Positions 1 to 64,000 of a stretch of DNA of 64,000 nucleotides are shown one piece after another (the first letter of the stretch is position 1; the number at the start of each line of letters is the position of its first letter). The stretch spans positions 248,001-312,000 of the forward strand of contig NZ_MJUX01000001.1 in the NCBI RefSeq assembly GCF_001927245.1, written 5' to 3'. A program made the translations under genes and the position numbers. Origin of the DNA: Acuticoccus yangtzensis. Lineage in GTDB: Bacteria; Pseudomonadota; Alphaproteobacteria; Rhizobiales; Amorphaceae. Below the pieces are notes generated by a model. That model saw only the letters and a program-made list of their open reading frames with translations. It ran no database searches and had not been told where the DNA came from.

Positions 1-1202
1 ACATCCTCGCCGTCGCGCCGCACCACCACGTCCACGGTGGCGCCGACCTCGCTCTGGGCGACGATCAGCGGCAGTTGGCGCATCTCGTTGATGTCGCTGC
101 CGTTGAAGCTGAGGACGACGTCGCCGGTCTGCAGTCCCGCGGCTTCGGCCGGTCCGCCTTCGGTCACGCCGGCCACGAAGGCCCCGCGCGCCCTGTCGAG
201 GCCGAGACTTTCGGCAAGCTCGGCGTCCACCGTCTGCAGCCGCACGCCGAGCCAGCCGCGGCGCGTCTCGCCATAGTCGCGCAATTGGCCGATGACGGCG
301 GTGGCGATCTCCGCCGGGATGGCGAAGCCGATGCCGACCGACCCGCCAGAGCGCGAGATGATCGCCGTGTTGATGCCGACGACGTCACCGTTCATGTCGA
401 ACAGGGGGCCGCCGGAATTGCCCTGGTTGATGGCCGCGTCGGTCTGAATGAAATTGTCGTAGGGGCCGGAGCGCAGGTTGCGGTTGCGCGCCGACACGAT
501 GCCGATCGTCACCGTACCGCCGAGGCCGAACGGATTGCCGATCGCCATCACCCAGTCGCCGACGCGGAGCTCTTCGGTGTTGGCGAAGGCGAGCGGGGCC
601 AGCGGCTCTTCCGGCTCCACCTTCAGGACGGCGATGTCGGTCTTGGGGTCGCGGCCGACGATGACCGCGTCAAGCACGGTGCCGTCGGCGAAGTTCACCA
701 CCACCGCCTCGGCGTCCTTGATGACGTGGTTGTTGGTGACGACGAAACCGTCCGCCGAGATGACGAAGCCGGAGCCGGTCGACTGCGCCCGGCGCCGCTG
801 AGGCGGCCCATTTTCGCCGAAGAAGTCCTCGAAGAAGTCGCGGTAGGGTTCTTCGGCGTCGTCGTCGCCCTCCCCCTCGGCGCCCGGCATCGGGGTGGAC
901 CGCTCGGCCTCGACGCGCTCGGTGGTCGACACGTTCACCACCGAGCCCATGACGTGCTCGGCGAGATCGGCGACGGAGCGGGGGCCGCCGGTGAAGACGT
1001 CGGGCACCTCGATCGCCCCCTCGGGAGGGGTCATCGCGGCGTCCGGATCGGCGGGGACGGGCTGGAGCGGCGCCGGCTGGACCGGCTGGAGGGGGGCGGC
1101 GGCGTCCTGTGCGAACGCCGGGCCCGCCGGGAAGGTCAGCGCAGAGCCGGCCAGAGCCGCGCCGGTGACGGCGGCGCAGACGTGACGAATGATCAGCTTC
1201 AT
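1..1202 (-). CDS. degP: DegP/HtrA-family periplasmic serine protease (C-terminus outside window)
   Basis: About 400 residues are present and the frame runs off the left edge. The product is a Do-like periplasmic serine protease/chaperone that degrades misfolded envelope proteins. A signal peptide (MKLIIRHVCAA..., cleaved near AFA) is followed by a Pro-rich linker. The trypsin-like domain shows the catalytic His in TNNHVI, Asp in KTDIAV and Ser in GNSGGP. A first PDZ domain begins at GWLGVRLQ and includes GLQTGDVVLSFNG. The start codon is the ATG at 1202, preceded by GGGAGGAG. It is last in the run hflK-hflC-DUF2065-degP, a common alphaproteobacterial order that links membrane proteolysis control with periplasmic quality control. 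A second PDZ domain would be expected beyond the edge. Confidence 0.95.
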   Translation of the reverse strand, partial: MKLIIRHVCAAVTGAALAGSALTFPAGPAFAQDAAAPLQPVQPAPLQPVPADPDAAMTPPEGAIEVPDVFTGGPRSVADLAEHVMGSVVNVSTTERVEAERSTPMPGAEGEGDDDAEEPYRDFFEDFFGENGPPQRRRAQSTGSGFVISADGFVVTNNHVIKDAEAVVVNFADGTVLDAVIVGRDPKTDIAVLKVEPEEPLAPLAFANTEELRVGDWVMAIGNPFGLGGTVTIGIVSARNRNLRSGPYDNFIQTDAAINQGNSGGPLFDMNGDVVGINTAIISRSGGSVGIGFAIPAEIATAVIGQLRDYGETRRGWLGVRLQTVDAELAESLGLDRARGAFVAGVTEGGPAEAAGLQTGDVVLSFNGSDINEMRQLPLIVAQSEVGATVDVVVRRDGED

Positions 1203-1224
1203 CGAACTCCTCCCAGCACCGCCC

Positions 1225-1413
1225 TCAAGCGGCCCTTACGATCCAAACCAAGAGAACGCCGACGACCGCCGCGGCGAGCCCGGCCATGCGCAAGACATCA
1301 TCCGGGGTCGTCATCATTCTGGACATCATGTCCCGCATCGCGCCTGGAGCGAGCGCATAGAGCGCCCCCTCCAATACTAGCACGAGGCCGAGGGCCGAGA
1401 CGAGATCACTCAC
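1225..1413 (-). CDS. DUF2065 family small membrane protein
   Basis: A 62-residue protein with two hydrophobic stretches (about 4-20 and 41-60) separated by MRDMMSRMM. Size, pattern and position match the DUF2065 family, usually found between hflC and degP. Its ATG overlaps the hflC stop by four bases (ATGA), so translation is probably coupled. The family has no established biochemical role; association with the HflKC membrane complex is inferred from gene order only. Confidence 0.85.
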   Translation of the reverse strand: MSDLVSALGLVLVLEGALYALAPGAMRDMMSRMMTTPDDVLRMAGLAAAVVGVLLVWIVRAA

Positions 1414-2795
1414 TCTTGAGTTGTGGATTCGTCCGCGGTGCCCGGCGCCTCGGCATCGGCCGCCTCGTCCTCTGCCGCGGGCGCGTCGACCGCCGGCGCA
1501 GGAGCGGTGTCAGTCGCCGCCTCGGTGGCCGCCTCGTCCTCGGGGGCGGACATCGCAGGGATGTCCTCCTGCGGGATCGGCGCGGGGGCCGTACCGCCGA
1601 GGTCGATGGCCGGAGCCGCGGTGGCCGTCGCCGGAGCGGCGGTGCTCGTCGCCGGCGCGGCGGTGTCAGAGGTCGCCGCGTCGGCGGTGTCGCCGCCCGC
1701 GGTGTCGCTGGCGAGACCCTCGACCTCCAGCGGAGGAACGACCACGGGCGCCACCGGAGTGACGGCGCCGGCCAGATCCTCGATCTCGCGGCGCACCTCG
1801 CTCGGGTCCGCCCCGGACGGCGGCGTCGACAGGAAGGAGGACCGAGCCTCGCCTCCGCTCTCACCACCGCCGGTGCCCGTACCGGCCTCGCCCGTCACGC
1901 CCTCGCCGGTTGCCGGGGCCGCCCGGCGCACGGCGCCGCGCGGGTCGCCGAAGTAGCGGAAGAAGTCCGAATCCGGCGACAGGACGAGGCGCGTGTCCTG
2001 CGAGCGCAGGCCCTGCTCATAGGCCTGCATCGACCGGTAGAAGTCGAAGAAGCCCGGATCGAGCATGTAGGCGGCGGCGAAGATGGCGCTCTTGCGTGCG
2101 TCGCCCTCGCCTCGGATCTGCTCGGACTGGCGCCGCGCTTCGGCGCGCAACACCGTCGCCGTGCGGTCGGCCGCCGCCTCGATGCGGCGGGCCGCCTCGG
2201 CACCCTGGGCGCGGATTTCACGCGCTTCCTGCTCACGCTCGGTCTGCATCCGGCGGAAAATGGCCGCGGAGTTCGCCTCCGGCAGATCGGCGCGGCGGAT
2301 CTTCACGTCCACCACCTCGACGCCGATCGCCTGCGCACGCGCGGCCACGTCGTCGGAGATGCGTTGCATCAGCTCCGGCCGGTTGTCGCGCACGATGGCG
2401 GTGAAGGTCGCATCGGCCAGCACCGCACGCAGCGAGGCCTGAACGAACGTGTTGAGACGTTGCGCACCTTCCGCGACGTTGTTCACCGTCTGGTAGAACT
2501 CGACCGGGTTGCGGATGCGGTAGCGCATGAAGGCATCGACCACGAGACGCTTCTGGTCGGCGGCGATGATTTCCTGCGCCGGAACGTTGAGGTCGAGGAT
2601 CCGGCGGTCGAGGATCAGAACGTCCTGAATGAACGGGATCTTCACGTTGAGACCCGGCTCACGCACGGTGTTCTTCACCTGACCGAATTGCAGCACCAGC
2701 GCCTGCTGCATCGGGTTGATGATGAAGAGCGAATTCAGCGCCGCGAACACCGCCGCGACGACGATGACGATCAGCGCGATGAGACCGGCGCGCAT
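1410..2795 (-). CDS. hflC: HflC, FtsH protease modulator, with long C-terminal extension
   Basis: A prohibitin/band-7 membrane protein that with HflK forms a periplasm-facing cage around the FtsH protease. Residues 6-23 form the single N-terminal membrane anchor. The band-7 domain follows, with LVLQFGQV and GLNVKIPFIQDV, then a charged helical segment (about 175-245). The family core ends near FFRYFGDPRG (about residue 286). Here about 175 further residues follow, rich in Ala, Thr, Pro, Glu and Asp, where most HflC proteins stop around 290-330. Start is the ATG at 2795, overlapping the hflK stop (TGATG). The tail looks low-complexity and disordered. Confidence 0.95.
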   Translation of the reverse strand: MRAGLIALIVIVVAAVFAALNSLFIINPMQQALVLQFGQVKNTVREPGLNVKIPFIQDVLILDRRILDLNVPAQEIIAADQKRLVVDAFMRYRIRNPVEFYQTVNNVAEGAQRLNTFVQASLRAVLADATFTAIVRDNRPELMQRISDDVAARAQAIGVEVVDVKIRRADLPEANSAAIFRRMQTEREQEAREIRAQGAEAARRIEAAADRTATVLRAEARRQSEQIRGEGDARKSAIFAAAYMLDPGFFDFYRSMQAYEQGLRSQDTRLVLSPDSDFFRYFGDPRGAVRRAAPATGEGVTGEAGTGTGGGESGGEARSSFLSTPPSGADPSEVRREIEDLAGAVTPVAPVVVPPLEVEGLASDTAGGDTADAATSDTAAPATSTAAPATATAAPAIDLGGTAPAPIPQEDIPAMSAPEDEAATEAATDTAPAPAVDAPAAEDEAADAEAPGTADESTTQE

Positions 2796-4009
2796 CAGCG
2801 GTTCCCCCCGGTGTTCGCGGCCTGTCCGGCGCGGTCGACGCGGTCGAGCGGCAGGTAGGGGACGATGCCCTGCCCGGCGCTGGAATCGATGATGATCTTG
2901 TCGGTTTCGGAGAACACGCGCTCCAACGTCTCCAGATAGATGCGCTGCCGGGTCACGTCCGGCGCTTTGGCATATTCTTCATAGACCGAGAGGAAGCGGT
3001 CGGCCTGACCGGTCGCCTCGGCGATGACCTGATCGCGATAGGCCTGCGACTGCTCGACGATCCGCGCCGCCTCGCCTCGCGCTTCGGGCACGATTTCGTT
3101 GGCGTAGGCTTCCGCCTGGTTCTGCGCCGTTTCCTGGTCGGCGCGCGCCGCCTGCACGTCGCGGAAGGCGTCGATGACCTGCTCGGGCGGGTCCACCTTC
3201 TGCATCTGCACCTGGGTGATGGTGATGCCGGCGTCGTAGTGGTTCAGGGTCTGCTGCATCAGCTCTTGAACGGCGAGCTGAATCTGCTGGCGCTCCTGGG
3301 TCAGGATCGGCTGGATGTTGCGCCGCCCGACCACCTCGCGCATCGCGCTCTCGGCGACCTGCTTCACCGTGCCTTCGGGATCCTCGATGTTGAAGAGGAA
3401 GTCGGCCGGATTGTCGCGGTCCACCTGCCACTGCACGCGGAAATCGATGTCGACGATGTTTTCGTCGCCGGTCAGCATCAGGCTTTCGGCCGGCACGTCG
3501 ACCGCCGAGCCGCGCCCGTTGCCGCGGGTGCCGATCACCAGTTCGCGGATGCGCAGCACGTCGGGCGTGTACACCTCGCCGAAGGGATAGGGCACATTAT
3601 AGTTGAGGCCGGGCAGCGTGTTGCCCACGTGGCGGCCGAGGATCAGCTCCACACCGACCTCGCCCGGACGCACGGTATAGACGCCCGTGAGGCCGTAGAT
3701 CACCGCGACGGCGATGGCTGCGAGGGCGACGCCGCGCGCACCGATGCCGCCGAGAGAAGGCCCGCCCGAGCCGCCGCCGCCACCGGGGCCACCGCCGCCA
3801 TTGCGCCGGTTCGGGAAGACGCGCTTCAGACGGTCCTGGCTGCGGCGAAGCAGCTCCTCGAGGTCGGGCGGGTTCTGCGGGTCATTGCCGCCGCCGCGCT
3901 GCGGGCCGTTGCCCCAGGGTCCCTGCCGGTTCGGCCCATTTCCCCATGGCCCGTCACCGCCCCCCCAAGGTCCGCCGCCCTTGCCGCCCGACTGGTTGTT
4001 CCAGGGCAT
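2795..4009 (-). CDS. hflK: HflK, FtsH protease modulator
   Basis: Partner of HflC in the membrane complex that modulates FtsH. The 404-residue protein has a Gly/Asn/Pro-rich cytoplasmic N-terminus (1-80), a membrane segment (about 84-106, GVALAAIAVAVIYGLTGVY), and a band-7 domain starting at VRPGEVGVELILG. A helical region rich in Gln, Ala and Glu follows (about 270-345). Length and architecture are normal for the family. The start is the ATG at 4009, with AGGGAGCAAGA just upstream (Shine-Dalgarno GGGAG). The 223 bases between it and folA hold no gene and probably its promoter. Confidence 0.95.
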   Translation of the reverse strand: MPWNNQSGGKGGGPWGGGDGPWGNGPNRQGPWGNGPQRGGGNDPQNPPDLEELLRRSQDRLKRVFPNRRNGGGGPGGGGGSGGPSLGGIGARGVALAAIAVAVIYGLTGVYTVRPGEVGVELILGRHVGNTLPGLNYNVPYPFGEVYTPDVLRIRELVIGTRGNGRGSAVDVPAESLMLTGDENIVDIDFRVQWQVDRDNPADFLFNIEDPEGTVKQVAESAMREVVGRRNIQPILTQERQQIQLAVQELMQQTLNHYDAGITITQVQMQKVDPPEQVIDAFRDVQAARADQETAQNQAEAYANEIVPEARGEAARIVEQSQAYRDQVIAEATGQADRFLSVYEEYAKAPDVTRQRIYLETLERVFSETDKIIIDSSAGQGIVPYLPLDRVDRAGQAANTGGNR

Positions 4010-4232
4010 TCTTGCTCCCTTTGACGCCTAAGCCTTTGATGCCGGTCGCACAGCCCCGGACACCCATGTTCATGCCTTCACATAAACATGCTGCCCCTCG
4101 CCGCAAACGCGGCGAAACGCGCGCCCAGCGTGTGCCGTTATAGGCTGACGAAGCGCCGGCCCGCAATCAAGGCGATCATCCCGCCCTCACGTATCCGCGC
4201 TCAGGCCGCACGGCGCCGCGCGACATGATCGC

Positions 4233-4706
4233 TCACCCGGCGCGGCGCCAGGTCTCGAAGGTGAAGCCGTAGTCGTCGCGCGGGGTCCGCTCTCCGGGGC
4301 GCTCCTCCACCAGCCGGAACCGGGCCGGGTCGATGGCGGGAAACACCGTGTCCCCGTCCGGCGCGCCGTCGACGCGGGTGATGTGGATGGTGTCGGCGTG
4401 GTCCATCCCCTCGGCGTAGATGGCGTGGCCGCCGATCAGCGCCACAGGCCCTTCGGCGAGCGCCAGAGCGGCCGGCAGCGTCGGCACCGTCTCCACCCCG
4501 TCGATGGTGCTGCGGGTGACGACGATGTTGCGCCGATTGGGCAGCGGCCTGCCCACCTCCTCGAAGGTGCGGCGGCCCATGATCACCGTCTTCCCCGTCG
4601 TCAACGCTTTGAAATGCTTGAGGTCGGAGGGGATCCGCCACGGCAGGTCCCCGTCCTTGCCGATGACGCCGTTCTTCGCCACCGCCGCCACCATGATGAT
4701 GCTCAT
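4233..4706 (-). CDS. folA: Dihydrofolate reductase
   Basis: Reduces dihydrofolate to tetrahydrofolate with NADPH, regenerating the cofactor consumed by ThyA next door. The 157 residues show family landmarks in order: N-terminal IIMVAAVAKNGVIGKDGDLPW with the substrate-binding acid in the IPSDLKHF region, GKTVIMGRRTFEE, the nucleotide-binding GGHAIY near residue 115, and a C-terminal YGFTFETW strand. The ATG at 4706 is chosen because MSIIMVAAV is the normal family N-terminus; upstream codons in the frame lie within thyA. It starts 7 bases after the thyA stop, so the two are surely co-transcribed. Confidence 0.96.
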   Translation of the reverse strand: MSIIMVAAVAKNGVIGKDGDLPWRIPSDLKHFKALTTGKTVIMGRRTFEEVGRPLPNRRNIVVTRSTIDGVETVPTLPAALALAEGPVALIGGHAIYAEGMDHADTIHITRVDGAPDGDTVFPAIDPARFRLVEERPGERTPRDDYGFTFETWRRAG

Positions 4707-4713
4707 CCGCGCC

Positions 4714-5520
4714 TCAGACCGCGACGGGCGCCTTGATCGCCGGGTGCGGATCATAGCCGGTGACGCGAATGTGTTCGGCCTCGATCGCGAAGAGGTCCCG
4801 CGGCGCGCCGGAGAGGTCGAGTACCGGAAGCGGCCGCGGCTCGCGGGCGAGCTGCGCCTCCACCTGCTCCATGTGGTTGAGGTAGATGTGCGCGTCGCCC
4901 AGCGTATGGACGAGGTCGCCCGGAACGAGCCCCGTCGCATGCGCGACCATATGCGTCAGGATCGCGTAGGACGCGATGTTGAAGGGTACCCCGAGGAACA
5001 CATCCGCCGAGCGCTGATAGACCTGGCACGACAGCCGCCCCGGCCCGTCCGGCTGCGGCGCGACGTGGAACTGGAAGAGAAGATGACAGGGCGGCAGCGC
5101 CATCTCGTCGAGCTGGCCGACGTTCCAGGCGGAGACGATGTGCCGGCGCGAAGCCGGATTGGTGCGGATTTCCTCCACCACGCGGGCGAGCTGGTCGACC
5201 GGGCCGCGCGCCGTCGGCCAGGCGCGCCACTGGCGGCCATAGACCGGGCCGAGCTCCCCGTCCGCGTCCGCCCACTCGTCCCAGATCGTCGCACCCCGGG
5301 CGCGGAGCTGGTTGGCGTTGGTCTCCCCGGCGACGAACCACAGAAGCTCGGCGATCACCGACTTCAGGTGGACCCGCTTCGTGGTGACGAGGGGGAAGCC
5401 CTTCGCCAGATCATAGCGCGTCTGATGGCCGAACACGGACAGCGTGCCGACGCCGGTCCGGTCCGCCTGGCGCACGCCCTCGGCGAGGATGCGGCGCAAG
5501 AGATCGTGATAGCTCTGCAC
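4714..5520 (-). CDS. thyA: Thymidylate synthase (ThyA)
   Basis: Makes dTMP from dUMP using methylene-tetrahydrofolate. With the GTG start at 5520 the protein is 268 residues, close to the usual 264. It contains GTGTLSxFGHQ-like and [10 protein letters not shown] segments, the catalytic Cys in PPCHLLFQF, the dUMP-binding RRHIVSAWN and [18 protein letters not shown], and the conserved end [14 protein letters not shown]. The GTG has GGAG eight bases upstream. An upstream in-frame GTG at 5568 would add 16 unconserved residues. Forms an operon with folA. Confidence 0.96.
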
Positions 5521-5689
5521 GGGGGAACTCCGCTTCTGGACTGCCTCCCCATCAGCCACCCGCGGCACCGCCTTTCAAGGGCGGAAGGGGATGCTTTGCC
5601 CGATGTCCCCACGCGGCGGCGCTCAGGCCGGGCTGTGGTGAAGCCGATCCTTTCGCACCGCCCCTCTTCTCCTGGCGGCCATCCTCTCC

Positions 5690-6025
5690 TATATTCCGTC
5701 CTGCCAGCGACGGTTGGCTATGGCGATAAACGAGTTACGGAATAAGCCTTTCGGACCCGGGGGCGGTACCCGGCGCCTCCACCCAAGCGGCCCTCGCCTT
5801 CTCGGCGGCGGCCTCTTCGGCGGGGGCGAAATAGGATCGACGAGGGTGTAAAGGTATCTTTTTCGCTCGGCATGGTTCCGCCGATATCGGGCCACCTTTG
5901 TAGTTGCGAATGACAACTATGCCGAGGCCCGTCTGGCTGCGTAAGCGGTCCGACACCTCATCTTAAGTCCTCCTACCGCAAGTAGGAGGCGGGGTCGGGA
6001 GGCACCTGGCAACAGAAGCCCCCAC
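5690..6025 (+). ncRNA. ssrA: tmRNA, circularly permuted two-piece alphaproteobacterial form
   Basis: tmRNA rescues stalled ribosomes and tags the nascent chain for proteolysis. Gene order is permuted. The acceptor piece comes first (about 5690-5785), with a stem pairing ATTCCGT near 5693 with ACGGAAT near 5737, and an end CGCCTCC-ACC. A short spacer follows, then the coding piece from about 5822. Its GGGGGCG pairs with CGCCTCC to build the acceptor stem across the two pieces. The coding piece has GGATCGACGAGG, the tag frame, and a perfect hairpin (CCTCCTAC/GTAGGAGG, 5969-5989). The final A of CCA seems not to be encoded (ACCC). Exact ends are estimates. Confidence 0.9.
5906..5944 (+). other. 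tmRNA proteolysis tag reading frame
   Basis: GCG AAT GAC AAC TAT ... GCG TAA encodes ANDNYAEARLAA and then stops. This is a typical rhizobial-type ssrA tag. The LAA end is recognised by ClpXP, and the AND..Y part by SspB, encoded 460 bases downstream. Confidence 0.93.
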
Positions 6026-6407
6026 TTTCCCTCCCATCACCCGCTCATTGCCGTGCGAGACATCCAGCGCGAGCGATATGGTGCGCCGGTCGTTTCGGCT
6101 GGGTCCAGTCACCGCGTCCGCCGTCCGCCGTCGCAGGGGATGCCGGCGCGCGGCACGCTAAAACCGGCCGTCTACCCCGTCTCGTCCCGACATGGTAATA
6201 AGATCGGCCGAACGCCGCCCGCACCTTGCGCTGTGCCCCCGCCGTGCATCACAGCAGGAGTGCGGGGCGAGCAGTGGCTGTGCCCGAGCTGAGGGTCCCT
6301 GCGGAGAATCGCGGAAAATCAGCGCGGGACCCGATCGAGCGCGCCATTCGCCTGTTGGATTGCGCCAGTCCGTGCGCTACCTGTTGCCCATCGAAGGAGG
6401 CGTGGTC

Positions 6408-6968
6408 GTGGCTGACGATCTCATCCGGTATGACGTTCTGGTGCAGGATGCCCTGCGCGGGGTGGTGCGCAAAGTGATGCGGGAGGTGGCCGAAGGCGGC
6501 CTTCCCGGTGATCATCACTTCTATATCGCGTTCGACACCACCGCGCCCGGCGTGCGCATGTCCTCGCGCCTGCGCCAGCAGCATCCCGAAGAAATGACCG
6601 TCGTCCTGCAGCACCAGTTCTGGGACCTCGCCGTCTCCGAACACGGGTTCGAGGTCGGCCTCTCCTTCGGCGGTGTGCCGGAGCGCCTGCTCGTGCCCTT
6701 CGCCGCCGTCAAAGGCTTCTTCGACCCGTCGGTTCAGTTCGGCCTGCAGTTCGACCCGGCGACGGCCAGCCAGCCGGCCGCGGACGGACCGGCCGCCCCT
6801 GCCGCGGCGCCTCCGGCCGGCGTCAGCCCGCTCCCCAAAGCCGGTGTGCCCGCCCCGAGCCCGTCTGGCGAGAAGCCGAGCACTCCGCCCTCGGAAGGCG
6901 CCGCAGAGGACAAGCCGAAAGAGGGCGCCGAAGTCGTCTCTCTCGACGCGTTCCGAAAGAAACCCTGA
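6408..6968 (+). CDS. sspB: SspB family ClpXP adaptor for ssrA-tagged proteins
   Basis: The protein binds the ssrA tag and delivers tagged substrates to ClpXP. Residues 1-115 match the alphaproteobacterial SspB fold (start ADDLIRYDVLVQDALR, then FYIAFDTTAPGV and FGGVPERLLVPFAAVKGFFDPSVQFGL). A Pro/Ala-rich flexible linker follows, then a short conserved tail VVSLDAFRKKP that probably docks on ClpX (inferred from E. coli SspB). Start is the GTG at 6408, seven bases after AAGGAGG; the GTG at 6402 would be too close. The protein has 186 residues. Its position beside ssrA fits its role. It overlaps mgsA by TGATG. Confidence 0.9.
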   Translation: MADDLIRYDVLVQDALRGVVRKVMREVAEGGLPGDHHFYIAFDTTAPGVRMSSRLRQQHPEEMTVVLQHQFWDLAVSEHGFEVGLSFGGVPERLLVPFAAVKGFFDPSVQFGLQFDPATASQPAADGPAAPAAAPPAGVSPLPKAGVPAPSPSGEKPSTPPSEGAAEDKPKEGAEVVSLDAFRKKP

Positions 6969-7435
6969 TGGACGCGCGCAAGCGGATCGCCCTCACCGCG
7001 CACGACGCGGTGAAGCCCGCTCTGGTGGCCTGGGCCTTCGCCAACGAAGCCGCCCTCGCCGCCCACCATCTGACCGCCACCGGCAACACCGGCCAGCTCC
7101 TGATGCGCGAGACCGGGCTCAGCCTGGACCTCGTGCGGTCCTGCGCCCTCGGCGGCGACATGGAACTCGGCGCGATGATCGCCGAAGGCGCGATCGACAT
7201 CCTCATCTTCTTCACCGACCCCGTCAGTCGCCAGCCGCACGACGTCGACCCCGCGCCGCTGTGGCGGGTGGCCACGCTGTCGCAGACCGCTGTCGCCATC
7301 AACGAGGCGAGCGCGGATTTCCTCATCCGCTCCGAATTGATGGGTCGCCACTATCCGCGCCCGCACGGCCAAACCGCCCTGCCCTCGTCCCGCAAGCGGC
7401 TCGGCGCCCAGGCCGACATTCCCGAACTGAGCTAG
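6968..7435 (+). CDS. mgsA: Methylglyoxal synthase
   Basis: Converts dihydroxyacetone phosphate to methylglyoxal and phosphate, a bypass relieving sugar-phosphate stress. The 155 residues align along the whole family: IALTAHDAVKPAL, ATGNTGQL (phosphate-binding), GGDMELGAMIAEGAIDILIFF (catalytic Asp in GGD), the active-site His in PHDVDP, and ADFLIRSEL. The ATG overlaps the sspB stop, implying translational coupling with a functionally unrelated gene. An imperfect hairpin follows around 7451-7493 and may end the transcript, though it has no T-run. Confidence 0.92.
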   Translation: MDARKRIALTAHDAVKPALVAWAFANEAALAAHHLTATGNTGQLLMRETGLSLDLVRSCALGGDMELGAMIAEGAIDILIFFTDPVSRQPHDVDPAPLWRVATLSQTAVAINEASADFLIRSELMGRHYPRPHGQTALPSSRKRLGAQADIPELS

Positions 7436-7788
7436 ACGCGAGCCGTCCGAGCAGCGTCATCGTCCTCCCGGGCATCGTCCGGGACGCTCTGCCGCGCGCG
7501 GGGGATCGATATATTCGAGCACGAAATAATTTGGATTTAGGCAGCAACGGCAACGTGAAAAGTATAAATCACTGAAGTGCGACTGTGATATTTCAATATA
7601 CGACCGCACCATGACGCTAATGAACATTCGTTCATAAGATAATCGGCGATCACGGATTTGTGAGCACGCCGGAAATTTCGCGTTCGCAGCGGAAATGCGG
7701 CGCCTTGATGGGCCGACACCTCCGCCAGACCGGCAAAGTCGTGCACCATCGTGCGCCGCAGCGGCGCTTGGTTGCGTGTCGTGAGGCG
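7436..7788. other. Intergenic region between convergent genes, AT-rich core
   Basis: No credible gene. The 7505-7650 stretch is clearly richer in A+T than its surroundings and contains the near-palindrome ATGAACATTCGTTCAT (about 7619-7634). It lies between two convergent genes, so it is not an obvious promoter for either. A 70-codon frame on the minus strand here has no recognisable features. Confidence 0.5.
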
Positions 7789-8493
7789 TCAGATGCGCGT
7801 CAGAGCGCCTGAACCGAGGCGCGCCCCAGTCGGCTGACCACTCGGCGAACCGCCCTCGGGCTCCGACGTGACGACGAATTCGGTGCTGGAATCGATCAGC
7901 CTGACCGCATCGGCCGGAACGCTGATCTGCGACCGGCCGTCCGGCGCGAGGAGGCCGAGCGAAACCGGACTTCCACTCGCCGGAACAAGCCACAGCTCCG
8001 CCGCGCGCTGGGCGATTTCGGGCGGAACGGGCTCGGCGACGAGGCGGCCGTCGTCGCTCAGCCGGGCGAGAGCGATGGTGCCGTCGAGCCGCACGATCGT
8101 GGCGATCCAGTCCTCGGCGCCGGCCGGCCCCCCGATCCCAGCGAGATCCGGGCGCACCACCACCGCGACCAGGCAGGCCGCCGCCACGCCGAACAGGGCC
8201 ATGACGGCGATCGCCGTATCGCGCCAGAACACGGCCGCGCGGCGCATCTTGCGCAAGGCGGCGTCGTCGGCCCCGAACAGGCGCGCCGTGATGGCGCGCC
8301 AGACCCGCGCCGGCGCCTTTCGCGGACGCAAAGCCCCAGCGAGCGGGCGGAATGTCTCCTCCCAGTGCCACACCACGCCGGCCAATTCAGGATCGTCGAT
8401 CAGCGCCACCTCGAAGCGCCGCCGGTCGGCCGCGTCCTCCAGTCCCAGCGCATATTCCCCGGCGTCGACCCGGTCGCTGTCACTGATGCTCAT
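7789..8493 (-). CDS. Anti-sigma factor, RskA/anti-sigma-K type
   Basis: A membrane-anchored regulator of the ECF sigma factor encoded just upstream. The 234-residue protein has a cytoplasmic N-terminal domain (ADRRRFEVALIDDPELAGVVWHWEETF) typical of anti-sigma-K proteins, one membrane segment (about 95-116, AIAVMALFGVAAACLVAVVV), and a periplasmic RskA-like domain with AELWLVPASGSPVSLGLL. There is no zinc-binding HxxxCxxC motif, so it is not a ZAS-type anti-sigma. Start is the ATG at 8493, overlapping the sigma stop (ATGA), which suggests the two are made in fixed ratio. Confidence 0.88.
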   Translation of the reverse strand: MSISDSDRVDAGEYALGLEDAADRRRFEVALIDDPELAGVVWHWEETFRPLAGALRPRKAPARVWRAITARLFGADDAALRKMRRAAVFWRDTAIAVMALFGVAAACLVAVVVRPDLAGIGGPAGAEDWIATIVRLDGTIALARLSDDGRLVAEPVPPEIAQRAAELWLVPASGSPVSLGLLAPDGRSQISVPADAVRLIDSSTEFVVTSEPEGGSPSGQPTGARLGSGALTRI

Positions 8494-9041
8494 AACGAGA
8501 GGCACTCCCTCAACTGCGCCAGCGCTCGGCGCATCCGGCTCTTGATAGTGCCTAGGGGGGTCCCGTCGCGCTCGGCCAGCGCCCGATAGGTCACGCCGCC
8601 AAAATAGGCGATGCGGATCAAGCGGCCGTCGCCCTCGCCGAGGTCGTCGATGCAGGTGACGAGGCGCTTGGCCTCGGCCGACGCCATCGCCTTCTGGTCC
8701 GGCCGCATCGCCGTATCCGCCACCATTTCCGCTGCCTCCAAGGCTGCCAGCGGCGCCCTACGCGCCCGCAGCCGGTCGATACAATGGTTGCGCGTGATGG
8801 CGATCATCCACGTCGTCGCCTTCGCGCGGGAGGCCGCATAACGCTCCGCATAACGCCAGATCTTGACGTAGGCGTCCTGCATCGCGTCTTCCGCCTCGGC
8901 CTTGTCCTGGAGGATACGCAGGCAGAGCGCGAAAAGTTTGGCGTTGGTTCTTTGATAGAGGAGATCGAAGGCCCGGCGGTCGCCCAGGGCGGTCTTGTTC
9001 AACAGCTCGTCGATGCTGGCATCGTCCATGCTGGAAATCAT
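8490..9041 (-). CDS. ECF-type RNA polymerase sigma factor
   Basis: An extracytoplasmic-function sigma factor of 183 residues. Region 2 includes LCLRILQDKAEAEDAMQDAYVKIWRY; region 4 has IAYFGGVTYRALAERDGTPLGTIKSRMRRAL, a helix-turn-helix for -35 binding. The partner is the RskA-like anti-sigma encoded downstream with a 4-base overlap. The start is the ATG at 9041 with AAAGGA ten bases upstream; ATG 9029 is an alternative. The signal and regulon are unknown. A copy of its own promoter would be expected in 9042-9284, but no clear motif could be assigned. Confidence 0.92.
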   Translation of the reverse strand: MISSMDDASIDELLNKTALGDRRAFDLLYQRTNAKLFALCLRILQDKAEAEDAMQDAYVKIWRYAERYAASRAKATTWMIAITRNHCIDRLRARRAPLAALEAAEMVADTAMRPDQKAMASAEAKRLVTCIDDLGEGDGRLIRIAYFGGVTYRALAERDGTPLGTIKSRMRRALAQLRECLSL

Positions 9042-9284
9042 GCCGGAGGCGTCCTTTATCCCCGCTGCGGCCGACCGTTTGCAGCATGCCGCCACGTCCC
9101 CGAAGGACGGGCGGGCGAACCGGACGAGACCGTTTTGGCGGCAACTCTCGTCCAGGGTTCGCGGGGCTTCTACGGCAACGCGTTAAACCTCAAGGCGCTA
9201 GCCATAGCGGTGAAGTGGCGCGGAAACAATCGCAGTACCGCGCCACTTGCGTCCTTCTCCAGCGGGCCGGGCATCGTCGCCCGG

Positions 9285-9695
9285 TCAGGCCGGCACCGGC
9301 CGGCGGGAGCCGACGAGGAGTTCGATCACGAGCGCTTGATCGCGCGCGGTGGCATGGCGGTAGAGGTCCGCGATGGCGCCAGGATGAGCCCGCCACTCCG
9401 GGATCGTATGGCTTTCACATTCCGGCCGGCGTTCGTCGCGCACCAGTTCGGCGAGCGAGGTGCCGAGGGCATCGGCCACGGCCTTCAGCCGGACGATGGA
9501 GATGTTCCCCTTGCCATGCTCGAGCTGGGCCAGGAAGCGTTCCGACACACCGCTGCGTTCGGACAGAACGCGCCGCGAAATCCGGCACTTGTTGCGGGTG
9601 AGTTTGACCCGTGCACCGACATTCGCGAGGAACATGTCGCGGTGCCCGGACTCTTCGACGTCGAAGAGTGTATCGTTCAAGATCGTCTCAATCAT
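9285..9695 (-). CDS. XRE-family HTH regulator, BzdR/BoxR-like N-terminal half only
   Basis: A 136-residue DNA-binding protein. Residues 25-85 form an HTH_3 domain (VGARVKLTRNKCRISRRVLSERSGVSERFLAQLE...). It is very like the N-terminal domain of BzdR/BoxR regulators, including the SERxLAQLExGxGNIS signature. Those proteins carry a C-terminal shikimate-kinase-like effector domain, but here the reading frame ends about 40 residues after the HTH with no kinase part. No benzoyl-CoA or box genes are nearby. Start ATG at 9695; target unknown. Confidence 0.82.
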   Translation of the reverse strand: MIETILNDTLFDVEESGHRDMFLANVGARVKLTRNKCRISRRVLSERSGVSERFLAQLEHGKGNISIVRLKAVADALGTSLAELVRDERRPECESHTIPEWRAHPGAIADLYRHATARDQALVIELLVGSRRPVPA

Positions 9696-9771
9696 TCCGT
9701 CCCCACTGTTCTATTATTAATGGGAGAATTGAGTATGGAACTGCATCCGAAGGCGGTGACAGTTCAGCGAC

Positions 9772-9999
9772 TTAGGATGCAATTTTGGGCTCTGCCACCA
9801 TGTCGAGGCACCAGCGGTTGGCCTCGTCGGGCGTCAGCTCCAGTGCAAGGAGCGCGGCCGCAAGAAGTTGTGCGCAGATCACTTCTCCGCCACCTTCAGC
9901 CTCTGCGCGGGCATATTCGATGAGGCGGCTGAGAACCTCGCGATCATTGATCAGACTCGCTCGGTTGTAATTGTCCTGAACGTGAAAACAACCTGACAT
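9772..9999 (-). CDS. Small hypothetical protein (75 aa)
   Basis: Not recognised. It has a good ATG preceded by AGGGGTGATTAA, and the sequence is balanced and protein-like, with an acidic helix (EVLSRLIEYARAEAEGGGEVICAQLLAAALLALEL). No membrane segment or signal peptide. It lies alone between the HTH gene and the SARP-type activator, divergent from the latter, so their promoters must share 10000-10160. Function cannot be proposed. Confidence 0.5.
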   Translation of the reverse strand: MSGCFHVQDNYNRASLINDREVLSRLIEYARAEAEGGGEVICAQLLAAALLALELTPDEANRWCLDMVAEPKIAS

Positions 10000-10160
10000 T
10001 TAATCACCCCTATTGGCGTCAACTCCACGTGACACTCTAAACATAATATGTCATCGTGATTTCATCGTGAAACGGCCCGATTTGGGTTCCATCCTTTTCG
10101 CCCTCTGGTACCCGTGTTCACTTTTCGGCAAATGGGTTCCCGTCGATCGTCGGCATACAA

Positions 10161-12146
10161 ATGACAAGTGACGCTTTGTTGCAGATCCAACTACTTGGCA
10201 GCCCCGCCATCACGCGCGACGGTACGCCGATTGAATTTCCGAGCCGCAAGTCCGCCGCTCTTTGTCTTTACTTGATCGCCAATGCCGGCCGGCACATCGA
10301 ACGCGGCCACCTGGCAGCCTTGCTTTGGGGCGATCATGACGCGGAAGCGGCACGCGGTTCGCTGCGCAAATGCCTGTCGTTGTTGCGCGCCAACGATCAG
10401 ACCGCCTCGCTGATCGGGTCGGACCGCGGTCACGCCTGGTTCGCCGGCGATCCGACGCGGACCGATCTCGCGACCTTCAATCGCTGCCTCGGCGCCGGCA
10501 CCGAACGCGCCTACCGCGAGGCCAGCCGCCTGTGGCGCGGGCTCCCGCTGGCGGACTTCGAGCTCGGCGAGGCCCTGTTCGACGATTGGACCGCCCGGTT
10601 CCGCAGCGACACCGTCGGCGTCACCCACAAGTGCCTCGCCAAACGGCTGGATTCCATGCCCGAGGAACGGGCGCCGATCAGCCTGCAGATCGCAGCGTGC
10701 GAACTCCTCATCACCGTCGAGCCTTCGGACTCGGAAGCGAACGAAAGGCTCCTGCGCCTCCTCCTGAAGGATGGACAAAAAGCCGCAGCCGCACGCCAGT
10801 TCCGTGTCTACGTGAATGCGCTGAAGGAACTCGACCTGGACCCGCCGGCCGAGCTCGTGGAGGAGTTCCGCGGCGCCCTCGGCGGACCTGAGGTGGACGA
10901 GAGCCTTCCGCTGGCACGTGCCCCGAACGCGCCCCAGCGGGACCGGCCGAGCGTTGCCCTCGTGCGCGCCCGCCCGTCACAAAACGTCATGCCCGACCTT
11001 CTGAGCTATGCCCACTCGGAGGTCATCCACCAGCTCACGCGCTTCCGCTCCATGCGCTGCTTCGAGCGGGACGACCACGATCGAGGCGGCCAGGACACCG
11101 GCCTCATCGCGCGGATCGGCTTCACCGACGCGCTCGACCACGACTACCGCCTCCTGCTGTGGGACGAGCCGCGCGCCCGCTCCATCTATCTCAGGTGCGT
11201 CAACACGCGGCGCCAGGACACCGTGTCCTCCACCCGCATCGGCTATGACCGGCTGGAAGACCGCGCGTCGGCCGAGGCGATCATCGCCACCGCCATCAAC
11301 AGCCTCGAACAGGACATCATCACCGACGACCGGCCGCGCCTCTCGGGCTCACCGTTCGAGCGCTGGCTGGAGGCCTACCAGCTCCTCACCCAATGGAGCG
11401 AAGCCTCGGCCCGCCAGGCCATGCCGATCCTGGAGGACCTCGCCCTCGACCCGCAGGGCAAGCGCCTCAGCCTGGTCCACTCGTCGATCAGCTCGCTCCT
11501 GATGATCCGCCGGCTGATGATCCCCACCTCCGCGGCGATGGCGAAGGCCGATCAGGAGCGCGCCCAGGCGACCGCTCTCAAGGCGGTCTCGATCGACGCG
11601 CTGGAGCCGTTCAACCACATCATCCTCGGCTGGACGCGGATGCAGGCCAACGAGCATGACACCGCGCTCCTTTCCTTCGACGATGCGATGGCGCTGAACC
11701 CTTATTCGGCGTCCACCGTGGTCGCCGCGGCGGAGGCCTATGCCTATGCCGGCAACGCCGCCATGGCCTCGAAGCTCGCGGACAAGGCGGCCTCGCTGAC
11801 CGGGCGCTTCATACCGCCTTATTATTACACCTACTTCGCCAACATCGCTTATCTCAGCGGCGACCTCGACCGCTGCATCGAGCATCTGCGTCGCGCGCCG
11901 GAAAGCATCCACACGGCCACACTTCTCGTCGCCGCCCATGCCGAGCGCGAGGACATGAAGGCGGCCGCCGCCGCGCGCGTCCGGTTCGAGCGCGAATTGC
12001 GCCGGGCCGAGCCCTACGCCCAGTCCGACGGCAGCACCGTCTCCAAGTGGCTTGTGTCCACGAACATGCACCGCGACCCCTCGGTCAGGCAGAGAATGTT
12101 CGGCTCGCTGGAGCGGGCGGGGATGCCGGTCGCCGCCGCGCGCTGA
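10161..12146 (+). CDS. SARP/BTAD-type transcriptional activator with TPR-like C-terminus
   Basis: A 661-residue regulator. Residues about 7-80 match an OmpR-type winged helix (LLGSPAITRDGTPIEFPSRKSAALCLYLIA, then ALLWGDHDAEAARGSLRKCLSLLR). A bacterial transcriptional activation (BTAD) domain follows to about 245 (DWTARF...ALKELDLDPPAELVEEFRGAL). The middle region (265-400) resembles the part linking such activators to TPR repeats, and 420-650 is helical with TPR-like pairs (FDDAMALNPYSASTVVAAAEAYAYAGNAA). The family often controls secondary metabolite clusters. Here it is the nearest regulator to the precursor/YcaO pair, which is suggestive but not proof. No sensory membrane segment. Confidence 0.85.
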   Translation: MTSDALLQIQLLGSPAITRDGTPIEFPSRKSAALCLYLIANAGRHIERGHLAALLWGDHDAEAARGSLRKCLSLLRANDQTASLIGSDRGHAWFAGDPTRTDLATFNRCLGAGTERAYREASRLWRGLPLADFELGEALFDDWTARFRSDTVGVTHKCLAKRLDSMPEERAPISLQIAACELLITVEPSDSEANERLLRLLLKDGQKAAAARQFRVYVNALKELDLDPPAELVEEFRGALGGPEVDESLPLARAPNAPQRDRPSVALVRARPSQNVMPDLLSYAHSEVIHQLTRFRSMRCFERDDHDRGGQDTGLIARIGFTDALDHDYRLLLWDEPRARSIYLRCVNTRRQDTVSSTRIGYDRLEDRASAEAIIATAINSLEQDIITDDRPRLSGSPFERWLEAYQLLTQWSEASARQAMPILEDLALDPQGKRLSLVHSSISSLLMIRRLMIPTSAAMAKADQERAQATALKAVSIDALEPFNHIILGWTRMQANEHDTALLSFDDAMALNPYSASTVVAAAEAYAYAGNAAMASKLADKAASLTGRFIPPYYYTYFANIAYLSGDLDRCIEHLRRAPESIHTATLLVAAHAEREDMKAAAAARVRFERELRRAEPYAQSDGSTVSKWLVSTNMHRDPSVRQRMFGSLERAGMPVAAAR

Positions 12147-12225
12147 GGGACGGCGCCCGGATCGCATCGGGCACCGTCCGCCGCGGCATCTCCCGCCGCG
12201 GCATCATCAAATCAGCGGCACCGCC

Positions 12226-12262
12226 AGATCAGCGTCATCAGATCAGCGACGTCAGATCAGCG
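12226..12262. repeat. Three 14-bp tandem repeats at the 3' end of the RiPP precursor gene
   Basis: AGATCAGCG recurs at 12226, 12240 and 12254 with a 14-base period (linkers TCATC, ACGTC). The last unit covers the codons for the final Leu-Ile, the stop, and part of the preceding Pro of the precursor. The others lie just beyond the stop, between it and the convergent activator gene. Confidence 0.8.
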
Positions 12263-12557
12263 GGCGGCAGCAGCCGAGCACCGCGGCCGTGCCGAGCGTC
12301 TTCAGATAGTCCGGATCGTCCGCCTTCAGCTTCTGCGCATCCACCTCACGCGGGAGCACGACGTGAAGCGTCTCGCTGTCGTCCTCGTGCAGGACGACGT
12401 TGAGGCCGACCAGACTTTCCTCGGGCACACCGCAGGAGCGCAGATAGGCGACCGGGTCGGCGCGGAAGGCAGCCCGCTTGGCCGGATCGTTCGCCGCTTC
12501 GCCGAACGCCTTGCCGATGTGGGGGATCGCCGCCGTCTTGACCGGAATGCGTGCCAT
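12252..12557 (-). CDS. NHLP-type RiPP precursor peptide with Cys-Cys core
   Basis: The 101-residue product looks like a nitrile-hydratase-like leader peptide (NHLP) precursor. It has a short helix with DPAKRAAFRADPVAYLRSCG, then VGLNVVLHEDDSETLHVVLPR, the beta region typical of NHLP leaders. It ends in LGTAAVLGCCRPLI, where the adjacent Cys96-Cys97 form the likely modified core. There are no other Cys or Ser/Thr-rich stretches near the C-terminus. Start ATG 12557 (GAGAGG 8 bases upstream) leaves 117 bases to the divergent ycaO gene for promoters. An upstream ATG at 12653 has a stronger GGAGG seven bases away and would give 133 residues but only 21 bases between the genes. Confidence 0.78.
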   Translation of the reverse strand: MARIPVKTAAIPHIGKAFGEAANDPAKRAAFRADPVAYLRSCGVPEESLVGLNVVLHEDDSETLHVVLPREVDAQKLKADDPDYLKTLGTAAVLGCCRPLI

Positions 12558-12674
12558 CGTCGTATCCTCTCCTGCATCGGCGACGGTCGTCGCGCTCTCT
12601 GCCGATCGCGCAGTGACCACGCGGTTATTTTCCAATTCGCTTAAAGTCATCATCGTCACGCCTCCGATCTCATC

Positions 12675-13883
12675 ATGGTCACACCCGCCCAACGCTTTGC
12701 CATACCTTTGTCCGGCGGGGAACCGGCGTCGATCGACCTGTCCATCATCACGGCGAATATTTCGGGGTGCCCGGCCAGCTTTCGCATCGCCCGGCCCGCC
12801 AACCCGGCCTCGGCACCGCGGTGGACACGCGCCTTCGTCGCCGCCGCCGGCCGCGGCTTCACCCCGCGAGAGGCCGAAACCGGCGTCATCTTCGAGGCGA
12901 TCGAACGGGCGTCGGCCCTCGCCGACGGTCCAGAGGATCCCCGCCGCCACATTGCCGCCGATCCCGCCCGCAACGCAAACCATTACTGGCAGTTCAGCGC
13001 CGCACAACTCCGTCAGCTGAGCGAACGCGCAGCAACGGACCTCGCCGAACCCTCCAGCGTCGCCGCGACCGACCTCGTGAGCGGCCAAGCCATCATGGTG
13101 CCCGCCAGCGCGATCTTCGTCGATGAGGACATCCGGCTCGGCTGGCCGCCCATTGTCGGCACCTCGAGCGGGACGGCCGCGCGCCCCGCCTTTGCGGACG
13201 CCGCCCGCGCGGCTCTCCTTGAACGCATCGAGCGCGATGGCTTGGCGATCTGGTGGTACAACCGCCTGCCCGCGCCGGTGCTCGACCCGCAGGACGTGGC
13301 CGACGCGCTGCCGCCCGCCTTCGCCGCGTGGATCACCGGCCGCCGCCGCACGACCACGCTCCTCATGACGCCGACCGACCTCCCCGTTCCGGCCGTCGTC
13401 GCCCTCACCGCGACCTCCGCGGGCGATGCCCCGGCGATCGGCGCCGCCGCCGCGCTCGACCCCTGCCAGGCGGTGCGCGCCGCCATCCTGGAGGCGCTGC
13501 AGTGCGAGATCGCCCTCGCCCACATGCGCCTTGCCCAGGAGTGCGCGGATCCGCCGCCCGTTCCGCCGCTCCTCGCCTGGTCGCGCACGACGCGCCTCCA
13601 CGACCACGCTCATCTGGCCGGCGCGGCGACCGTCCGCCTTCCCGCCCCCACGACCGAAGCACGCCTCCTCGCCGGCCTGGCGCGCGCGGAGGTCGACGTC
13701 GCCATCGCCGACATCACCCGGCCGGAGATCGGCATCCCCGTCGCCAAGGCCGTCTCGCGCACGCTGCGGGACTGGCAACCGCGTTTCGCGCCCGGCCGCC
13801 TCGCCGATGTCCCGGTCAAACTCGGCCTGCGCGACAGGCCGGCGCGCGAGGACGAGATGAACCCGCTCCCCTTCGTCATCTGA
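12675..13883 (+). CDS. YcaO-domain cyclodehydratase (SagD-like)
   Basis: YcaO enzymes use ATP to activate backbone amides; with a RiPP precursor they form thiazolines/oxazolines. The 402 residues carry ATP-binding signatures: GRGFTPREAETGVIFEAIERAS (Glu74, Glu77, Arg78), LLERIERDG (Glu183, Glu186, Arg187), IGAAAALDPCQAVRAAILEALQ, and the late VDVAIADITRPEIGIPVAKAV. The protein ends NPLPFVI, like the proline-rich terminus of azoline-forming YcaOs. The usual Asn in the SNG segment is Ser (TSSGTAA). There is no fused E1/ThiF or Ocin partner domain and no separate partner or dehydrogenase gene in the window. No clear Shine-Dalgarno before ATG 12675. Transcribed away from the precursor gene. Confidence 0.87.
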   Translation: MVTPAQRFAIPLSGGEPASIDLSIITANISGCPASFRIARPANPASAPRWTRAFVAAAGRGFTPREAETGVIFEAIERASALADGPEDPRRHIAADPARNANHYWQFSAAQLRQLSERAATDLAEPSSVAATDLVSGQAIMVPASAIFVDEDIRLGWPPIVGTSSGTAARPAFADAARAALLERIERDGLAIWWYNRLPAPVLDPQDVADALPPAFAAWITGRRRTTTLLMTPTDLPVPAVVALTATSAGDAPAIGAAAALDPCQAVRAAILEALQCEIALAHMRLAQECADPPPVPPLLAWSRTTRLHDHAHLAGAATVRLPAPTTEARLLAGLARAEVDVAIADITRPEIGIPVAKAVSRTLRDWQPRFAPGRLADVPVKLGLRDRPAREDEMNPLPFVI

Positions 13884-13958
13884 CCGCGCCGCCGGGGGCT
13901 TAGCCGCCGGCCCGATCGGCGCTACACCGTAGACCGGAGCGAACCCCTAAGGACCGCC

Positions 13959-14801
13959 ATGCCCGCCACCTCATCACCGCGCGCCGTCAGCTTCACCGCA
14001 CTTCGCCTCGCCGCGCTGACCGGAGCCCTGGCGCTCGCCGGATGCGTCGGCGGCTCCGGCGGCGGCACCGCCAGTGCCGCGGGGGGATGCGCCGCCCCCG
14101 CCACCATCCCGGACGGCGACGACGACCTCGCCCTCTTCGCCGGGAGCTGCGCCACCTTCACCACCTTCACCGAAGGCGGCGAGACCTGGCGCATCCAAAC
14201 CTTCCGCAACGGCTCCGGCCCGCTCTTCGTGGTGCCGCACGACGACGAGAACGCCTCGCTCGCCACCGCCGCAGCCGCCATCGCCGCACGCGGCGGCACG
14301 GTGACCGCGGTGGAAACCGGCGGCCGACGCTTCAACGGCCGCATCGACCCCAACCGCAACTTCGACGGGGGCGCCCTCTCCTGCGGCAAGCCCCGCCGCA
14401 GCCCCCGCTTCGTCGCGGCGATGCTGCCCGGCGGGCGCCCCATCATCGCCCTTCACACCAACAGCCCCGGCGCCGCGTCGACGGGCGGGTCCGGCACCAT
14501 CTCCATCCGCGCCCCCTATGCCGGGGCCACCGCCTTCCCCGCCACCGGCCCGCTCGCCAAGGACGACGCCATGGTGATCCTCGCCAGCCGCAACGGCCCC
14601 GCGGGGGTCCAGAGCCTCACCCGGCGGCTCAATGCGGCCGGCATCAACGTCATGGTGGAGACGGTCGACACCACGCGGACCGACTGCTCGCTGTCCCACT
14701 ACGCAGTCGCCAACGGCATTCCCTACGCCAACGTGGAGGCCGCCCACGGTGACGGCGCCACCCAGCGCGCGATCCTCGACATCCTCCTGCGCGAGATGTG
14801 A
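13959..14801 (+). CDS. Lipoprotein with M14/AstE-like zinc peptidase residues
   Basis: A 280-residue protein with a lipobox (LALAGC, Cys29), so probably anchored in the envelope. The body has His94-x-x-Glu97 (VPHDDEN), DPNRNF at 131-136 and a later His167 (IALHTNS). This spacing recalls the zinc ligands and Arg of M14 carboxypeptidase/succinylglutamate desuccinylase folds. Enzymatic function is inferred only. It lies 75 bases after ycaO in the same direction and could be part of that transcript, for example in processing or self-protection, or be unrelated. A GC-rich hairpin without T-run follows the stop. Confidence 0.7.
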
Positions 14802-14997
14802 GCCGGAGCGGGGCGGACGGCGCCCCGGCTCCGCCAGTCTCCCCCGGTCGACGCGCTGTGTGCGGGTCACACCCGGCACCGGCCGCGCGCCGCGTCCCCG
14901 ATCCGGAACATTGCAGAACGTTGACTCTTGGGGCGTGCGGCGGCAGCGTCCGCCCCCATGCCCCGGACGGCCGGGCGCCTCATCCACGAGGCCAAGA

Positions 14998-17163
14998 ATG
15001 ACCTATACGTTTACAACGACCGGCGGTGTCGGGATCACCCGCACCGATCAAATCGTCGATCACGACACCGCGCTCGACCGGTGGATCGCCCGCCTCGACC
15101 ACGAGCGCGGCTGCGTCTTCACGTCGAGCTACGAATTCCCCGGCCGCTACACGCGATGGGACTACGCGCTCGTCGACCCGCCCCTCGTGGTGGAAGCCAA
15201 GGGCCGCACCGTCACCGTCACCGCGCTGAACGCGCGCGGCGTGCCGCTGCTGTCCGCCGCCGAGGCCGCCTTCGCCACCGCCGACCTCACCTCGACACGC
15301 AGCGCCAACAGCGTCGTCACCATCGTGCCGGAGCCGAACGAGGACACGCTCTTCTTCGAGGAGGACCGCTCGCGCCGTCCCACCGCCTTCACGGCGCTTC
15401 GGGCCCTGCGCGCCTTCTTTGCCACCGGCGAGGACACCCAGCTCGGCTTCGCCGGCGCCTTCGGCTACGACCTCGCCTTCCAGTTCGACCCCATCCCGAT
15501 GGTGCTGAACCGGCCGGACAGCCAGCGCGACTTCGTGCTCTATCTGCCGGACGAGATCCTCGTCGTCGACCACTACGCCAAGCAGGCCACCGTCGCCGCC
15601 TACGAGTTCTATTATGGCGACGAAACCACAGAGGGCGTGCCGCGCATCCCCTCGCCGCGCCCGCTGGCCCCGCACCGCAACTCCGCCGAGGACGACCTCA
15701 CCCCCGGCCAATATGCCGACGTGGTGCGCAAGGCCTTCGACTATTTCAACCGCGGCGACCTCTTCGAGGTGGTGCCGAGCCAGACCTTCCGTGACCCGCT
15801 GTCGGACGCCCCGTCCGCCATCATGCGGCGCCTCACCAAGATCAACCCGTCCCCCTACGGCTTCTTCATCAACCTCGGCGCGGATGAATATCTCGTCGGC
15901 GCCTCGCCGGAGATGTTCGTGCGCGTCACCGGGCGGCGGGTGGAAACCTGTCCGATCTCCGGCACCATCAAGCGCGGGCGGGACGCGATCGAGGACGAGG
16001 AGCAGATCCGTAAGCTGCTCAACTCGGCCAAGGACGAGACCGAGCTCACCATGTGCTCGGACGTCGACCGCAACGACAAGAGCCGGGTCTGCGCGCCGGA
16101 GTCCGTGCGCGTCATCGGCCGCCGCCAGATCGAGATGTATTCGCGGCTGATCCACACGGTCGACCACATCGAGGGCATCCTGCTGGACGGGCGCGACGCG
16201 CTGGACGCCTTCCTCTCCCACGCCTGGGCCGTCACCGTGACGGGCGCGCCCAAGCGCCGGGCGATGACCTTCATCGAGGCCAACGAAAAGAGCCCGCGCG
16301 CCTGGTATGGCGGTGCCGTCGGCCTCGTCCACCTCAACGGCGACCTCAACACCGGGCTGACGCTGCGCACCGTGCACATCCGCGACGGTGTGGCGGAGGT
16401 GCGCGCAGGCGCCACCGTGCTCGCCGATTCGGACGCGGACGCGGAGGAGGCCGAGACCGTCCTCAAGGCGTCGGCCATGCGTGCGGCGATCCGCGGCGAA
16501 GGCGGCGCGGAGACGACGCGCACGAAGAAGCCGCGCCCCGGCGAAGGCAAGCGCGCGCTGCTGGTCGACCACGACGACAGCTTCGTCCACACCCTCGCCG
16601 GCTATCTGCGCCGCTGCGGGCTGGAGGTCGTCACCGTGCGCTCACCCGTCGACCGCGCGACGTTCAACCGCCTGAAGCCCGATCTCGTGGTGATGTCGCC
16701 CGGCCCCGGCATCCCGTCCGACTTCGATTGCGCGGCGACCATCCACCTCGCCGAGTCGCGCCGCCTCCCCGTCTTCGGCGTGTGCCTGGGCCTTCAGGCG
16801 ATGGTGGAGGCGCAGGGCGGCAAGCTCGCCTTCGCACCGCCGATGCATGGCAAGGCCTCCACCCTCGTCACGGTGCCCGGATCGCGCCTGTTCGACGGGC
16901 TCACCGGTCCCTTGACCGTCGGCCGCTACCACTCCCTGGTCGCCGACCCGGAGGCGCTGCCGCCCGAATTCGTCGTCACCGCCCGCGCGCCGGACGGGGC
17001 GATCATGGCGGTGGAGCACGCCTCGGCGCCGATGATGGCGGTGCAGTTCCACCCCGAAAGCATCATGTCGCTCGGCAACAATGTGGGACTCTCCATCCTG
17101 GAGAACGCGATCGCCGCGCTGTTCGACCGCGAGCCCTCCTCCGATGAAGAGGCGGCGGCCTGA
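14998..17163 (+). CDS. trpEG: Fused anthranilate synthase TrpE(G)
   Basis: A 721-residue fusion of both anthranilate synthase components, first step of tryptophan synthesis. Residues 1-500 are the chorismate-using TrpE part ([65 protein letters not shown]). Residues about 520-715 are the class I glutamine amidotransferase, with [18 protein letters not shown], the nucleophilic Cys in FGVCLGLQ, and the final His/Glu in FHPES. Fusions of this kind are well known in Rhizobiales. ATG 14998 follows GAGG. No Trp-rich leader peptide could be found in the 196 bases upstream, so classical attenuation is not supported. Confidence 0.96.
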
Positions 17164-17182
17164 ACACACCCACACGATCACG

Positions 17183-17222
17183 AAAAAAGGGGGCGGAACC
17201 GCAGCGGTTCCGCCCCCTTTTC
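17183..17222. terminator. Bidirectional rho-independent terminator between trpEG and sodC
   Basis: A perfect 13-bp stem (17189-17201 with 17205-17217, loop CAG) is flanked by an A-run on the left and a T-run on the right. It can therefore stop transcription from both convergent genes. Confidence 0.93.
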
Positions 17223-17237
17223 GTGTTGGTCCGCGAT

Positions 17238-17756
17238 TTATTCGATGACCGCGCAAGCGATGCGCCCGCCCGCGTCACCGGAGGGCGCGGACTGGTAGTC
17301 GTCCGCCCCGGCGTGGATCATCAGCGCCGAGCCGTCGTCGTCGAGCAGCGGGTTCATCTCTCCGTCGACGCTGACGAAGGTGTTGAGCACCTCGATCGCC
17401 AGGTGACCGTCGGCGCCGACGTGGACGTTGGGCATGTCGCCCGCATGCGGCCCAGCGTCGACCAGAAAGCCGTGCTCCTTGCCGCCCGCATAATGGCCGC
17501 CCGCGGTGGAGAAGCCCTCGGCCGCGTCACAGGCGCCCGTCTCGTGGATGTGGAAGCCGTGAACGCCCTCGGGCAGGCCCTCGACATCGGCGGTGATGAG
17601 AACGCCATGGGGCGTCTGCTGAAACGACACGGTGCCGATTTCAGCGCCCTCGGCGTTGATCACGGTGCCGCTGGCCGCATCCTGCGCGGCGGCAGGCGTC
17701 AAGGCGGCGGCCGTCAGCGCGCCGGCGGTGCCGAGAGCGAGAATGAGCGTGCGCAT
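17238..17756 (-). CDS. sodC: Periplasmic Cu/Zn superoxide dismutase
   Basis: Converts superoxide to peroxide and oxygen in the periplasm. The 172 residues start with a signal peptide (cleaved after LTPAAAQ, about residue 25). They contain the copper ligands GFHIHETG, the bridging and zinc ligands in GGHYAGGKEHG and the following HAGDMPNV region, and the late His in MIHAGADDY. Two Cys (GACDAA and IACAVIE) can form the conserved disulfide. Monocistronic: ended by the shared terminator, with GGAG upstream of ATG 17756. Confidence 0.95.
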   Translation of the reverse strand: MRTLILALGTAGALTAAALTPAAAQDAASGTVINAEGAEIGTVSFQQTPHGVLITADVEGLPEGVHGFHIHETGACDAAEGFSTAGGHYAGGKEHGFLVDAGPHAGDMPNVHVGADGHLAIEVLNTFVSVDGEMNPLLDDDGSALMIHAGADDYQSAPSGDAGGRIACAVIE

Positions 17757-18338
17757 GGTGGATCTCCTTACCTCGCGGAAGCTGTCCGCGAATATAGGGC
17801 AAATCCTGCGTGCCGATGTCGGTTCCGCCGTGCGTCAAACAGCGCGGTCGGGCGGCCCGGCGCCTTGCGCGGGCGCTACGCCGCCTCTCGGCTCACCCGC
17901 CGTGCTTGCGGCGCCACGCGGGACCGGGCCCGCGCATATAGTGCTTTTCCGGCAGGTAGCGGGCCGCCACCAGCGCCCGCAGCGGCGCCGCCGCGGCCAC
18001 GAGGCCGGTTCTCACTTTCGGCCACACGCTTTCCGTCGTGGCCGACGTTGCCGTTCCGAAATGACCGATACCCCACACGGGACCCGCCTCCGCACACCAA
18101 GGAATAATGACCTGAGGCCCCCATGGATGAGCGCGAACCCTTACCCGAGGCTTTCCTCCGCCGGTGGAATTTGAAAGACGGAAATCGCTCGCCGTCATGC
18201 GGTGCGCCGCAGCAACAGCGGCGGTCGGGCGGCGATCCACGCGGCGCGGCGACGGGCCAGGACGTGGCCCCGGCCTAGGAGAGGATCCCCCGTCCTCCGC
18301 GCCCCGGCTGGGACCGGGCGCCGGTCAGAGTAGCACGG
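17757..18338. other. Non-coding stretch between sodC and the RTX gene
   Basis: No gene could be supported on either strand. The part next to sodC should hold its promoter. A minus-strand frame ending at 17893 contains an Ala-rich segment followed by basic residues (RGPGPAWRRKHGG), but it has no good start and is left uncalled. Confidence 0.4.
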
Positions 18339-21300
18339 TCAGAGCAGGAAGTCGGACGCGGTGAGGCTCAAGACGCCCGTCAGCTCGATCCGCAGCTCCG
18401 GCACCAGATCCGCATCCGTATTGGCCGAAACGATGGTGACGTTGTCGATGATCGCCACCGAAACCTCGCCCAGGCCCGGCAGCGTCCCCGCCCCGGCGAA
18501 GACGAAGGCCTGGTTGCCGGCCGTGGTCGTGTCGGCGTCCACCGCCGAAAGGTCGATGAGATCCTCGCCGATGACGAAATCGCGGATGATGTCGCGCGCG
18601 CTGGCCGCCACACCGGAATCGCCGTCGCCGATCACCACCCGGTCGCGTCCGGCGCCCAAGGCATAGGTGTCCTGCCCGGCGCCGCCCGTCAGCGTGTCGT
18701 TGCCGTCCCCGCCCACCAGCGTGTCGTTGCCGAGGCCGGTGCTGATTGTGTCCGCCCCGCCCTCGCCGCGGACATAATTGTCGAGCCCGTTGCCCTCGAT
18801 GAGGTTCGCGAGTTCGTTGCCGTAGCCGGAGTTGACGCCACCTCCGAGCACCAGCTCCTCGACGAAATCGGTCAGCGTATAGTTGGCGACGGCGGCGATC
18901 ACGCGGTCCGTTCCCTGCCCGCTCGTTTCCACCACCTCGTCGTTCGGCGTGTCGACCACATAGATGTCGTCGCCGCGCCCGCCGACCATGACATCGCGCC
19001 CCGCCCCGCCGTTCAGCAGGTCGTCGCCGTCGTCGCCCTGAAGCGTATCGTTGCCGTCGCCGCCGAAGAGCTGGTTGTCCGCACCGTTGCCGATGACGGC
19101 GTTGTCGAGGTCGTTGCCCGTGCCGGACAGGATCGACCCGCCGAGCGTCAGGTTTTCCACGTAGGCGCCGAGACCGTAGCCCTCGGCATAGGACAGCACC
19201 GTGTCCGTGCCCTCGCCGGCATATTCGCCCACCACGTCCTCGGTCAGGCCGACGATGTAGAAATCGTCGCCGAGCCCCCCCACCATGGAGTCGATGCCCG
19301 CGCCGCCGTTCAGCGTATCGTCGCCGTCGCCTCCGACCAGCGTATCGGCGCCGAGCCCGCCTTGCAGGTCGTCCGCGCCCTCTTCGCCGCGCAGATAATT
19401 GTCGAGGTCGTTGCCGATGATGACGTTGGCGGCCGCGTTGCCGTACCCGGCCGTGGCGTTCCCGGCCAGCGTGAGCTGCTCCACATTGGCGGTCAGGCGG
19501 TAGTTCGAGACGTAGGAGAGGACGCTGTCATAGCCCTCGCCCGACGCTTCGTGCACGACGTCGCCTGCGAGCCCCACGACATAGTCGTCGTCGCCGCTGC
19601 CGCCGCGCATGGTGTCGGCGCCGGCGCCACCATTGATCGAATCGTCGCCCCCGCCGCCGACGAGGGAATCGTTGCCCGCACCGCCGTCGAGCGCGTTGCC
19701 GGAGGCGTTGCCGATGATGACGTTGTCGAGCCCGTTGCCGGTGCCGCTCGCCACACCGCCGGCCAGCTCCAGCCGCTCCAGATTGTCGCCCAGCGTGTAG
19801 CTGACGCTGGCCACGACGCGCTCATAACCCTCGCCCGCCTCTTCGACGATGATGTCCGCGACATTGTCGACGAGGTAGACGTCGTCGCCCAGACCGCCGA
19901 TCAGCGTGTCGCGGCCGGTGCTGCCGTCGATCGTGTCGTTGCCTCCGCGCCCGGCGAGATAGTCGTTCCCGCCGAACCCGGAGAGACGGTTGGCCGCGTC
20001 ATTGCCGAAGATCGAATTGTCCTCGTCACTGCCGTTGCCGATCACCGCGACGCCGGTGAGGATCAGCCGCTCGACGTTCGCGAACAGCGTGAAGTTGACG
20101 TTCGAGACGACGGTATCGAGCCCCTCGCCCGCGTTCTCGACGATCGTATCGGCGCTGCCGGTGACGATGTAGCGGTCGTCGCCCAGGCCGCCGACGAGGG
20201 TGTCCGCCCCGTCGCCGCCGTCCAGCGTGTCGTTGCCCGCATTGCCGCGCAGGTGGTCCTGGCCGCCGTTGCCGGTCAACACGTTGTCACCCGCATCGCC
20301 GATCAGCGTGTCGTGGCCGTTGCCGGTCTCGATGTTCTCGACCTGGCTGACGACGTCGACACCCTGGGCGTTGATCGTCGCCGCGTTCAGGTCCACGCGC
20401 ACGTTCGCGTTGATGCCGACATAGCTGACCGTGTCGCGCCCCGCCCCGCCGATGATCGTGTCGTTGCCGCCGCCGCCGTTCAGAACGTCGTCGTCGGCCC
20501 CGCCCTCGATCCGGTCGTTGCTGGTGCCGCCGAAGATGGTGTCGTTGCCGGCGCCGCCGCGCAGGGTGTCGTGGCCCTCGTCGCCGTTGATGAGATCGGC
20601 CCCGTCGCCGCCCAATACGCTGTCTTTGCCGTCGCCGCCGGACAGCTCGTCGTTGCCCGAGCCGCCGTCGATCGTATCGTCGCCGCCGTTGCCGGAGATC
20701 GTGTCGCGCCGGGCGCCGCCCGAAATGTTCTCGGCCAGGCTGCTGCCGGTGAAGTCGTCATCTTGGGAGGTCAGGATGAAGGTCCCCGCTTCGATATTGC
20801 GGATCACTGTACCGTCGTTGAACTGGTAGACGATCGTGGTCCCGTCAATCACCACTCCACCAGTAACCGCCGGGTTAATCCAGCCCGAAATGTGGCCTCC
20901 GGGATTGTCCGAGCGGTCGTAGATCACCGTATCGAAGCCGGCCCCGCCGTCCAGCGTGTCGGCACCGCGGATCGATTCCAGCGTGTCGTTGCCGCCGCCG
21001 CCCTGCACGAAGTCGTTGCCGAACTGGCCGTAGGCGCCGCCCTCCTCCGTCACCACGTCGTTGCCCGCACCGCCGATGATGACGTCGTCACCGCCCGCGC
21101 CGATCAGCGTGTCGCTGCCCTCGCCGCCGTCCAAGGTCACGTTGAAGAGCGGCTGCTCGGTCAGCTCGTCATAGACGAGGGGCGTCGCGACGAGGCGGTC
21201 GTTTCCGGCCTCGCCATAGAGCGCATCGGCGCTGCTGCCGCCATAGACGGTATCGTTGCCGTCGCCGGCATAGACCGTGTCCTGCGAGGAGCCGAGGATG

Positions 21301-21743
21301 ATCGTATCCGAAAATCGCGTCCCGTAGAGCAGGATCTCGGAGAAGTTGGCGATCGACGTGCCGTCGGTAAAGGTCGCCGCCGTGGTGAACGCTGCGGGAC
21401 CGCTGGTGGAGCGCGTCATCAGCGCCGCACCGTCGCCGCGACGGTCGAGGATCAGGCTGTTGGTGCCGCTCGCCCCGCCGTCCAGCGAGTCAGGCCCGCC
21501 ATAGCTGACGATCGTATCGTTGCCCGTGCCGCCGAGGATGGTGTCGGCCGTGGTGTTGTAGGCCGGCGTGTCAGGCGTCCCGTCGACGTTGTCGTCGGTC
21601 AGATAGTCGTTGCCGGCGTCCCCTTCGATGAGGTCGCCACCCGCCCCGCCGACCACGGTATCGTTACCGCCTTCCGCGGCGACGGTGTCGTTGGACCCGT
21701 CGAGGACGATGAGATCGTCGCCTTGGGTCGGATCCTCGTTCAT
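18339..21743 (-). CDS. RTX (hemolysin-type calcium-binding repeat) protein, 1,134 aa
   Basis: Built almost wholly of calcium-binding nonapeptides GGxGxDxLx, starting within the first 20 residues. In the second half, five or so larger modules of roughly 90-100 residues recur: a GGLGDDxYxV strand, a segment like EGTDTVLSYVxxYxLxAxVExLxLxG, then GxGNxLDNxIxGN and new RTX repeats. It ends in LTASDFLL, consistent with an uncleaved C-terminal type I secretion signal. No catalytic domain is visible, so it could be a structural or adhesive surface protein. No type I secretion genes are in the window. ATG 21743. Confidence 0.9.
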   Translation of the reverse strand: MNEDPTQGDDLIVLDGSNDTVAAEGGNDTVVGGAGGDLIEGDAGNDYLTDDNVDGTPDTPAYNTTADTILGGTGNDTIVSYGGPDSLDGGASGTNSLILDRRGDGAALMTRSTSGPAAFTTAATFTDGTSIANFSEILLYGTRFSDTIILGSSQDTVYAGDGNDTVYGGSSADALYGEAGNDRLVATPLVYDELTEQPLFNVTLDGGEGSDTLIGAGGDDVIIGGAGNDVVTEEGGAYGQFGNDFVQGGGGNDTLESIRGADTLDGGAGFDTVIYDRSDNPGGHISGWINPAVTGGVVIDGTTIVYQFNDGTVIRNIEAGTFILTSQDDDFTGSSLAENISGGARRDTISGNGGDDTIDGGSGNDELSGGDGKDSVLGGDGADLINGDEGHDTLRGGAGNDTIFGGTSNDRIEGGADDDVLNGGGGNDTIIGGAGRDTVSYVGINANVRVDLNAATINAQGVDVVSQVENIETGNGHDTLIGDAGDNVLTGNGGQDHLRGNAGNDTLDGGDGADTLVGGLGDDRYIVTGSADTIVENAGEGLDTVVSNVNFTLFANVERLILTGVAVIGNGSDEDNSIFGNDAANRLSGFGGNDYLAGRGGNDTIDGSTGRDTLIGGLGDDVYLVDNVADIIVEEAGEGYERVVASVSYTLGDNLERLELAGGVASGTGNGLDNVIIGNASGNALDGGAGNDSLVGGGGDDSINGGAGADTMRGGSGDDDYVVGLAGDVVHEASGEGYDSVLSYVSNYRLTANVEQLTLAGNATAGYGNAAANVIIGNDLDNYLRGEEGADDLQGGLGADTLVGGDGDDTLNGGAGIDSMVGGLGDDFYIVGLTEDVVGEYAGEGTDTVLSYAEGYGLGAYVENLTLGGSILSGTGNDLDNAVIGNGADNQLFGGDGNDTLQGDDGDDLLNGGAGRDVMVGGRGDDIYVVDTPNDEVVETSGQGTDRVIAAVANYTLTDFVEELVLGGGVNSGYGNELANLIEGNGLDNYVRGEGGADTISTGLGNDTLVGGDGNDTLTGGAGQDTYALGAGRDRVVIGDGDSGVAASARDIIRDFVIGEDLIDLSAVDADTTTAGNQAFVFAGAGTLPGLGEVSVAIIDNVTIVSANTDADLVPELRIELTGVLSLTASDFLL

Positions 21744-22159
21744 CCCTCAGCCTTCGCCTTTCCCGCCGTGCGGCCGGCCAGGCGTCGCGCGGCGCGCGGC
21801 AGGGGCACCCGAGTAACGCGGGTCTATTCGCCTGCCACTTCACAATTACTCAAGTTAAACGCAGCCGACGGCGAAGTGTCCGCGCAGATCACGCAACCCG
21901 CGAAGCGCGCGCCCTCGGCATTTCGCCTATACCATCGGCGATCATGATTTGAAAGAAGGTACAGTAAGCGGCGCATCGGGATGCCCGATGCATTCGTTAT
22001 AGCAGCTATGGGTGATATAACGACAATTTCAGGCGTGGGGATGACCTGCGCCGGGCGCCATCTTCAGCGTCCCCTATCGCTCTGCGTCGCGCAAACGCGT
22101 CGAGCGCGGCCGATCAAGCGGCGGCGATAGGATGAAGACTGTCGAATGTAAGGGAATGG
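21744..22159. other. Non-coding region upstream of the RTX gene
   Basis: About 416 bases without a credible gene. The part from 21840 to 22035 is moderately AT-rich and likely carries the RTX promoter (reading left). No operator-like palindrome could be named with confidence. Confidence 0.4.
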
Positions 22160-22234
22160 TGGTGGGCGCGACAGGGATTGAACCTGTGACCCCCTCGGTG
22201 TGAACGAGGTGCTCTCCCGCTGAGCTACGCGCCC
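22160..22234 (-). tRNA. tRNA-Val (anticodon CAC)
   Basis: A 75-base cloverleaf on the minus strand starting GGGCGCG, paired with CGCGCCC; D-arm GCTCAGCGGGAGAGC; anticodon stem CCTCG/CGAGG enclosing TTCACAC (CAC reads GUG); T-arm ACAGG-TTCAATC-CCTGT. Discriminator A and the CCA end are encoded. Confidence 0.96.
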
Positions 22235-22377
22235 TCAGTGGAGGCCGCCGTATACGAGCTAATTGGGAGGGTGGCAAGGGGATAATCACGGTCGGGCGAA
22301 CATTGTCCCCGTCCCGCGCCCGAACCGGGGAAAAGCCAGGCTTCCCCCCACCCCGCGGCCCGGACCGGCGCCTACAC

Positions 22378-23028
22378 CTACGCCTTGTCGGCGTTGGTGT
22401 GGGACCACGGCTCGACGATCCCCGCCTCGTACCATTTGCGATAGGCGGGCTCGGCCTGCACCGCCCTGACATAGGCCGCCGTCGCCGGCTCCATCGGCCA
22501 GCTATAGCCGGTCAGGCGTGCGGTCATCGGCGCATACATCGCATCCGCCGCGGACCACTCGCCGAAGAGGAAGGGTCCGCCGAAGCGGTTCACGCCGTCG
22601 CGGATCAGCGCCTCGAACCGAGCGATGTCGCGCACCACCGGACCGCCGCCGCGCGGTTTCCAGCGCTTCACCATCTTCAGATTCATCGGCAGCGCCTGAC
22701 GCATCGGGCTGAAGCCGGCGTGCATCTCCAGCGCGACGGAACGGGCACGGGCACGCATCTTGGGATCGGACGGCCAAATGCCGAGATCAGGGTGCTTCTC
22801 GGCGAGATATTCGATGATCGCCATGCTGTCCCACACGGCGAAACTCCCGTCGAGCAGGATCGGCACCTTGCCCGCGGGCGAGTGGTTCAGGATCGAGGCG
22901 CGCGTCTCGGGCGTGTCGAGCGGGATCATGATCTCGTCGAAGGGAAGGCCGAAATGCTCCAGCACCAGCCATGGCCGCATGGACCAGGACGAATAATTCT
23001 TGTTGCCGATGATGATGGTGTAGCTCAT
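22378..23028 (-). CDS. Glutathione S-transferase family protein
   Basis: A 216-residue soluble GST-fold enzyme. The thioredoxin-like N-terminal domain shows IIIGNKNYSSWSMRPWLVL with the candidate catalytic Ser, the cis-Pro in GKVPILLDG, and the glutathione-binding VWDSMAIIEYLAE. An all-helical C-terminal domain follows with FLFGEWSAADAMYAPM, the conserved N-capping Asp motif. The substrate is unknown. Stand-alone on the minus strand. ATG 23028 is preceded by GGACGTCCC and only a weak ribosome site. Confidence 0.88.
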   Translation of the reverse strand: MSYTIIIGNKNYSSWSMRPWLVLEHFGLPFDEIMIPLDTPETRASILNHSPAGKVPILLDGSFAVWDSMAIIEYLAEKHPDLGIWPSDPKMRARARSVALEMHAGFSPMRQALPMNLKMVKRWKPRGGGPVVRDIARFEALIRDGVNRFGGPFLFGEWSAADAMYAPMTARLTGYSWPMEPATAAYVRAVQAEPAYRKWYEAGIVEPWSHTNADKA

Positions 23029-23207
23029 GGGACGTCCGCAGGCTGAAGCTCAAGTCGCCCCACTTTAGTGCCCCGCGCGCCGGACGGAAGCCGTTCGCGG
23101 GCCCGCAGCCGAAAAACTGTAACTTGATCAAGGCAGGAAAGGCCGATGAGGCGGCCGCCCCTCACCCGTCCCCGAGGCACGGTAACGCGCACGCGGGGCG
23201 CCGTGCC

Positions 23208-23966
23208 TCAACGCGGGGCGGGGAGCAGCGCGTCGGTGCGTCCGCTGAGGCGGTAGCTGATCAGCGCGAGCCATTCGCGTGCTGCCCAGTCCATCTCGGC
23301 AAGGCCCCTCGCGGCGCGCAGCGGAAGGTCGGACCAGACCCCTTCGGGCGGCACCACCGGGTCCACCGGCACCGGGATCATCTCCGGCCAACCCGCCACC
23401 CGGAACACGCCCACGGCGCGCGGCATGTGCCAGGCGGACGTCACCAGCGCATAGGCCCCGTCCGGCCGCGGCGCGAACACCTCGCGCCCATAGCGCGCGT
23501 TCTCGGACGTCGACGTCGCGCGCCCCTCCACCTCGATGCGCTTCGGGTCGACGCCGAGTTCGGCGAGCATCGCCGCCGCCGTCGCGGCCTCCGCCACGTC
23601 GCTGATGAAGATCTTCGCATCGCCGAAGCGGTGGGCGAGAATCGCGGTGGCGACCAGCCGCTCGCCCGCGTCGCCCAACGTCACCGAAAGCGGGTCCACG
23701 TCGACCGTGTCGAAAAAACCGCCGAGGAGCACGATGCCGTCCAGCGCCGACACGCTCTGCGCCGGGAAGCGCGCCTCCAGCGGCATCATCAGCACCCGGC
23801 CGAGCGGCAGATAGGCCATCGCCGCCCACAGCGCCAACGCCGCCCCGGTCATCGCGAGGCCGAGCCGCCGCCACCCCCACAGCAGCGCCAAAAAGCCCCC
23901 GAGCGCGATCAGAAAGACCGTGTTCGAGGGCTTCAGGACGGCAAACAGGAGCTCGAAGAGGCCCAC
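23208..23966 (-). CDS. YdcF/ElyC family (DUF218) membrane protein
   Basis: A 252-residue protein with two N-terminal membrane segments (about 7-25 and 35-57) and then a DUF218 domain. Signature parts are IVLLGGFFD, SENARYGREVF and ALVTSAWHMPRAVGVFRVAGW, the last being the most conserved motif of the family. Members such as E. coli ElyC and SanA act in envelope integrity and peptidoglycan or lipid-carrier metabolism; the exact reaction is not established. It directly follows the aldo/keto reductase gene with no gap. Confidence 0.85.
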   Translation of the reverse strand: MGLFELLFAVLKPSNTVFLIALGGFLALLWGWRRLGLAMTGAALALWAAMAYLPLGRVLMMPLEARFPAQSVSALDGIVLLGGFFDTVDVDPLSVTLGDAGERLVATAILAHRFGDAKIFISDVAEAATAAAMLAELGVDPKRIEVEGRATSTSENARYGREVFAPRPDGAYALVTSAWHMPRAVGVFRVAGWPEMIPVPVDPVVPPEGVWSDLPLRAARGLAEMDWAAREWLALISYRLSGRTDALLPAPR

Positions 23967-24791
23967 TCAGTCCCAGTCTGGCGCGAACTCGGGATCGATG
24001 AGCCGTCCGGCCGGGCTGCGCAGCGCGTCGATCGCCGCGCGCTCGGTGTCGGTGAGCGTCACGTCCAGCGCCTTCAGGTTCTCCATCAGCCGCTCGGGCG
24101 AGCTCGATTTGGGGATCGCCAGAACACCGTCCTGGCCGATCAGCCAGGCGAGCGTCACCGCGGCCGGCGTGACGCCGTGCTTCTCGGCAATGCCGGTGAT
24201 GGTGTCGTCGTTGAGGATCTTGCCGCGGGCGAGCGGGCAATAGGCGGTGAGCCCCATGCCGTGCCGCCGCACCGCGGACAGCACCGCCGACTGGTCGAAG
24301 AAGGGGTGATATTCGACCTGGTTGACGGCCAGTTCCACCTCTGACGCGGCCACCGCCTGCTCGATCAGCTTGACGGGGAAGTTGGAGATGCCCACCGCGC
24401 GGGCGAGCCCGCGGCGATGCACCTTGCCGAGCGCGGCCACCGCCTCGGCCACCGGAACGTCGCGGCTCGGCCAGTGGATGAGGTAGAGGTCCACATAGTC
24501 GAGGCCGAGTCGCTTCAGCGAGCCCTCGGCCGCGTTCTGCATGGCCGCGTCGTCCAGATGGTCGTGCCACACCTTGGTGGTGACAAAGACGTCGCCGCGG
24601 GTGAGACCGGACGCGGCGATCCCCTTCCCCACCGCGACCTCGTTGCCGTACATCTCCGCCGTGTCGACGTGGCGGTAGCCGCCCTTCAGCCCTTCGGACA
24701 CGGCCTTGATGGCGACGTCACCGTCCATGTTGAAGGTGCCGAGGCCGAGCTTGGGGATGGAGACGCCGGCGACGTCGAACACGGGGCCCAT
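23967..24791 (-). CDS. Aldo/keto reductase
   Basis: An NADPH-dependent (beta/alpha)8-barrel oxidoreductase of 274 residues. The catalytic tetrad is complete: Asp43 and Tyr48 (HVDTAEMYGNE), Lys73 (VTTKVW) and His106 (LIHWPSR). The family signature VGISNF is present, and the cofactor-binding IPKSSSPERLMEN lies near the end. It resembles the 2,5-diketo-gluconate reductase branch; the real substrate is unknown. ATG 24791 overlaps the clpP stop by one base (TGATG). Confidence 0.92.
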   Translation of the reverse strand: MGPVFDVAGVSIPKLGLGTFNMDGDVAIKAVSEGLKGGYRHVDTAEMYGNEVAVGKGIAASGLTRGDVFVTTKVWHDHLDDAAMQNAAEGSLKRLGLDYVDLYLIHWPSRDVPVAEAVAALGKVHRRGLARAVGISNFPVKLIEQAVAASEVELAVNQVEYHPFFDQSAVLSAVRRHGMGLTAYCPLARGKILNDDTITGIAEKHGVTPAAVTLAWLIGQDGVLAIPKSSSPERLMENLKALDVTLTDTERAAIDALRSPAGRLIDPEFAPDWD

Positions 24792-25396
24792 CAGGACAGC
24801 TCGTTCGTGCGGCTGACGATCTTGCCGACGAGGCCGTAGTTCACCGCCTCTTCGGCGCCCATCCAGTGGTCACGGTCGGTGTCCTTCTGGATACGCTCGA
24901 TCGGCTGGCCCGTGGCCGCGGCGAACAGCTTGTCGAGACGCTCGCGCATCTTGATGATCTCGCGCGCCTGGATCTCGATGTCCGAGGCGACGCCGCCTGC
25001 ACCGCCGGAGGGTTGGTGCAGCAGGAAGCGCGTGTTGGGCGTGCAATAACGCTGCTCCTTCGGCACGGAGATGTAGATGAGCGCGCCCGCGGAGGCGACC
25101 CAGCCCATGCCGAGGATGTTCACCTTCGGCTCGATCATGCCGATGGTGTCGTGGATCATGTCGCCCGATTCGACGTGGCCGCCGGGCGAAGACACGATCA
25201 CGGTGATCGGATCGGACGACACGTGAGCGAGCGCGAGGAGGCGCTGGCACACGTCGCGGGCGAGATCCTGCGTGATCCCGCCGACGATCATCACCTGGCG
25301 CGCCTCGAAGAGGTGCTTGTCGACCGGGATCGACTGCTGGCTCTTCAGCTTCTCTTCGTCCTCATCGTCGTCATCGAAGCGGGAAAATAGGGGCAT
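24791..25396 (-). CDS. clpP: ATP-dependent Clp protease proteolytic subunit
   Basis: A 201-residue serine peptidase ring subunit of the ClpP type. Catalytic residues are Ser102 (VASAGAL), His127 (FLLHQPSGG) and Asp176 (DTDRDHW). The region around Ser differs from the canonical AASMGA, and the acidic N-terminus (DDDDEDEEK) is unusual. It is therefore probably an auxiliary paralogue rather than the clpX-linked housekeeping ClpP; no clpX, tig or lon lies beside it. First gene of the run clpP, aldo/keto reductase, YdcF. Confidence 0.9.
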
Positions 25397-25503
25397 TCTC
25401 GTCCTCTCAGGTGTTGGGCGCTATCTATGGGGGCGCGCCCGGAAACGCAAACGGGATCGAATTGAGGCGGCATCGCGTTCTCCCAACGGACCGGAGAATT
25501 GGG

Positions 25504-26148
25504 ATGGATGACAAGACCCCTTGGCAGCGTGTGAACAAGCGCAAGCTCATCGAACGGTTTGCGATCGAGATCGGACCGGCGATCGTCTTCGTCATCGCGC
25601 TCCAGGCGGTCCACCTGCAAGGGGCAACGCTCCTCTTCGTCGTCGCAACCGCCGCCGCGGCCAGCTATTCGTGGATCGAGAAGCGCCGGTTCCCGCTCAT
25701 TCCGGCCGGTATGGTCCTCCTCGCCGCCCTCTTCGGGGCGATGACCATCGTGTCCGACAATCCCGATTATATCCAGGTGCGCGCCACCATCGTGAACGCC
25801 GGCGGGGCGATCGCGATCCTCGCCTTCCTCGTCAACGGCCGATTGGTGCTCAAATCCTCGCTGCAGGACGGTTTCCGCCTGACCGACGGGGCGTGGTGGA
25901 TGCTCTCCATCCGCATGGCCGTCTTCCTGTTCATGATGGCGCTGTTGAACGAGGCCGTCTGGCGCACGACGTCGGTCGAGACATGGGCCTGGTTCAAGAC
26001 CGTCGCGCCGGTCTTCAACATCCTCTTCCTGTGGCTCAACTGGCCGCTGATCCGCGAAAATCTCTCCGCCGAGGACGGGGCCGAGATGACCGAGGTGCCG
26101 CCGGCGGGGGGAAAGTCGACCCTCAACCCCGCGGCGCAGATGGGCTGA
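25504..26148 (+). CDS. YciB/IspZ-type septation inner membrane protein
   Basis: A 214-residue polytopic membrane protein with about five hydrophobic segments. IEIGPAIVFVIALQ, ATLLFVVATAAAASYSWIEKRRFPLIPAG and FNILFLWLNWPLIREN match the YciB/intracellular septation protein A family, involved in envelope shape and septum formation by an undefined mechanism. ATG 25504 is preceded by GGAG nine bases away. The C-terminal 25 residues are polar and variable. Confidence 0.9.
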   Translation: MDDKTPWQRVNKRKLIERFAIEIGPAIVFVIALQAVHLQGATLLFVVATAAAASYSWIEKRRFPLIPAGMVLLAALFGAMTIVSDNPDYIQVRATIVNAGGAIAILAFLVNGRLVLKSSLQDGFRLTDGAWWMLSIRMAVFLFMMALLNEAVWRTTSVETWAWFKTVAPVFNILFLWLNWPLIRENLSAEDGAEMTEVPPAGGKSTLNPAAQMG

Positions 26149-26228
26149 TGCGGCCTCGCCCGCCGCACGCTTGACCTCGGCCCGGCGGCGCGGTGTTCTC
26201 GCCGCCCGTTCCAACACGAGACAGTGCC

Positions 26229-26543
26229 ATGTCCTACATCACCATGAACCGCTTCAAGGTTCTGAAGGGCGCCGAAGCGGATTTCGAGGCCGTCTGGCTC
26301 GGCCGCGACACCCACCTGCACGAGGTCCCCGGCTTCAAGGAGTTCCACCTGTTGAAGGGGCCCGAGAAGGAGGACCACACGCTCTACGCCTCGCACACCA
26401 TCTGGGCCTCGGAGGCGGCGTTCATCGCCTGGACCAAGTCCGAAGCCTTCCGCAAGGCGCACGCGGGGGCCGGCGGCAACAAGCCGCTCTATGCCGGCCA
26501 TCCCGAGCTCGAATGCTTCGGCATCATCCAGACCGTCGCCTGA
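26229..26543 (+). CDS. IsdG/HmuQ-like heme-degrading monooxygenase
   Basis: A 104-residue antibiotic-biosynthesis-monooxygenase-fold protein. It retains the IsdG heme-degradation triad: Asn7 (TMNRF), Trp68 (FIAWTKSEAF) and His78 (KAHAGAGG). The VPGFKEFHLLKGP and DHTLYASHTIW segments are those of rhizobial HmuQ/HmuD, which open the heme ring to release iron. No heme uptake genes are in the window. ATG 26229 begins just after the family's usual upstream spacing. Heme degradation is likely but inferred. Confidence 0.88.
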   Translation: MSYITMNRFKVLKGAEADFEAVWLGRDTHLHEVPGFKEFHLLKGPEKEDHTLYASHTIWASEAAFIAWTKSEAFRKAHAGAGGNKPLYAGHPELECFGIIQTVA

Positions 26544-26579
26544 CGCGGCGCCGATCCGTCCGCCGCGCCGCCGCGCCGC

Positions 26580-27581
26580 TCAGGTCGGCGCGTAACCGCG
26601 GATGTGGCCGACGAGGGCGCCGTTGCGGTCCGTCACAGGACGTTCGGTGAGACGAGCGAGCGCAGCATCCGCCTCCGCCCCCAGCGCGCCGTGCCTCAGG
26701 ACGAGCGCGGCCAGAAGGGCCTCCGCCGCGCGGGTGGTGCCGTCGTCGCACTTCAGCGCCAGAGCGAGGCCCGCCTCCGGGAAGGCTGCGACGTAGACGC
26801 CCTCCGCCCCCGTCTTGGCGTAGATCCGGCCGGGGGCGAGGCGCATGATCTCGGTGCACATGCGTTCGGTCCCCGCGACGTACCAGGGCTCGGCCATCGC
26901 CGCGTCCAGCAGGCGCCGGGCGGCGGCGGCCCGGTCTGCGGAGAGGCCCGCCCCTGTCGCCATCCGCGCGAAGCCGGTGGCGAGGTGCGTCAGCGGCATC
27001 GCGAAGGTCGGCGCCGAGCATCCGTCGATGGAGCAGCGCCCGCCGTCGATGGCGATCCCCGCCACCGCCTCCACCGCCGCCTTCACCCCCGCCTGAACGG
27101 GATTGTCGGGGTCGAGATAGCTGGCGACGTCCGCCTTCGTGTGTGCCGCCGTCGCCAGGAAGCCGGCGTGCTTGCCGGAACAGTTGTTGTGGATGCGCGC
27201 CGGCCCGCCGCGGGTGGCGGCCACCGCCACCGCATCCTTGATGCGGTCAGGCCACTGCGGCCCGCAGCCGAGGTCCGCCTCGCCGAGCCCGGCCCGCTGC
27301 AGCATCTCCGCCGCCAACGCCGCATGGCCCGGCTCGCCCGAATGGGACGCCGCCGCCAGAGACAGCGCCTTGACGCCGAAGCCGAGCGCATCCGCCGCCC
27401 CGCTCTCGATCAGCGGCAGCGCCTGCATCACCTTCATCGACGAGCGCGCATAAACCGGGCGCTCGATGTCGCCGGCATGGCTGACGATGCGCCCCTTCGC
27501 GTCGACCACCACGTAGGCGCCGCGGTGCATCGATTCGACCAGCCCGCCACGGGTGACTTCGCAAATGATCGGGTTTGCCAT
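26580..27581 (-). CDS. Asparaginase, Rhizobium type II (AnsA/ReAV-like)
   Basis: Hydrolyses asparagine to aspartate and ammonia. The 333 residues are those of the asparaginase II family unrelated to E. coli AnsA/B. Key parts: RSSMK at 46-50 (the Ser-x-x-Lys catalytic motif), SHSGEPGH, NNCSGKHAGFL, CSIDGCSAPTFAMPL (Cys and Lys of the zinc site), and IYAKTGAEGVYVAAFP with a late catalytic Lys. Length is normal. It is alone on the minus strand, convergent with the heme monooxygenase gene. Confidence 0.93.
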   Translation of the reverse strand: MANPIICEVTRGGLVESMHRGAYVVVDAKGRIVSHAGDIERPVYARSSMKVMQALPLIESGAADALGFGVKALSLAAASHSGEPGHAALAAEMLQRAGLGEADLGCGPQWPDRIKDAVAVAATRGGPARIHNNCSGKHAGFLATAAHTKADVASYLDPDNPVQAGVKAAVEAVAGIAIDGGRCSIDGCSAPTFAMPLTHLATGFARMATGAGLSADRAAAARRLLDAAMAEPWYVAGTERMCTEIMRLAPGRIYAKTGAEGVYVAAFPEAGLALALKCDDGTTRAAEALLAALVLRHGALGAEADAALARLTERPVTDRNGALVGHIRGYAPT

Positions 27582-27647
27582 CCCTGCCTCTTTCTCGACC
27601 TCCCGCCGTTGCTCGTGCGGGCATGGGCCGGATCCTCACTTCAAACC

Positions 27648-28499
27648 TTAAGTCAACGTGCGCCCGGCGAGCGTGTCCATCTGCGCGGCATCCTCACCGG
27701 CGACGATCCCCGCCCCCGTCACCGCCGACAGCGTGGCGATGCGCCGGACCGACGCCGCGGCCGCGTCCGGGTCCCGCGCCGCCGCGGGGGGCGTGCCGGT
27801 TCCGGCATCGGCGAGCCGGTCCAGCGCCGCGCCCGCCAGGATCACCGGACCGCCCCGCGGCAGCGTGACGATGAGCGATTGATGCCCCGCGGTGACGCCC
27901 GGCGTGGCGAGGACCATGAGGCCGTCGTCGATCTCCCCGTCGCCGCTCCGCCGCTCGAACCGGGCGGCGGGGAGGTCGAGATCGGCGGGAAGGTAAGCGC
28001 TATCGCCGCCCTCGACGCCTGGGCCCGTCCCGATGCTTTCCGCCGAACCATGCGTTGCCGGCCGCTCACCCCTCGCCGCGTCGAGCTCGGCAGAACCGAC
28101 GAGAATGGGGGCGCGCGGCAGATGCTTCAGCCCGCCCGTCCTGTCCAGATGAAGATGGCTGAGGACGGCGAGGTCGATGTCGCCGGGCTGAAGCCCCTCC
28201 GCGACGAGCACCGCGCGAAGGTCATCGGCCTCGTTCACCACGGGCGGGCGCACCATGCCGCGGTCGGTAAAAAGCGCCTCGCGCAGCACGGGGTCGGCGA
28301 GATGCGCCGCGTCCAGCCCGGTATCGAAGAGCACGTTGCCGTTGACCGTGCGAACCAGCGCCACGGTGATCGGCACCGCACGCACACGGCGCGGCAGCGC
28401 TTTCCCTGGCTGCGGCAAAGCCGAACCCGCCGCCGCCGAAACGGGCGCTGCGAACCGGGTGCCGCAAATGAACAGGGTGAGGCTGAGAACGTTCGTCAT
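27648..28499 (-). CDS. Lactonase-like MBL-fold protein with degenerate metal site
   Basis: A 283-residue protein that aligns with the AttM/AiiA acyl-homoserine lactonase branch of the metallo-beta-lactamase fold (VLFDTGLDAAH, DIDLAVLSHLHLDRTGGL, ATPGVTAGHQSLIV). The fold is recognisable, but four of seven metal ligands are changed. The last His of HxHxDH is Arg120, the PGH His is Val202, the bridging Asp is Ala224 (LAGAA), and the final GHD His is Glu269 (GED). His115, His117 and Asp119 remain. A normal dinuclear zinc centre seems impossible, so this is probably a binding protein or an altered enzyme. A pseudogene is unlikely as the frame is intact. ATG 28499. Confidence 0.8.
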   Translation of the reverse strand: MTNVLSLTLFICGTRFAAPVSAAAGSALPQPGKALPRRVRAVPITVALVRTVNGNVLFDTGLDAAHLADPVLREALFTDRGMVRPPVVNEADDLRAVLVAEGLQPGDIDLAVLSHLHLDRTGGLKHLPRAPILVGSAELDAARGERPATHGSAESIGTGPGVEGGDSAYLPADLDLPAARFERRSGDGEIDDGLMVLATPGVTAGHQSLIVTLPRGGPVILAGAALDRLADAGTGTPPAAARDPDAAAASVRRIATLSAVTGAGIVAGEDAAQMDTLAGRTLT

Positions 28500-28778
28500 G
28501 GTCTCGTCGCGCTGGCCGCCGAGCGCAAGGTGGAAGGTGGAACGGCAAGGTGACTTCCACCGCCAGCGCGCCGCCGTCAATGGCACCCGGCCGCGGTCAG
28601 GCGAAACCGGCGGCATCACACGGTGCGGATCGCCTGCCGACCGGGCGGCCTGCGCGGTAGCGTCATCTTTCGCCCATAAGGCTGTGGCATGCGCAAACGC
28701 GGCTCCGCATGGCCCTGCTGCAAACGCATAGCGGTTGTGCGATGGTTGTGCATTGTTGTAGACGACGCCCTTCCACTA

Positions 28779-28798
28779 ATTTCAGTAATTACTGAAAT
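28779..28798. promoter_or_regulatory. Perfect 20-bp palindrome upstream of cydAB
   Basis: ATTTCAGTAATTACTGAAAT is a perfect inverted repeat 19 bases before the cydA start codon and stands out in this GC-rich DNA. It is the size of a dimeric repressor site. It does not match FNR (TTGAT-N4-ATCAA) or a clear NsrR box. Confidence 0.75.
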
Positions 28799-28817
28799 CT
28801 ACGAAACGGAGACGCCC

Positions 28818-30245
28818 ATGCTGGACCAGTTCGACGCCTTGCTGCTGGCGCGCTTCCAATTCGCGTTCACCGTCGCCTTTCACTTCATATTTCCGTCCAT
28901 CTCCATCGGTCTTGCGAGCTATCTGGCCGTTCTCAACGGCATGTGGCTGTGGACGCGGGACGAGGCCTATCTGCGTCTGTGGAAGTTCTGGGTGAAGCCC
29001 TTCGCCCTCGTCTTTGCGATGGGCGTCGTCTCCGGCATCACCATGAGCTACCAGTTCGGCACCAACTGGTCGGTCTTCTCCGACAAGACGGGACCCGTTC
29101 TCGGCCCCCTCATGGCCTACGAGGTCTTGACCGCCTTCTTCCTGGAGGCCGGCTTCCTCGGCATCATGCTGTTCGGGCGCGAGCGGGTGGGCGAAACGCT
29201 TCACATGGTCGCCTGCCTGATGGTCGCGGTCGGCACCGCCATCTCCGCCTCGTGGATCCTGTCGGTGAACTCGTGGATGCACACCCCCGCCGGCTACACG
29301 ATCAGCGAAGACGGCCAGTTCCTCCCGGCGGACTGGCTGGCGGTCATCTTCAACCCGTCCTTCCTTCACCGTTTCGCCCACACGCTGACGGCCGCCTATC
29401 TCACCACCGCCTTCGTGGTCGCCGGTGTCGCCGCCTGGCAGATGCTGCGCGGCGCCGACAAGAACCGCGCCACCCGCACGATGTTCTCGATGGCGATGTG
29501 GATGGCCGCCCTCGTCACCCCGGTGCAGATCTTCCTCGGCGATTCGCAGGGCCTCAACACCCTGGAACACCAGCCGGTGAAGGTGATGGCGATGGAAGGG
29601 CACTATGAGAGCCATCCCGACGGCGCCCCCCTCGTCCTCTTCGGCTGGCCGAATTCCGAGGAGCGCCGCGTCGACTACGCGGTCGAGATCCCCAAACTCT
29701 CCAGCCTGATCCTGAAGCACGACCTTAATGCCCCGCTCGACGGTCTCGACAGCGTGCCCGAAGAGGAATGGCCGCCGGTGCCCATCGTCTTCTGGGCCTT
29801 CCGCGTCATGGTGGGGATCGGCTTCCTGATGCTGGGGATCGGCCTCTTCAGCCTGTGGAACCGCTGGAAGGGGACGCTCTACACCAACCGCTGGCTGCAT
29901 CGCTGGGCGGTGGCGATGGGCCCGTCCGGCCTCGTCGCAGTGATCGCCGGGTGGGTGACGACGGAGGTCGGCCGCCAGCCCTACACGGTCTACGGGCTGC
30001 TGCGCACGGCCGATAGTGTCTCGCCGGTGGGCGCGCCTGCGGTGGGTGCATCGCTGGTCGCCTACATCGTCATCTACTTCGTCGTGTTCGGCGCGGGCGT
30101 TCTCTACATCTTCAAGCTGATCAACCACGCCCCGAGGATGGACGAAGGCGGGGCCGAGGAGGAAGGGCCGCTGCGCACCTCCGGCGTCACCCCCGCGACC
30201 GAGGTCGGCCGCGACGCCGCTATCCAGGGCGGGGCCGCCGAATGA
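28818..30245 (+). CDS. cydA: Cytochrome bd-type quinol oxidase subunit I (CIO-like)
   Basis: The heme-bearing subunit of a bd-type terminal oxidase, which reduces oxygen with quinol without pumping protons. Its 475 residues include the N-terminal RFQFAFTVAFHFIFPSISIG with a heme ligand His, MSYQFGTNWS, the second His region FLHRFAHTLTAAYL, the quinol-loop motif LEHQPVKVMAMEGHYE, and GRQPYTVYG. The short Q-loop and length fit the cyanide-insensitive oxidase (CIO) branch. ATG 28818 follows GGAG at seven bases. The palindrome just upstream is probably the operator. cydB follows after 83 bases. Confidence 0.95.
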   Translation: MLDQFDALLLARFQFAFTVAFHFIFPSISIGLASYLAVLNGMWLWTRDEAYLRLWKFWVKPFALVFAMGVVSGITMSYQFGTNWSVFSDKTGPVLGPLMAYEVLTAFFLEAGFLGIMLFGRERVGETLHMVACLMVAVGTAISASWILSVNSWMHTPAGYTISEDGQFLPADWLAVIFNPSFLHRFAHTLTAAYLTTAFVVAGVAAWQMLRGADKNRATRTMFSMAMWMAALVTPVQIFLGDSQGLNTLEHQPVKVMAMEGHYESHPDGAPLVLFGWPNSEERRVDYAVEIPKLSSLILKHDLNAPLDGLDSVPEEEWPPVPIVFWAFRVMVGIGFLMLGIGLFSLWNRWKGTLYTNRWLHRWAVAMGPSGLVAVIAGWVTTEVGRQPYTVYGLLRTADSVSPVGAPAVGASLVAYIVIYFVVFGAGVLYIFKLINHAPRMDEGGAEEEGPLRTSGVTPATEVGRDAAIQGGAAE

Positions 30246-30328
30246 CCACCCCGCACCGCCGCGTGGCCCGCCCGCCGCGCCCCGCCGTCGTCCGCCCCAT
30301 GTCCGCCGCCGCATCAGGAGCCTGAAGC

Positions 30329-31351
30329 ATGGACCTTGCGATCAGCTTCGACCTCACCGTCGCCTGGGCCCTGCTCCTGGCCACCGCCATCTTCATCTAC
30401 GTCGTGCTCGACGGGTTCGACCTCGGCCTCGGCATCCTCTACCCCTTCTTCCCGAAGAAGTCGGACCGCGACCTCGTGATGAACTCCGTCGCCCCCGTGT
30501 GGGACGGCAACGAGACCTGGCTGGTTCTGGGCGGGGGCGGCTTGTTCGCCGCCTTCCCCCTCGCCTACGCGATCCTCATGCCGGCGCTCTATCCGCCGAT
30601 CATCGCCATGCTGCTCGCCCTCGTCTTCCGCGGCGTCGCGTTCGAGTTCCGCTGGCGCGCCCGCGACAATCGGCGCTTCCTGTGGGACGCGGCCTTCATC
30701 GGCGGGTCCACCGTCGCAGCGTTCGCCCAAGGCGTGATCCTGGGGGCCATCCTTCAGGGGATCGAGGTCGACGGGCGCGCCTATGGCGGCACCTGGTGGG
30801 ATTGGCTGTCCCCCTTCACCGTGATCACCGGGGTCGCCGTGGTGCTCGGCTATGCGCTGCTCGGCGCCACCTGGCTGAACATGAAGCTCGCCGGTGAGCC
30901 GCAAGAGAAGGCGCGGCTCCTCGCCTGGCGCTTCGGCCTCGCGACGATCGGGTCCATCGTCGTCGTTTCGCTGTTCACGCCCTATCTCGACACCGCCTAT
31001 TGGGAACGCTGGTTCGCCTGGCCGGCCATCCTGTTCGCCGCGCCCGTGCCGATCCTCGTCGGCGTCCTCACCCTCGCCCTCTTCCGCACCCTGACGCGCG
31101 GCGGCCACGACGCGGCGCCCTTCGTCATCGTGCTCGCCATCTTCCTCATCACCTTCGCCGGGCTCGGCATCTCCATGTGGCCCTACATCATCCCCACCGA
31201 GGTGACGATCTACGACGCAGCCTCGCCGTATAAATCTCAGCTCTTCATGTTCGTGGGGGCGTGCGTGCTGCTGCCGATCATCCTCGGCTACACCACCTAT
31301 GCCTACTGGGTCTTCCGCGGCAAAATCGATCCGGAGAAGGGCTATCACTGA
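30329..31351 (+). CDS. cydB: Cytochrome bd-type quinol oxidase subunit II
   Basis: Partner membrane subunit of CydA, 340 residues, with about eight or nine hydrophobic segments. Family landmarks are FIYVVLDGFDLGLGILYPF, APVWDGNETWLVLGGGGLFAAFP, FRGVAFEFRWRA, and the final SPYKSQLFMFVGACVLLPIILGYT. It follows cydA and ends overlapping the frame of a DUF2474 peptide. Together these make a complete bd-oxidase operon. No cydC/cydD assembly transporter is in the window. Confidence 0.95.
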   Translation: MDLAISFDLTVAWALLLATAIFIYVVLDGFDLGLGILYPFFPKKSDRDLVMNSVAPVWDGNETWLVLGGGGLFAAFPLAYAILMPALYPPIIAMLLALVFRGVAFEFRWRARDNRRFLWDAAFIGGSTVAAFAQGVILGAILQGIEVDGRAYGGTWWDWLSPFTVITGVAVVLGYALLGATWLNMKLAGEPQEKARLLAWRFGLATIGSIVVVSLFTPYLDTAYWERWFAWPAILFAAPVPILVGVLTLALFRTLTRGGHDAAPFVIVLAIFLITFAGLGISMWPYIIPTEVTIYDAASPYKSQLFMFVGACVLLPIILGYTTYAYWVFRGKIDPEKGYH

Positions 31352-31472
31352 GGGTGACGCACCGCGCCGCGGCGGCAGACTGAGGAAGGTCCTCTGGTTC
31401 GTCGCGCTCTATATCCTCGGCGTCGCCGCCGTCGGGACCCTCGCCTACGGCATCCGCGCGATGATCGGCTGA
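31344..31472 (+). CDS. DUF2474-like small membrane subunit of the bd oxidase
   Basis: A tiny frame directly after cydB encodes LRKVLWFVALYILGVAAV and then GTLAYGIRAMIG before a TGA at 31470. A single membrane helix after Arg/Lys, with W at the start, is typical of DUF2474/CydX-like peptides that accompany CIO-type oxidases and stabilise the complex. The start is unclear: no ATG, GTG or TTG lies between the cydB stop and the helix in this frame. An ATC at 31344 or the CTG at 31380 would have to be used, or an upstream ATG inside cydB (near 31297). Confidence 0.65.
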   Translation: MTEGDAPRRGGRLRKVLWFVALYILGVAAVGTLAYGIRAMIG

Positions 31473-31586
31473 CGATCCTCCTTCCGGATAGACGCAATCG
31501 CGGCCGGGGCGGCGACAATTTGCGCTTCACCCTTGCCGCGGGGCACCGCGGGACGATATCGAAGCTCCGAACCAAGGAGACCCGCG

Positions 31587-32715
<1,129 letters not shown>

Positions 32716-32901
32716 CCGCCCGCCCCCGCCCAAGCGGGAGCGGCATCGTTCGTCCGCCCCCGCCGGAGGGGGGCGGCATCGTTCGAGCGCCCGCTCCGGC
32801 GGGGTGCGTCCTCTTCGCGGAGCGCCGCGCTCTTTCGCGGGGAGCGCCTCGATTGACGGCTTGCCGAACGGCCCGCCTTCGGGTACCTGTCCCCGCAAGC
32901 G

Positions 32902-32978
<77 letters not shown>

Positions 32979-33106
32979 TCATACGCACAACCCCATGATA
33001 GCATTCCGATTTTCGCCAATTTTCCCAGAACGCGGCGTGAACCCGGACCCCGCCCCGAGGAACGCTCAGGGCGGGCGTGGCGCATCGCGGAGCGCCGGGC
33101 GCAGCC

Positions 33107-33508
33107 TTACTGCGCGGTGATCGTCTTCATCACGAGGTTGCCGCCGGGTTTGATCGGCCCGTCTTCCTTGGCGCCGAGCGTATATTCGAAGACCCCCATC
33201 TCCATGCCCCCGGCTTCGGAGTGAACCATCAGCATCAGCATGTCGCCGCTCGCGACCGGCTCGGTCAGGATGGCGGCGACATCGGTGGTCTCGCCTGCGC
33301 GCAGCGGCGCGTGACCGACGACCGGTCCCGGCGCCATGCTCGCGTCGGTCCGGTGGACCACAAGCCAACCATTCTCGGCCGCCACGACTTTCTCCGCGCT
33401 GACGATGCCGTTCGCAACGCTCTGGTCCATCGCATCCACCATCGGCTCCTGCGCCGCGGCGGCACCGATGCAAGCGACTGTCGTCATGGTGGCAAGAATA
33501 ATGCGCAT
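33107..33508 (-). CDS. Secreted protein with DUF7282-like domain
   Basis: A 133-residue protein with a clear signal peptide (MRIILATMTTVACIGAAAAQ, cleaved about residue 19). The mature part shows NGWLVVHRTDASMAPGPVVGHAPLRAGETTDVAAIL and DMLMLMVHSEAGG. This arrangement, in which a strand contacts a polar tract before an acidic turn, matches DUF7282-type extracellular domains. No catalytic motif is visible and function is unknown. ATG 33508 is preceded by AAAGGAGCAAT, a strong ribosome site. Monocistronic. Confidence 0.75.
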   Translation of the reverse strand: MRIILATMTTVACIGAAAAQEPMVDAMDQSVANGIVSAEKVVAAENGWLVVHRTDASMAPGPVVGHAPLRAGETTDVAAILTEPVASGDMLMLMVHSEAGGMEMGVFEYTLGAKEDGPIKPGGNLVMKTITAQ

Positions 33509-34084
33509 TGGATTGCTCCTTTTCTACGCTGCCAGCCCGGATGAGCCGACTTCACTCACAAATACGCAGGCGCATCCGGATCGGATGACTGGAACCGGTG
33601 CGACGAAAAACACAGCAGACCTTTCCCTAGGCGTCGCCGATGCAATTTGGACGGAAAACCGCCAAGTTTTTCGCACCCGGGACGAGGGAGAGATACAGAT
33701 TGTCGCGCCCCGAGCGGCTCGTAATATGAGGGCAAACGCATGGGCGCCGGACCCTCTGCCGCCCTCTTCATGACGGCGCGGACGGCCAGGCCGAGCGGCG
33801 AGACGCGGGGCGCGGTCTCCCTGCCCGGTGACCACAAAAATTCGCCGACCAGTTGATTGATAAGGTTGAGAATCGGATGATGCGGGCGCGGCCATGCGAG
33901 GCACCCGCCCCGCCGCAGCGCCCCATAAGAACAAGGCCCTCAACGCGGCCAGGGAGGACGACGTGAACCACTTCACCCGCGCGCCACACCCGGTGCGCCC
34001 CGCCCGGCCGGCAGCAGCGCGCCCCGCTGCGGCGCGCCCCGCGGCAATCCGCCTCACAGCAATCCGTCCCGCAGCAATCCGCGC
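33509..34084. other. Intergenic region before the GMC oxidoreductase gene
   Basis: About 576 bases, divergent on both sides, so promoters for the secreted protein and the GMC gene are expected. A plus-strand frame from ATG about 33584 encodes around 60 residues but has no recognisable features. The last 90 bases are simple GC-rich direct repeats (CGCCCCGC and CAATCCG units). Confidence 0.4.
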
Positions 34085-35698
34085 ATGAGCATCGACGGGG
34101 AGTACGACTACATCGTCGTCGGCGCGGGCACCGCCGGCTGCATCGTCGCCAACCGCCTCTCCGCCGACGGCAAGAGCCGCGTCCTCGTCCTCGAAGCCGG
34201 CGGCAAGGACAACTGGATCTGGTTCCACATCCCCGTCGGCTACCTCTTCGCCATCGGCAACCCGCGCTCGGACTGGATGTACCGCACCGTAGAAGAGGCC
34301 GGCCTCAACGGACGCTCCCTCGCCTACCCGCGCGGCAAGGTCATCGGCGGCTCGTCGGCCATCAACGCCATGGTCGCCATGCGCGGCCAGAGCGCCGACT
34401 ATGACGGGTGGCGCCACCTCGGCAATCCCGGCTGGGGCTGGGCGGATGTGCTCCCCGCCTTCCGCTCCATCGAGGACTCGTTCCTGGGCGATTCGGAGCA
34501 TCACGGCATCGGCGGCGGTTTCCGCGTCGAGGCCGCGCGCCTCCGGTGGGACATCCTCGACCGCGTGCGCGACGCCGCGATCGAGATGGGGATCCCCGCA
34601 ACGCCCGACTTCAACACCGGCGACAACGAGGGCGCGGGCTATTTCCACGTCAACCAGAAGCTCGGCCGCCGCTGGTCGTCCGCCCGCGGCTTCCTCAAAC
34701 CGGCCCTCAAACGCCCCAACCTCAGGCTTGAGACCCACGTCGAGGTGCAGCGCGTCGTGGTCGAGAACGGGCGCGCCACGGGCGTCACCTTCATCAAGGA
34801 CGGGCGCACCCACACCGTGCGCGCCAAAGGCGAGGTGATCCTGTCCGCAGGCGCCGTCAACTCGCCCAAGATCCTGCAGCTCTCCGGCATCGGCAAGCCG
34901 GATTGGATCGCCGAGGCGGGGATCGAGACCGTCCTCGCCAGCCCCGGTGTCGGCGCCAACCTGCAGGACCACCTGCAGCAGCGCGCGATCTACACCGTCA
35001 CCGGCATCAAGACGCTGAACGAGACCTACCACAACCTATTCGGCCGGGCCTTGATGGGGCTCGATTATGCCTTCCGCCGCCGCGGCCCGCTCACCATGGC
35101 ACCCTCGCAGCTCGGCATCTTCACCCGCTCCGACCCGCAACAGGCGCGCGCCAACATCCAGTTCCACGTGCAGCCCCTGTCGCTCGACAAGTTCGGCGAC
35201 CCGCTGCACACCTTCCCCGCCATCACCGTCAGCGCCTGTAACCTGCGGCCGACCGGGCGCGGCACGATCCGCCTCGCGTCGGACGACCCCGCCGCGCCGC
35301 CGCTGATCGCGCCCAACTACCTCTCCACCGACGATGATCGCCGCGTCGCCGCCGACGCCATCCGCGTCACCCGCCGCCTGATGCGCCAGCCCTCCCTCGC
35401 CTCGCTGAAGCCGGCCGAATATCTTCCCGGCCCCGAGGTCGGTGACGACGACGAGGCGCTCGCCGTGGCCGCCGGCAACATCGGCACGACGATCTTCCAC
35501 CCCGTCGGCACCGCCAAGATGGGGCCCGACCACGACGAGATGGCGGTCCTCGACCCCCGCCTGAAGGTGCGCGGAATGGAGGGCCTGCGTGTGATCGACG
35601 CCTCCATCATGCCGACGATCACCTCCGGCAACACCAACACGCCGACAGCGATGATCGCCGAGCGCGGCTCAGCCCTGGTGCTCGCCGACCGGCCTTAG
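34085..35698 (+). CDS. GMC-family FAD-dependent oxidoreductase
   Basis: A 537-residue choline dehydrogenase/alcohol oxidase-type flavoenzyme. It shows the FAD-binding YDYIVVGAGTAGCIVANRL near the N-terminus, GKVIGGSSAINAMVAMRG, the second signature SAGAVNSPKILQLSGIG, and the C-terminal active-site region TTIFHPVGTAKMG with the catalytic His, then SGNTNTPTAMIAERG. The substrate is probably an alcohol, but it cannot be named. It is followed eight bases later by a structured repeat and then by convergent pqqC. It is FAD-dependent, so the PQQ genes next to it do not supply its cofactor. Confidence 0.93.
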   Translation: MSIDGEYDYIVVGAGTAGCIVANRLSADGKSRVLVLEAGGKDNWIWFHIPVGYLFAIGNPRSDWMYRTVEEAGLNGRSLAYPRGKVIGGSSAINAMVAMRGQSADYDGWRHLGNPGWGWADVLPAFRSIEDSFLGDSEHHGIGGGFRVEAARLRWDILDRVRDAAIEMGIPATPDFNTGDNEGAGYFHVNQKLGRRWSSARGFLKPALKRPNLRLETHVEVQRVVVENGRATGVTFIKDGRTHTVRAKGEVILSAGAVNSPKILQLSGIGKPDWIAEAGIETVLASPGVGANLQDHLQQRAIYTVTGIKTLNETYHNLFGRALMGLDYAFRRRGPLTMAPSQLGIFTRSDPQQARANIQFHVQPLSLDKFGDPLHTFPAITVSACNLRPTGRGTIRLASDDPAAPPLIAPNYLSTDDDRRVAADAIRVTRRLMRQPSLASLKPAEYLPGPEVGDDDEALAVAAGNIGTTIFHPVGTAKMGPDHDEMAVLDPRLKVRGMEGLRVIDASIMPTITSGNTNTPTAMIAERGSALVLADRP

Positions 35699-35705
35699 CG
35701 GGCGG

Positions 35706-35920
35706 CAGCGCCGAAGCCTCCGGCGGGCTCGGGACCCTCCTACGGTCAGGGCCCGCCTGACCGCCGGAGCCTGCCGTCCCCCCTGCACCGCGTGGCAGAG
35801 ACGGCGGCACACCCGCAAGGACAAGCCGCCTCTGGCGGGCCTGCGGCTCCTTGCGGGCGCACCACCGCCTCCGCCAAGGGTTGGGTGCGACGGCAGGCTC
35901 CAACGGTCAGGCTAGGCGGG
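35706..35920. repeat. Structured intergenic repeat, copy 1 (about 215 bp)
   Basis: Homologous to 43178-43389. Contains nested inverted repeats: GGTCAGG/CCTGACC (35744-35762), a 23-base outer arm (35756-35778 pairs with 35889-35911, 21 matches), and CCGCAAGGA/TCCTTGCGG inside. It starts 8 bases after the GMC stop and ends 42 bases before the convergent pqqC stop. Confidence 0.85.
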
Positions 35921-35961
35921 GCCGGACCTGTGGGCGCGCGACGTGGTGTGTTGCGGGTGCG

Positions 35962-36705
35962 TCAGTCCGCCATGCCGATGCCGGGGCGCCAGGCGCCGGG
36001 GCACGGATTGTCGTTGACGTAGACGTGCTCGATCGCGTCGAGCTGCGCCCACAGCATGCCGCACTTGAACTCCAGCGCCTTCAGCGCGGCCCGCTGCGTC
36101 TCCGGCGTGCGCGCATGGGTGCAGACATAGTCGAGAGCGAACTCCGCATCGCGCGGCGCCTCCGACAGACGGTGCCCGAAATAGCGCAGCACGCTCTCGT
36201 CCACGAAATCGTAGTGCTTCAGCATGCCCGAGACGCGCTCGGAGATGATCTGCGGCGAGAACAGCTCCGTCAACGACGACGCGATCGCCTCCAGCAGCGT
36301 CCGCTCGGCGACGAAGTGGACGTAGGCGTCGCACGCGAAGCGCACCGCCGGCAGCGCACCTTCCATCGACTGCACGTAGGCGCGCGTAAAGCCGAGCCCG
36401 TCGGTCAGCGCAAGCCAGCGGCGCAGGCCCCCTTCGGGCGCATCGCCGATCTCGCCGTCATGGTCGATGATCCGCTGCCGCCAGATCCGCCGCAGCTCCA
36501 CATCGTCCATCCGCGCCAGGATCGCCGCGTCCTTGAACGGGATGATGCGCTGATAACAATAGCGGTTCAGCGCCCAGGCCCGCACCTCGTCGATGGTGCA
36601 CTGACCGCTGTGAAGGCGCCGGTGGAAGGGGTGCAGATTGTGGTACCGCTCCGCGCCGATCTGTTTCAGCGCCGCGGCGAGCTCGTCCGGTGACAGGATC
36701 TTCAT
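35962..36705 (-). CDS. pqqC: Pyrroloquinoline-quinone synthase PqqC
   Basis: Catalyses the last step of PQQ synthesis, an eight-electron oxidation and ring closure. The 247 residues match the family along the whole length: NLHPFHRRLHSGQCTIDEVRAWALNRYCYQ, IIPFKDAAILARM, RRIIDHDGEIG-like RQRIIDHDG, VRFACDAYVHFV and FSPQIISERVSGMLKHYDFV, including the conserved His/Arg/Tyr active-site residues. ATG 36705 overlaps the pqqB stop by four bases (ATGA). No pqqD or pqqE follows; a structured repeat and a convergent gene do instead. Confidence 0.95.
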   Translation of the reverse strand: MKILSPDELAAALKQIGAERYHNLHPFHRRLHSGQCTIDEVRAWALNRYCYQRIIPFKDAAILARMDDVELRRIWRQRIIDHDGEIGDAPEGGLRRWLALTDGLGFTRAYVQSMEGALPAVRFACDAYVHFVAERTLLEAIASSLTELFSPQIISERVSGMLKHYDFVDESVLRYFGHRLSEAPRDAEFALDYVCTHARTPETQRAALKALEFKCGMLWAQLDAIEHVYVNDNPCPGAWRPGIGMAD

Positions 36706-37604
36706 AAGGTCAACTCCATGCCGTCGTGACCGATCTCCCAGCCCGCGGCCTCGGCCTCGGCGCGCTCCGGCCCGTCGCGCCACAGCGGGTTCGTGTTGTT
36801 GAGGTGAACGAAGACGCGCCGCGTCACCGGCGTGCCCGCCCAAGCCGCGATCGACCCGTCCGGGCCGGAAACGGACATGTGTCCCATCCGCTTGCCCGTC
36901 TTGGTGCCGACGCCGGCGCGCTGCATTTCGTCGTCGGTGAAGAGCGTCCCGTCGAAGAGGAGCGCCTCGGCCCCCTCGACGCGGGCGCGGAGCGTGTCGT
37001 CCACCGAGGCGCACCCTGGGATATAGTGCAGCGTCGCCCGCCCGTCGCTGATCGCGAGCCCCACCGTCTGCTCGCCGACGAGGTCGGTCACCACCTCGCC
37101 CTTCTCCATGAAGAGCGGCACCTTTCCGGGCACCGCATAAAGCGTGACGGAGAGGCCGGGGAGGAGCTCGTAGCGCGTCCCGAGGTGAAGCGGCGAGCGG
37201 GTCACCACAGCGGGGTCGAGCGCGTCGAACACCGGGTTCGCGGCCAGAACGCCGAGGATGCTCTCGGTCGCGAAGAGGGTGAAGGGCTCTTTTTCGCGCA
37301 ACGTCAAAAGGCCGGCGATGTGGTCGAGATCGCCGTTGGTGAGGAGCACCGCCGCGATCGGCGAATTGCGCAGCGCGCCGCCCGTGCGCGGGTGAAGCTG
37401 CGGCCGGGCGATGATCTGGCTTCGCAGGTCCGGCGAGGCGTTGATGAGAAGCCAATCCTCACCGTTCGCGCTCACCGCAAGAGAGGACTGCGTCTGCGGC
37501 GGATGGATCGGCGCGCCCTGCCAATAGCTCGCACTGTTGGGCGCGGCACAGTTCCACTGCGGCAGGCCCCCGCCGGCCGCCGCGCCGACGACGAGCGCCT
37601 TCAT
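36702..37604 (-). CDS. pqqB: Pyrroloquinoline quinone biosynthesis protein PqqB
   Basis: An MBL-fold protein that hydroxylates a Tyr in the PQQ precursor pathway. The 300 residues start KALVVGAAAGGGLPQWNC, the hallmark PqqB N-terminus with the metal-binding CxxC area. They contain NASPDLRSQI, TNGDLDHIAGLL (metal-site His and Asp), FDGTLFTDDEM and HLNNTNPLW. The start is ATG 37604. The 170 bases upstream were read in all three frames for a pqqA peptide (Glu and Tyr spaced by three), but none was found. So only B and C are present here. Confidence 0.95.
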   Translation of the reverse strand: MKALVVGAAAGGGLPQWNCAAPNSASYWQGAPIHPPQTQSSLAVSANGEDWLLINASPDLRSQIIARPQLHPRTGGALRNSPIAAVLLTNGDLDHIAGLLTLREKEPFTLFATESILGVLAANPVFDALDPAVVTRSPLHLGTRYELLPGLSVTLYAVPGKVPLFMEKGEVVTDLVGEQTVGLAISDGRATLHYIPGCASVDDTLRARVEGAEALLFDGTLFTDDEMQRAGVGTKTGKRMGHMSVSGPDGSIAAWAGTPVTRRVFVHLNNTNPLWRDGPERAEAEAAGWEIGHDGMELTL

Positions 37605-38135
37605 GGCCGGAGCTCCCGGTCCGTCGCGGCCTCACTCGCCCATCGCATCGCCCACGTCCTTCGACTGCCTCCTCGACCGCAGCACGCGCCTCACAGCAAC
37701 GTGTCTGCGACTTAAGTCCCAGACTTACAGAGACCGTCCGCCCCGCTGCAAGCATTCCTCCCTGAGACAATGGTCGGACACGTCGGCGAGGCCTCACCCG
37801 CGGTGCGCGGGGCGTGCGGACGGGTGCAGCGCCCATCCGGCACTCTCGTTCATCGCGCTTGCGCAAATCCGGCAATTTCGTCACCATCACGGCCGACCGA
37901 GCGGGCACCGGCTCGCCCCCTTCTCCCCGCCCATCGCCGCAATTTCACGACGTTACGACGAACGTCTCATTTCGGCACCTCCCGCCGAAGGCCGATAGTC
38001 CGGGGTGTCGTTCCGGCATGTCCTCGTCGGCGTTGCGCGACTAAGAGGGGAATTGGATGGCGTGCGCACCGTCTGGCCTGTCGTGACCGCACCGCCCGAT
38101 ACCGTTTGTTCGAGGCCCAAAAAGGGGTCCGCCCG
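37605..38135. other. Divergent promoter region between pqqB and the response regulator
   Basis: 531 bases with no supportable gene. Contains the promoters for pqqBC (leftward) and the regulator cluster (rightward). No pqqA peptide on the minus strand up to about 37800. AAAAAGGGG sits shortly before the regulator start. Confidence 0.5.
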
Positions 38136-38846
38136 ATGACTGTGATGCCTTCGCCAGATCTGACACCCGCACGCGCGCCCTACGCCTCCGCCCTCATCGT
38201 CGAGGATCATCCCCTCTTTTGCGATGCCCTCGCGATGACGCTCCAGGCCGCCTGCGGCATAACCGCCGTAGCCACGGCCGACCGGCTGGAGGACGCCGCC
38301 CGGCTGATCGGCGACGGGGTCGAGGTCGACGTCATCGTGCTCGACCTGCAGCTTCCCGACATCGAAGGCATGGACGGTCTCGCCCGCCTCAAATCCCTCG
38401 CCCCGGCGACCCCCGTCCTCATCGTCTCCTCGGTGACGGACGCGCGCGTCATCGCCGCCGCCGTGCGCATGGGCGCCGTCGGCTACGTCCCCAAACACAG
38501 CCCGCGCGACGTGTTTCGCGAGGCGTTCGACGCCATTTCCCGCGGAGAGCGGTACTTTCCGGAAGAGTCGCTGCTCCTCGCCCAGACCGCCGCCAGCAAG
38601 GCCGACGGTCTCGCCACCAAGCTCGGCAGCCTCACCCGGCAGCAAAGCCGCATCCTCGACCTGATGTGCGAAGGCAAGCTCAACAAGCAGATCGCCTACG
38701 ACCTCTCCATCGCCGAAACCACGGTGAAGGCGCACGTCACAGCGATCATGCGCAAGCTCGGCGTCCAGAACCGCACCCAAGCCGTTCTCCTCGCTCGCGA
38801 AGCCGGCACAGCCCTCCACTTGCGCGACGGATCAGACAACGCTTAG
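38136..38846 (+). CDS. NarL/FixJ-type response regulator
   Basis: 236 residues. The receiver domain (about 17-135) has acidic residues in LIVEDHPLF, the phosphoacceptor Asp70 (VIVLDLQLPD), and Lys in YVPKHSPRD. A LuxR-type HTH (about 170-228) contains LTRQQSRILDLMCEGKLNKQIAYDLSIAETTVKAHVTAIMRKLG. It resembles ErbR/AgmR regulators of PQQ-dependent alcohol oxidation. ATG 38136 lies in the frame beginning the family's usual N-terminus. It leads the series regulator, FIST protein, hybrid kinase, all on the plus strand; the kinase is its plausible partner. Confidence 0.9.
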   Translation: MTVMPSPDLTPARAPYASALIVEDHPLFCDALAMTLQAACGITAVATADRLEDAARLIGDGVEVDVIVLDLQLPDIEGMDGLARLKSLAPATPVLIVSSVTDARVIAAAVRMGAVGYVPKHSPRDVFREAFDAISRGERYFPEESLLLAQTAASKADGLATKLGSLTRQQSRILDLMCEGKLNKQIAYDLSIAETTVKAHVTAIMRKLGVQNRTQAVLLAREAGTALHLRDGSDNA

Positions 38847-38891
38847 ACTTTGAACAAAAGAAGACGTTCAAAGTCTGAGTGAGGAAACACC

Positions 38892-40049
38892 GTGGACGCG
38901 GCCATCGGTCCGTCGACCCGGGAACGGTCCGTTTCACGAGCGCACGTCAGGTGTGACGCGCCTCATCCCATCGCACGCCTCAAAAGCGGGCTGGGGAACG
39001 GGCCTTTCGCGCTGGTCGCTCTCTTCGTTTCGCCCAAGACCGACTTTGAAAAGACGGTCCAAGAGGCGCGTCTGGCCTTCGGGCCGGCCGAAGTCATCGC
39101 ATGCACCACCGCCGGCGAAATCGCCGACGATGGCTATGCCGAGGGCACGATCGTCGCCGTCGGCTTTCCGAGCGCCCTCTTCGCCGTCACGCTCGTCGTC
39201 GTGGAGGACCTCGCCCGCGTCTCCCATCACGCGCTGATCGACGAGATCACCGCGAGCCGTGCCGAACTCGCCTACGCCCACGCCATCTTCCCCCAGGAGT
39301 TCGGCTTCCTGATGGTGGACGGGCTGTCGCGCATGGAGGACCAGTTGATGGCCCTCCTCTCCATGGCGCTCGGTTCCACGCCCGTCTTCGGCGGCTCCGC
39401 CGGCGACGGCGCGGACTTCCGGCGCACCCTCGTCTCCGCCGGCGGCCGTACGTTGACGAGCGGCGCCGTCCTCGCCCTGGTGCGCACCGCTTGCGGGGTG
39501 AAGGTGTTCAAGACCGACCACCTGCGCCCCACCGGAACCCGCATGGTCGTCACCGAGGCCGACCCCGAGCGCCGCCTGGTGCGCGAAATCAACGCAGAGC
39601 CCGCCGCCCGCGAATATGCCCGCATCCTCGGCAAGGACCCGGAGCAGCTCAACCAGTTCACGTTTGCCGCCCACCCCGTCGTCGTGCGAATGGGGGGGCA
39701 ACATTATGTCCGCGCCATCCAGGGCGTCACGGAGACGGGTGAACTGGTCTTCCTCAGCGCCATCGACGAGGGGCTCGTCCTCACCCTGGCCGACGCCAAG
39801 CCGATGGTGGAGCATCTCGCCGGAGAACTCGCCACGCTCAGCACCGGCGGCCGGCCGGACATCATCCTCGCCGCCGACTGCATCCTGCGCCGGCGCGAAG
39901 CGGAGGAGAAACGCCTCATGGCCGACATCTGCGCCTTGTTCTCCGCCTATCGCGTGGTCGGCTTCTCCAGCTACGGAGAGCAGGTCAACGGCCTCCACGT
40001 GAACCAGACCTTGACCGGCGTCGCCATCTACCCGCCGGCCGCAATGTGA
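38892..40049 (+). CDS. FIST-domain signal transduction protein
   Basis: A 385-residue cytosolic protein with the FIST N-terminal domain (ALFVSPKTDFEKTVQEARLAFGPAEVIACTTAGEI, then GSTPVFGGSAGD) and FIST C-terminal domain (CILRRREAEEKRL and VVGFSSYGEQVNGLHVNQTLTGVAI). FIST proteins are thought to bind small ligands such as amino acids and pass signals to kinases; direct proof is limited. GTG start at 38892, 13 bases before the kinase gene start. Genes of this kind sit beside the hybrid kinase in the P. aeruginosa exa/pqq regulon (from memory). Confidence 0.9.
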   Translation: MDAAIGPSTRERSVSRAHVRCDAPHPIARLKSGLGNGPFALVALFVSPKTDFEKTVQEARLAFGPAEVIACTTAGEIADDGYAEGTIVAVGFPSALFAVTLVVVEDLARVSHHALIDEITASRAELAYAHAIFPQEFGFLMVDGLSRMEDQLMALLSMALGSTPVFGGSAGDGADFRRTLVSAGGRTLTSGAVLALVRTACGVKVFKTDHLRPTGTRMVVTEADPERRLVREINAEPAAREYARILGKDPEQLNQFTFAAHPVVVRMGGQHYVRAIQGVTETGELVFLSAIDEGLVLTLADAKPMVEHLAGELATLSTGGRPDIILAADCILRRREAEEKRLMADICALFSAYRVVGFSSYGEQVNGLHVNQTLTGVAIYPPAAM

Positions 40050-40062
40050 TGGGGAACCGGCC

Positions 40063-42276
40063 ATGATCGAGACCAGCCTCGACCCCGACGCGCCGCTCGA
40101 CGTGCGCTACGAGAAGCTGCTCAAGATCACCAGCGCGCTGATGCGCCGGGTGGAGCAGTCCACCACCGGCTCAGGCGCCGCCTACGCCCAGTTCGAGCGC
40201 TCGGCCCGGCTGGAGAAGGAGGTGCGCGCCCGCACCTGCGACCTCAACCGCGCGCTGGACCTCCTCAACGATTCCAACGCCCGCCTCGCCAAGGCGACCG
40301 AGACCGCGCGCCGGGCCCAGAGCGACCTCGCCAACGCCATCGAGACCGTGAAGGAAGGGTTCGGCCTGTTCGACGCCGAGGACCGGCTCCTCATGTTCAA
40401 CAGCCGCTTCTGCGCCACCATCGCCGACGTGAAGCTGCGCCTCACCACCGGCATCAGCTTCGACGATTATGTCGACCTCATCGCCGCCAGCACGCAGCTC
40501 GCCCTGCCGCCGGGCGAAACGCCGGCCACCTGGGCCGCCAACCGCCGCGCCCGTCATAAGGACGAGCACGTGAACTTCAGCGTGCGCCTCGCCGGGGAGC
40601 GCTGGATCCAGGTCAGCGAGCACCGCACCGCCGCCGGCGGCACCGTCATCCTGCAGACCGACGTGTCGGACATCATCCGCATCGAGCGGCGCGAGCGCGA
40701 ACGCCTGCTGGACGATCAGGCCCGGATCATCCACGCCACGCTCGAGCACATCACCCAGGGCGTGTGCATCTTCGACGCCAAGGCCCGGCTCGTCGGCTGG
40801 AACACCCGCGTGTCCGAGCTCCTCGCCATCCCCATCACGCGGCTGTGGCTAGGCGTTCCCTTCGCCACCGTCTTCGCCGGCATGCTGCGCGACGCGCCGG
40901 GCTCGCGCGGCCAGAGCCTCGTGCGCCTTCTGGAATGGACCGAAGGCGGCACGCCCCCCTCCGGCATCATGTTCGACGCGCGTTGCGGCCCCACCACCCT
41001 CGCCGTCTCCGCCCAGCCGATGCCGGGCCGCGGCTTCGTCGTCTCCTTCACCGACGTCACCGCCGAGCGCGAGGCCGTGCGTGTCACCACCGAGGCGAAC
41101 GAGATCCTGGAACGGCGCGTGGCCGAGCGCACCGCCGAGCTCAGCGAGGCCGTCGCCGCCGCCGAACGCGCCAACGCCACCAAGTCGCGCTTCGTCGCCG
41201 CCGCCAGCCACGACCTGTTGCAGCCTCTGTCCGCCGCCAAGCTCTACCTTTCCGCGCTGGAGGCGGACCCCGGCTCGGTCAACGTACGCGACGTCGCCCG
41301 CAAGGCGCAGGGCGCGCTCGGCAGCGTCGAATCGATCCTCGACGCGCTTCTCGAAATCTCGCGCCTGGAATCGGGCACCACCACGCTCGACATCACCACC
41401 GTGTCGCTCTCGGCGCTGATGCGACAGCTCGCCGACGAGTTCGGGCCGCTCGCCGCCCGCAAGGGGCTGGACCTGCGCGTCGTGCCCTCCTCCGGCGTCA
41501 TCCGCACCGACGCGAAGACGTTCCGCCGGGTGCTCCAGAACCTCATCGCCAACGCGGTGAAATATACCTCCCGCGGCAAGGTGCTCATCGGCGCCCGCCG
41601 GGCCGGTCCCCTGTGGCGCGTCGAGGTTCACGACACCGGGCCCGGAATCCCCCTGTCCCAGCGCCAGAACGTCTTCAAGGAGTTCCGCCGCCTCAACGCG
41701 ACCGCCAGCGCCAGCGAGGGCATGGGGCTCGGCCTCGCCATCGTCGAGCGCGCCTGCAACCTGTTGCGCCACCGGCTCGACCTCGTCTCGGTGGAAGGGC
41801 GCGGCACCTGCTTTTCCGTCAGCGCCTACGCCGCCGCCCGCGGAATCGAGCCCGTCGACGATCAGGAGCGCACCGAGCCGCTGTTCGACCTTTCCGGCCG
41901 CGTCGCCCTCTTGATCGACCCGCAGGTCGCCACCCGCGAGGCCCTCACCGCCCTGATGGAGTGCTGGGGCCTCACGACCCTGGAGGCACCCTCCGGCGAG
42001 GATGCGATGGCGCTTCTGGATGAGATCGGCATCACGCCCGATGCCGTCGTCGTCGCCGCCCGCCACCACGATGTCGCCGGTGCGCTGGGGACGATCCGCA
42101 ACCTGCGCGCCCTCGCCGGTCCCGTCCCCGCGTGCCTCATCACCTCCGACCGCAGCCGCGAAACGCGCGATGCCTGTGCGCGCGAGGACGTCACCTTCAT
42201 CGCCAAGCCCATCGACCCCGAGGCGATCCTGCGCGCCCTCTGCTGCGAGAGGGCCGAACCGGCCGCAGCCGCCTGA
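40063..42276 (+). CDS. Hybrid PAS-domain histidine kinase with degenerate receiver
   Basis: A 737-residue soluble sensor kinase, like P. aeruginosa ErcS'. An N-terminal coiled coil (40-110) is followed by two PAS domains (ETVKEGFGLFDAEDRLLMFNSRF at 93 and LEHITQGVCIFDAKARLVGWN at 226), the dimerisation/phosphotransfer domain (FVAAASHDLLQPLSAAKLYL, His383) and an HATPase domain (NLIANAVKYTSRG, DTGPGIP, GMGLGLAI). The C-terminal receiver-like domain (about 605-735) keeps the Lys of IAKPID. The phosphoacceptor Asp is absent, with VVVAARHHDV at that strand. No membrane segments. It probably phosphorylates the regulator encoded two genes upstream. Confidence 0.92.
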   Translation: MIETSLDPDAPLDVRYEKLLKITSALMRRVEQSTTGSGAAYAQFERSARLEKEVRARTCDLNRALDLLNDSNARLAKATETARRAQSDLANAIETVKEGFGLFDAEDRLLMFNSRFCATIADVKLRLTTGISFDDYVDLIAASTQLALPPGETPATWAANRRARHKDEHVNFSVRLAGERWIQVSEHRTAAGGTVILQTDVSDIIRIERRERERLLDDQARIIHATLEHITQGVCIFDAKARLVGWNTRVSELLAIPITRLWLGVPFATVFAGMLRDAPGSRGQSLVRLLEWTEGGTPPSGIMFDARCGPTTLAVSAQPMPGRGFVVSFTDVTAEREAVRVTTEANEILERRVAERTAELSEAVAAAERANATKSRFVAAASHDLLQPLSAAKLYLSALEADPGSVNVRDVARKAQGALGSVESILDALLEISRLESGTTTLDITTVSLSALMRQLADEFGPLAARKGLDLRVVPSSGVIRTDAKTFRRVLQNLIANAVKYTSRGKVLIGARRAGPLWRVEVHDTGPGIPLSQRQNVFKEFRRLNATASASEGMGLGLAIVERACNLLRHRLDLVSVEGRGTCFSVSAYAAARGIEPVDDQERTEPLFDLSGRVALLIDPQVATREALTALMECWGLTTLEAPSGEDAMALLDEIGITPDAVVVAARHHDVAGALGTIRNLRALAGPVPACLITSDRSRETRDACAREDVTFIAKPIDPEAILRALCCERAEPAAAA

Positions 42277-42371
42277 GCCGAGCCCGCCGGCAGCTCTGCC
42301 ATCCGCCTCCGGAGAGGCGCGCCGCCTCCCGGCGTGCTAAAGCGGCGGTCACGAACCACGACAGGATCGCG

Positions 42372-42479
42372 ATGACCGAGCGCCCCTCACCCTATCGACC
42401 CGCGGCCGGCCGCACGGCGCCGGATCGCGACGTGCGCTCCGATGACGTGTCCGCCAAGGGAAAGACGGTGGTGGCGTGA
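42372..42479 (+). CDS. Possible 35-residue upstream peptide
   Basis: ATG ACC GAG CGC ... encodes MTERPSPYRPAAGRTAPDRD and then about 15 more residues. Its stop overlaps the GTG of the HAD gene (GTGA). A basic, Pro-rich peptide without recognisable family. Possibly a coupling leader or a chance frame; there is no clear ribosome site. Confidence 0.25.
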   Translation: MTERPSPYRPAAGRTAPDRDVRSDDVSAKGKTVVA

Positions 42480-43168
42480 GCGAACCGACCACCACCGCAT
42501 CGCGCCGGCCGGACAGCCTTCTGCGCCCCTTCGACGCGCTGCTGTTCGACATGGACGGCACCATCCTCACCTCCATTGCCGCCACCGCCCGCGTGTGGCG
42601 CCGCTGGATGGAGAGCCACGGCCTCGACGCGGACGCCCTTCTGCCGAAGATCCACGGCATGCAGACGATCGAGTCGGTGCGCCGCTTCGCCCCCGCCGGG
42701 GTCGATCACGCCGCCGAGGCCGCCAAAATCACCGCGATGGAACTTGAAGACACGGGCGGGATCGCCCCGATCCCCGGTGTCGCCGCGTTTCTGGCGGGCC
42801 TTCCCGAAGATCGCTGGGCGGTCGTCACCTCCGCCGGGCGCGCCCTTGCCGAGCGCCGCATCGCCGCCGCCGCGCTGCCGTTGCCGCCGGTCCTCCTCAC
42901 CGCCGAGGACACCCCCAACAGCAAACCGGCCCCGGACGGCTTCCTTCTCGGCGCACGCCGCCTCGGCGCCGATCCCGCCCGCTGCCTGGTGTTCGAGGAT
43001 TCCCAGGCCGGGATCGCCGCCGGCGAGGCCGCAGGCGCCGCCGTGGTGGTCATCACCGCCACCCACGCCGCACCCATGGCGACGCCCCATCATCAGATGC
43101 CCGACTACCGCGGCATCACCCGCCGCGACGACGGGACCGGACCGATTGTGCTGGATTTCGAGGCCTGA
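42476..43168 (+). CDS. HAD-family hydrolase, sugar phosphatase-like
   Basis: A 230-residue haloacid-dehalogenase-type phosphatase. Motif I (LLFDMDGTI), motif II (VVTSAGRA), motif III Lys in SKPAPDGFLLGARRLG and motif IV (CLVFEDSQAGIAAGEAAGA) are complete. The helical cap between motif I and II and the overall sequence resemble 2-deoxyglucose-6-phosphate or glycerol-3-phosphate phosphatases. GTG start at 42476, overlapping a short upstream frame. It ends 10 bases before copy 2 of the structured repeat. Confidence 0.9.
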   Translation: MSEPTTTASRRPDSLLRPFDALLFDMDGTILTSIAATARVWRRWMESHGLDADALLPKIHGMQTIESVRRFAPAGVDHAAEAAKITAMELEDTGGIAPIPGVAAFLAGLPEDRWAVVTSAGRALAERRIAAAALPLPPVLLTAEDTPNSKPAPDGFLLGARRLGADPARCLVFEDSQAGIAAGEAAGAAVVVITATHAAPMATPHHQMPDYRGITRRDDGTGPIVLDFEA

Positions 43169-43177
43169 GCCGGGCCG

Positions 43178-43389
43178 CAGCGCTGTAGCCTCCGGCGGAC
43201 TCGGGCACTCACCAACGATCAGGGACCGCCTGATCGCCGGAACCGGCCATCGCCCCTGCACCACGTGGCGAAGCCGGGAACCCTTCCCAAGGACAAGCGG
43301 CTAAAGCCGGCCTGCGGCTCCTTGGCAAGGGTTCCCGGCTTCGCCAAGGGTTGGGTGCGACGGCCGGCTCCAGCGATCAGGCAGAGCGG
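43178..43389. repeat. Structured intergenic repeat, copy 2 (about 212 bp)
   Basis: Homologous to 35706-35920. Nested inverted repeats at GATCAGG/CCTGATC (43217-43235), the outer arm (43229-43252 with 43358-43381), and a perfect 13-bp pair (43273-43285 with 43327-43339). It starts 10 bases after the HAD stop and ends 52 bases before the convergent guaA stop. Confidence 0.85.
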
Positions 43390-43440
43390 ACCCGAGGTGC
43401 GTGAATGTCTCGCGGGGACGCGAGCGCCGTCAGGCGCCGC

Positions 43441-44988
43441 TCATTCCCACTCGATCGTGCCCGGCGGCTTCGACGTCACGTCGTAGACCACGCGGTTGAC
43501 GCCGCGGACCTCGTTGACGATGCGCGCCGCCACCCGGCCGAGGAAGTTGATGTCGAACGGGTAGATGTCCGCCGTCATGCCGTCCGTGGACGTCACCGCG
43601 CGCAGCGCCAGCACCTTCTCGTAGGTGCGCGCGTCACCCATCACGCCGACCGTCTCCACCGGCAGAAGCGCCGCGAACGCCTGCCAGATGTGATCGTAGA
43701 GCCCCGCCGCGCGGATCTCCTCGATGAAGATCGCATCCGCCCGCCGCAGCACCGCCAGCCCCTCGCGCGTCACCTTGCCGGGACAGCGGATCGCGAGGCC
43801 GGGGCCGGGGAAGGGATGGCGGCCGACGAAGGTCTCCGGCAGGCCGAGTTCGCGGCCGAGCGCCCGCACCTCGTCCTTGAAGAGAAGCCGCAGCGGCTCC
43901 ACCAGCTTCAGCCCCATCTTCTCCGGCAGGCCGCCCACATTGTGGTGGCTCTTGATCGTCACCGAGGGGCCGCCGGTCGGCGAAACGCTCTCGATCACGT
44001 CCGGATAAAGCGTGCCCTGGGCCAGGAAGTCGCCTCCGACAGCCTGGGCCTCCTTGTCGAACACTTCGACGAAGAGGCGGCCGATGGTCTTGCGCTTCAC
44101 CTCGGGGTCGGTCACCCCCTCCAGCGCGTCGATGAAGAGGTCGGCCGCGTCCACCTTGTTGAAGATGACGTCGTTGCGGCCGGCGAACATCGCCTCGACC
44201 TGCTCGGCCTCGTTCTCGCGCAGAAGGCCGTGGTCGACGAAGATGCACGTCAGACGGTCGCCGATCGCCTCGGCCAGCAACACCGCCGTCACGGTGGAAT
44301 CGACACCGCCCGACAGACCGCAGATGACCTTGCCGTCACCCACCTGCTTGCGGATCGCGTCGATCGTCTCCTCGCGGAAGGCGGCCATCGTCCAGTCGCC
44401 GCCCGCACCGCAGATGCGGCGCACGAAATTCTCGATCAGCCGCGCACCGTCCGGCGTGTGCACCACCTCGGGATGGAACATCAGCCCGTAGGCGCGGCGC
44501 TCCTCGTTGGCGATCAGCGCGAACGGCGCGCCGGACGAGCGCGCCACCACCTCGAACCCCGGCGCGGGCTCGACAACGCGGTCGCCATGGCTCATCCACA
44601 CCGTGTGCGTCTCGCCGGGCGACCACACGCCCTCGATCAGCGGGCTCTGCCCCACCACCTCGATCGCCGCGCGGCCGAATTCGCGGTGGTCGCTCGCCTC
44701 GGCACGGCCGCCGAGCTGCTCTGTCATCGCCATCTGCCCGTAGCAGATGCCCATGATCGGCACCCCGGCGCCGAACACCTCCTCCGGCGCGCGGGGCGAG
44801 CCTTCCATATGGGTGGAGGCCGGGCCGCCGGAGAAGATCACCCCCTTGGGGCTGTGCAGCTTGAACGCCGCCGCCGCCTCGTGAAACGGGGCGACCACGG
44901 AAAAGACACCCGATTCCCGCACGCGCCGCGCGATGAGCTGGGTGACCTGAGAGCCGAAATCAACGATGAGGATTGTGTCGTGCGCCAT
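43441..44988 (-). CDS. guaA: GMP synthase (glutamine-hydrolysing)
   Basis: Converts XMP to GMP with ATP and glutamine. The 515 residues are full length. The amidotransferase half (1-200) has [15 protein letters not shown], the nucleophilic Cys in [10 protein letters not shown], and FHPEVVHT with His and Glu. The synthetase half starts with the P-loop SGGVDST and ends in [15 protein letters not shown], the conserved dimerisation tail. ATG 44988 is chosen because [14 protein letters not shown] is the normal N-terminus. It follows folP by 94 bases. Confidence 0.97.
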
Positions 44989-45082
44989 GGCCCCACATGC
45001 CACAGTCGTTTCGCATCCGCCACGGCTTTTGTGCGCCTCGAGCGGGGATATCAGCGCCTTCAGAGCCGCATGGGGCCGGACC

Positions 45083-45883
45083 TCAGCCGGGGCCGCCCGG
45101 AACGGCGAGCCGCGCGCGCAGGGCGACGTGGCGGGCGACGTTGTGAACGCGGATGAAGTCCGCCCCGGCGGCGATGAGGACGCCCGACACCGCGAGGGTG
45201 ACGTCGTCCCGTTCGGGTGCCGGCGCATCGCTCGCCCCGGCGAGGAAGGATTTGCGCGAATGGCCCACGTAGAGCGGCCGCCCGAGGACGCGCAGCTCGG
45301 CGAGGCGCGAGACGATCTCGAAGGCGTGACGCGGCGTGGTGCCGAAACCGATGCCGGGGTCGAGGATGACGCGGGCGGGATGGATGCCGGCGGCGGCCAG
45401 ACCGTCCAGCCGGGCGCCGAACCAGCTCGTCAGATAGGCGATGATGTCGGTCTCGGGCGGCAGCGTCTCGCCGCGCACCACGGGGAGCGACAGCGCGTGC
45501 ATGATGACGAGGCGGGCCTCGTTGGCGGCCATCACCGCGGCCATGTCCGCGGCGCCCCCGCCGACGTCGTTGATGACGTCGACACCCGCCGCCACCGCGC
45601 GCTCGGCCGTCGCGGCGTTGCGGGTGTCCACGCTCACCTCGCGCCCCGCGGCGTGGGCCATGCGGATGATTTCGGGCAGGCACGGGGCGAGACGGTCCCA
45701 CTCCTCGGCCGGGGTGACCGGCGCGCCGCCCGGCCGCGTCGATTCGGCGCCTATGTCGAGCATGTCCGCGCCGGCTTCGATCTGCGCCGCGGCTTCGGCG
45801 ATGGCGGCCTCCGGCGCCAGCCGCGAGACGGCGTTGGCGAAGGAATCCGGCGTCACGTTGATGATGCCGACGATCTTCGTCAT
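45083..45883 (-). CDS. folP: Dihydropteroate synthase
   Basis: Joins p-aminobenzoate to 6-hydroxymethyl-dihydropterin diphosphate in folate synthesis; target of sulfonamides. The 266 residues have [10 protein letters not shown] at the start, [46 protein letters not shown], and GHSRKSFL near the end, all classic DHPS motifs. It follows folK (76 bases) on the minus strand; no folB lies between them. Confidence 0.96.
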
Positions 45884-45959
45884 CGGGGGCTTCCTTGAAT
45901 TTTGGGTGAGACTACTCTCAGGCGCCGGCTCTCCGCCGCGGGCCCTCAGGCGTCGGCCC

Positions 45960-46439
45960 TCAGGCGTCGGCGCGCAGGGCTTCCAGCATCTGGGCGACCG
46001 AGCGGCCGGTGAGCGGGTGGCGCCAATCGGGGTCGATCTCCGCCCAGGGGATGAGGACGAAGCCGCGGTTGGCGATTTCGGGGTGAGGCACCGTCAGCCG
46101 GTCCGTCGTGACGACGCGGTCGTCCATGGCGAGAATGTCGATGTCGATCACGCGGGGCGACCAGCGCGGGCCCGGCCGGCGGCCGAGGGCGGCTTCGATG
46201 CCCTTGATGCGCGCCAGCAGCGTTCCCGGCGACAGATGCGTCTCCACCTGCACCACGGCGTTGAGATAGGCGATATTCCAATCGTCCGGGGCGCCGGCGG
46301 GCAAGAGGGCGGGCGTCTCGTGCCGGCCGGACTGGGCGATGATGCGTGCGGGCAGGCGGCCCAGCGCGTCCACCGCCCGATCCAGCATCGCGTGCCGGTC
46401 ACCGAGATTGCCGCCGAGCGCCAGGGTTGCCACTGCCAC
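45960..46439 (-). CDS. folK: 2-amino-4-hydroxy-6-hydroxymethyldihydropteridine diphosphokinase
   Basis: Transfers pyrophosphate from ATP to the pterin, supplying the FolP substrate. The 159 residues include LALGGNLGDRHAML, the pterin-binding NAVVQVETHLSPGTLLARIKGIE, RRPGPRWSPRVIDIDIL (Asp ligands of magnesium) and VPHPEIANRGFVLIPWAEI. Start is the GTG at 46439 (a second GTG six bases later is possible). It is the first of folK-folP-guaA. Confidence 0.95.
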   Translation of the reverse strand: MAVATLALGGNLGDRHAMLDRAVDALGRLPARIIAQSGRHETPALLPAGAPDDWNIAYLNAVVQVETHLSPGTLLARIKGIEAALGRRPGPRWSPRVIDIDILAMDDRVVTTDRLTVPHPEIANRGFVLIPWAEIDPDWRHPLTGRSVAQMLEALRADA

Positions 46440-46572
46440 CTTGTGTCTTCTCCTCCACCGGAACCGGCGGGACGACCCAACGGGCCTCGCCTCGACCGAT
46501 CATACCTGAACCGGCCCCACATAACGGCTGCGGCGCCGGGATCAACCGTCCGGCGGCTGGACCCGGCAATGC

Positions 46573-46623
46573 AAGGGGCTGGGCAAGAGGTGGGGTAAGG
46601 GGCTGGGCAAGGGAGCGGGGGAA
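46573..46623 (+). repeat. G-rich direct repeat with quadruplex-forming potential
   Basis: AAGGGGCTGGGCAAG occurs at 46573 and again at 46597, with more G-runs after it (GGG, GGGGG). Seven runs of three to five G lie in about 50 bases on the plus strand, in the divergent region between folK and yajC. Confidence 0.6.
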
Positions 46624-46803
46624 GGCGGCGGGCCGGCGCAGTGCGGCGGGCTTCGGCGCGGCCGCGACGGGGGCCGCCAGGCGGGCACAAATGGCGCAGC
46701 CTCATGCGCCCGCGTTGCAATCCTGGGCCGGAACGTCTAACTCCGGCAAAACCCGAAAGCCGGGCGTTTCGACCATCCCGGCCATCCGTTCATAAGGTTC
46801 GCA

Positions 46804-47145
46804 ATGTTCATCACAGAGGCCTTCGCGCAAGCTCCCGGCGGCGCAGGCGGCGGCGCCGGTTTCATCGTCCAGCTCGCGCCCTTCCTGCTGATCTTCGTCA
46901 TCATGTGGTTCCTGATCATCCGTCCCCAGCGGCAGCGGATGAAGCAGCACCAGGCGATGGTCTCCGCGCTGAAGCGCAACGACACGGTGGTGACCGCCGG
47001 CGGGCTCATCGGCAAGGTCACCAAGGTGGTCGACGACAACGAGATCGAGATCAAGTTCGGTGACAACGAGCCGGTCCGTGTCGTCCGCTCGACGATCACC
47101 GAAGTGCGCGCCAAGCCCGAACCGGCAGCTGCGGCCAACGACTGA
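46804..47145 (+). CDS. yajC: Preprotein translocase subunit YajC
   Basis: A small accessory subunit of the SecDF-YajC complex. The 113 residues have a Gly/Ala-rich start, a single membrane segment (about 21-39, VQLAPFLLIFVIMWFLI), then IIRPQRQRMKQHQAMVSALKRNDTVVTAGGLIGKV, the most conserved YajC block, and a short acidic tail. ATG 46804. The stop overlaps the secD start (TGATG). Confidence 0.95.
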   Translation: MFITEAFAQAPGGAGGGAGFIVQLAPFLLIFVIMWFLIIRPQRQRMKQHQAMVSALKRNDTVVTAGGLIGKVTKVVDDNEIEIKFGDNEPVRVVRSTITEVRAKPEPAAAAND

Positions 47146-48767
47146 TGCTGCATTTTCCACGCTGGCAGACGGTTCTCATCGTCCTCGCCGTGCTGTTTGG
47201 CGTTCTGGCGGTGATTCCGAACCTCGTCCCGCGGTCGTGGGTCGAGGCGCTGCCGTCGTGGATGCCGAAAGAGCGGATCGTGCTCGGGCTCGATCTGCAG
47301 GGCGGGGCCTACCTCCTCTACGAGGTGGACCAGGAAGACTATATCCAGTCGCGCCTGACCACCGTCACCAACGACGTGCGTGAGGCGCTGCTGCAGGAGC
47401 CGCGCATCGGCTATACCGGGCTCGGCATCTCCGGCAACGGGGTCGACGTTCGCATCCGCGACACCCAGCGCATCGCCGAGGCGCGCGAGCGTCTGTCCGG
47501 CATGACCAACCCGCTCGGCCAGGGCGTGTTCGGGTCCGGCGGCGTCAACGAGTTCGCCTTCTCCGAGGGTGAGAACGGCGCCATGCGCCTCGCCTTCACC
47601 GAGGAAGGCCTCGCCCAGCGCGTGCGCTCCATCGTCGACCAGTCGATCGAGGTGGTGCGCCGCCGCGTCGACGAGCTCGGCACCACCGAGCCGAACATTC
47701 AGCGCCAGGGCGAGGACCGCATCCTCGTCGAGGCGCCGGGCGGCGATCCCGAGCAGCTCAAAGGGCTGATCGGCACCACCGCGCAACTCACCTTCCACCT
47801 CGTCGACACCTCGGTGAACCCGAACGAGGTGCTGCAGCGCGGCCGCGCCCCGGCGGGCCGGATGCTGCTGATGACGTCCGAGGAAGACGAGTTCGAGCCG
47901 GGCGCGCCCTACGTCGTCGACGAGGTGCCGCTGATCACCGGCGAGGACCTGACCGACGCGCAGCCGTCCTTCCAGCAGCAGACCAACGAACCCGTGGTGA
48001 CGTTCCAGCTCACCACCTCGGGCGCGCGCCGCTTCTGCGACGTGACGACGCGCAATGTGGGCACCCCCTTCGCCATCGTGCTGGACGACGAGATCGTCTC
48101 GGCGCCGGTGATCCGCGACGCGATCTGCGGCGGTGCGGGCCAGATCTCCGGCTCGTTCAGCGTGCAGACGGCGAACGACCTCGCCATCCTCCTGCGTGCC
48201 GGTGCGCTTCCGGCGGCGCTGACCCTGGTGGAAGAGCGGACCGTCGGCCCCGGCCTCGGTGCGGACTCCATCGCCGCGGGCGAGATCGCCGGCATCGTCG
48301 GCGCCGTCCTCGTCGCCGTGTCCATGGTCGCCGTCTACGGCCTCTTCGGCGTGTTCGCCAACGTCGCCCTCGTCGTCAACGTCGTCATGATCCTGGGGCT
48401 TCTGTCGCTGCTGGGCGCCACGCTGACCCTGCCGGGCATCGCCGGCATCGTGCTGACGATCGGCATGGCGGTGGATGCGAACGTTCTCATCTACGAGCGG
48501 ATCCGCGAGGAGGGACGCGCCGGACGCAGTCCCATCATGGCGATCGACGCCGGCTTCAGCCGCGCCTTGTCGACCATCCTCGACGCCAACATCACCACAC
48601 TGATCGCGGCGGTGATCCTCTTCCAACTCGGGTCTGGCCCCGTGCGCGGCTTCGCCGTCACGCTGGCGATCGGCGTCCTGACGACGATCTTCACGGCCTT
48701 CCTGTTCACGCGGTTGATCGTGGCGCTGTGGGTCCGCCGTCGCCGTCCGACCGAAGTGCCGGTGTAA
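47145..48767 (+). CDS. secD: Protein translocase subunit SecD
   Basis: Uses the proton gradient to help pull secreted proteins from the Sec channel. The 540 residues have an N-terminal membrane segment, the signature LGLDLQGGAYLLYEVD, a large periplasmic domain, then five membrane helices with TVGPGLGADSI and MAVDANVLIYERIREE. It is followed four bases later by secF, as in most bacteria with separate SecD and SecF. Confidence 0.97.
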   Translation: MLHFPRWQTVLIVLAVLFGVLAVIPNLVPRSWVEALPSWMPKERIVLGLDLQGGAYLLYEVDQEDYIQSRLTTVTNDVREALLQEPRIGYTGLGISGNGVDVRIRDTQRIAEARERLSGMTNPLGQGVFGSGGVNEFAFSEGENGAMRLAFTEEGLAQRVRSIVDQSIEVVRRRVDELGTTEPNIQRQGEDRILVEAPGGDPEQLKGLIGTTAQLTFHLVDTSVNPNEVLQRGRAPAGRMLLMTSEEDEFEPGAPYVVDEVPLITGEDLTDAQPSFQQQTNEPVVTFQLTTSGARRFCDVTTRNVGTPFAIVLDDEIVSAPVIRDAICGGAGQISGSFSVQTANDLAILLRAGALPAALTLVEERTVGPGLGADSIAAGEIAGIVGAVLVAVSMVAVYGLFGVFANVALVVNVVMILGLLSLLGATLTLPGIAGIVLTIGMAVDANVLIYERIREEGRAGRSPIMAIDAGFSRALSTILDANITTLIAAVILFQLGSGPVRGFAVTLAIGVLTTIFTAFLFTRLIVALWVRRRRPTEVPV

Positions 48768-48770
48768 GCC

Positions 48771-49730
48771 ATGAAGCGTTTGTCACTCCCGAACGACACG
48801 AAGATCGCGTTCATGCGCTGGCGTGTGCCGGCCATGATCGCCTCGACGATCGCGTGCGTCCTCTCCCTCGCCTTGTTCGCGCTGGTGGGGATGAACTACG
48901 GCATCGACTTCCAGGGCGGCACCATGGTGGAGCTTCGCTTCCACGAGCCGCGGCCGATTTCGGAAATCCGCCAGGAGGTCGGCAATCTCGGGCTCGGCGA
49001 CGTGCAGATCGTCGAGTTCGGCGAAGCAACCGACGTTCTCATCCGCGTCGAGGAGCAGCCGGGCGGCGAGGAGGCGCAGCAGCTCGCGGTGATCCAGCTT
49101 CGCGAGCTCTACGGCAACGACGCGGACTTCCGCCGGGTCGAGGTCGTCGGGCCGCGCGTGTCGGGTGAGCTGGCGCAGGCCGGTCTCATCGCCGTCGTCG
49201 TCGCCCTGCTCGCGATCATGATCTACATCTGGCTGCGGTTCGAGTGGCACTTCGCCATCGGCGCGGTGCTGTGTACGATGCACGACGTTGTGCTGACCAT
49301 CGGCCTTTTCTCGGCCACGCAGATGGACTTCAACCTCTCGTCCATCGCGGCGGTGCTGACCATCGTCGGCTACTCGCTGAACGACACCGTGGTGGTCTAC
49401 GACCGCGTGCGAGAAAACCTGCGGCGCTACAAGCGTCTTCCGATGGCCGAGTTGATCGACCTGTCGATCAACCAGATGCTGTCGCGCACCTTGATGACGT
49501 CGATCACCACGCTGCTCGCACTGGGTGCACTGTTCGCGTTCGGCGGCGAGGTCATCGCCTCGTTCACCTTCGCGATGATCTGGGGCATCGTCGTCGGCAC
49601 CTACTCGTCCATCTTCATCGCGGCGCCGCTTCTCATCTCGCTCAACCTGCGGCCCGGCCGTGCCGGCGGCGGCAAGGACGGCGATGCGGACGACGACGAG
49701 GCCGAGAAGGCAGCGCCGTCGGCGGCCTGA
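48771..49730 (+). CDS. secF: Protein translocase subunit SecF
   Basis: Partner of SecD. The 319 residues include GMNYGIDFQGGTMVELRF, VVGPRVSGELAQAGL, the transmembrane motif FNLSSIAAVLTIVGYSLNDTVVVYDRVREN, and a final membrane helix before a charged tail. ATG 48771 follows the secD stop by three bases, and its stop overlaps the start of the Mth938-like gene (TGATG), so the block yajC-secD-secF-Mth938-like is one operon. Confidence 0.97.
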   Translation: MKRLSLPNDTKIAFMRWRVPAMIASTIACVLSLALFALVGMNYGIDFQGGTMVELRFHEPRPISEIRQEVGNLGLGDVQIVEFGEATDVLIRVEEQPGGEEAQQLAVIQLRELYGNDADFRRVEVVGPRVSGELAQAGLIAVVVALLAIMIYIWLRFEWHFAIGAVLCTMHDVVLTIGLFSATQMDFNLSSIAAVLTIVGYSLNDTVVVYDRVRENLRRYKRLPMAELIDLSINQMLSRTLMTSITTLLALGALFAFGGEVIASFTFAMIWGIVVGTYSSIFIAAPLLISLNLRPGRAGGGKDGDADDDEAEKAAPSAA

Positions 49731-50116
49731 TGAACGGGATCGTCATCCGCGACGCGCACTTCCCCGGCCGTGCGCCGATCGAGGCCTACGGCAACGGCGG
49801 ATTCCGCTTCGCCGGGATGAGCCACCGGGGCTCGCTCTTGTGCGTGCCCTCCGGCATCTACGGTTGGGCGCCGGAGACGGCGGACGGCATCACGCCGGAC
49901 AGCCTCGCCCGCGTGGGCGAGGAGGCCGGCGAGATCGACGTTCTTCTGATCGGCGTCGGCGCGGTGCCCTTCCCGCTGGATCCGGCGGCCGCGGGCGCGC
50001 TGCGGGCCATGGGCGTCAGGTTCGACACCATGAACACCGGCGCCGCGGTGCGCACCTTCAACGTGATGATCGCCGAGGAGCGCCGCGTCGCCGCCGCGCT
50101 CCTGGCGATCGACTGA
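49730..50116 (+). CDS. Mth938/DUF498-like domain protein
   Basis: A 128-residue soluble protein of the Mth938-like (DUF498) family, with INGYGNGGFRF-like AYGNGGFRFAGMSHRGSLLCVPSGIYGW, IDVLLIGVGA and GVRFDTMNTGAAVRTFNVMIAEERRVAAALLAID. Family members are linked to complex I assembly (NDUFAF3) in eukaryotes; the bacterial role is not established. It is encoded between secF and the squalene/phytoene-synthase-like gene, a common alphaproteobacterial context. Confidence 0.85.
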   Translation: MNGIVIRDAHFPGRAPIEAYGNGGFRFAGMSHRGSLLCVPSGIYGWAPETADGITPDSLARVGEEAGEIDVLLIGVGAVPFPLDPAAAGALRAMGVRFDTMNTGAAVRTFNVMIAEERRVAAALLAID

Positions 50117-50126
50117 CGGGGCCGCC

Positions 50127-51026
50127 GTGGCCCCGACCGACAGGGCCGGCCCCCCGGCCGCGATGATGCCGGGCGCCTTTGCCGACGACGTGCGCTCGGG
50201 CGACCGCACCGCCTGGCTCGCCGCCCTCTTCGCGCCGGACGCGGCCCGGCCCGCGCTCCACGCCCTCGCCGCCTACCGGCTGGAACTCCACCGTATCGTC
50301 GAAACCGTGCCGCAGGCGATGGCCGCCGAGATCCGCCTCCAATGGTGGCGCGACGCGATCCGCGACGAGGGCTTCGGCGCCGGCCGCTCCGTCCCGCTGG
50401 TCGACGCGCTGCGCGAAGGGGCGCGGCTCTACGGCTGGCCGCACGAGACCCTGTGCGCCGTCAGCGAGGCCTTCATTCACGATCTCTACGCCGACCCGCT
50501 GGAGGACTGGACCGCGTTCGACGGTTACGCGGGCGAATCCCACGGCGCGCTGGTGCAGCTCGGCGCTATGGCGCTGGCGGTGAGCGCGCTCGGCGAGGCG
50601 GGCGGGTTCGCCGCCGCGCGCACGGCCGCCACCGCTGCGGGCTATGCCGGCGTCGTCCTCGCCGCGGCGGACGTGGCGGCGAGCGTGCCGCGCCGCTTCG
50701 CCCGCGGCGTGACCCTGGTGCCGACCACCGCCTGGCGCGAGGCGACCGGCGAGGCGCAGGATGCCGCCATGACCGCAGGCCGCCTGCCGGAGGGTGCCGC
50801 GGCGGCAGCGGCCGCGGTCGCAGCCCACGGCCTCGCGGCGCATGGCGAAATGATGCGCCACCTTCCCGGCGTCGCGGCCGAGGCGCGCACGGCCTTCCTG
50901 CCGGCGGTGGTGGCGGCGCGATCCCTGCGCCTTGCCGCGCGGGCGCCCCTGTCGGAGCCACGACCTGCGGCGTGGCGCACCCAGCTCGACCTGTGGCGCG
51001 CGGCGCGGCGTCTCAACCGGCTTTGA
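50127..51026 (+). CDS. Squalene/phytoene synthase family protein (NDUFAF6-like)
   Basis: A 299-residue helical protein of the SQS_PSY fold. It has DRTAWLAALFAP, RLELHRIVETVPQAMAAEIRLQWWRDAIRDE and GYAGVVL; the acidic first motif of real prenyl synthases (DxxxD) is weakly conserved and the second is degraded. It therefore resembles the NDUFAF6 branch, which takes part in respiratory complex I assembly and is probably not an active synthase. GTG start at 50127; ATG 50163 is the alternative. No terpenoid genes are in the window. Confidence 0.8.
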   Translation: MAPTDRAGPPAAMMPGAFADDVRSGDRTAWLAALFAPDAARPALHALAAYRLELHRIVETVPQAMAAEIRLQWWRDAIRDEGFGAGRSVPLVDALREGARLYGWPHETLCAVSEAFIHDLYADPLEDWTAFDGYAGESHGALVQLGAMALAVSALGEAGGFAAARTAATAAGYAGVVLAAADVAASVPRRFARGVTLVPTTAWREATGEAQDAAMTAGRLPEGAAAAAAAVAAHGLAAHGEMMRHLPGVAAEARTAFLPAVVAARSLRLAARAPLSEPRPAAWRTQLDLWRAARRLNRL

Positions 51027-51158
51027 CCGCAGGCGCAGGCGCCGCCACGCTTGACCGGACTGCGACTTAACCGGACAAGGGCACAGCCGCGGGTCCCCGC
51101 AGGCCCGCCCCCCTTTGCTGCGCCCACCCCCACGCGCCTCAGCCGCGAAAGACAACGA

Positions 51159-52004
51159 ATGACGAACGACGCCCTCCTCTCCCGCCTGGACACGCTGATC
51201 CGCGTCCTGGAGCGCATGGCCCCGCCCGAGGCGCCGGCCCCCGACTTCGACGCCGCCGACGCCTTCCTCTGGCAGGCCGAGCGCGGCCGCCTCGTCGCCG
51301 TGCCCAAGGTCAGCCGCGTCGGCCTCACCGCGCTGAAGGGCATCGACGCCAACCGCGACCGGCTCTACGACAACACCCGCCGCTTCGCCGAAGGGCTGCC
51401 CGCTAACAACGCCCTCCTCTGGGGCGCGCGCGGCATGGGCAAATCCTCGCTGGTGAAGGCCGTCCATGCCGAGCTCGACGGGCTGAAGCTCGTCGAAATC
51501 CACCGCGAGGACATCGCCGCCCTGCCCACCTTGATGTCGGTCCTGCGTCCGGCCCCCTACCGCTTCATCATCCTGTGCGACGATCTCTCGTTCGATGCCG
51601 GTGAGACCTCCTACAAATCGCTGAAGGCGGTGCTGGACGGCGGCATCGAGGGCCGGCCGGACAACGTCCTCTTCTACGCCACCTCCAACCGGCGCCACAT
51701 CCTCTCGCGCGACATGCTGGAGAACGAGCGCGGCACGGCGATCAACCCCGGCGATGCGGTGGAGGAGAAGGTGTCGCTGTCGGACCGCTTCGGCCTCTGG
51801 CTCGGCTTCCACAAGTGCACCCAGGACGACTATCTCGCCATGGTGAACGGCTACGTCGAACATTTCGCCATCCCTGTGGAGGCCGACGCCCTGCGCCGCG
51901 ATGCGCTGGAATGGTCGACCACCCGCGGCTCGCGCTCCGGCCGCGTGGCGTGGCAGTTCGTGCAGGACCTCGCCGGCCGCTCCGGCGTTCGCATCGCGCT
52001 CTGA
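51159..52004 (+). CDS. DUF815 family AAA-like ATPase
   Basis: A 281-residue P-loop protein. Walker A is in LLWGARGMGKSSLVKAV and Walker B in FIILCDDLSFD, with sensor-like YATSNRRHIL and the final TTRGSRSGRVAWQFVQDL. All are DUF815 features; the function in the cell is unknown. ATG 51159 is preceded only by GAAAGACAACG, a weak ribosome site. Ended by a strong terminator shared with the convergent NlpD-like gene. Confidence 0.9.
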   Translation: MTNDALLSRLDTLIRVLERMAPPEAPAPDFDAADAFLWQAERGRLVAVPKVSRVGLTALKGIDANRDRLYDNTRRFAEGLPANNALLWGARGMGKSSLVKAVHAELDGLKLVEIHREDIAALPTLMSVLRPAPYRFIILCDDLSFDAGETSYKSLKAVLDGGIEGRPDNVLFYATSNRRHILSRDMLENERGTAINPGDAVEEKVSLSDRFGLWLGFHKCTQDDYLAMVNGYVEHFAIPVEADALRRDALEWSTTRGSRSGRVAWQFVQDLAGRSGVRIAL

Positions 52005-52036
52005 GCCGCGCCCCCGTCACCAAACCCGATGCAACG

Positions 52037-52070
52037 AAAAAAGGCGGCGCCCTGGGGCGCCGCCTTTTTT
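52037..52070. terminator. Bidirectional terminator
   Basis: GGCGGCGCC-CTGG-GGCGCCGCC (52043-52064) with A-run to the left and T-run to the right; serves the convergent DUF815 and NlpD-like genes. Confidence 0.93.
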
Positions 52071-52101
52071 GGCGGCCGTTCGTGCGCCGCTCGGCCGCCG
52101 C

Positions 52102-53424
52102 TCAGGCGCCCGACAGATGCGGCAGCGGGTCGACCGGGGTGGAGCCGCGGCGCAGCTCGAAGTGAAGCTGCGGCTGCTGCACCGAGCCGGTGTTGCCGAC
52201 CGCGGCGATGGTCTGGCCCCGCTGCACCGTGTCACCGCGCGACACCATCAGCGTGGAATTGTGCGCATAGGCCGACACCCAGTCGTCGGCGTGCTGGATG
52301 AGGACGAGGTTGCCGTAACCCTCCAGCTCGTTGCCGGCATAGATCACCTTGCCGTTCTCGGCCGCCTGCACCGGGGTGCCCGCGGGGGCGGCGAGGTTGA
52401 TGCCGTCGTTGCGCTCGCCGTCCGCCTGCTTGCCGAAGCCGGCGACGATCGCCCCGCGCAGCGGCCAGCGGAAGCCGGACGCGCCTTGCGTCGCGGCGGG
52501 GGCCTCCGTCGTCACCGCCGCCTGCTGCGGCGCCGGCGTCACCGGGGCGGAGGGAGCCGCCACGGCCGGGGCCTGCGGCTGACCCATCGCCGGATCGGCG
52601 TCGCTCACCACCGGCGGCGTCTGGGACGGGGTCAGAACGGCCACCTGCGTCGCCGCCGGGCCGCCCTTGCCGGGAATGCGCAGCACCTGGCCGGTCTGCA
52701 CCATCGTGTTCGGGTCGATGCCGTTCAGCGCCGCAATCTCGGTGTGCGGCACGTTGTAGGTGCGGGCGATGGAATAGAGCGTCTCACCGGCGCGCACTTC
52801 GTGGCGCGTCCCCGCGGCCTGCTCGCTCAAGGTCTGCGGCGGCGTGCCGAGACCGGGAGCCCCGTCGCCGAGACCGGTCTGCGCCGTCGCCATCTGCTGG
52901 CCGGTGCCCGCCGCGACGGTGAAGCCCGGCTGGCCCGGCGCCGCGCTCGCCACCGCAGGCACGGAGGCCGGGCCGAAATTCGGCGTCGTCGACGGCTGGT
53001 CGATCCGCACATAGGTCGGGATGACGACGCGCGATCCGGGCTGAATCTGCTGCGCCGTGGAGAGACCGTTGGCCTCCAAAATCACCTCGACCGGAACGTT
53101 GAAGCCCTGCGACAAGGTCATCGCCGTGTCGCCCGCCGACACCTCGACGATCGGCGCCCCCTCCACGCTCCAGCCGCGCTGCCGCAGCGAGGCGGGCGTG
53201 GTGATGGGCGTCGCCGCATAAGCGGTCGGCCCGGTGCCGATCGGGTTGAGGTCGCGCGATTCGATGGCGCCCGTCTGCTCGGGCGGGTTGTTCGCCGCAA
53301 ACAGGGAGGCGCCGGGCACGTTGATGCCGCTGCCGGAGCACCCCGCCGCCAACGCGGCGATGCTCACCACGAAGCCGATCCTGAAGGCGTGAATCTTTCG
53401 GCAGCTCGCGATCCGTCCGCGCAT
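52102..53424 (-). CDS. NlpD/EnvC-like lipoprotein with LysM and degenerate LytM domain
   Basis: A 440-residue envelope protein starting at ATG 53424 (the GTG at 53433 lies too near the ribosome site). A lipobox-like LAAGCSGS is near residue 30. Two LysM-like modules occur (IVEVSAGDTAMTLSQGFNVP and HEVRAGETLYSIARTYNVP), then a Pro/Ala linker, then an M23/LytM domain (from about 310). Catalytic zinc ligands are degraded: the HxGxD site reads RNDGINLAA and the final HxH reads QLHFELR. Such LytM proteins activate amidases instead of cutting peptidoglycan themselves. It is the last gene of serS-pcm-nlpD-like, though the customary surE is missing. Confidence 0.9.
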   Translation of the reverse strand: MRGRIASCRKIHAFRIGFVVSIAALAAGCSGSGINVPGASLFAANNPPEQTGAIESRDLNPIGTGPTAYAATPITTPASLRQRGWSVEGAPIVEVSAGDTAMTLSQGFNVPVEVILEANGLSTAQQIQPGSRVVIPTYVRIDQPSTTPNFGPASVPAVASAAPGQPGFTVAAGTGQQMATAQTGLGDGAPGLGTPPQTLSEQAAGTRHEVRAGETLYSIARTYNVPHTEIAALNGIDPNTMVQTGQVLRIPGKGGPAATQVAVLTPSQTPPVVSDADPAMGQPQAPAVAAPSAPVTPAPQQAAVTTEAPAATQGASGFRWPLRGAIVAGFGKQADGERNDGINLAAPAGTPVQAAENGKVIYAGNELEGYGNLVLIQHADDWVSAYAHNSTLMVSRGDTVQRGQTIAAVGNTGSVQQPQLHFELRRGSTPVDPLPHLSGA

Positions 53425-53571
53425 CACTCGCACCCTTCCGCGCTAAATTTGGATGGCCCCATAAGGGCGTGATGGACGTTACCGAGGTCTTAAATTTGCC
53501 GTCTCAAAGCGCCGATTCGGGGGCCTCGGCGGCGCCCTCGGCCATTCGGCGAAGGGCCTGTTGCGGCCGTG

Positions 53572-54222
53572 TCACAGCCGCCCTGCAATCCCCGGAATTA
53601 AAGGGACGAACCGAACATCGGCAAGTCTTTCGCCGATAAGTCCGTCGATCGATTTACGGCATTTCAACAGCTCCTGAACCGCTCCGTCAGGCCCCACCGG
53701 AGCCACCAGGATGCCGTCCGGCGCAAGCTGTTCCACCAGCGCCTCGGGGATCGCCGGGGCCGCCGCCGTCACGATGATGCGGTCGAATGGCGCATGCGCC
53801 TCCCACCCCTCGTGACCGTCCCCCACCATCAGGCTGACATTGGCCACCTTCAGCACCGTCAGCCGCTCACGCGCGAGGTCCGACAGCAGCCTGTAGCGCT
53901 CCACCGAGTAGACGTGACGGCACAGCCGCGCGAGAACCGCCGTCTGGTATCCGGACCCGGTGCCGATCTCCAGAACGCGGCTGTCCGGCTTCAGCTCCAG
54001 CGCCTCGGTCATGCGCGCCACCAGGCCGGGCTGCGAGACGGTCTGGCCGCACTCGATCGGCGCCGGCCTGTCGGCATAGGCGAGCCCCTTGTGGGGCGCG
54101 GCGAGGAAGAGCGAGCGCGGCACCGTCTCCAGCGCGGCCAGCACCTTGTAGCCGGCGACGTTCTGCCGCCTGAGGTCCATCAGAAGCTCGGCCCGTGCGA
54201 TCGCCTCCTCGTCCGGCGTCAT
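53572..54222 (-). CDS. pcm: Protein-L-isoaspartate O-methyltransferase
   Basis: Repairs damaged proteins by methylating isoaspartyl residues with S-adenosylmethionine. The 216 residues contain VPRSLFLA, IECGQTVSQPGLVARM, VLEIGTGSGYQTAVLARL (SAM-binding), VYSVERYRLL, VGDGHEGW and FDRIIVTAAAPAIPEALVEQL. The ATG at 54222 lies 7 bases after the serS stop. In most alphaproteobacteria surE sits between serS and pcm, but not here. Confidence 0.94.
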   Translation of the reverse strand: MTPDEEAIARAELLMDLRRQNVAGYKVLAALETVPRSLFLAAPHKGLAYADRPAPIECGQTVSQPGLVARMTEALELKPDSRVLEIGTGSGYQTAVLARLCRHVYSVERYRLLSDLARERLTVLKVANVSLMVGDGHEGWEAHAPFDRIIVTAAAPAIPEALVEQLAPDGILVAPVGPDGAVQELLKCRKSIDGLIGERLADVRFVPLIPGIAGRL

Positions 54223-54229
54223 CGCGGGC

Positions 54230-55507
54230 CTACTTCGCCTCGAGCCGCTCGAACCCCGTATAGGGCACGAGCACGTCTGGCACGCGGATCGACCCGTCCG
54301 CCTCCTGGTAGTTCTCCATCACCGCGATGAGAGCGCGCCCCACCGCGACGCCCGACCCGTTGAGCGTGTGGACGAAGACCGGCGACGCGTCCGGCTCCGG
54401 CCGGTAGCGCGCGTTCATGCGCCGGGCCTGGAAGTCGCCGCAGACCGAGCAGGACGAGATCTCGCGATAGGTGTTCTGCCCCGGCAGCCACACCTCGATG
54501 TCGTAGGTGCGCCGCGCGCCGAAGCCGAGGTCGCCCGTCGACAGGGTGACGACGCGGTAGGCGAGGCCCAGCGCCTTCAGGATCGCCTCGGCGCACTCCG
54601 TCATGCGCTCCTGCTCGTCCAGCGACTGCTCGGCCGTGGTGATCGAAACCAGCTCGCACTTGGAGAACTGGTGCTGGCGCAGCATGCCGCGCACGTCCCG
54701 CCCCGCGGAGCCCGCCTCGGAGCGGAAGCACGGCGTCAGCGCGGTGACGCGAAGGGGAAGCTGGCGCCCGTCCAGGATCTCCCCGGCGACGAGGTTGGTG
54801 AGCGGCACCTCCGCCGTCGGGATCAGCCAGCGGTCGTCGGTGGTCTTGAAGAGATCGTCGGCGAATTTCGGAAGCTGGGCGGTGCCGAAGAGCGCCGCGT
54901 CCCGCACCAGCAGCGGCGGGGAGACCTCTGTGTAGCCGTGCGCGCCGGTGTGGGTGTCGATCATGAACTGGCCGAGCGCGCGCTCCAGCCGGGCGAGCTT
55001 GCCGGTCAGGATGGTGAAGCGCGAACCGGCGAGCTTGCCGGCGCGCTCGAAGTCCATCAGGCCGAGCCCCTCGCCCAGCGCGTCGTGCTCCTTGGGCGCG
55101 AAGTCGAACGCGGGCGGAGTGCCGACGCGGCGCAGCTCCACGTTGTCGCTCTCGTCGGCCCCCACGGGCACCTCGGGAAGCGGCATGTTGGGGAGCGACG
55201 CGAGCTCGGCCTGGAGCGCGGCGCTGACCGTGCGCTCCTCCTCCTCGCCGGACTGGATGGTCGACTTCAGCCCCGCCACCTCGCTCATCAGGCGCTGGGC
55301 CTCCGCCTCGTCCTTGGCGGCTTTCGCCTTGCCGATGGCCTTGGAGGCGGTGTTGCGGGCGGTCTGCGCCTCCTGCAATGCCGAGACGATGGCGCGACGC
55401 CTTTCGTCCAGGGCGATGAGGCGGGCGGCGGCAGGCTCGGCGCCGCGCTTGGCCAGGGCGGCGTCGAAGGCGTCGGGATCGTCGCGGACGGCGCGAATGT
55501 CGAACAT
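54230..55507 (-). CDS. serS: Seryl-tRNA synthetase
   Basis: Charges tRNA-Ser. The 425 residues begin [18 protein letters not shown] and have an N-terminal helical arm (about 30-100) that grips the tRNA, a class II catalytic core with motif 2 ([28 protein letters not shown]) and motif 3 ([18 protein letters not shown]), and the conserved [18 protein letters not shown]. The ATG at 55507 is chosen over more upstream codons because the family N-terminus starts there. Confidence 0.97.
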
Positions 55508-55786
55508 GGCGGGACTCTGCGTGGCGAACGTGGCTGGATCTGTGGCGCCCCTCTTAACCCCCGCCGCCGCCGGGCTCCATAGCGCCGAGGCACCAAATGC
55601 CGCCGCCAGGCCGGAAAACCGGGCCCCGGACCGGCTGCGGCGGGAAAGAGGGCGCGCCCGCGTTGACGGCCCCCGCCCCGAGGGCCACCTTGGCGCCTCC
55701 CTTCGTCCGCCGCGCCCTCGGGGGGACGGCCGCCTTCTGTCCCTGCCCCGCGCGCCGCCCGGCGCCGGCCCTGCACGAGTAGCTTG

Positions 55787-56842
55787 ATGGACCACACCGG
55801 CCCGATCATCTTCGACGGTCACAACGACGTTCTCGCCCGCCTCGCCGCCGCCGGACGCTCCAGCGCCGCCGAGACCTTCGCCTCAGGCCCCGGCCATATC
55901 GACCTCGCCCGCTCGCGCATCGGCGGCTTCGGCGGCGGCTTCTTCGCCGTCTGGGTCGCCTCGCCGGGCGGCGGCACGATCGACTTCGACGCGATGTCCC
56001 GCCCGCGCTACAGCGTGCCGCTGCCGCCCCCCGTGCCGCAGCCGGACGCGCTGGAGGCGACGATGCGCCAGGTCTCCATCCTCACCGCTCTGCAGGAGGC
56101 CGGCGCGGTCCGGATCTGCCGCACCGCCGCCGCCATCGAGGAGACGCTGGGGACGGACCAGCTCGCCGCCGTCTTCCACATCGAGGGTGCGGAGGCGATC
56201 GACCGCGACCTCACCGTTCTCGACGTGCTCTACGAGGCGGGGCTGCGCTCGCTGGGCCCCGTGTGGAGCCGGCCGAACCGCTTCGGCCACGGCGTCCCCT
56301 TCCGCTTCCCCTCCTCGCCCGACACCGGCCCCGGCCTCACCGAAGACGGCCTGCGCCTCGTCGACCGCTGCCTTGCGCTCGGCATCATGGTCGACGTCTC
56401 CCACCTCACCGAGGCGGGCTTCTGGGACATCGCCAAGCGCACCACGAAGCCGATCGTCGCCACCCACTCCAACGCCCATGTGCTGACGGCGGCGGCACGC
56501 AACCTGACCGACAAGCAGCTCGCCGCGATCGCCGAGACGGGCGGTGTGGTGGGCCTCAACTTCGCCTCCGCCTTCCTGCGCGAGGACGGCAAGATGGACG
56601 GCGACGTGCCGCTGCCGGTGATGCTGCGCCACATCGACCATCTCTTGGGGATCCTGGGGGAAGACGGCGTGGCGCTCGGCTCGGACTATGACGGCGCGCT
56701 GGTCCCGCGCGAGGTGGACGGGGTGCAGCGCCTCCCCGCCTTGCGCAAGGCGATGCGGGCGGCCGGCTACGACGAGCCGCTGATCGCCAAGCTGTGCCAC
56801 CGCAATTGGGTGAACCTGCTGCGCCGCACATGGGGTGAGTAG
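55787..56842 (+). CDS. Membrane dipeptidase family (M19) protein
   Basis: A zinc dipeptidase-like enzyme of 351 residues. The metal ligands are in FDGHNDVL (HxD), [11 protein letters not shown] (Glu), [10 protein letters not shown] and the final SDYDGALVP. It has a signature [13 protein letters not shown] and is like microbial renal dipeptidases. No signal peptide is seen at ATG 55787, so a cytosolic location is likely. The physiological substrate, probably a dipeptide or related amide, is unknown. Confidence 0.92.
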
Positions 56843-56876
56843 GCGCGAGGGAATCTAAGACCCTGCAATATAAAGC

Positions 56877-56908
56877 AGAACGGCGTTTCGCACGCGAAAC
56901 GCCGTTCT
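56877..56908. terminator. Stable hairpin between convergent genes
   Basis: AGAACGGCGTTTCGC is followed two bases later by its exact inverse complement GCGAAACGCCGTTCT. Lies between the M19 dipeptidase gene and the convergent lipoprotein gene. There is no strong T-run on either side, so it may be a terminator or a transcript-stabilising hairpin. Confidence 0.7.
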
Positions 56909-56936
56909 CAAAGAGCCTCGTCCGGGGTGCGGCCGA

Positions 56937-57524
56937 TCAGATGGCGGCCAGTGTCCAGGTGACGATGTCGAGCGCGGCCTGCTGGGCGGCGGCGTTCATG
57001 CCCTCGGCGGCGGTCTCCACCGCGTCGGAGCCGATCGGCACCACCGTCTCGAACACCTCGGTGCGCAGGACGCGCCCGTTGGAATCATTAAGGAGCTTCA
57101 CCGCCACGACGACGCGGGCCCGGTTGCCCGCGAAGGTCTCGACCTGAAAGGCGCGGATCTCGCTCACCACCTGGTAGTTGATGAGGAGGCTCTGGCCCGG
57201 CAGGCCGACCGCGTGGACGCGGCCGGTGTTCTCGAACGTGTCGAGAAGCATGCGCTGGAAGACCTTCGGCGCGTCGTCCTGAAGGGCGACGTTGGGATAG
57301 TAGGAGACCGTCATCGCGGTGGGCTTCACCGCGATCTTGGAGCTTGCCAGCGACTGCAAGGCGCGCGGCTCCGGCACCAGGATCTGGGCCGAGGTGCCGC
57401 TCGACACCGGCGGGGTGTCGAGCGCCGTCAGCTCGTAAATCGCCTCGATCTTGTTCCCGCCCCCGGCACAGCCGGCGAGAGCTGCCGCTACGATCAGCGA
57501 CACTATAAGGACAATTTTACTCAT
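56937..57524 (-). CDS. ABC-type transport auxiliary lipoprotein (PqiC/DUF330-like)
   Basis: A 195-residue outer-envelope lipoprotein. Its signal peptide ends in the lipobox AALAGC (Cys19). The body has ILVPEPRALQSL, MTVSYYPNVALQDDAPKVFQRMLLDTFENTG and IRAFQVETFAGNRARVVVAVKLL, matching the PqiC/YmbA-type family that pairs with MCE proteins. It would link the MCE needle to the outer membrane (inferred). ATG 57524 overlaps the MCE gene stop by four bases (ATGA), so it is the last gene of the Mla-like operon. Confidence 0.88.
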   Translation of the reverse strand: MSKIVLIVSLIVAAALAGCAGGGNKIEAIYELTALDTPPVSSGTSAQILVPEPRALQSLASSKIAVKPTAMTVSYYPNVALQDDAPKVFQRMLLDTFENTGRVHAVGLPGQSLLINYQVVSEIRAFQVETFAGNRARVVVAVKLLNDSNGRVLRTEVFETVVPIGSDAVETAAEGMNAAAQQAALDIVTWTLAAI

Positions 57525-60500
57525 CGGCGTTGCGGCGAATACCGCGGAGCGTCATCGCCACCGAAGATCACGCGGCTGGGGTCACGGTCAAAACTCGACA
57601 CGGCACTCTCGATGGCTTGCAAAGTACTCCTCCCTTGATTGAGGAGGGCCCGCAGATCGTCAAGACCACCCTGGCTGAACCGGGAAAGGCCGCCGGCGAT
57701 TTGGTCGGCCCGTGGCGCAAATGCAGCAGCCACGTCGCGGATGGAGGCGGTCGCCCCGTTCACCCCGGCGAAGACGCGCTCCACCTCGGTGCCGAGCAGG
57801 ACGTTGGCCCGGTTGATCAGCCCGCCGAGCTGGCTCGAAGCCCCTTCCACGTTGGCGGCGATCCGGTCGAGACGGGCCATCAGGTCCTTCACGAAGCCGT
57901 CCTCGCCGTCGGTCCCGCTGAGACCTGAGAAGAGGTCCTTCAGCCCGGCGACCGCGTCGTCGATCGCGGTGCCGATCTCACCGGCGCGCGCCCCGACCGT
58001 CGTCGCCACGACCCGCGCATTGGCGAGGATCGCGTTGATCGCGTCGGTGTCGATGGAGCTCACCGTGTCGGCCACGCCGCTCGCCGCACGCGACACGTTG
58101 GCGACGATGCCGTCGATGGACGGACCGGCATCGCGAAGTTGGCCGGCGAAGCTCGACACGGAGTCGATGGCGTTGCCGATCTCGGCAGAGCGGGCGGACA
58201 CTGCCGCCGCGACCTGGTCGATCCGCTGCGTCGCCGCGCCCACCGTGCCGACGATGCTGTCGATCGTTTCGCGCTGGTCGGACAGGGTGATGGTGAAGTC
58301 ACGCACGTTGCCGACGATGGCGCGCACCGCGACCGGGTCGACCGCCGACATCGCCTCGGTGAAGGAGTCGATGGCCGGGTCGATCTGGCGGCGCAGCGAC
58401 GGCAGCGTGGCGGTGAAGGTGCGCACGTCCGCCACCGCACCGTTCGCGTTGTCCAGCATGGCGGTGACGGTGTCCATCTCGCCCGTCAGGCGGGTGGTGA
58501 TCGTCTCCACATTGGTGGCCGAACGGTCGGCGGAGGCGAGGATCGTCTCCACCCGCGGCGCATTGGCCGCCAGCGTCTCGGACAGCGTGCGCACATTGGC
58601 GACGACGCCCTCGATGGCGGCCGGGTCGATCGCCGACAGCACCGCCGAAATGTTGTCGATGCCGGGCTCCAGCGAGGTGGCGAGTTCCGGCAGGCGCGCT
58701 GCGAACAGGCGCACGTCGGCGATGGAGGCGGTGGCGTTGTCGATCGCGCCGCTGATCTCGGGCATGCGCGCCGAGAGGCTGGTGGCGATCGCCTCGGCCT
58801 CGGCCATGGTGCCGCGGGTGGAGGCGATGATCGCCTCGATCGCCGGGGTCTGCGCGCTCACCGTGTCGGCGAGACCGCGCACGCTGCCCATGATGGCCTC
58901 GACGGCCGCCGGGTCGATGGCCGACAGCGCGTCCGACAGGTTGGTGACGCCCGGTTCCAGCGCGGCGACGATCTGAGGCGCACGGTCGGCGGCCTCGCGC
59001 ACGCTGGCGACGGCCGCAGCGGCGTTGTCGATCGCCGCGTTGATGGCCTCGCGCCGGCTGGCGATACCCTCCACCGTCACGCGCAGGTCCGCGGCGATGG
59101 AGCTTGCCTCCACCATCACGCCCTCGACACGGTTGATGATCCGCTCGACGGCCGGTCCCTGCCCGGCCAGCGTTTCGCTGAGGCTGGCCGCGTTCTCCAT
59201 GATCGCCTCGATGGCGGCCGGGTCGACGGCCGACAGGGCGGCGGAGACGTTGGTGATGCCGGGCTCCAGCGCGGCGACGAGCTCGGGGAGACGGTCGGCG
59301 GCGCTGCGGGCGCTGGCGACGGTCGCCGCCGCATCGTCGATCGCGCTGCCGATGGCGGGCATGCGCTGGGCGATCGCCGAGGCGATGGCCTCCGCGCGCT
59401 CCGTCGTGCCGCGGGTGGACGCGATGATGTCGGTGATCGCGGGGCCCTGACCGGCGATGGTGGCGGTGAAGCCCTCCACGTTGGCGACCACGGCGTTGAT
59501 GCGCTCGGCATCGACCGCGCGCACGGTGGCGGCGGCGTCGTTCAGCAGCGTCTCGGCGGATGCGACGATGGCCGGAGCGCGGGCCGACGCCTCGCTGAGG
59601 TTGGTGACCAGCGTGGACGCCTGGTCGAGCGTCGTGCCGATCGCTTCGGAGCGGCCGGAGAGTATCTCGGTCACGCTGGCGATGCCGCTGGCGGCCTCCG
59701 TCGCCGAGGAAACGAGGCTCGCCACGTTCTGCGACTGGCCGGCGAGCGTCTGCGTGACGGTCTCCACGTTGTCGACGATGCCGGTGACGCGCTCGGGCGG
59801 AACGGCGGCGATCGCTTCGCCGAGGCCCTGGATGGCGGGGGCGGCGGCAGCGACCGCGGCCCGCGCGTCGGCGATCAGCGCGCTGGCATTCTCGATCGCC
59901 TCGTTCACCTGCTCGCGGCGCTGGGCGATGGTCTCGGAGATCGACGCGACGTCCGTGGAGATGCGCGTCGCGTTGTCGATGAAGACGCCGATGTCGGCGG
60001 ACTTCTCGGCCACCACGGCGCTCGCGGTGCGGACATTGCCGAGGATGGCGTTGACCGCCTCCGCGTCGATCGCCTGGGCGACGTCGTTCACGGACTGGAT
60101 CGCACCTTTCAGCGTGTCGGCCGCGTCCTGCACGCGCGTGACGACACCGTTCACGTTGGTGACGATGTCGGTGACCTGATTGCCGATGCCGGGAAGCTCA
60201 CCCGAGAAGGTGTCGACGTTGGCGAGGATGTTGCTGACGCGTGCGGGGTCGATCGCGCCGATGATGCCGTTGGCACTTTCCACCACGCCGGCGATCTGCG
60301 GCGCTGCGGTGCCAATGGCGCTGGCGGCGGCGGAGAAGTCGGCGACCATGGCCGGGATCTGCGGCGAGGCCTGGGCGAAATTGTCGGTGATGGTGCGCAC
60401 GTTGGCGACCACGTCCGACACGTTGCCCTGGTTGGAGGAGACGAGGTCGTTGACCGAGCCGAGGGTGGAATCCAGCCGCCCGAGCACGCTCTGCAGCGTG

Positions 60501-60943
60501 TCGATAACGTTGGTGAAGGCGCTGGTGGCCGCCTCGATGGTCGGAACCTTGTCCTCCTCCTCCGCCTGCTGGAAGATCGACACGGCGCTGCCGCTACCGC
60601 CGACGAGGGAGACATAGGAGACGCCGGTGAGGCCCTGCGAGGCGAGCTGGGCCTGGGTGTCGGTCTTGATCGGCGCGGTGGGGTTCACGCGGGTGATGGC
60701 GATGACGTTGTCGCCGCCTTCGGGCGGGAACTCCAGCGACGTCACCTCGCCGACGCGGATGCCGTTGAAGTAGACGCCGGCGCCGGTGGACAATCCCGTG
60801 ACCGCCTCGGGGAAGATGATGCGCAAGACCGCCGTCGCCCCGGATCCGGAGGCTTTGTAGAGCCACCAGAGCGAACCGAAGGCCCCTGCGAGCACGACGA
60901 GCACGAAGATGCCGATCGCAACGTAGTTGGCACGGGTTTCCAT
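57521..60943 (-). CDS. Giant MCE-family (MlaD-like) protein with about nine helical repeats
   Basis: An 1,140-residue protein that starts METRANYVAIGIFVLVVLAGAFG, a membrane anchor, followed by one MCE domain (about 40-125: VTGLSTGAGVYFNGIRVGEVTSLEF, then SQGLTGVSYVSLVGG). From about 160 to 1050 the sequence is alpha-helical, low in Cys/Trp, and composed of repeats with a recurring anchor such as AIDPAAVEAIMGSV or AVDAERINAVVANV. Nine such anchors occur; in the middle they are 96 residues apart (103 in one case). MlaD proteins are usually below 200 residues and alphaproteobacterial MCE proteins about 300-500. It probably makes a long helical needle reaching across the periplasm. First of its kind in the window, encoded behind the ATPase and permease. 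Confidence 0.93.
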   Translation of the reverse strand: METRANYVAIGIFVLVVLAGAFGSLWWLYKASGSGATAVLRIIFPEAVTGLSTGAGVYFNGIRVGEVTSLEFPPEGGDNVIAITRVNPTAPIKTDTQAQLASQGLTGVSYVSLVGGSGSAVSIFQQAEEEDKVPTIEAATSAFTNVIDTLQSVLGRLDSTLGSVNDLVSSNQGNVSDVVANVRTITDNFAQASPQIPAMVADFSAAASAIGTAAPQIAGVVESANGIIGAIDPARVSNILANVDTFSGELPGIGNQVTDIVTNVNGVVTRVQDAADTLKGAIQSVNDVAQAIDAEAVNAILGNVRTASAVVAEKSADIGVFIDNATRISTDVASISETIAQRREQVNEAIENASALIADARAAVAAAAPAIQGLGEAIAAVPPERVTGIVDNVETVTQTLAGQSQNVASLVSSATEAASGIASVTEILSGRSEAIGTTLDQASTLVTNLSEASARAPAIVASAETLLNDAAATVRAVDAERINAVVANVEGFTATIAGQGPAITDIIASTRGTTERAEAIASAIAQRMPAIGSAIDDAAATVASARSAADRLPELVAALEPGITNVSAALSAVDPAAIEAIMENAASLSETLAGQGPAVERIINRVEGVMVEASSIAADLRVTVEGIASRREAINAAIDNAAAAVASVREAADRAPQIVAALEPGVTNLSDALSAIDPAAVEAIMGSVRGLADTVSAQTPAIEAIIASTRGTMAEAEAIATSLSARMPEISGAIDNATASIADVRLFAARLPELATSLEPGIDNISAVLSAIDPAAIEGVVANVRTLSETLAANAPRVETILASADRSATNVETITTRLTGEMDTVTAMLDNANGAVADVRTFTATLPSLRRQIDPAIDSFTEAMSAVDPVAVRAIVGNVRDFTITLSDQRETIDSIVGTVGAATQRIDQVAAAVSARSAEIGNAIDSVSSFAGQLRDAGPSIDGIVANVSRAASGVADTVSSIDTDAINAILANARVVATTVGARAGEIGTAIDDAVAGLKDLFSGLSGTDGEDGFVKDLMARLDRIAANVEGASSQLGGLINRANVLLGTEVERVFAGVNGATASIRDVAAAFAPRADQIAGGLSRFSQGGLDDLRALLNQGRSTLQAIESAVSSFDRDPSRVIFGGDDAPRYSPQRR

Positions 60944-60992
60944 CAGAAGGCCCACCTTAATGCGCGGCGGCCAGCCGCGAGAGACTTGAACA

Positions 60993-61901
60993 TTATTGGA
61001 CGCCCGCGAAGCGGCCGCCGCGCACGCCGCGGAAGTATTCCTGGACCCACGGGTGGTCGTAGTCGACGAGGTCCTGCACGGGGCCGTTGACGATGACGCG
61101 CCGGTCGGCGAGCACCGCCACGCGGTCGCACACGTTCCACAGCGAATCGAGGTCGTGGGTGACCATGTAGACCGTGAGGCCGAGGGTATCGCGCAGTCGG
61201 GCGATGAGATCGTCGAAGTTCGCCGCGCCGATCGGATCGAGACCGGAGGTCGGCTCGTCGACGAAGAGAAGGTCCGGGTCGAGCGCCAGCGCACGGGCGA
61301 GACCGGCGCGCTTGATCATGCCGCCGGACAGCTCGGACGGAAGCTTGTCGGCGGCCTCGCGCGCCAGGCCCACCATGTCGATCTTCATGAGGGCGAGCTC
61401 GTCCATGAGCTTCTTCGACATGGTGCCGCCCTGCTCCTTCATGGGCACCTGGATGTTCTCCTTCACCGTGAGGGAGGAGAACAGCGCGCCCATCTGGAAC
61501 AGCACGCCGTAGCGCCGGTTGAGGCGGGAGCGCTGCGGAGCGGTGAGGTCGTCGACGTCCTTGTCGAACAGGCGGATGGTGCCGGAATATTTCGGCACCA
61601 GCTCCAGGATGGTGCGCATCAGCACCGACTTACCTTGTCCCGACCCGCCGACGAATCCCAGGATCTCGCCCCGCCGCACGTCGAGGTTGAGGTTCTTGAA
61701 CACCGAGAAGGAGCCGAAGCGCACCTCGAGATCACGCACCTCGATGATGTGCTCGTCGCTCGGCTCCACGAGGCGCCGCCGTTCGCCGCCGTTCGTCCCG
61801 CCTTCGGCGACGATGCCGTGGTGGGCCGGCACCGGGTGGACGGTCATCTTCCCGTCCGGTCCGGTCTCCTCCATCGGTGCTGTGTCGTCTTCGTCGCTCA
61901 C
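60993..61901 (-). CDS. MlaF-like ABC transporter ATP-binding protein
   Basis: Drives the MCE lipid transporter. The 302 residues have Walker A (GFVGGSGQGKSVLM), the ABC signature (LPSELSGGMIKRAGLARAL), Walker B (DLLFVDEPTSGLDP) and the switch His (MVTHDLDSLW). The first 60 residues are unconserved. The GTG at 61901 shares one base with the permease stop (TAGTG). An ATG at 61872-61874 is possible. The SGGM variant is typical for MlaF-like proteins. Confidence 0.95.
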   Translation of the reverse strand: MSDEDDTAPMEETGPDGKMTVHPVPAHHGIVAEGGTNGGERRRLVEPSDEHIIEVRDLEVRFGSFSVFKNLNLDVRRGEILGFVGGSGQGKSVLMRTILELVPKYSGTIRLFDKDVDDLTAPQRSRLNRRYGVLFQMGALFSSLTVKENIQVPMKEQGGTMSKKLMDELALMKIDMVGLAREAADKLPSELSGGMIKRAGLARALALDPDLLFVDEPTSGLDPIGAANFDDLIARLRDTLGLTVYMVTHDLDSLWNVCDRVAVLADRRVIVNGPVQDLVDYDHPWVQEYFRGVRGGRFAGVQ

Positions 61902-63067
61902 TAGATACCCACTGCCGCAAAGAAGATCGCAAAGAGACCGTCGACCACGATGACGAGGAAGATCGCCTTGACGACGGACGAGGTGGTCTGCCGGCCGAGC
62001 GACTCGGACGACCCGCCGACCTTCATGCCTTCCGAACAGCCGACGAGGCCGATGATGAGGGCCATGAAGGGCGCCTTGGCGATGCCGATCCAGAACTCGA
62101 GCGGCGTCACCACCTCGTTCAGCCGGTTGAGGAAGACGTCCGGCGAGATGCCGAGCGACGACCACGAAATCAGCATCGCGCCGACGATGGCGGCGATGTC
62201 CGACAGGAAGGCGAGGATGGGCATCGCCAGCATCAGCGCCATGAGGCGCGGCACGACGAGGACCTCGACGGGGTCGAGGCCGAGGGTGGTGAGGGCGTCC
62301 ACCTCCTCGCGCATCCTCATGGCGCCGATTTCGGCGGTGAAGGCCGAGCCGGAGCGGCCGGCGACGAGGATCGCCGCGAGCAGCACGCCGAGTTCGCGCA
62401 GGATGAGGATGCCCGACATGTCGACCACGAAGATCGTGGCGCCGAAGGAGGAGAGATAGAAGCCGCCCTGCTGCGCCACGATGAGGCCGACGAGGAAGCT
62501 CATCAGCATGACGATCGGCACCGCGCCGCGGCAGGAGCGGTCGAAGTTGGCGAGGACGGAGGTCAGGCGGAGGCGGCGGAAATGGGTGAACAGGGTGGCG
62601 AGCCGCCAGCCGAACACGCCGAGCATCGACAGAAGGGCGAGGAGGTCGTGGCCCACCTCCACCGTCGTCTTTCCGACGCTGTTGAAGGTGCGCACGATGG
62701 CGTAGGGCTGGCGCGGACGGTCGAGCATGCGCGGGATGTGCGCCTCGATCTCCTCCAGCAGGAATTCGACCCGCGGGCTGGCGTCGGTCAGCTCGACCCG
62801 GTGGCCGGTGAACTCGGCGCGGGCCCGCTCGCGGTGGATGATCCAGGCGCCGGCGGTGTCGGCCATGAAGACGCCGGAGAGGTCGAACACGATGTCCGCC
62901 GCCCCGGTACCGCGGCCGCCGAGCGCCTTGTCGAGCGCCGCGACGGCGCGCTCCGCCGCGTCGGCGGTGCTGACGGTCCAGCTCCCGGCGAAGGTGGCGG
63001 TGACTTTGTCGCCGTCCCGGTGGGTCTTCACCGTCGGCGTCGGGGATGGGGCGTGCGCGTCCATCAT
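61901..63067 (-). CDS. MlaE-like ABC transporter permease with N-terminal STAS-like domain
   Basis: A 388-residue permease for lipid transport. The first 115 residues form a STAS-like domain (VTATFAGSWTVSTADAAERAV, IVFDLSGVFMADTAGAWIIHR), which in other MlaE systems is the separate MlaB. The MlaE part (from about 130) has FDRSCRGAVPIVMLMSFLVGLIVAQQ, VLLAAILVAGRSGSAFTAEIGAMRMREEVDALTTLGLDP, and several membrane helices. It starts with a double ATG at 63067. First gene of the operon; the rest follow with overlaps or 49 bases. Confidence 0.95.
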   Translation of the reverse strand: MMDAHAPSPTPTVKTHRDGDKVTATFAGSWTVSTADAAERAVAALDKALGGRGTGAADIVFDLSGVFMADTAGAWIIHRERARAEFTGHRVELTDASPRVEFLLEEIEAHIPRMLDRPRQPYAIVRTFNSVGKTTVEVGHDLLALLSMLGVFGWRLATLFTHFRRLRLTSVLANFDRSCRGAVPIVMLMSFLVGLIVAQQGGFYLSSFGATIFVVDMSGILILRELGVLLAAILVAGRSGSAFTAEIGAMRMREEVDALTTLGLDPVEVLVVPRLMALMLAMPILAFLSDIAAIVGAMLISWSSLGISPDVFLNRLNEVVTPLEFWIGIAKAPFMALIIGLVGCSEGMKVGGSSESLGRQTTSSVVKAIFLVIVVDGLFAIFFAAVGI

Positions 63068-63226
63068 CTCGTCTTTTGCGTGGTCGCTTTAGGTGGTAGC
63101 TCCAACACGCGGTTTCGTCATCAGGCGAAGGGTCGCGCGGGGCCATATGGCACCCTGCGGGGTCCGTGTTGCATCATGTCGGCAACACGTGAAAAGTCCG
63201 CATCTATCGAGAAGGAAGCCGTGCTT

Positions 63227-64000
63227 ATGGAACTCGAACGGCCTTACCTGTTGTTTCTGGGCGACGTTCCGGACGCCCTGGCCGCCAAAACCAGCCTCGG
63301 CATCGTCGACTGGCGGCGCGATTGGTGCGTCGGCCAATGGCGGCTGCCTGGATGCAAGGCGGACGCGAAACTTCCCGAGATGAACGCGACCGACGCCGCC
63401 GCCCAGGGCGCCAAGACGATGGTGGTCGGCGTCGTCAATGCAGGCGGCGTGCTCCCGGACCATTGGGTGACGTCGATCATCGAGGCGCTGGAAGCCGGGC
63501 TCGACATCGCGTCGGGTCTCCACAAGCCGCTCGCCTCCGTTCCCGCGATCGCCGAAGCCGCCGCCAAGACCGGCCAGCGGCTGATCGACGTGCGCCTGTC
63601 CAAGCAGTCCTTCGACACCGGCAAGGGCACCAAGCGGCCCGGCAAGCGCCTGCTGACGGTGGGCACGGACTGTTCGGTCGGCAAGAAATATACGGCACTG
63701 GCGCTGGAAGCCGGCATGAACGCCAAGGGCTTCAACGCCACCTTCTGCGCCACGGGACAGACGGGCGTCTTCATCTCCGGCCGCGGCGTGGCGATCGACG
63801 CGGTGGTGGCCGACTTCATTTCCGGCGCCGCCGAATGGCTGACGCCGGCGACCGAGCCGGACGCCTGGCAGATCGTCGAGGGACAGGGCTCGCTCTTCCA
63901 CCCGTCCTTCGCGGGCGTGTCGCTCGGCCTCTTGCACGGCGCTCAGCCGGACGCCTTCGTGGTCTGTCACGAGCCGACGCGCACGACGATGCGCGGCGTG
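63227..64000 (+). CDS. DUF1611 family protein, DgcN-like (truncated by window end)
   Basis: 258 residues are visible before the right edge. It contains a P-loop-like GKRLLTVGTDCSVGKKYTALALEAGM, GASFCATGQTG-like ATFCATGQTGVFISGRGVAID, and EGQGSLFHPSFAGVSLGLLHG, the DUF1611 landmarks. Members named DgcN act as D-glutamate N-acetyltransferases in D-glutamate breakdown with DgcA; if so, a dgcA gene would be expected beyond the edge. ATG 63227 follows AAGGA by nine bases; GTG 63221 is an alternative. It is divergent from the Mla-like operon. Confidence 0.88.
   Translation, partial: MELERPYLLFLGDVPDALAAKTSLGIVDWRRDWCVGQWRLPGCKADAKLPEMNATDAAAQGAKTMVVGVVNAGGVLPDHWVTSIIEALEAGLDIASGLHKPLASVPAIAEAAAKTGQRLIDVRLSKQSFDTGKGTKRPGKRLLTVGTDCSVGKKYTALALEAGMNAKGFNATFCATGQTGVFISGRGVAIDAVVADFISGAAEWLTPATEPDAWQIVEGQGSLFHPSFAGVSLGLLHGAQPDAFVVCHEPTRTTMRGV

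Follow-up and report, generated by a model that had tools for sequence, protein, structure and literature searches.

A putative partnerless YcaO system with an NHLP-like substrate and a BTAD regulator in Acuticoccus yangtzensis

YcaO proteins that form azolines mostly find their substrate through a partner bearing an RRE. One would thus wonder what a YcaO could do, and on which substrate, at a locus where no E1/Ocin-type partner is found. Such a locus lies in a stretch of 64,000 nucleotides from the marine bacterium Acuticoccus yangtzensis, hereafter called the window. Three genes are neighbours there: a large SARP-type regulator of 661 residues (10161..12146, plus strand), an NHLP-like substrate protein, or precursor, of 101 residues (12252..12557, minus strand) and a YcaO of 402 residues without an E1/Ocin_ThiF half (12675..13883, plus strand). 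A lipoprotein-like protein is encoded downstream of the YcaO (13959..14801, plus strand). The coordinates and sequences of these four genes were re-checked and match those of the first-pass annotation, which had described a minimal RiPP-type locus.

The small precursor gene is a genuine gene and not a chance open reading frame. Preceded by a Shine-Dalgarno-like AGGAG, it is present in seven of the eight genomes of the genus, the window's included, and its product has an identical length in all seven. The precursor is under purifying selection: across these genomes dN ranges from 0.15 to 0.33 and dS from 0.61 to 1.32, with 465, 363 and 987 differences at codon positions 1, 2 and 3, respectively. 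An antisense open reading frame (12363-12644, plus strand), favoured by a simple codon-usage caller, was ruled out as a true gene by the dN/dS of the precursor frame. The order regulator-precursor-YcaO is kept in six of the seven other Acuticoccus genomes, and the regulator adjoins the YcaO in all six other loci of the genus that have a YcaO-precursor pair. Conservation of the small gene beside the YcaO in related genomes, which had been singled out as a point to check, is therefore found. Since it stays adjacent across the genus and in further families of the order, the SARP-type regulator is truly part of the locus. Altogether, regulator, precursor and YcaO form a conserved three-gene unit.

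The NHLP-like leader attributed to the precursor could be upheld in part. The window protein lies far below the cut-off of the NCBIfam NHLP model (12.7 bits, E 0.088; cut-off 50.9) and four related proteins are likewise under it (best 28 bits, E 1.4e-6), but a profile of ten group A proteins, the substrate kind of the window, gives the NHLP leader 8tb1 (E 0.0012) first among PDB sequences, together with nitrile hydratase alpha chains. Foldseek with the precursor model provided no good match (best E 1.9). The strongest matches of the NHLP model in the window genome (C12 653 kb and C29 4 kb) were considered as further precursors and rejected, as they are nitrile hydratase alpha chains.

The precursor ends with GTAAVLGCCRPLI. 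Cys96 is conserved in the seven precursors of the genus, and the following Cys97 is present in three of them, the window's included, and replaced by Leu or His in the other four. No Cys/Ser/Thr-rich core is observed in the precursor, which has one conserved Cys. The Cys-Cys end is thus a true trait of the window protein but the pair is not a conserved feature. A bis-thiazoline built from it was dropped as the common product, for which it is unlikely because only Cys96 is conserved. Within the genus, identity reaches 82% for residues 82-96, against 68% for residues 1-81, 57% for residues 97-101 and 49% for the YcaO, the mean over the precursor being 70%. The segment up to Cys96 is better conserved than the leader or the YcaO; as no other part of the precursor varies so little, a role as a variable weapon is improbable for the product. 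In the alignment this segment carries the motif L88-G89-x6-C96 (12270..12296, minus strand), whose Cys is the predicted modification site.

The YcaO matches the Pfam YcaO family at 3.9e-39 (135 bits for a cut-off of 25.7) and reaches 131 bits with the SagD-family model TIGR03604, below its cut-off of 219 bits. It keeps E74, E77, E183, E186, R187, E273 and Q276, the residues aligned with the LynD glutamates being conserved, and its C-terminus is NPLPFVI. LynD, TruD and MusD are the only matches of a PDB sequence search, and the same three lead the fold search made with the YcaO model (pLDDT 84), in which no separate extra domain is visible by eye, RRE models not having been applied. The catalytic domain, the glutamates and the C-terminal NPxP segment of these enzymes align with the window YcaO; on the other hand, they are about 780 residues long, with an N-terminal half that the window YcaO does not have. 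Its earlier assignment to the cyclodehydratases with ATP-site glutamates is supported, and between RiPP and non-RiPP enzymes its nearest solved relatives are RiPP cyclodehydratases.

Which partner could assist it? No E1/Ocin_ThiF-like partner was found in the locus with our own profile, and no second YcaO is present in the window genome. Genome-wide, TIGR03882 and TfuA gave no match at E 0.01 and SagB (TIGR03605) none at E 0.001. The proposed lack of partners thus stands for the locus and for these models, but the genome-wide search for an E1/Ocin-type partner consisted of TIGR03882 only and did not extend, for example, to TIGR03603 or PF00899. A partner of an unfamiliar kind could also exist, for which a 75-residue protein encoded divergently from the regulator (9772..9999, minus strand) is a candidate in group A. 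Its relatives are found in 16 of 18 group A loci, including Pannonibacter-type loci of the regulator-substrate-YcaO module.

The regulator matches Pfam BTAD above the cut-off (25.9 bits for 22.1) and the OmpR-like DNA-binding domain Trans_reg_C under it (16 bits for 26.2). Its C-terminal part is TPR-like, with TPR matches below the cut-off; in two group B regulators that were scanned, TPR matches are below the cut-off or missing. The lipoprotein-like protein fits less well. The M14-peptidase-like residues ascribed to it received no support, as it has no match in Pfam, NCBIfam or PDB sequences, and it is dispensable, being present in five of the seven genus loci and missing from the other two. 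It is probably a mere neighbour. The initial description of a minimal RiPP-type locus thus survives for the NHLP-like precursor, the azoline-type YcaO, the SARP-type regulator and the lack of E1/Ocin in the locus, but not for the lipoprotein or for the Cys pair as a conserved feature.

Nor is this one isolated, reduced locus, as had been pictured. Judging from its sequences, it belongs to a wider family of partnerless YcaOs with their own substrate families, the regulator-YcaO module being conserved across genera and families. In the tree, the Hyphomicrobiales YcaOs without a partner group together in a single split (SH-aLRT 90), distinct from LynD, TruD and MusD. A large BTAD regulator lies beside 45 of 51 partnerless YcaOs of the order versus none of 10 partnered ones. 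The TfuA-type YcaOs of the order lie on a separate branch, and BTAD regulators are found at three of their 10 sampled places (TfuA was assigned by profile in G636 and G006, by eye in L232 and L239, and elsewhere by branch only). Among 53 partnerless loci, 49 have a substrate of one of three kinds, named groups A, B and C, and four have none. When the group A alignment was used as a profile across the class, 10 of 385 genomes were matched; these include the window's own, and the other matches are weak (best 5.9e-9). For five of the weak loci (L060-L063, L067), gene calls of 3-kb stretches contain no module.

The three substrate kinds have in common a C-terminal motif: a hydrophobic residue at -8, a small one at -7 and Cys at 0, with six residues between the small one and the Cys. 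It is present in 45 of 51 Cys-bearing substrates versus one of 92 other proteins of these loci with a C-terminal Cys, for a motif defined after viewing the sequences and family members that are not independent. In group A, nine of 28 proteins lack a Cys within the final 14 residues. Homology between group A and group B substrates is not established (hhalign probability 9%; group C lay outside this comparison). For five group B proteins, NCBIfam returned no match and Pfam nothing beyond E 0.03, which is under the cut-off; the group B profile, run against the PDB, did no better than E 0.22. This profile, which derives from 19 proteins of the loci themselves, matches 26 genomes, all of which carry a YcaO, and 28 of its 29 matches are within about 6 kb of one. 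An animal-type haem peroxidase gene, absent from the window locus, is next to the substrate gene and on the same strand in most group B and C loci. In the four group C loci the large regulator has a nucleotide-cyclase domain, with TPRs above the cut-off in three. Of the 22 neighbour clusters with the widest distribution, those found in more than two genera are the YcaO, the regulator, the substrates and the peroxidase, and no others. No protease, exporter or immunity gene is found this widely, so that the release of a small product lacks support.

We propose, with modest confidence and from sequence comparison, that regulator, precursor and YcaO act as a unit in which the YcaO alone, without an E1/Ocin partner, turns Cys96 into a thiazoline. 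The YcaO would dock directly onto the folded NHLP-like body, the conserved C-terminal segment, in which Ile, Leu or Val at -3 accompanies the motif, or both, and would spend ATP to cyclize this single conserved Cys. There are precedents: the bottromycin YcaOs work on their own (PMC7136475), and the E. coli YcaO manages without an RRE in recognising a folded protein (PMC13063428). The thiazoline chemistry is suggested by the kinship of the YcaO with azoline-forming YcaOs. The genome search having given no SagB-type dehydrogenase, the product would remain an azoline unless oxidised by an unrelated enzyme. The regulator would activate the unit and could also sense the modified protein or a C-terminal piece released from it. 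A close parallel is that of MprC and MprE (PMC12455567), which also pair an azoline-type YcaO with NHLP-type precursors, the MprE7 structure 8tb1 being the best PDB match of the precursor profile. As described there, MprC binds the leader with an RRE domain, and its ten substrates receive two to six rings. In contrast, the window locus displays no RRE/E1 half, a single conserved Cys, a conserved end and a large BTAD regulator.

Another hypothesis, rather unlikely in our opinion, is a regulatory modification instead of a peptide natural product: the NHLP-like protein, modified but uncut, would remain intracellular and serve the regulator, and the haem peroxidase where there is one, as ligand or cofactor. 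It is consistent with the conservation of the entire protein, with the absence of a widely recurring protease or exporter, with the large regulator near most partnerless YcaOs, with the cyclase domains and TPRs of group C regulators and with the peroxidase gene adjoining the substrate gene. However, the tie between regulator and substrate is one of gene neighbourhood alone, and the TPRs of the window regulator and of the two group B regulators do not reach the cut-off or are missing. Moreover, since BTAD regulators also occur at TfuA-type places, the pairing may be plain cluster regulation. RRNPP-type TPR peptide sensors are Gram-positive and bind unmodified short peptides. The likeness to them, a regulator gene beside a gene for a short peptide or protein, is an analogy, given the sub-threshold TPR match of the window regulator.

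It is improbable that the locus makes an ordinary linear azol(in)e peptide of NHLP type, with two Cys converted into two thiazolines, a cut behind the leader and export by distant genes. The NHLP leader relatives, the azoline-type YcaO and the Cys-Cys of three genus genomes, the window's among them, would fit. In most precursors of the genus, however, the second Cys is Leu or His, residues 82-96 exceed the leader in conservation, neither a TIGR03882 partner nor a SagB dehydrogenase was found in the genome, and among the 22 neighbour clusters no gene besides YcaO, regulator, substrates and peroxidase spans more than two genera.

We also doubt that the YcaO performs another reaction on the C-terminal segment, such as thioamidation, macroamidine formation or an ATP-driven cleavage. 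MusD, one of its three PDB matches, is an ATP-dependent peptidase according to the entry title, so that close relatives of the YcaO can act otherwise. Bottromycin is made with a follower peptide and not with an NHLP leader. Its standalone YcaOs, which form a C-terminal thiazole and a macroamidine, are described as acting without partner proteins (PMC7136475), as proposed here for the window YcaO, to which they are likened by description and not by sequence. Likewise, the E. coli YcaO, reported to recognise a protein fold without an RRE and to form a thioamide on the ribosomal protein uL16 (PMC13063428), shows that partner-free YcaOs can make other products; it is not among the PDB sequence matches of the window YcaO. 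Against such a reaction, the window genome has no TfuA match, and a Cys at a fixed place of the motif in 45 of 51 Cys-bearing substrates fits ring formation. The YcaO-TfuA thioamide loci of the order resemble the window locus by their YcaO and, at some places, their large BTAD regulator, but differ by TfuA and by their separate branch. Finally, a decayed remnant of a partnered TOMM locus, as the lack of partner, dehydrogenase and exporter could suggest, is very improbable in view of the purifying selection on the precursor, the YcaO residues kept in alignment with the LynD glutamates and the conservation over genera and families as a single tree split.

A broader extension of the preferred reading is unlikely as a whole. 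Alphaproteobacteria would possess a new class of partnerless YcaOs reading the C-terminal motif on three otherwise unrelated substrate kinds to form one terminal heterocycle. Inside the cell, the modified end would act as a signal or cofactor; a dedicated large regulator, whose output is DNA binding or a nucleotide cyclase, would sense it, and the haem peroxidase of two branches would use or further oxidise it. The family is apparently new to the literature, our search of open-licence PubMed Central having found no paper describing the regulator-substrate-YcaO unit. One mining study excluded standalone YcaOs by its own statement (PMC7136475), and the C-terminal motif provides a handle for finding loci missed by mining with E1, ThiF or TfuA partners. 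With two small genes, and three substrate kinds that have the motif alone in common, the way in which a YcaO without RRE chooses its site becomes directly testable. The recurrent large BTAD regulator, together with the haem peroxidase of two branches, speaks for a signal or cofactor derived from a peptide rather than for an antibiotic.

The unit in the window comprises a BTAD/SARP regulator (10161-12146, + strand), the 101-residue precursor (12252-12557, - strand, opposite to the other two genes) and a YcaO (12675-13883, + strand). Both the BTAD domain of the regulator and the YcaO score above the Pfam cut-offs; the DNA-binding and TPR matches of the regulator lie below theirs. The 5.04-Mb genome, placed by kinship in Acuticoccus (Hyphomicrobiales, Amorphaceae), has no other YcaO. 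The order regulator, precursor, YcaO is kept in six of the seven other genomes of the genus, which supports the SARP-type regulator of the first-pass annotation as a member of the unit and shows the small gene to be conserved next to the YcaO in relatives. The seventh, G001 (89% complete), gave no precursor match, and its only YcaO is a more distant one located elsewhere. The lipoprotein-like gene at 13959-14801 (+ strand) had also been considered part of the unit. It is found at only five of the seven genus loci, and we therefore do not count it among the parts. An ECF sigma factor, an RskA-like anti-sigma factor and an HTH protein (7789-9695, - strand) adjoin the unit in all seven Acuticoccus loci; in the neighbour-cluster listing, their clusters hold this single genus. 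Further along the window, 20 stretches of a 1134-residue protein (18339-21743, - strand) match RTX calcium-binding repeats. A TENA/THI-4/PQQC-family gene and a metallo-beta-lactamase-fold gene, presumably PqqB-like from its start sequence, lie at 35962-37604 (- strand) and are possibly part of a PQQ cluster.

The precursor frame is a real gene. Its length is constant over seven species, with dN values of 0.15-0.33 against dS values of 0.61-1.32. Its assignment to the NHLP type stands in part: a profile of the precursor group searched against PDB sequences finds the NHLP leader structure 8tb1 first, together with nitrile hydratase alpha chains, but the window precursor scores below the cut-off of the NCBIfam NHLP model. 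The strongest matches of that model in the window genome (G000), at C12:653184-653579 and C29:4007-4405, were discarded as nitrile hydratase alpha genes with adjoining beta-subunit genes. Cys96, the predicted modification site, is the only cysteine kept in all seven species. The residue that follows is Cys in three, Leu in three and His in one, so the adjacent Cys-Cys pair proposed initially is not a conserved feature. In five of the seven Acuticoccus genomes, the frame runs 30 codons further upstream (MF[YF]xAxI..) with third-position bias (L044:10002-10091, L045:10522-10611, L046:9810-9899, L047:9795-9884 and L048:9879-9968), and the extension starts at a CATG, within which, in most of these, the ATG of the divergent YcaO frame falls as well. 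The precursor may be longer in those five genomes.

Among sequences of solved structures, the YcaO matches LynD (2.4e-25), TruD and MusD and no others. LynD is also the first fold match of its predicted model (pLDDT 84), in which a separate extra domain is not visible. Alignment with LynD is in line with the ATP-site glutamates noted earlier: the residues aligned with those of LynD, which we take to form its ATP site, are kept, as is the C-terminal NPxP stretch. A genome-wide search for a partner, a dehydrogenase or TfuA covered the TIGR03882, TIGR03605 (SagB) and TfuA models. In the window genome it returned neither TIGR03882 nor TfuA at E 0.01, nor SagB at E 0.001, in agreement with the initial statement that no E1/Ocin partner or dehydrogenase is present. 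A TfuA gene lies elsewhere in two other Acuticoccus genomes, G006 and G007.

A pattern scan of an 84,980-species collection yielded 206 YcaO relatives, the best 80 of which were examined with an E1 model built in this analysis from two relatives: 72 carry an E1 domain and eight do not. In all eight (Acuticoccus kalidii, A. mangrovi, two metagenome genomes, Arboricoccus pini and three Pannonibacter), a large BTAD regulator and an NHLP-like precursor adjoin the YcaO. With duplicates removed from this named scan (best 80 of 206), a large BTAD regulator accompanies one of 74 partnered YcaOs, and a short one accompanies 15, the short ones listed being from Lentzea. We also surveyed 397 genomes of the order, taking all 59 places of at least 140 bits and twelve lower-scoring ones. 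A large BTAD regulator, defined as over 450 residues and counted within 4.5 kb of the YcaO, was found for 45 of the 51 partnerless YcaOs versus none of the 10 partnered ones (Fisher 9e-8, kinship ignored). The six partnerless loci without it include L201, where the BTAD frame is cut short, and L051, which has a cyclase-TPR protein instead. In a quick tree of 107 rows with three long branches, to which the partnered YcaOs contribute no more than their first 45 rows, the partnerless YcaOs fall into a single split of 53 rows (SH-aLRT 90) free of partnered and TfuA-type rows; the split of group A alone has a support of 74. The large regulator is also present at three of ten sampled TfuA-type places. 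Three TfuA-type loci with a BTAD regulator (L231:3734-7968, L232:4031-8063 and L239:3927-7946) have a small protein directly before the YcaO, which carries short repeats in L231 and L239. The regulator habit would thus seem common to some thioamide loci of the order.

Three kinds of substrate are found at the partnerless loci, leaving four further loci with none of them. Group A (18 loci) has NHLP-like precursors of the window type, and 16 of its loci also encode a 75-residue protein divergent from the regulator. In its Pannonibacter-type loci, the NHLP-like proteins come as a pair of neighbouring paralogues, of which one has the Cys motif and the other lacks it (pairs occur at L195, L197-L199, L201, L204, L050, L125 and L191). 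The motif-less paralogue, which in one case has Cys as its last residue, might be a recognition helper. Group B (27 loci) has substrates of roughly 120-200 residues, adjoining the regulator in most, in which Cys is the last-but-one residue in 28 of 28 proteins; five members gave no family match above cut-off, and no homology between group A and group B substrates was detected. Group C (4 loci) has other proteins ending in Cys-Arg, and regulators with a nucleotide-cyclase domain above cut-off in all four, BTAD in two and the TPR model in three.

A motif is common to the three kinds: with the Cys as position 0, position -8 is hydrophobic, -7 is small and -3 is mostly Ile/Leu/Val. Defined after the sequences had been seen, it fits at all three positions in 18 of 19 Cys-bearing group A proteins, 23 of 28 group B proteins (28 of 28 for -8 and -7 alone) and all four of group C, and in one of 92 other same-locus proteins that have a Cys among their last 14 residues. 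Nine of 28 group A proteins have no Cys in that stretch, one of them (L089) carrying the motif further inside. Over the 397 genomes of the order, a group B profile gave 29 matches. They are spread over 26 genomes, each of which has a YcaO, and 28 of the matches are no more than about 6 kb away from the YcaO. Because 19 proteins from these loci went into the profile, the result says no more than that copies of the substrate seldom occur apart from a YcaO. The one match further off is in genome G598, whose substrate and peroxidase match lie at 6.18 Mb (C1:6178971-6180549) and whose YcaO, without an adjoining BTAD regulator, lies at 4.87 Mb, a natural split of the unit over 1.3 Mb.

An animal-type haem peroxidase (PF03098, above cut-off in five of five tested) adjoins the substrate gene on the same strand in 23 of 27 group B loci, and is present in three of four group C loci and one of the four without a recognised substrate. 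It was absent from the stretches examined at all 18 group A, 82 partnered and nine TfuA-type loci and at one unclassed locus. PF03098 was not found in the window genome; two other Acuticoccus genomes have a match elsewhere. At the group B and C loci that have it, the peroxidase might oxidise the ring (in group B alternatively the Tyr preceding it) or use the modified product.

Judged by kinship, the unit would belong to YcaO/NHLP chemistry. It differs from TOMMs in showing neither a partner, by the models searched, nor a multi-residue core. We found no description of such a unit in the open-licence literature. In line with this, Cox 2015 (PMC4603692) does not use the terms 'peroxidase', 'Alphaproteobacteria' or 'rhizobi' in its main text, nor does a TfuA mining study (PMC8120280) use 'SARP', 'BTAD' or 'peroxidase' in its own. 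NHLPs have a folded structure, to which the RRE of a partnered YcaO binds by helix and strand contacts (PMC12455567), so a partnerless YcaO would have to recognise its substrate in another way. Two published cases show that this can be done: the bottromycin YcaOs (PMC7136475) and EcYcaO, which acts on folded uL16 (PMC13063428). Most likely, the YcaO would recognise the folded substrate, its C-terminal motif or both without the help of an RRE partner, and would form one thiazoline at the conserved Cys.

If the product were a diversifying toxin or antibiotic, most variation would be expected in the core. Mean identity is 82% over precursor residues 82-96, 68% over residues 1-81, 57% over the last five and 49% for the YcaO. 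This conserved end, the recurring regulator and the finding that no other neighbour spans more than two genera among the 22 widest neighbour clusters suggest that the product could be an internal signal or a cofactor.
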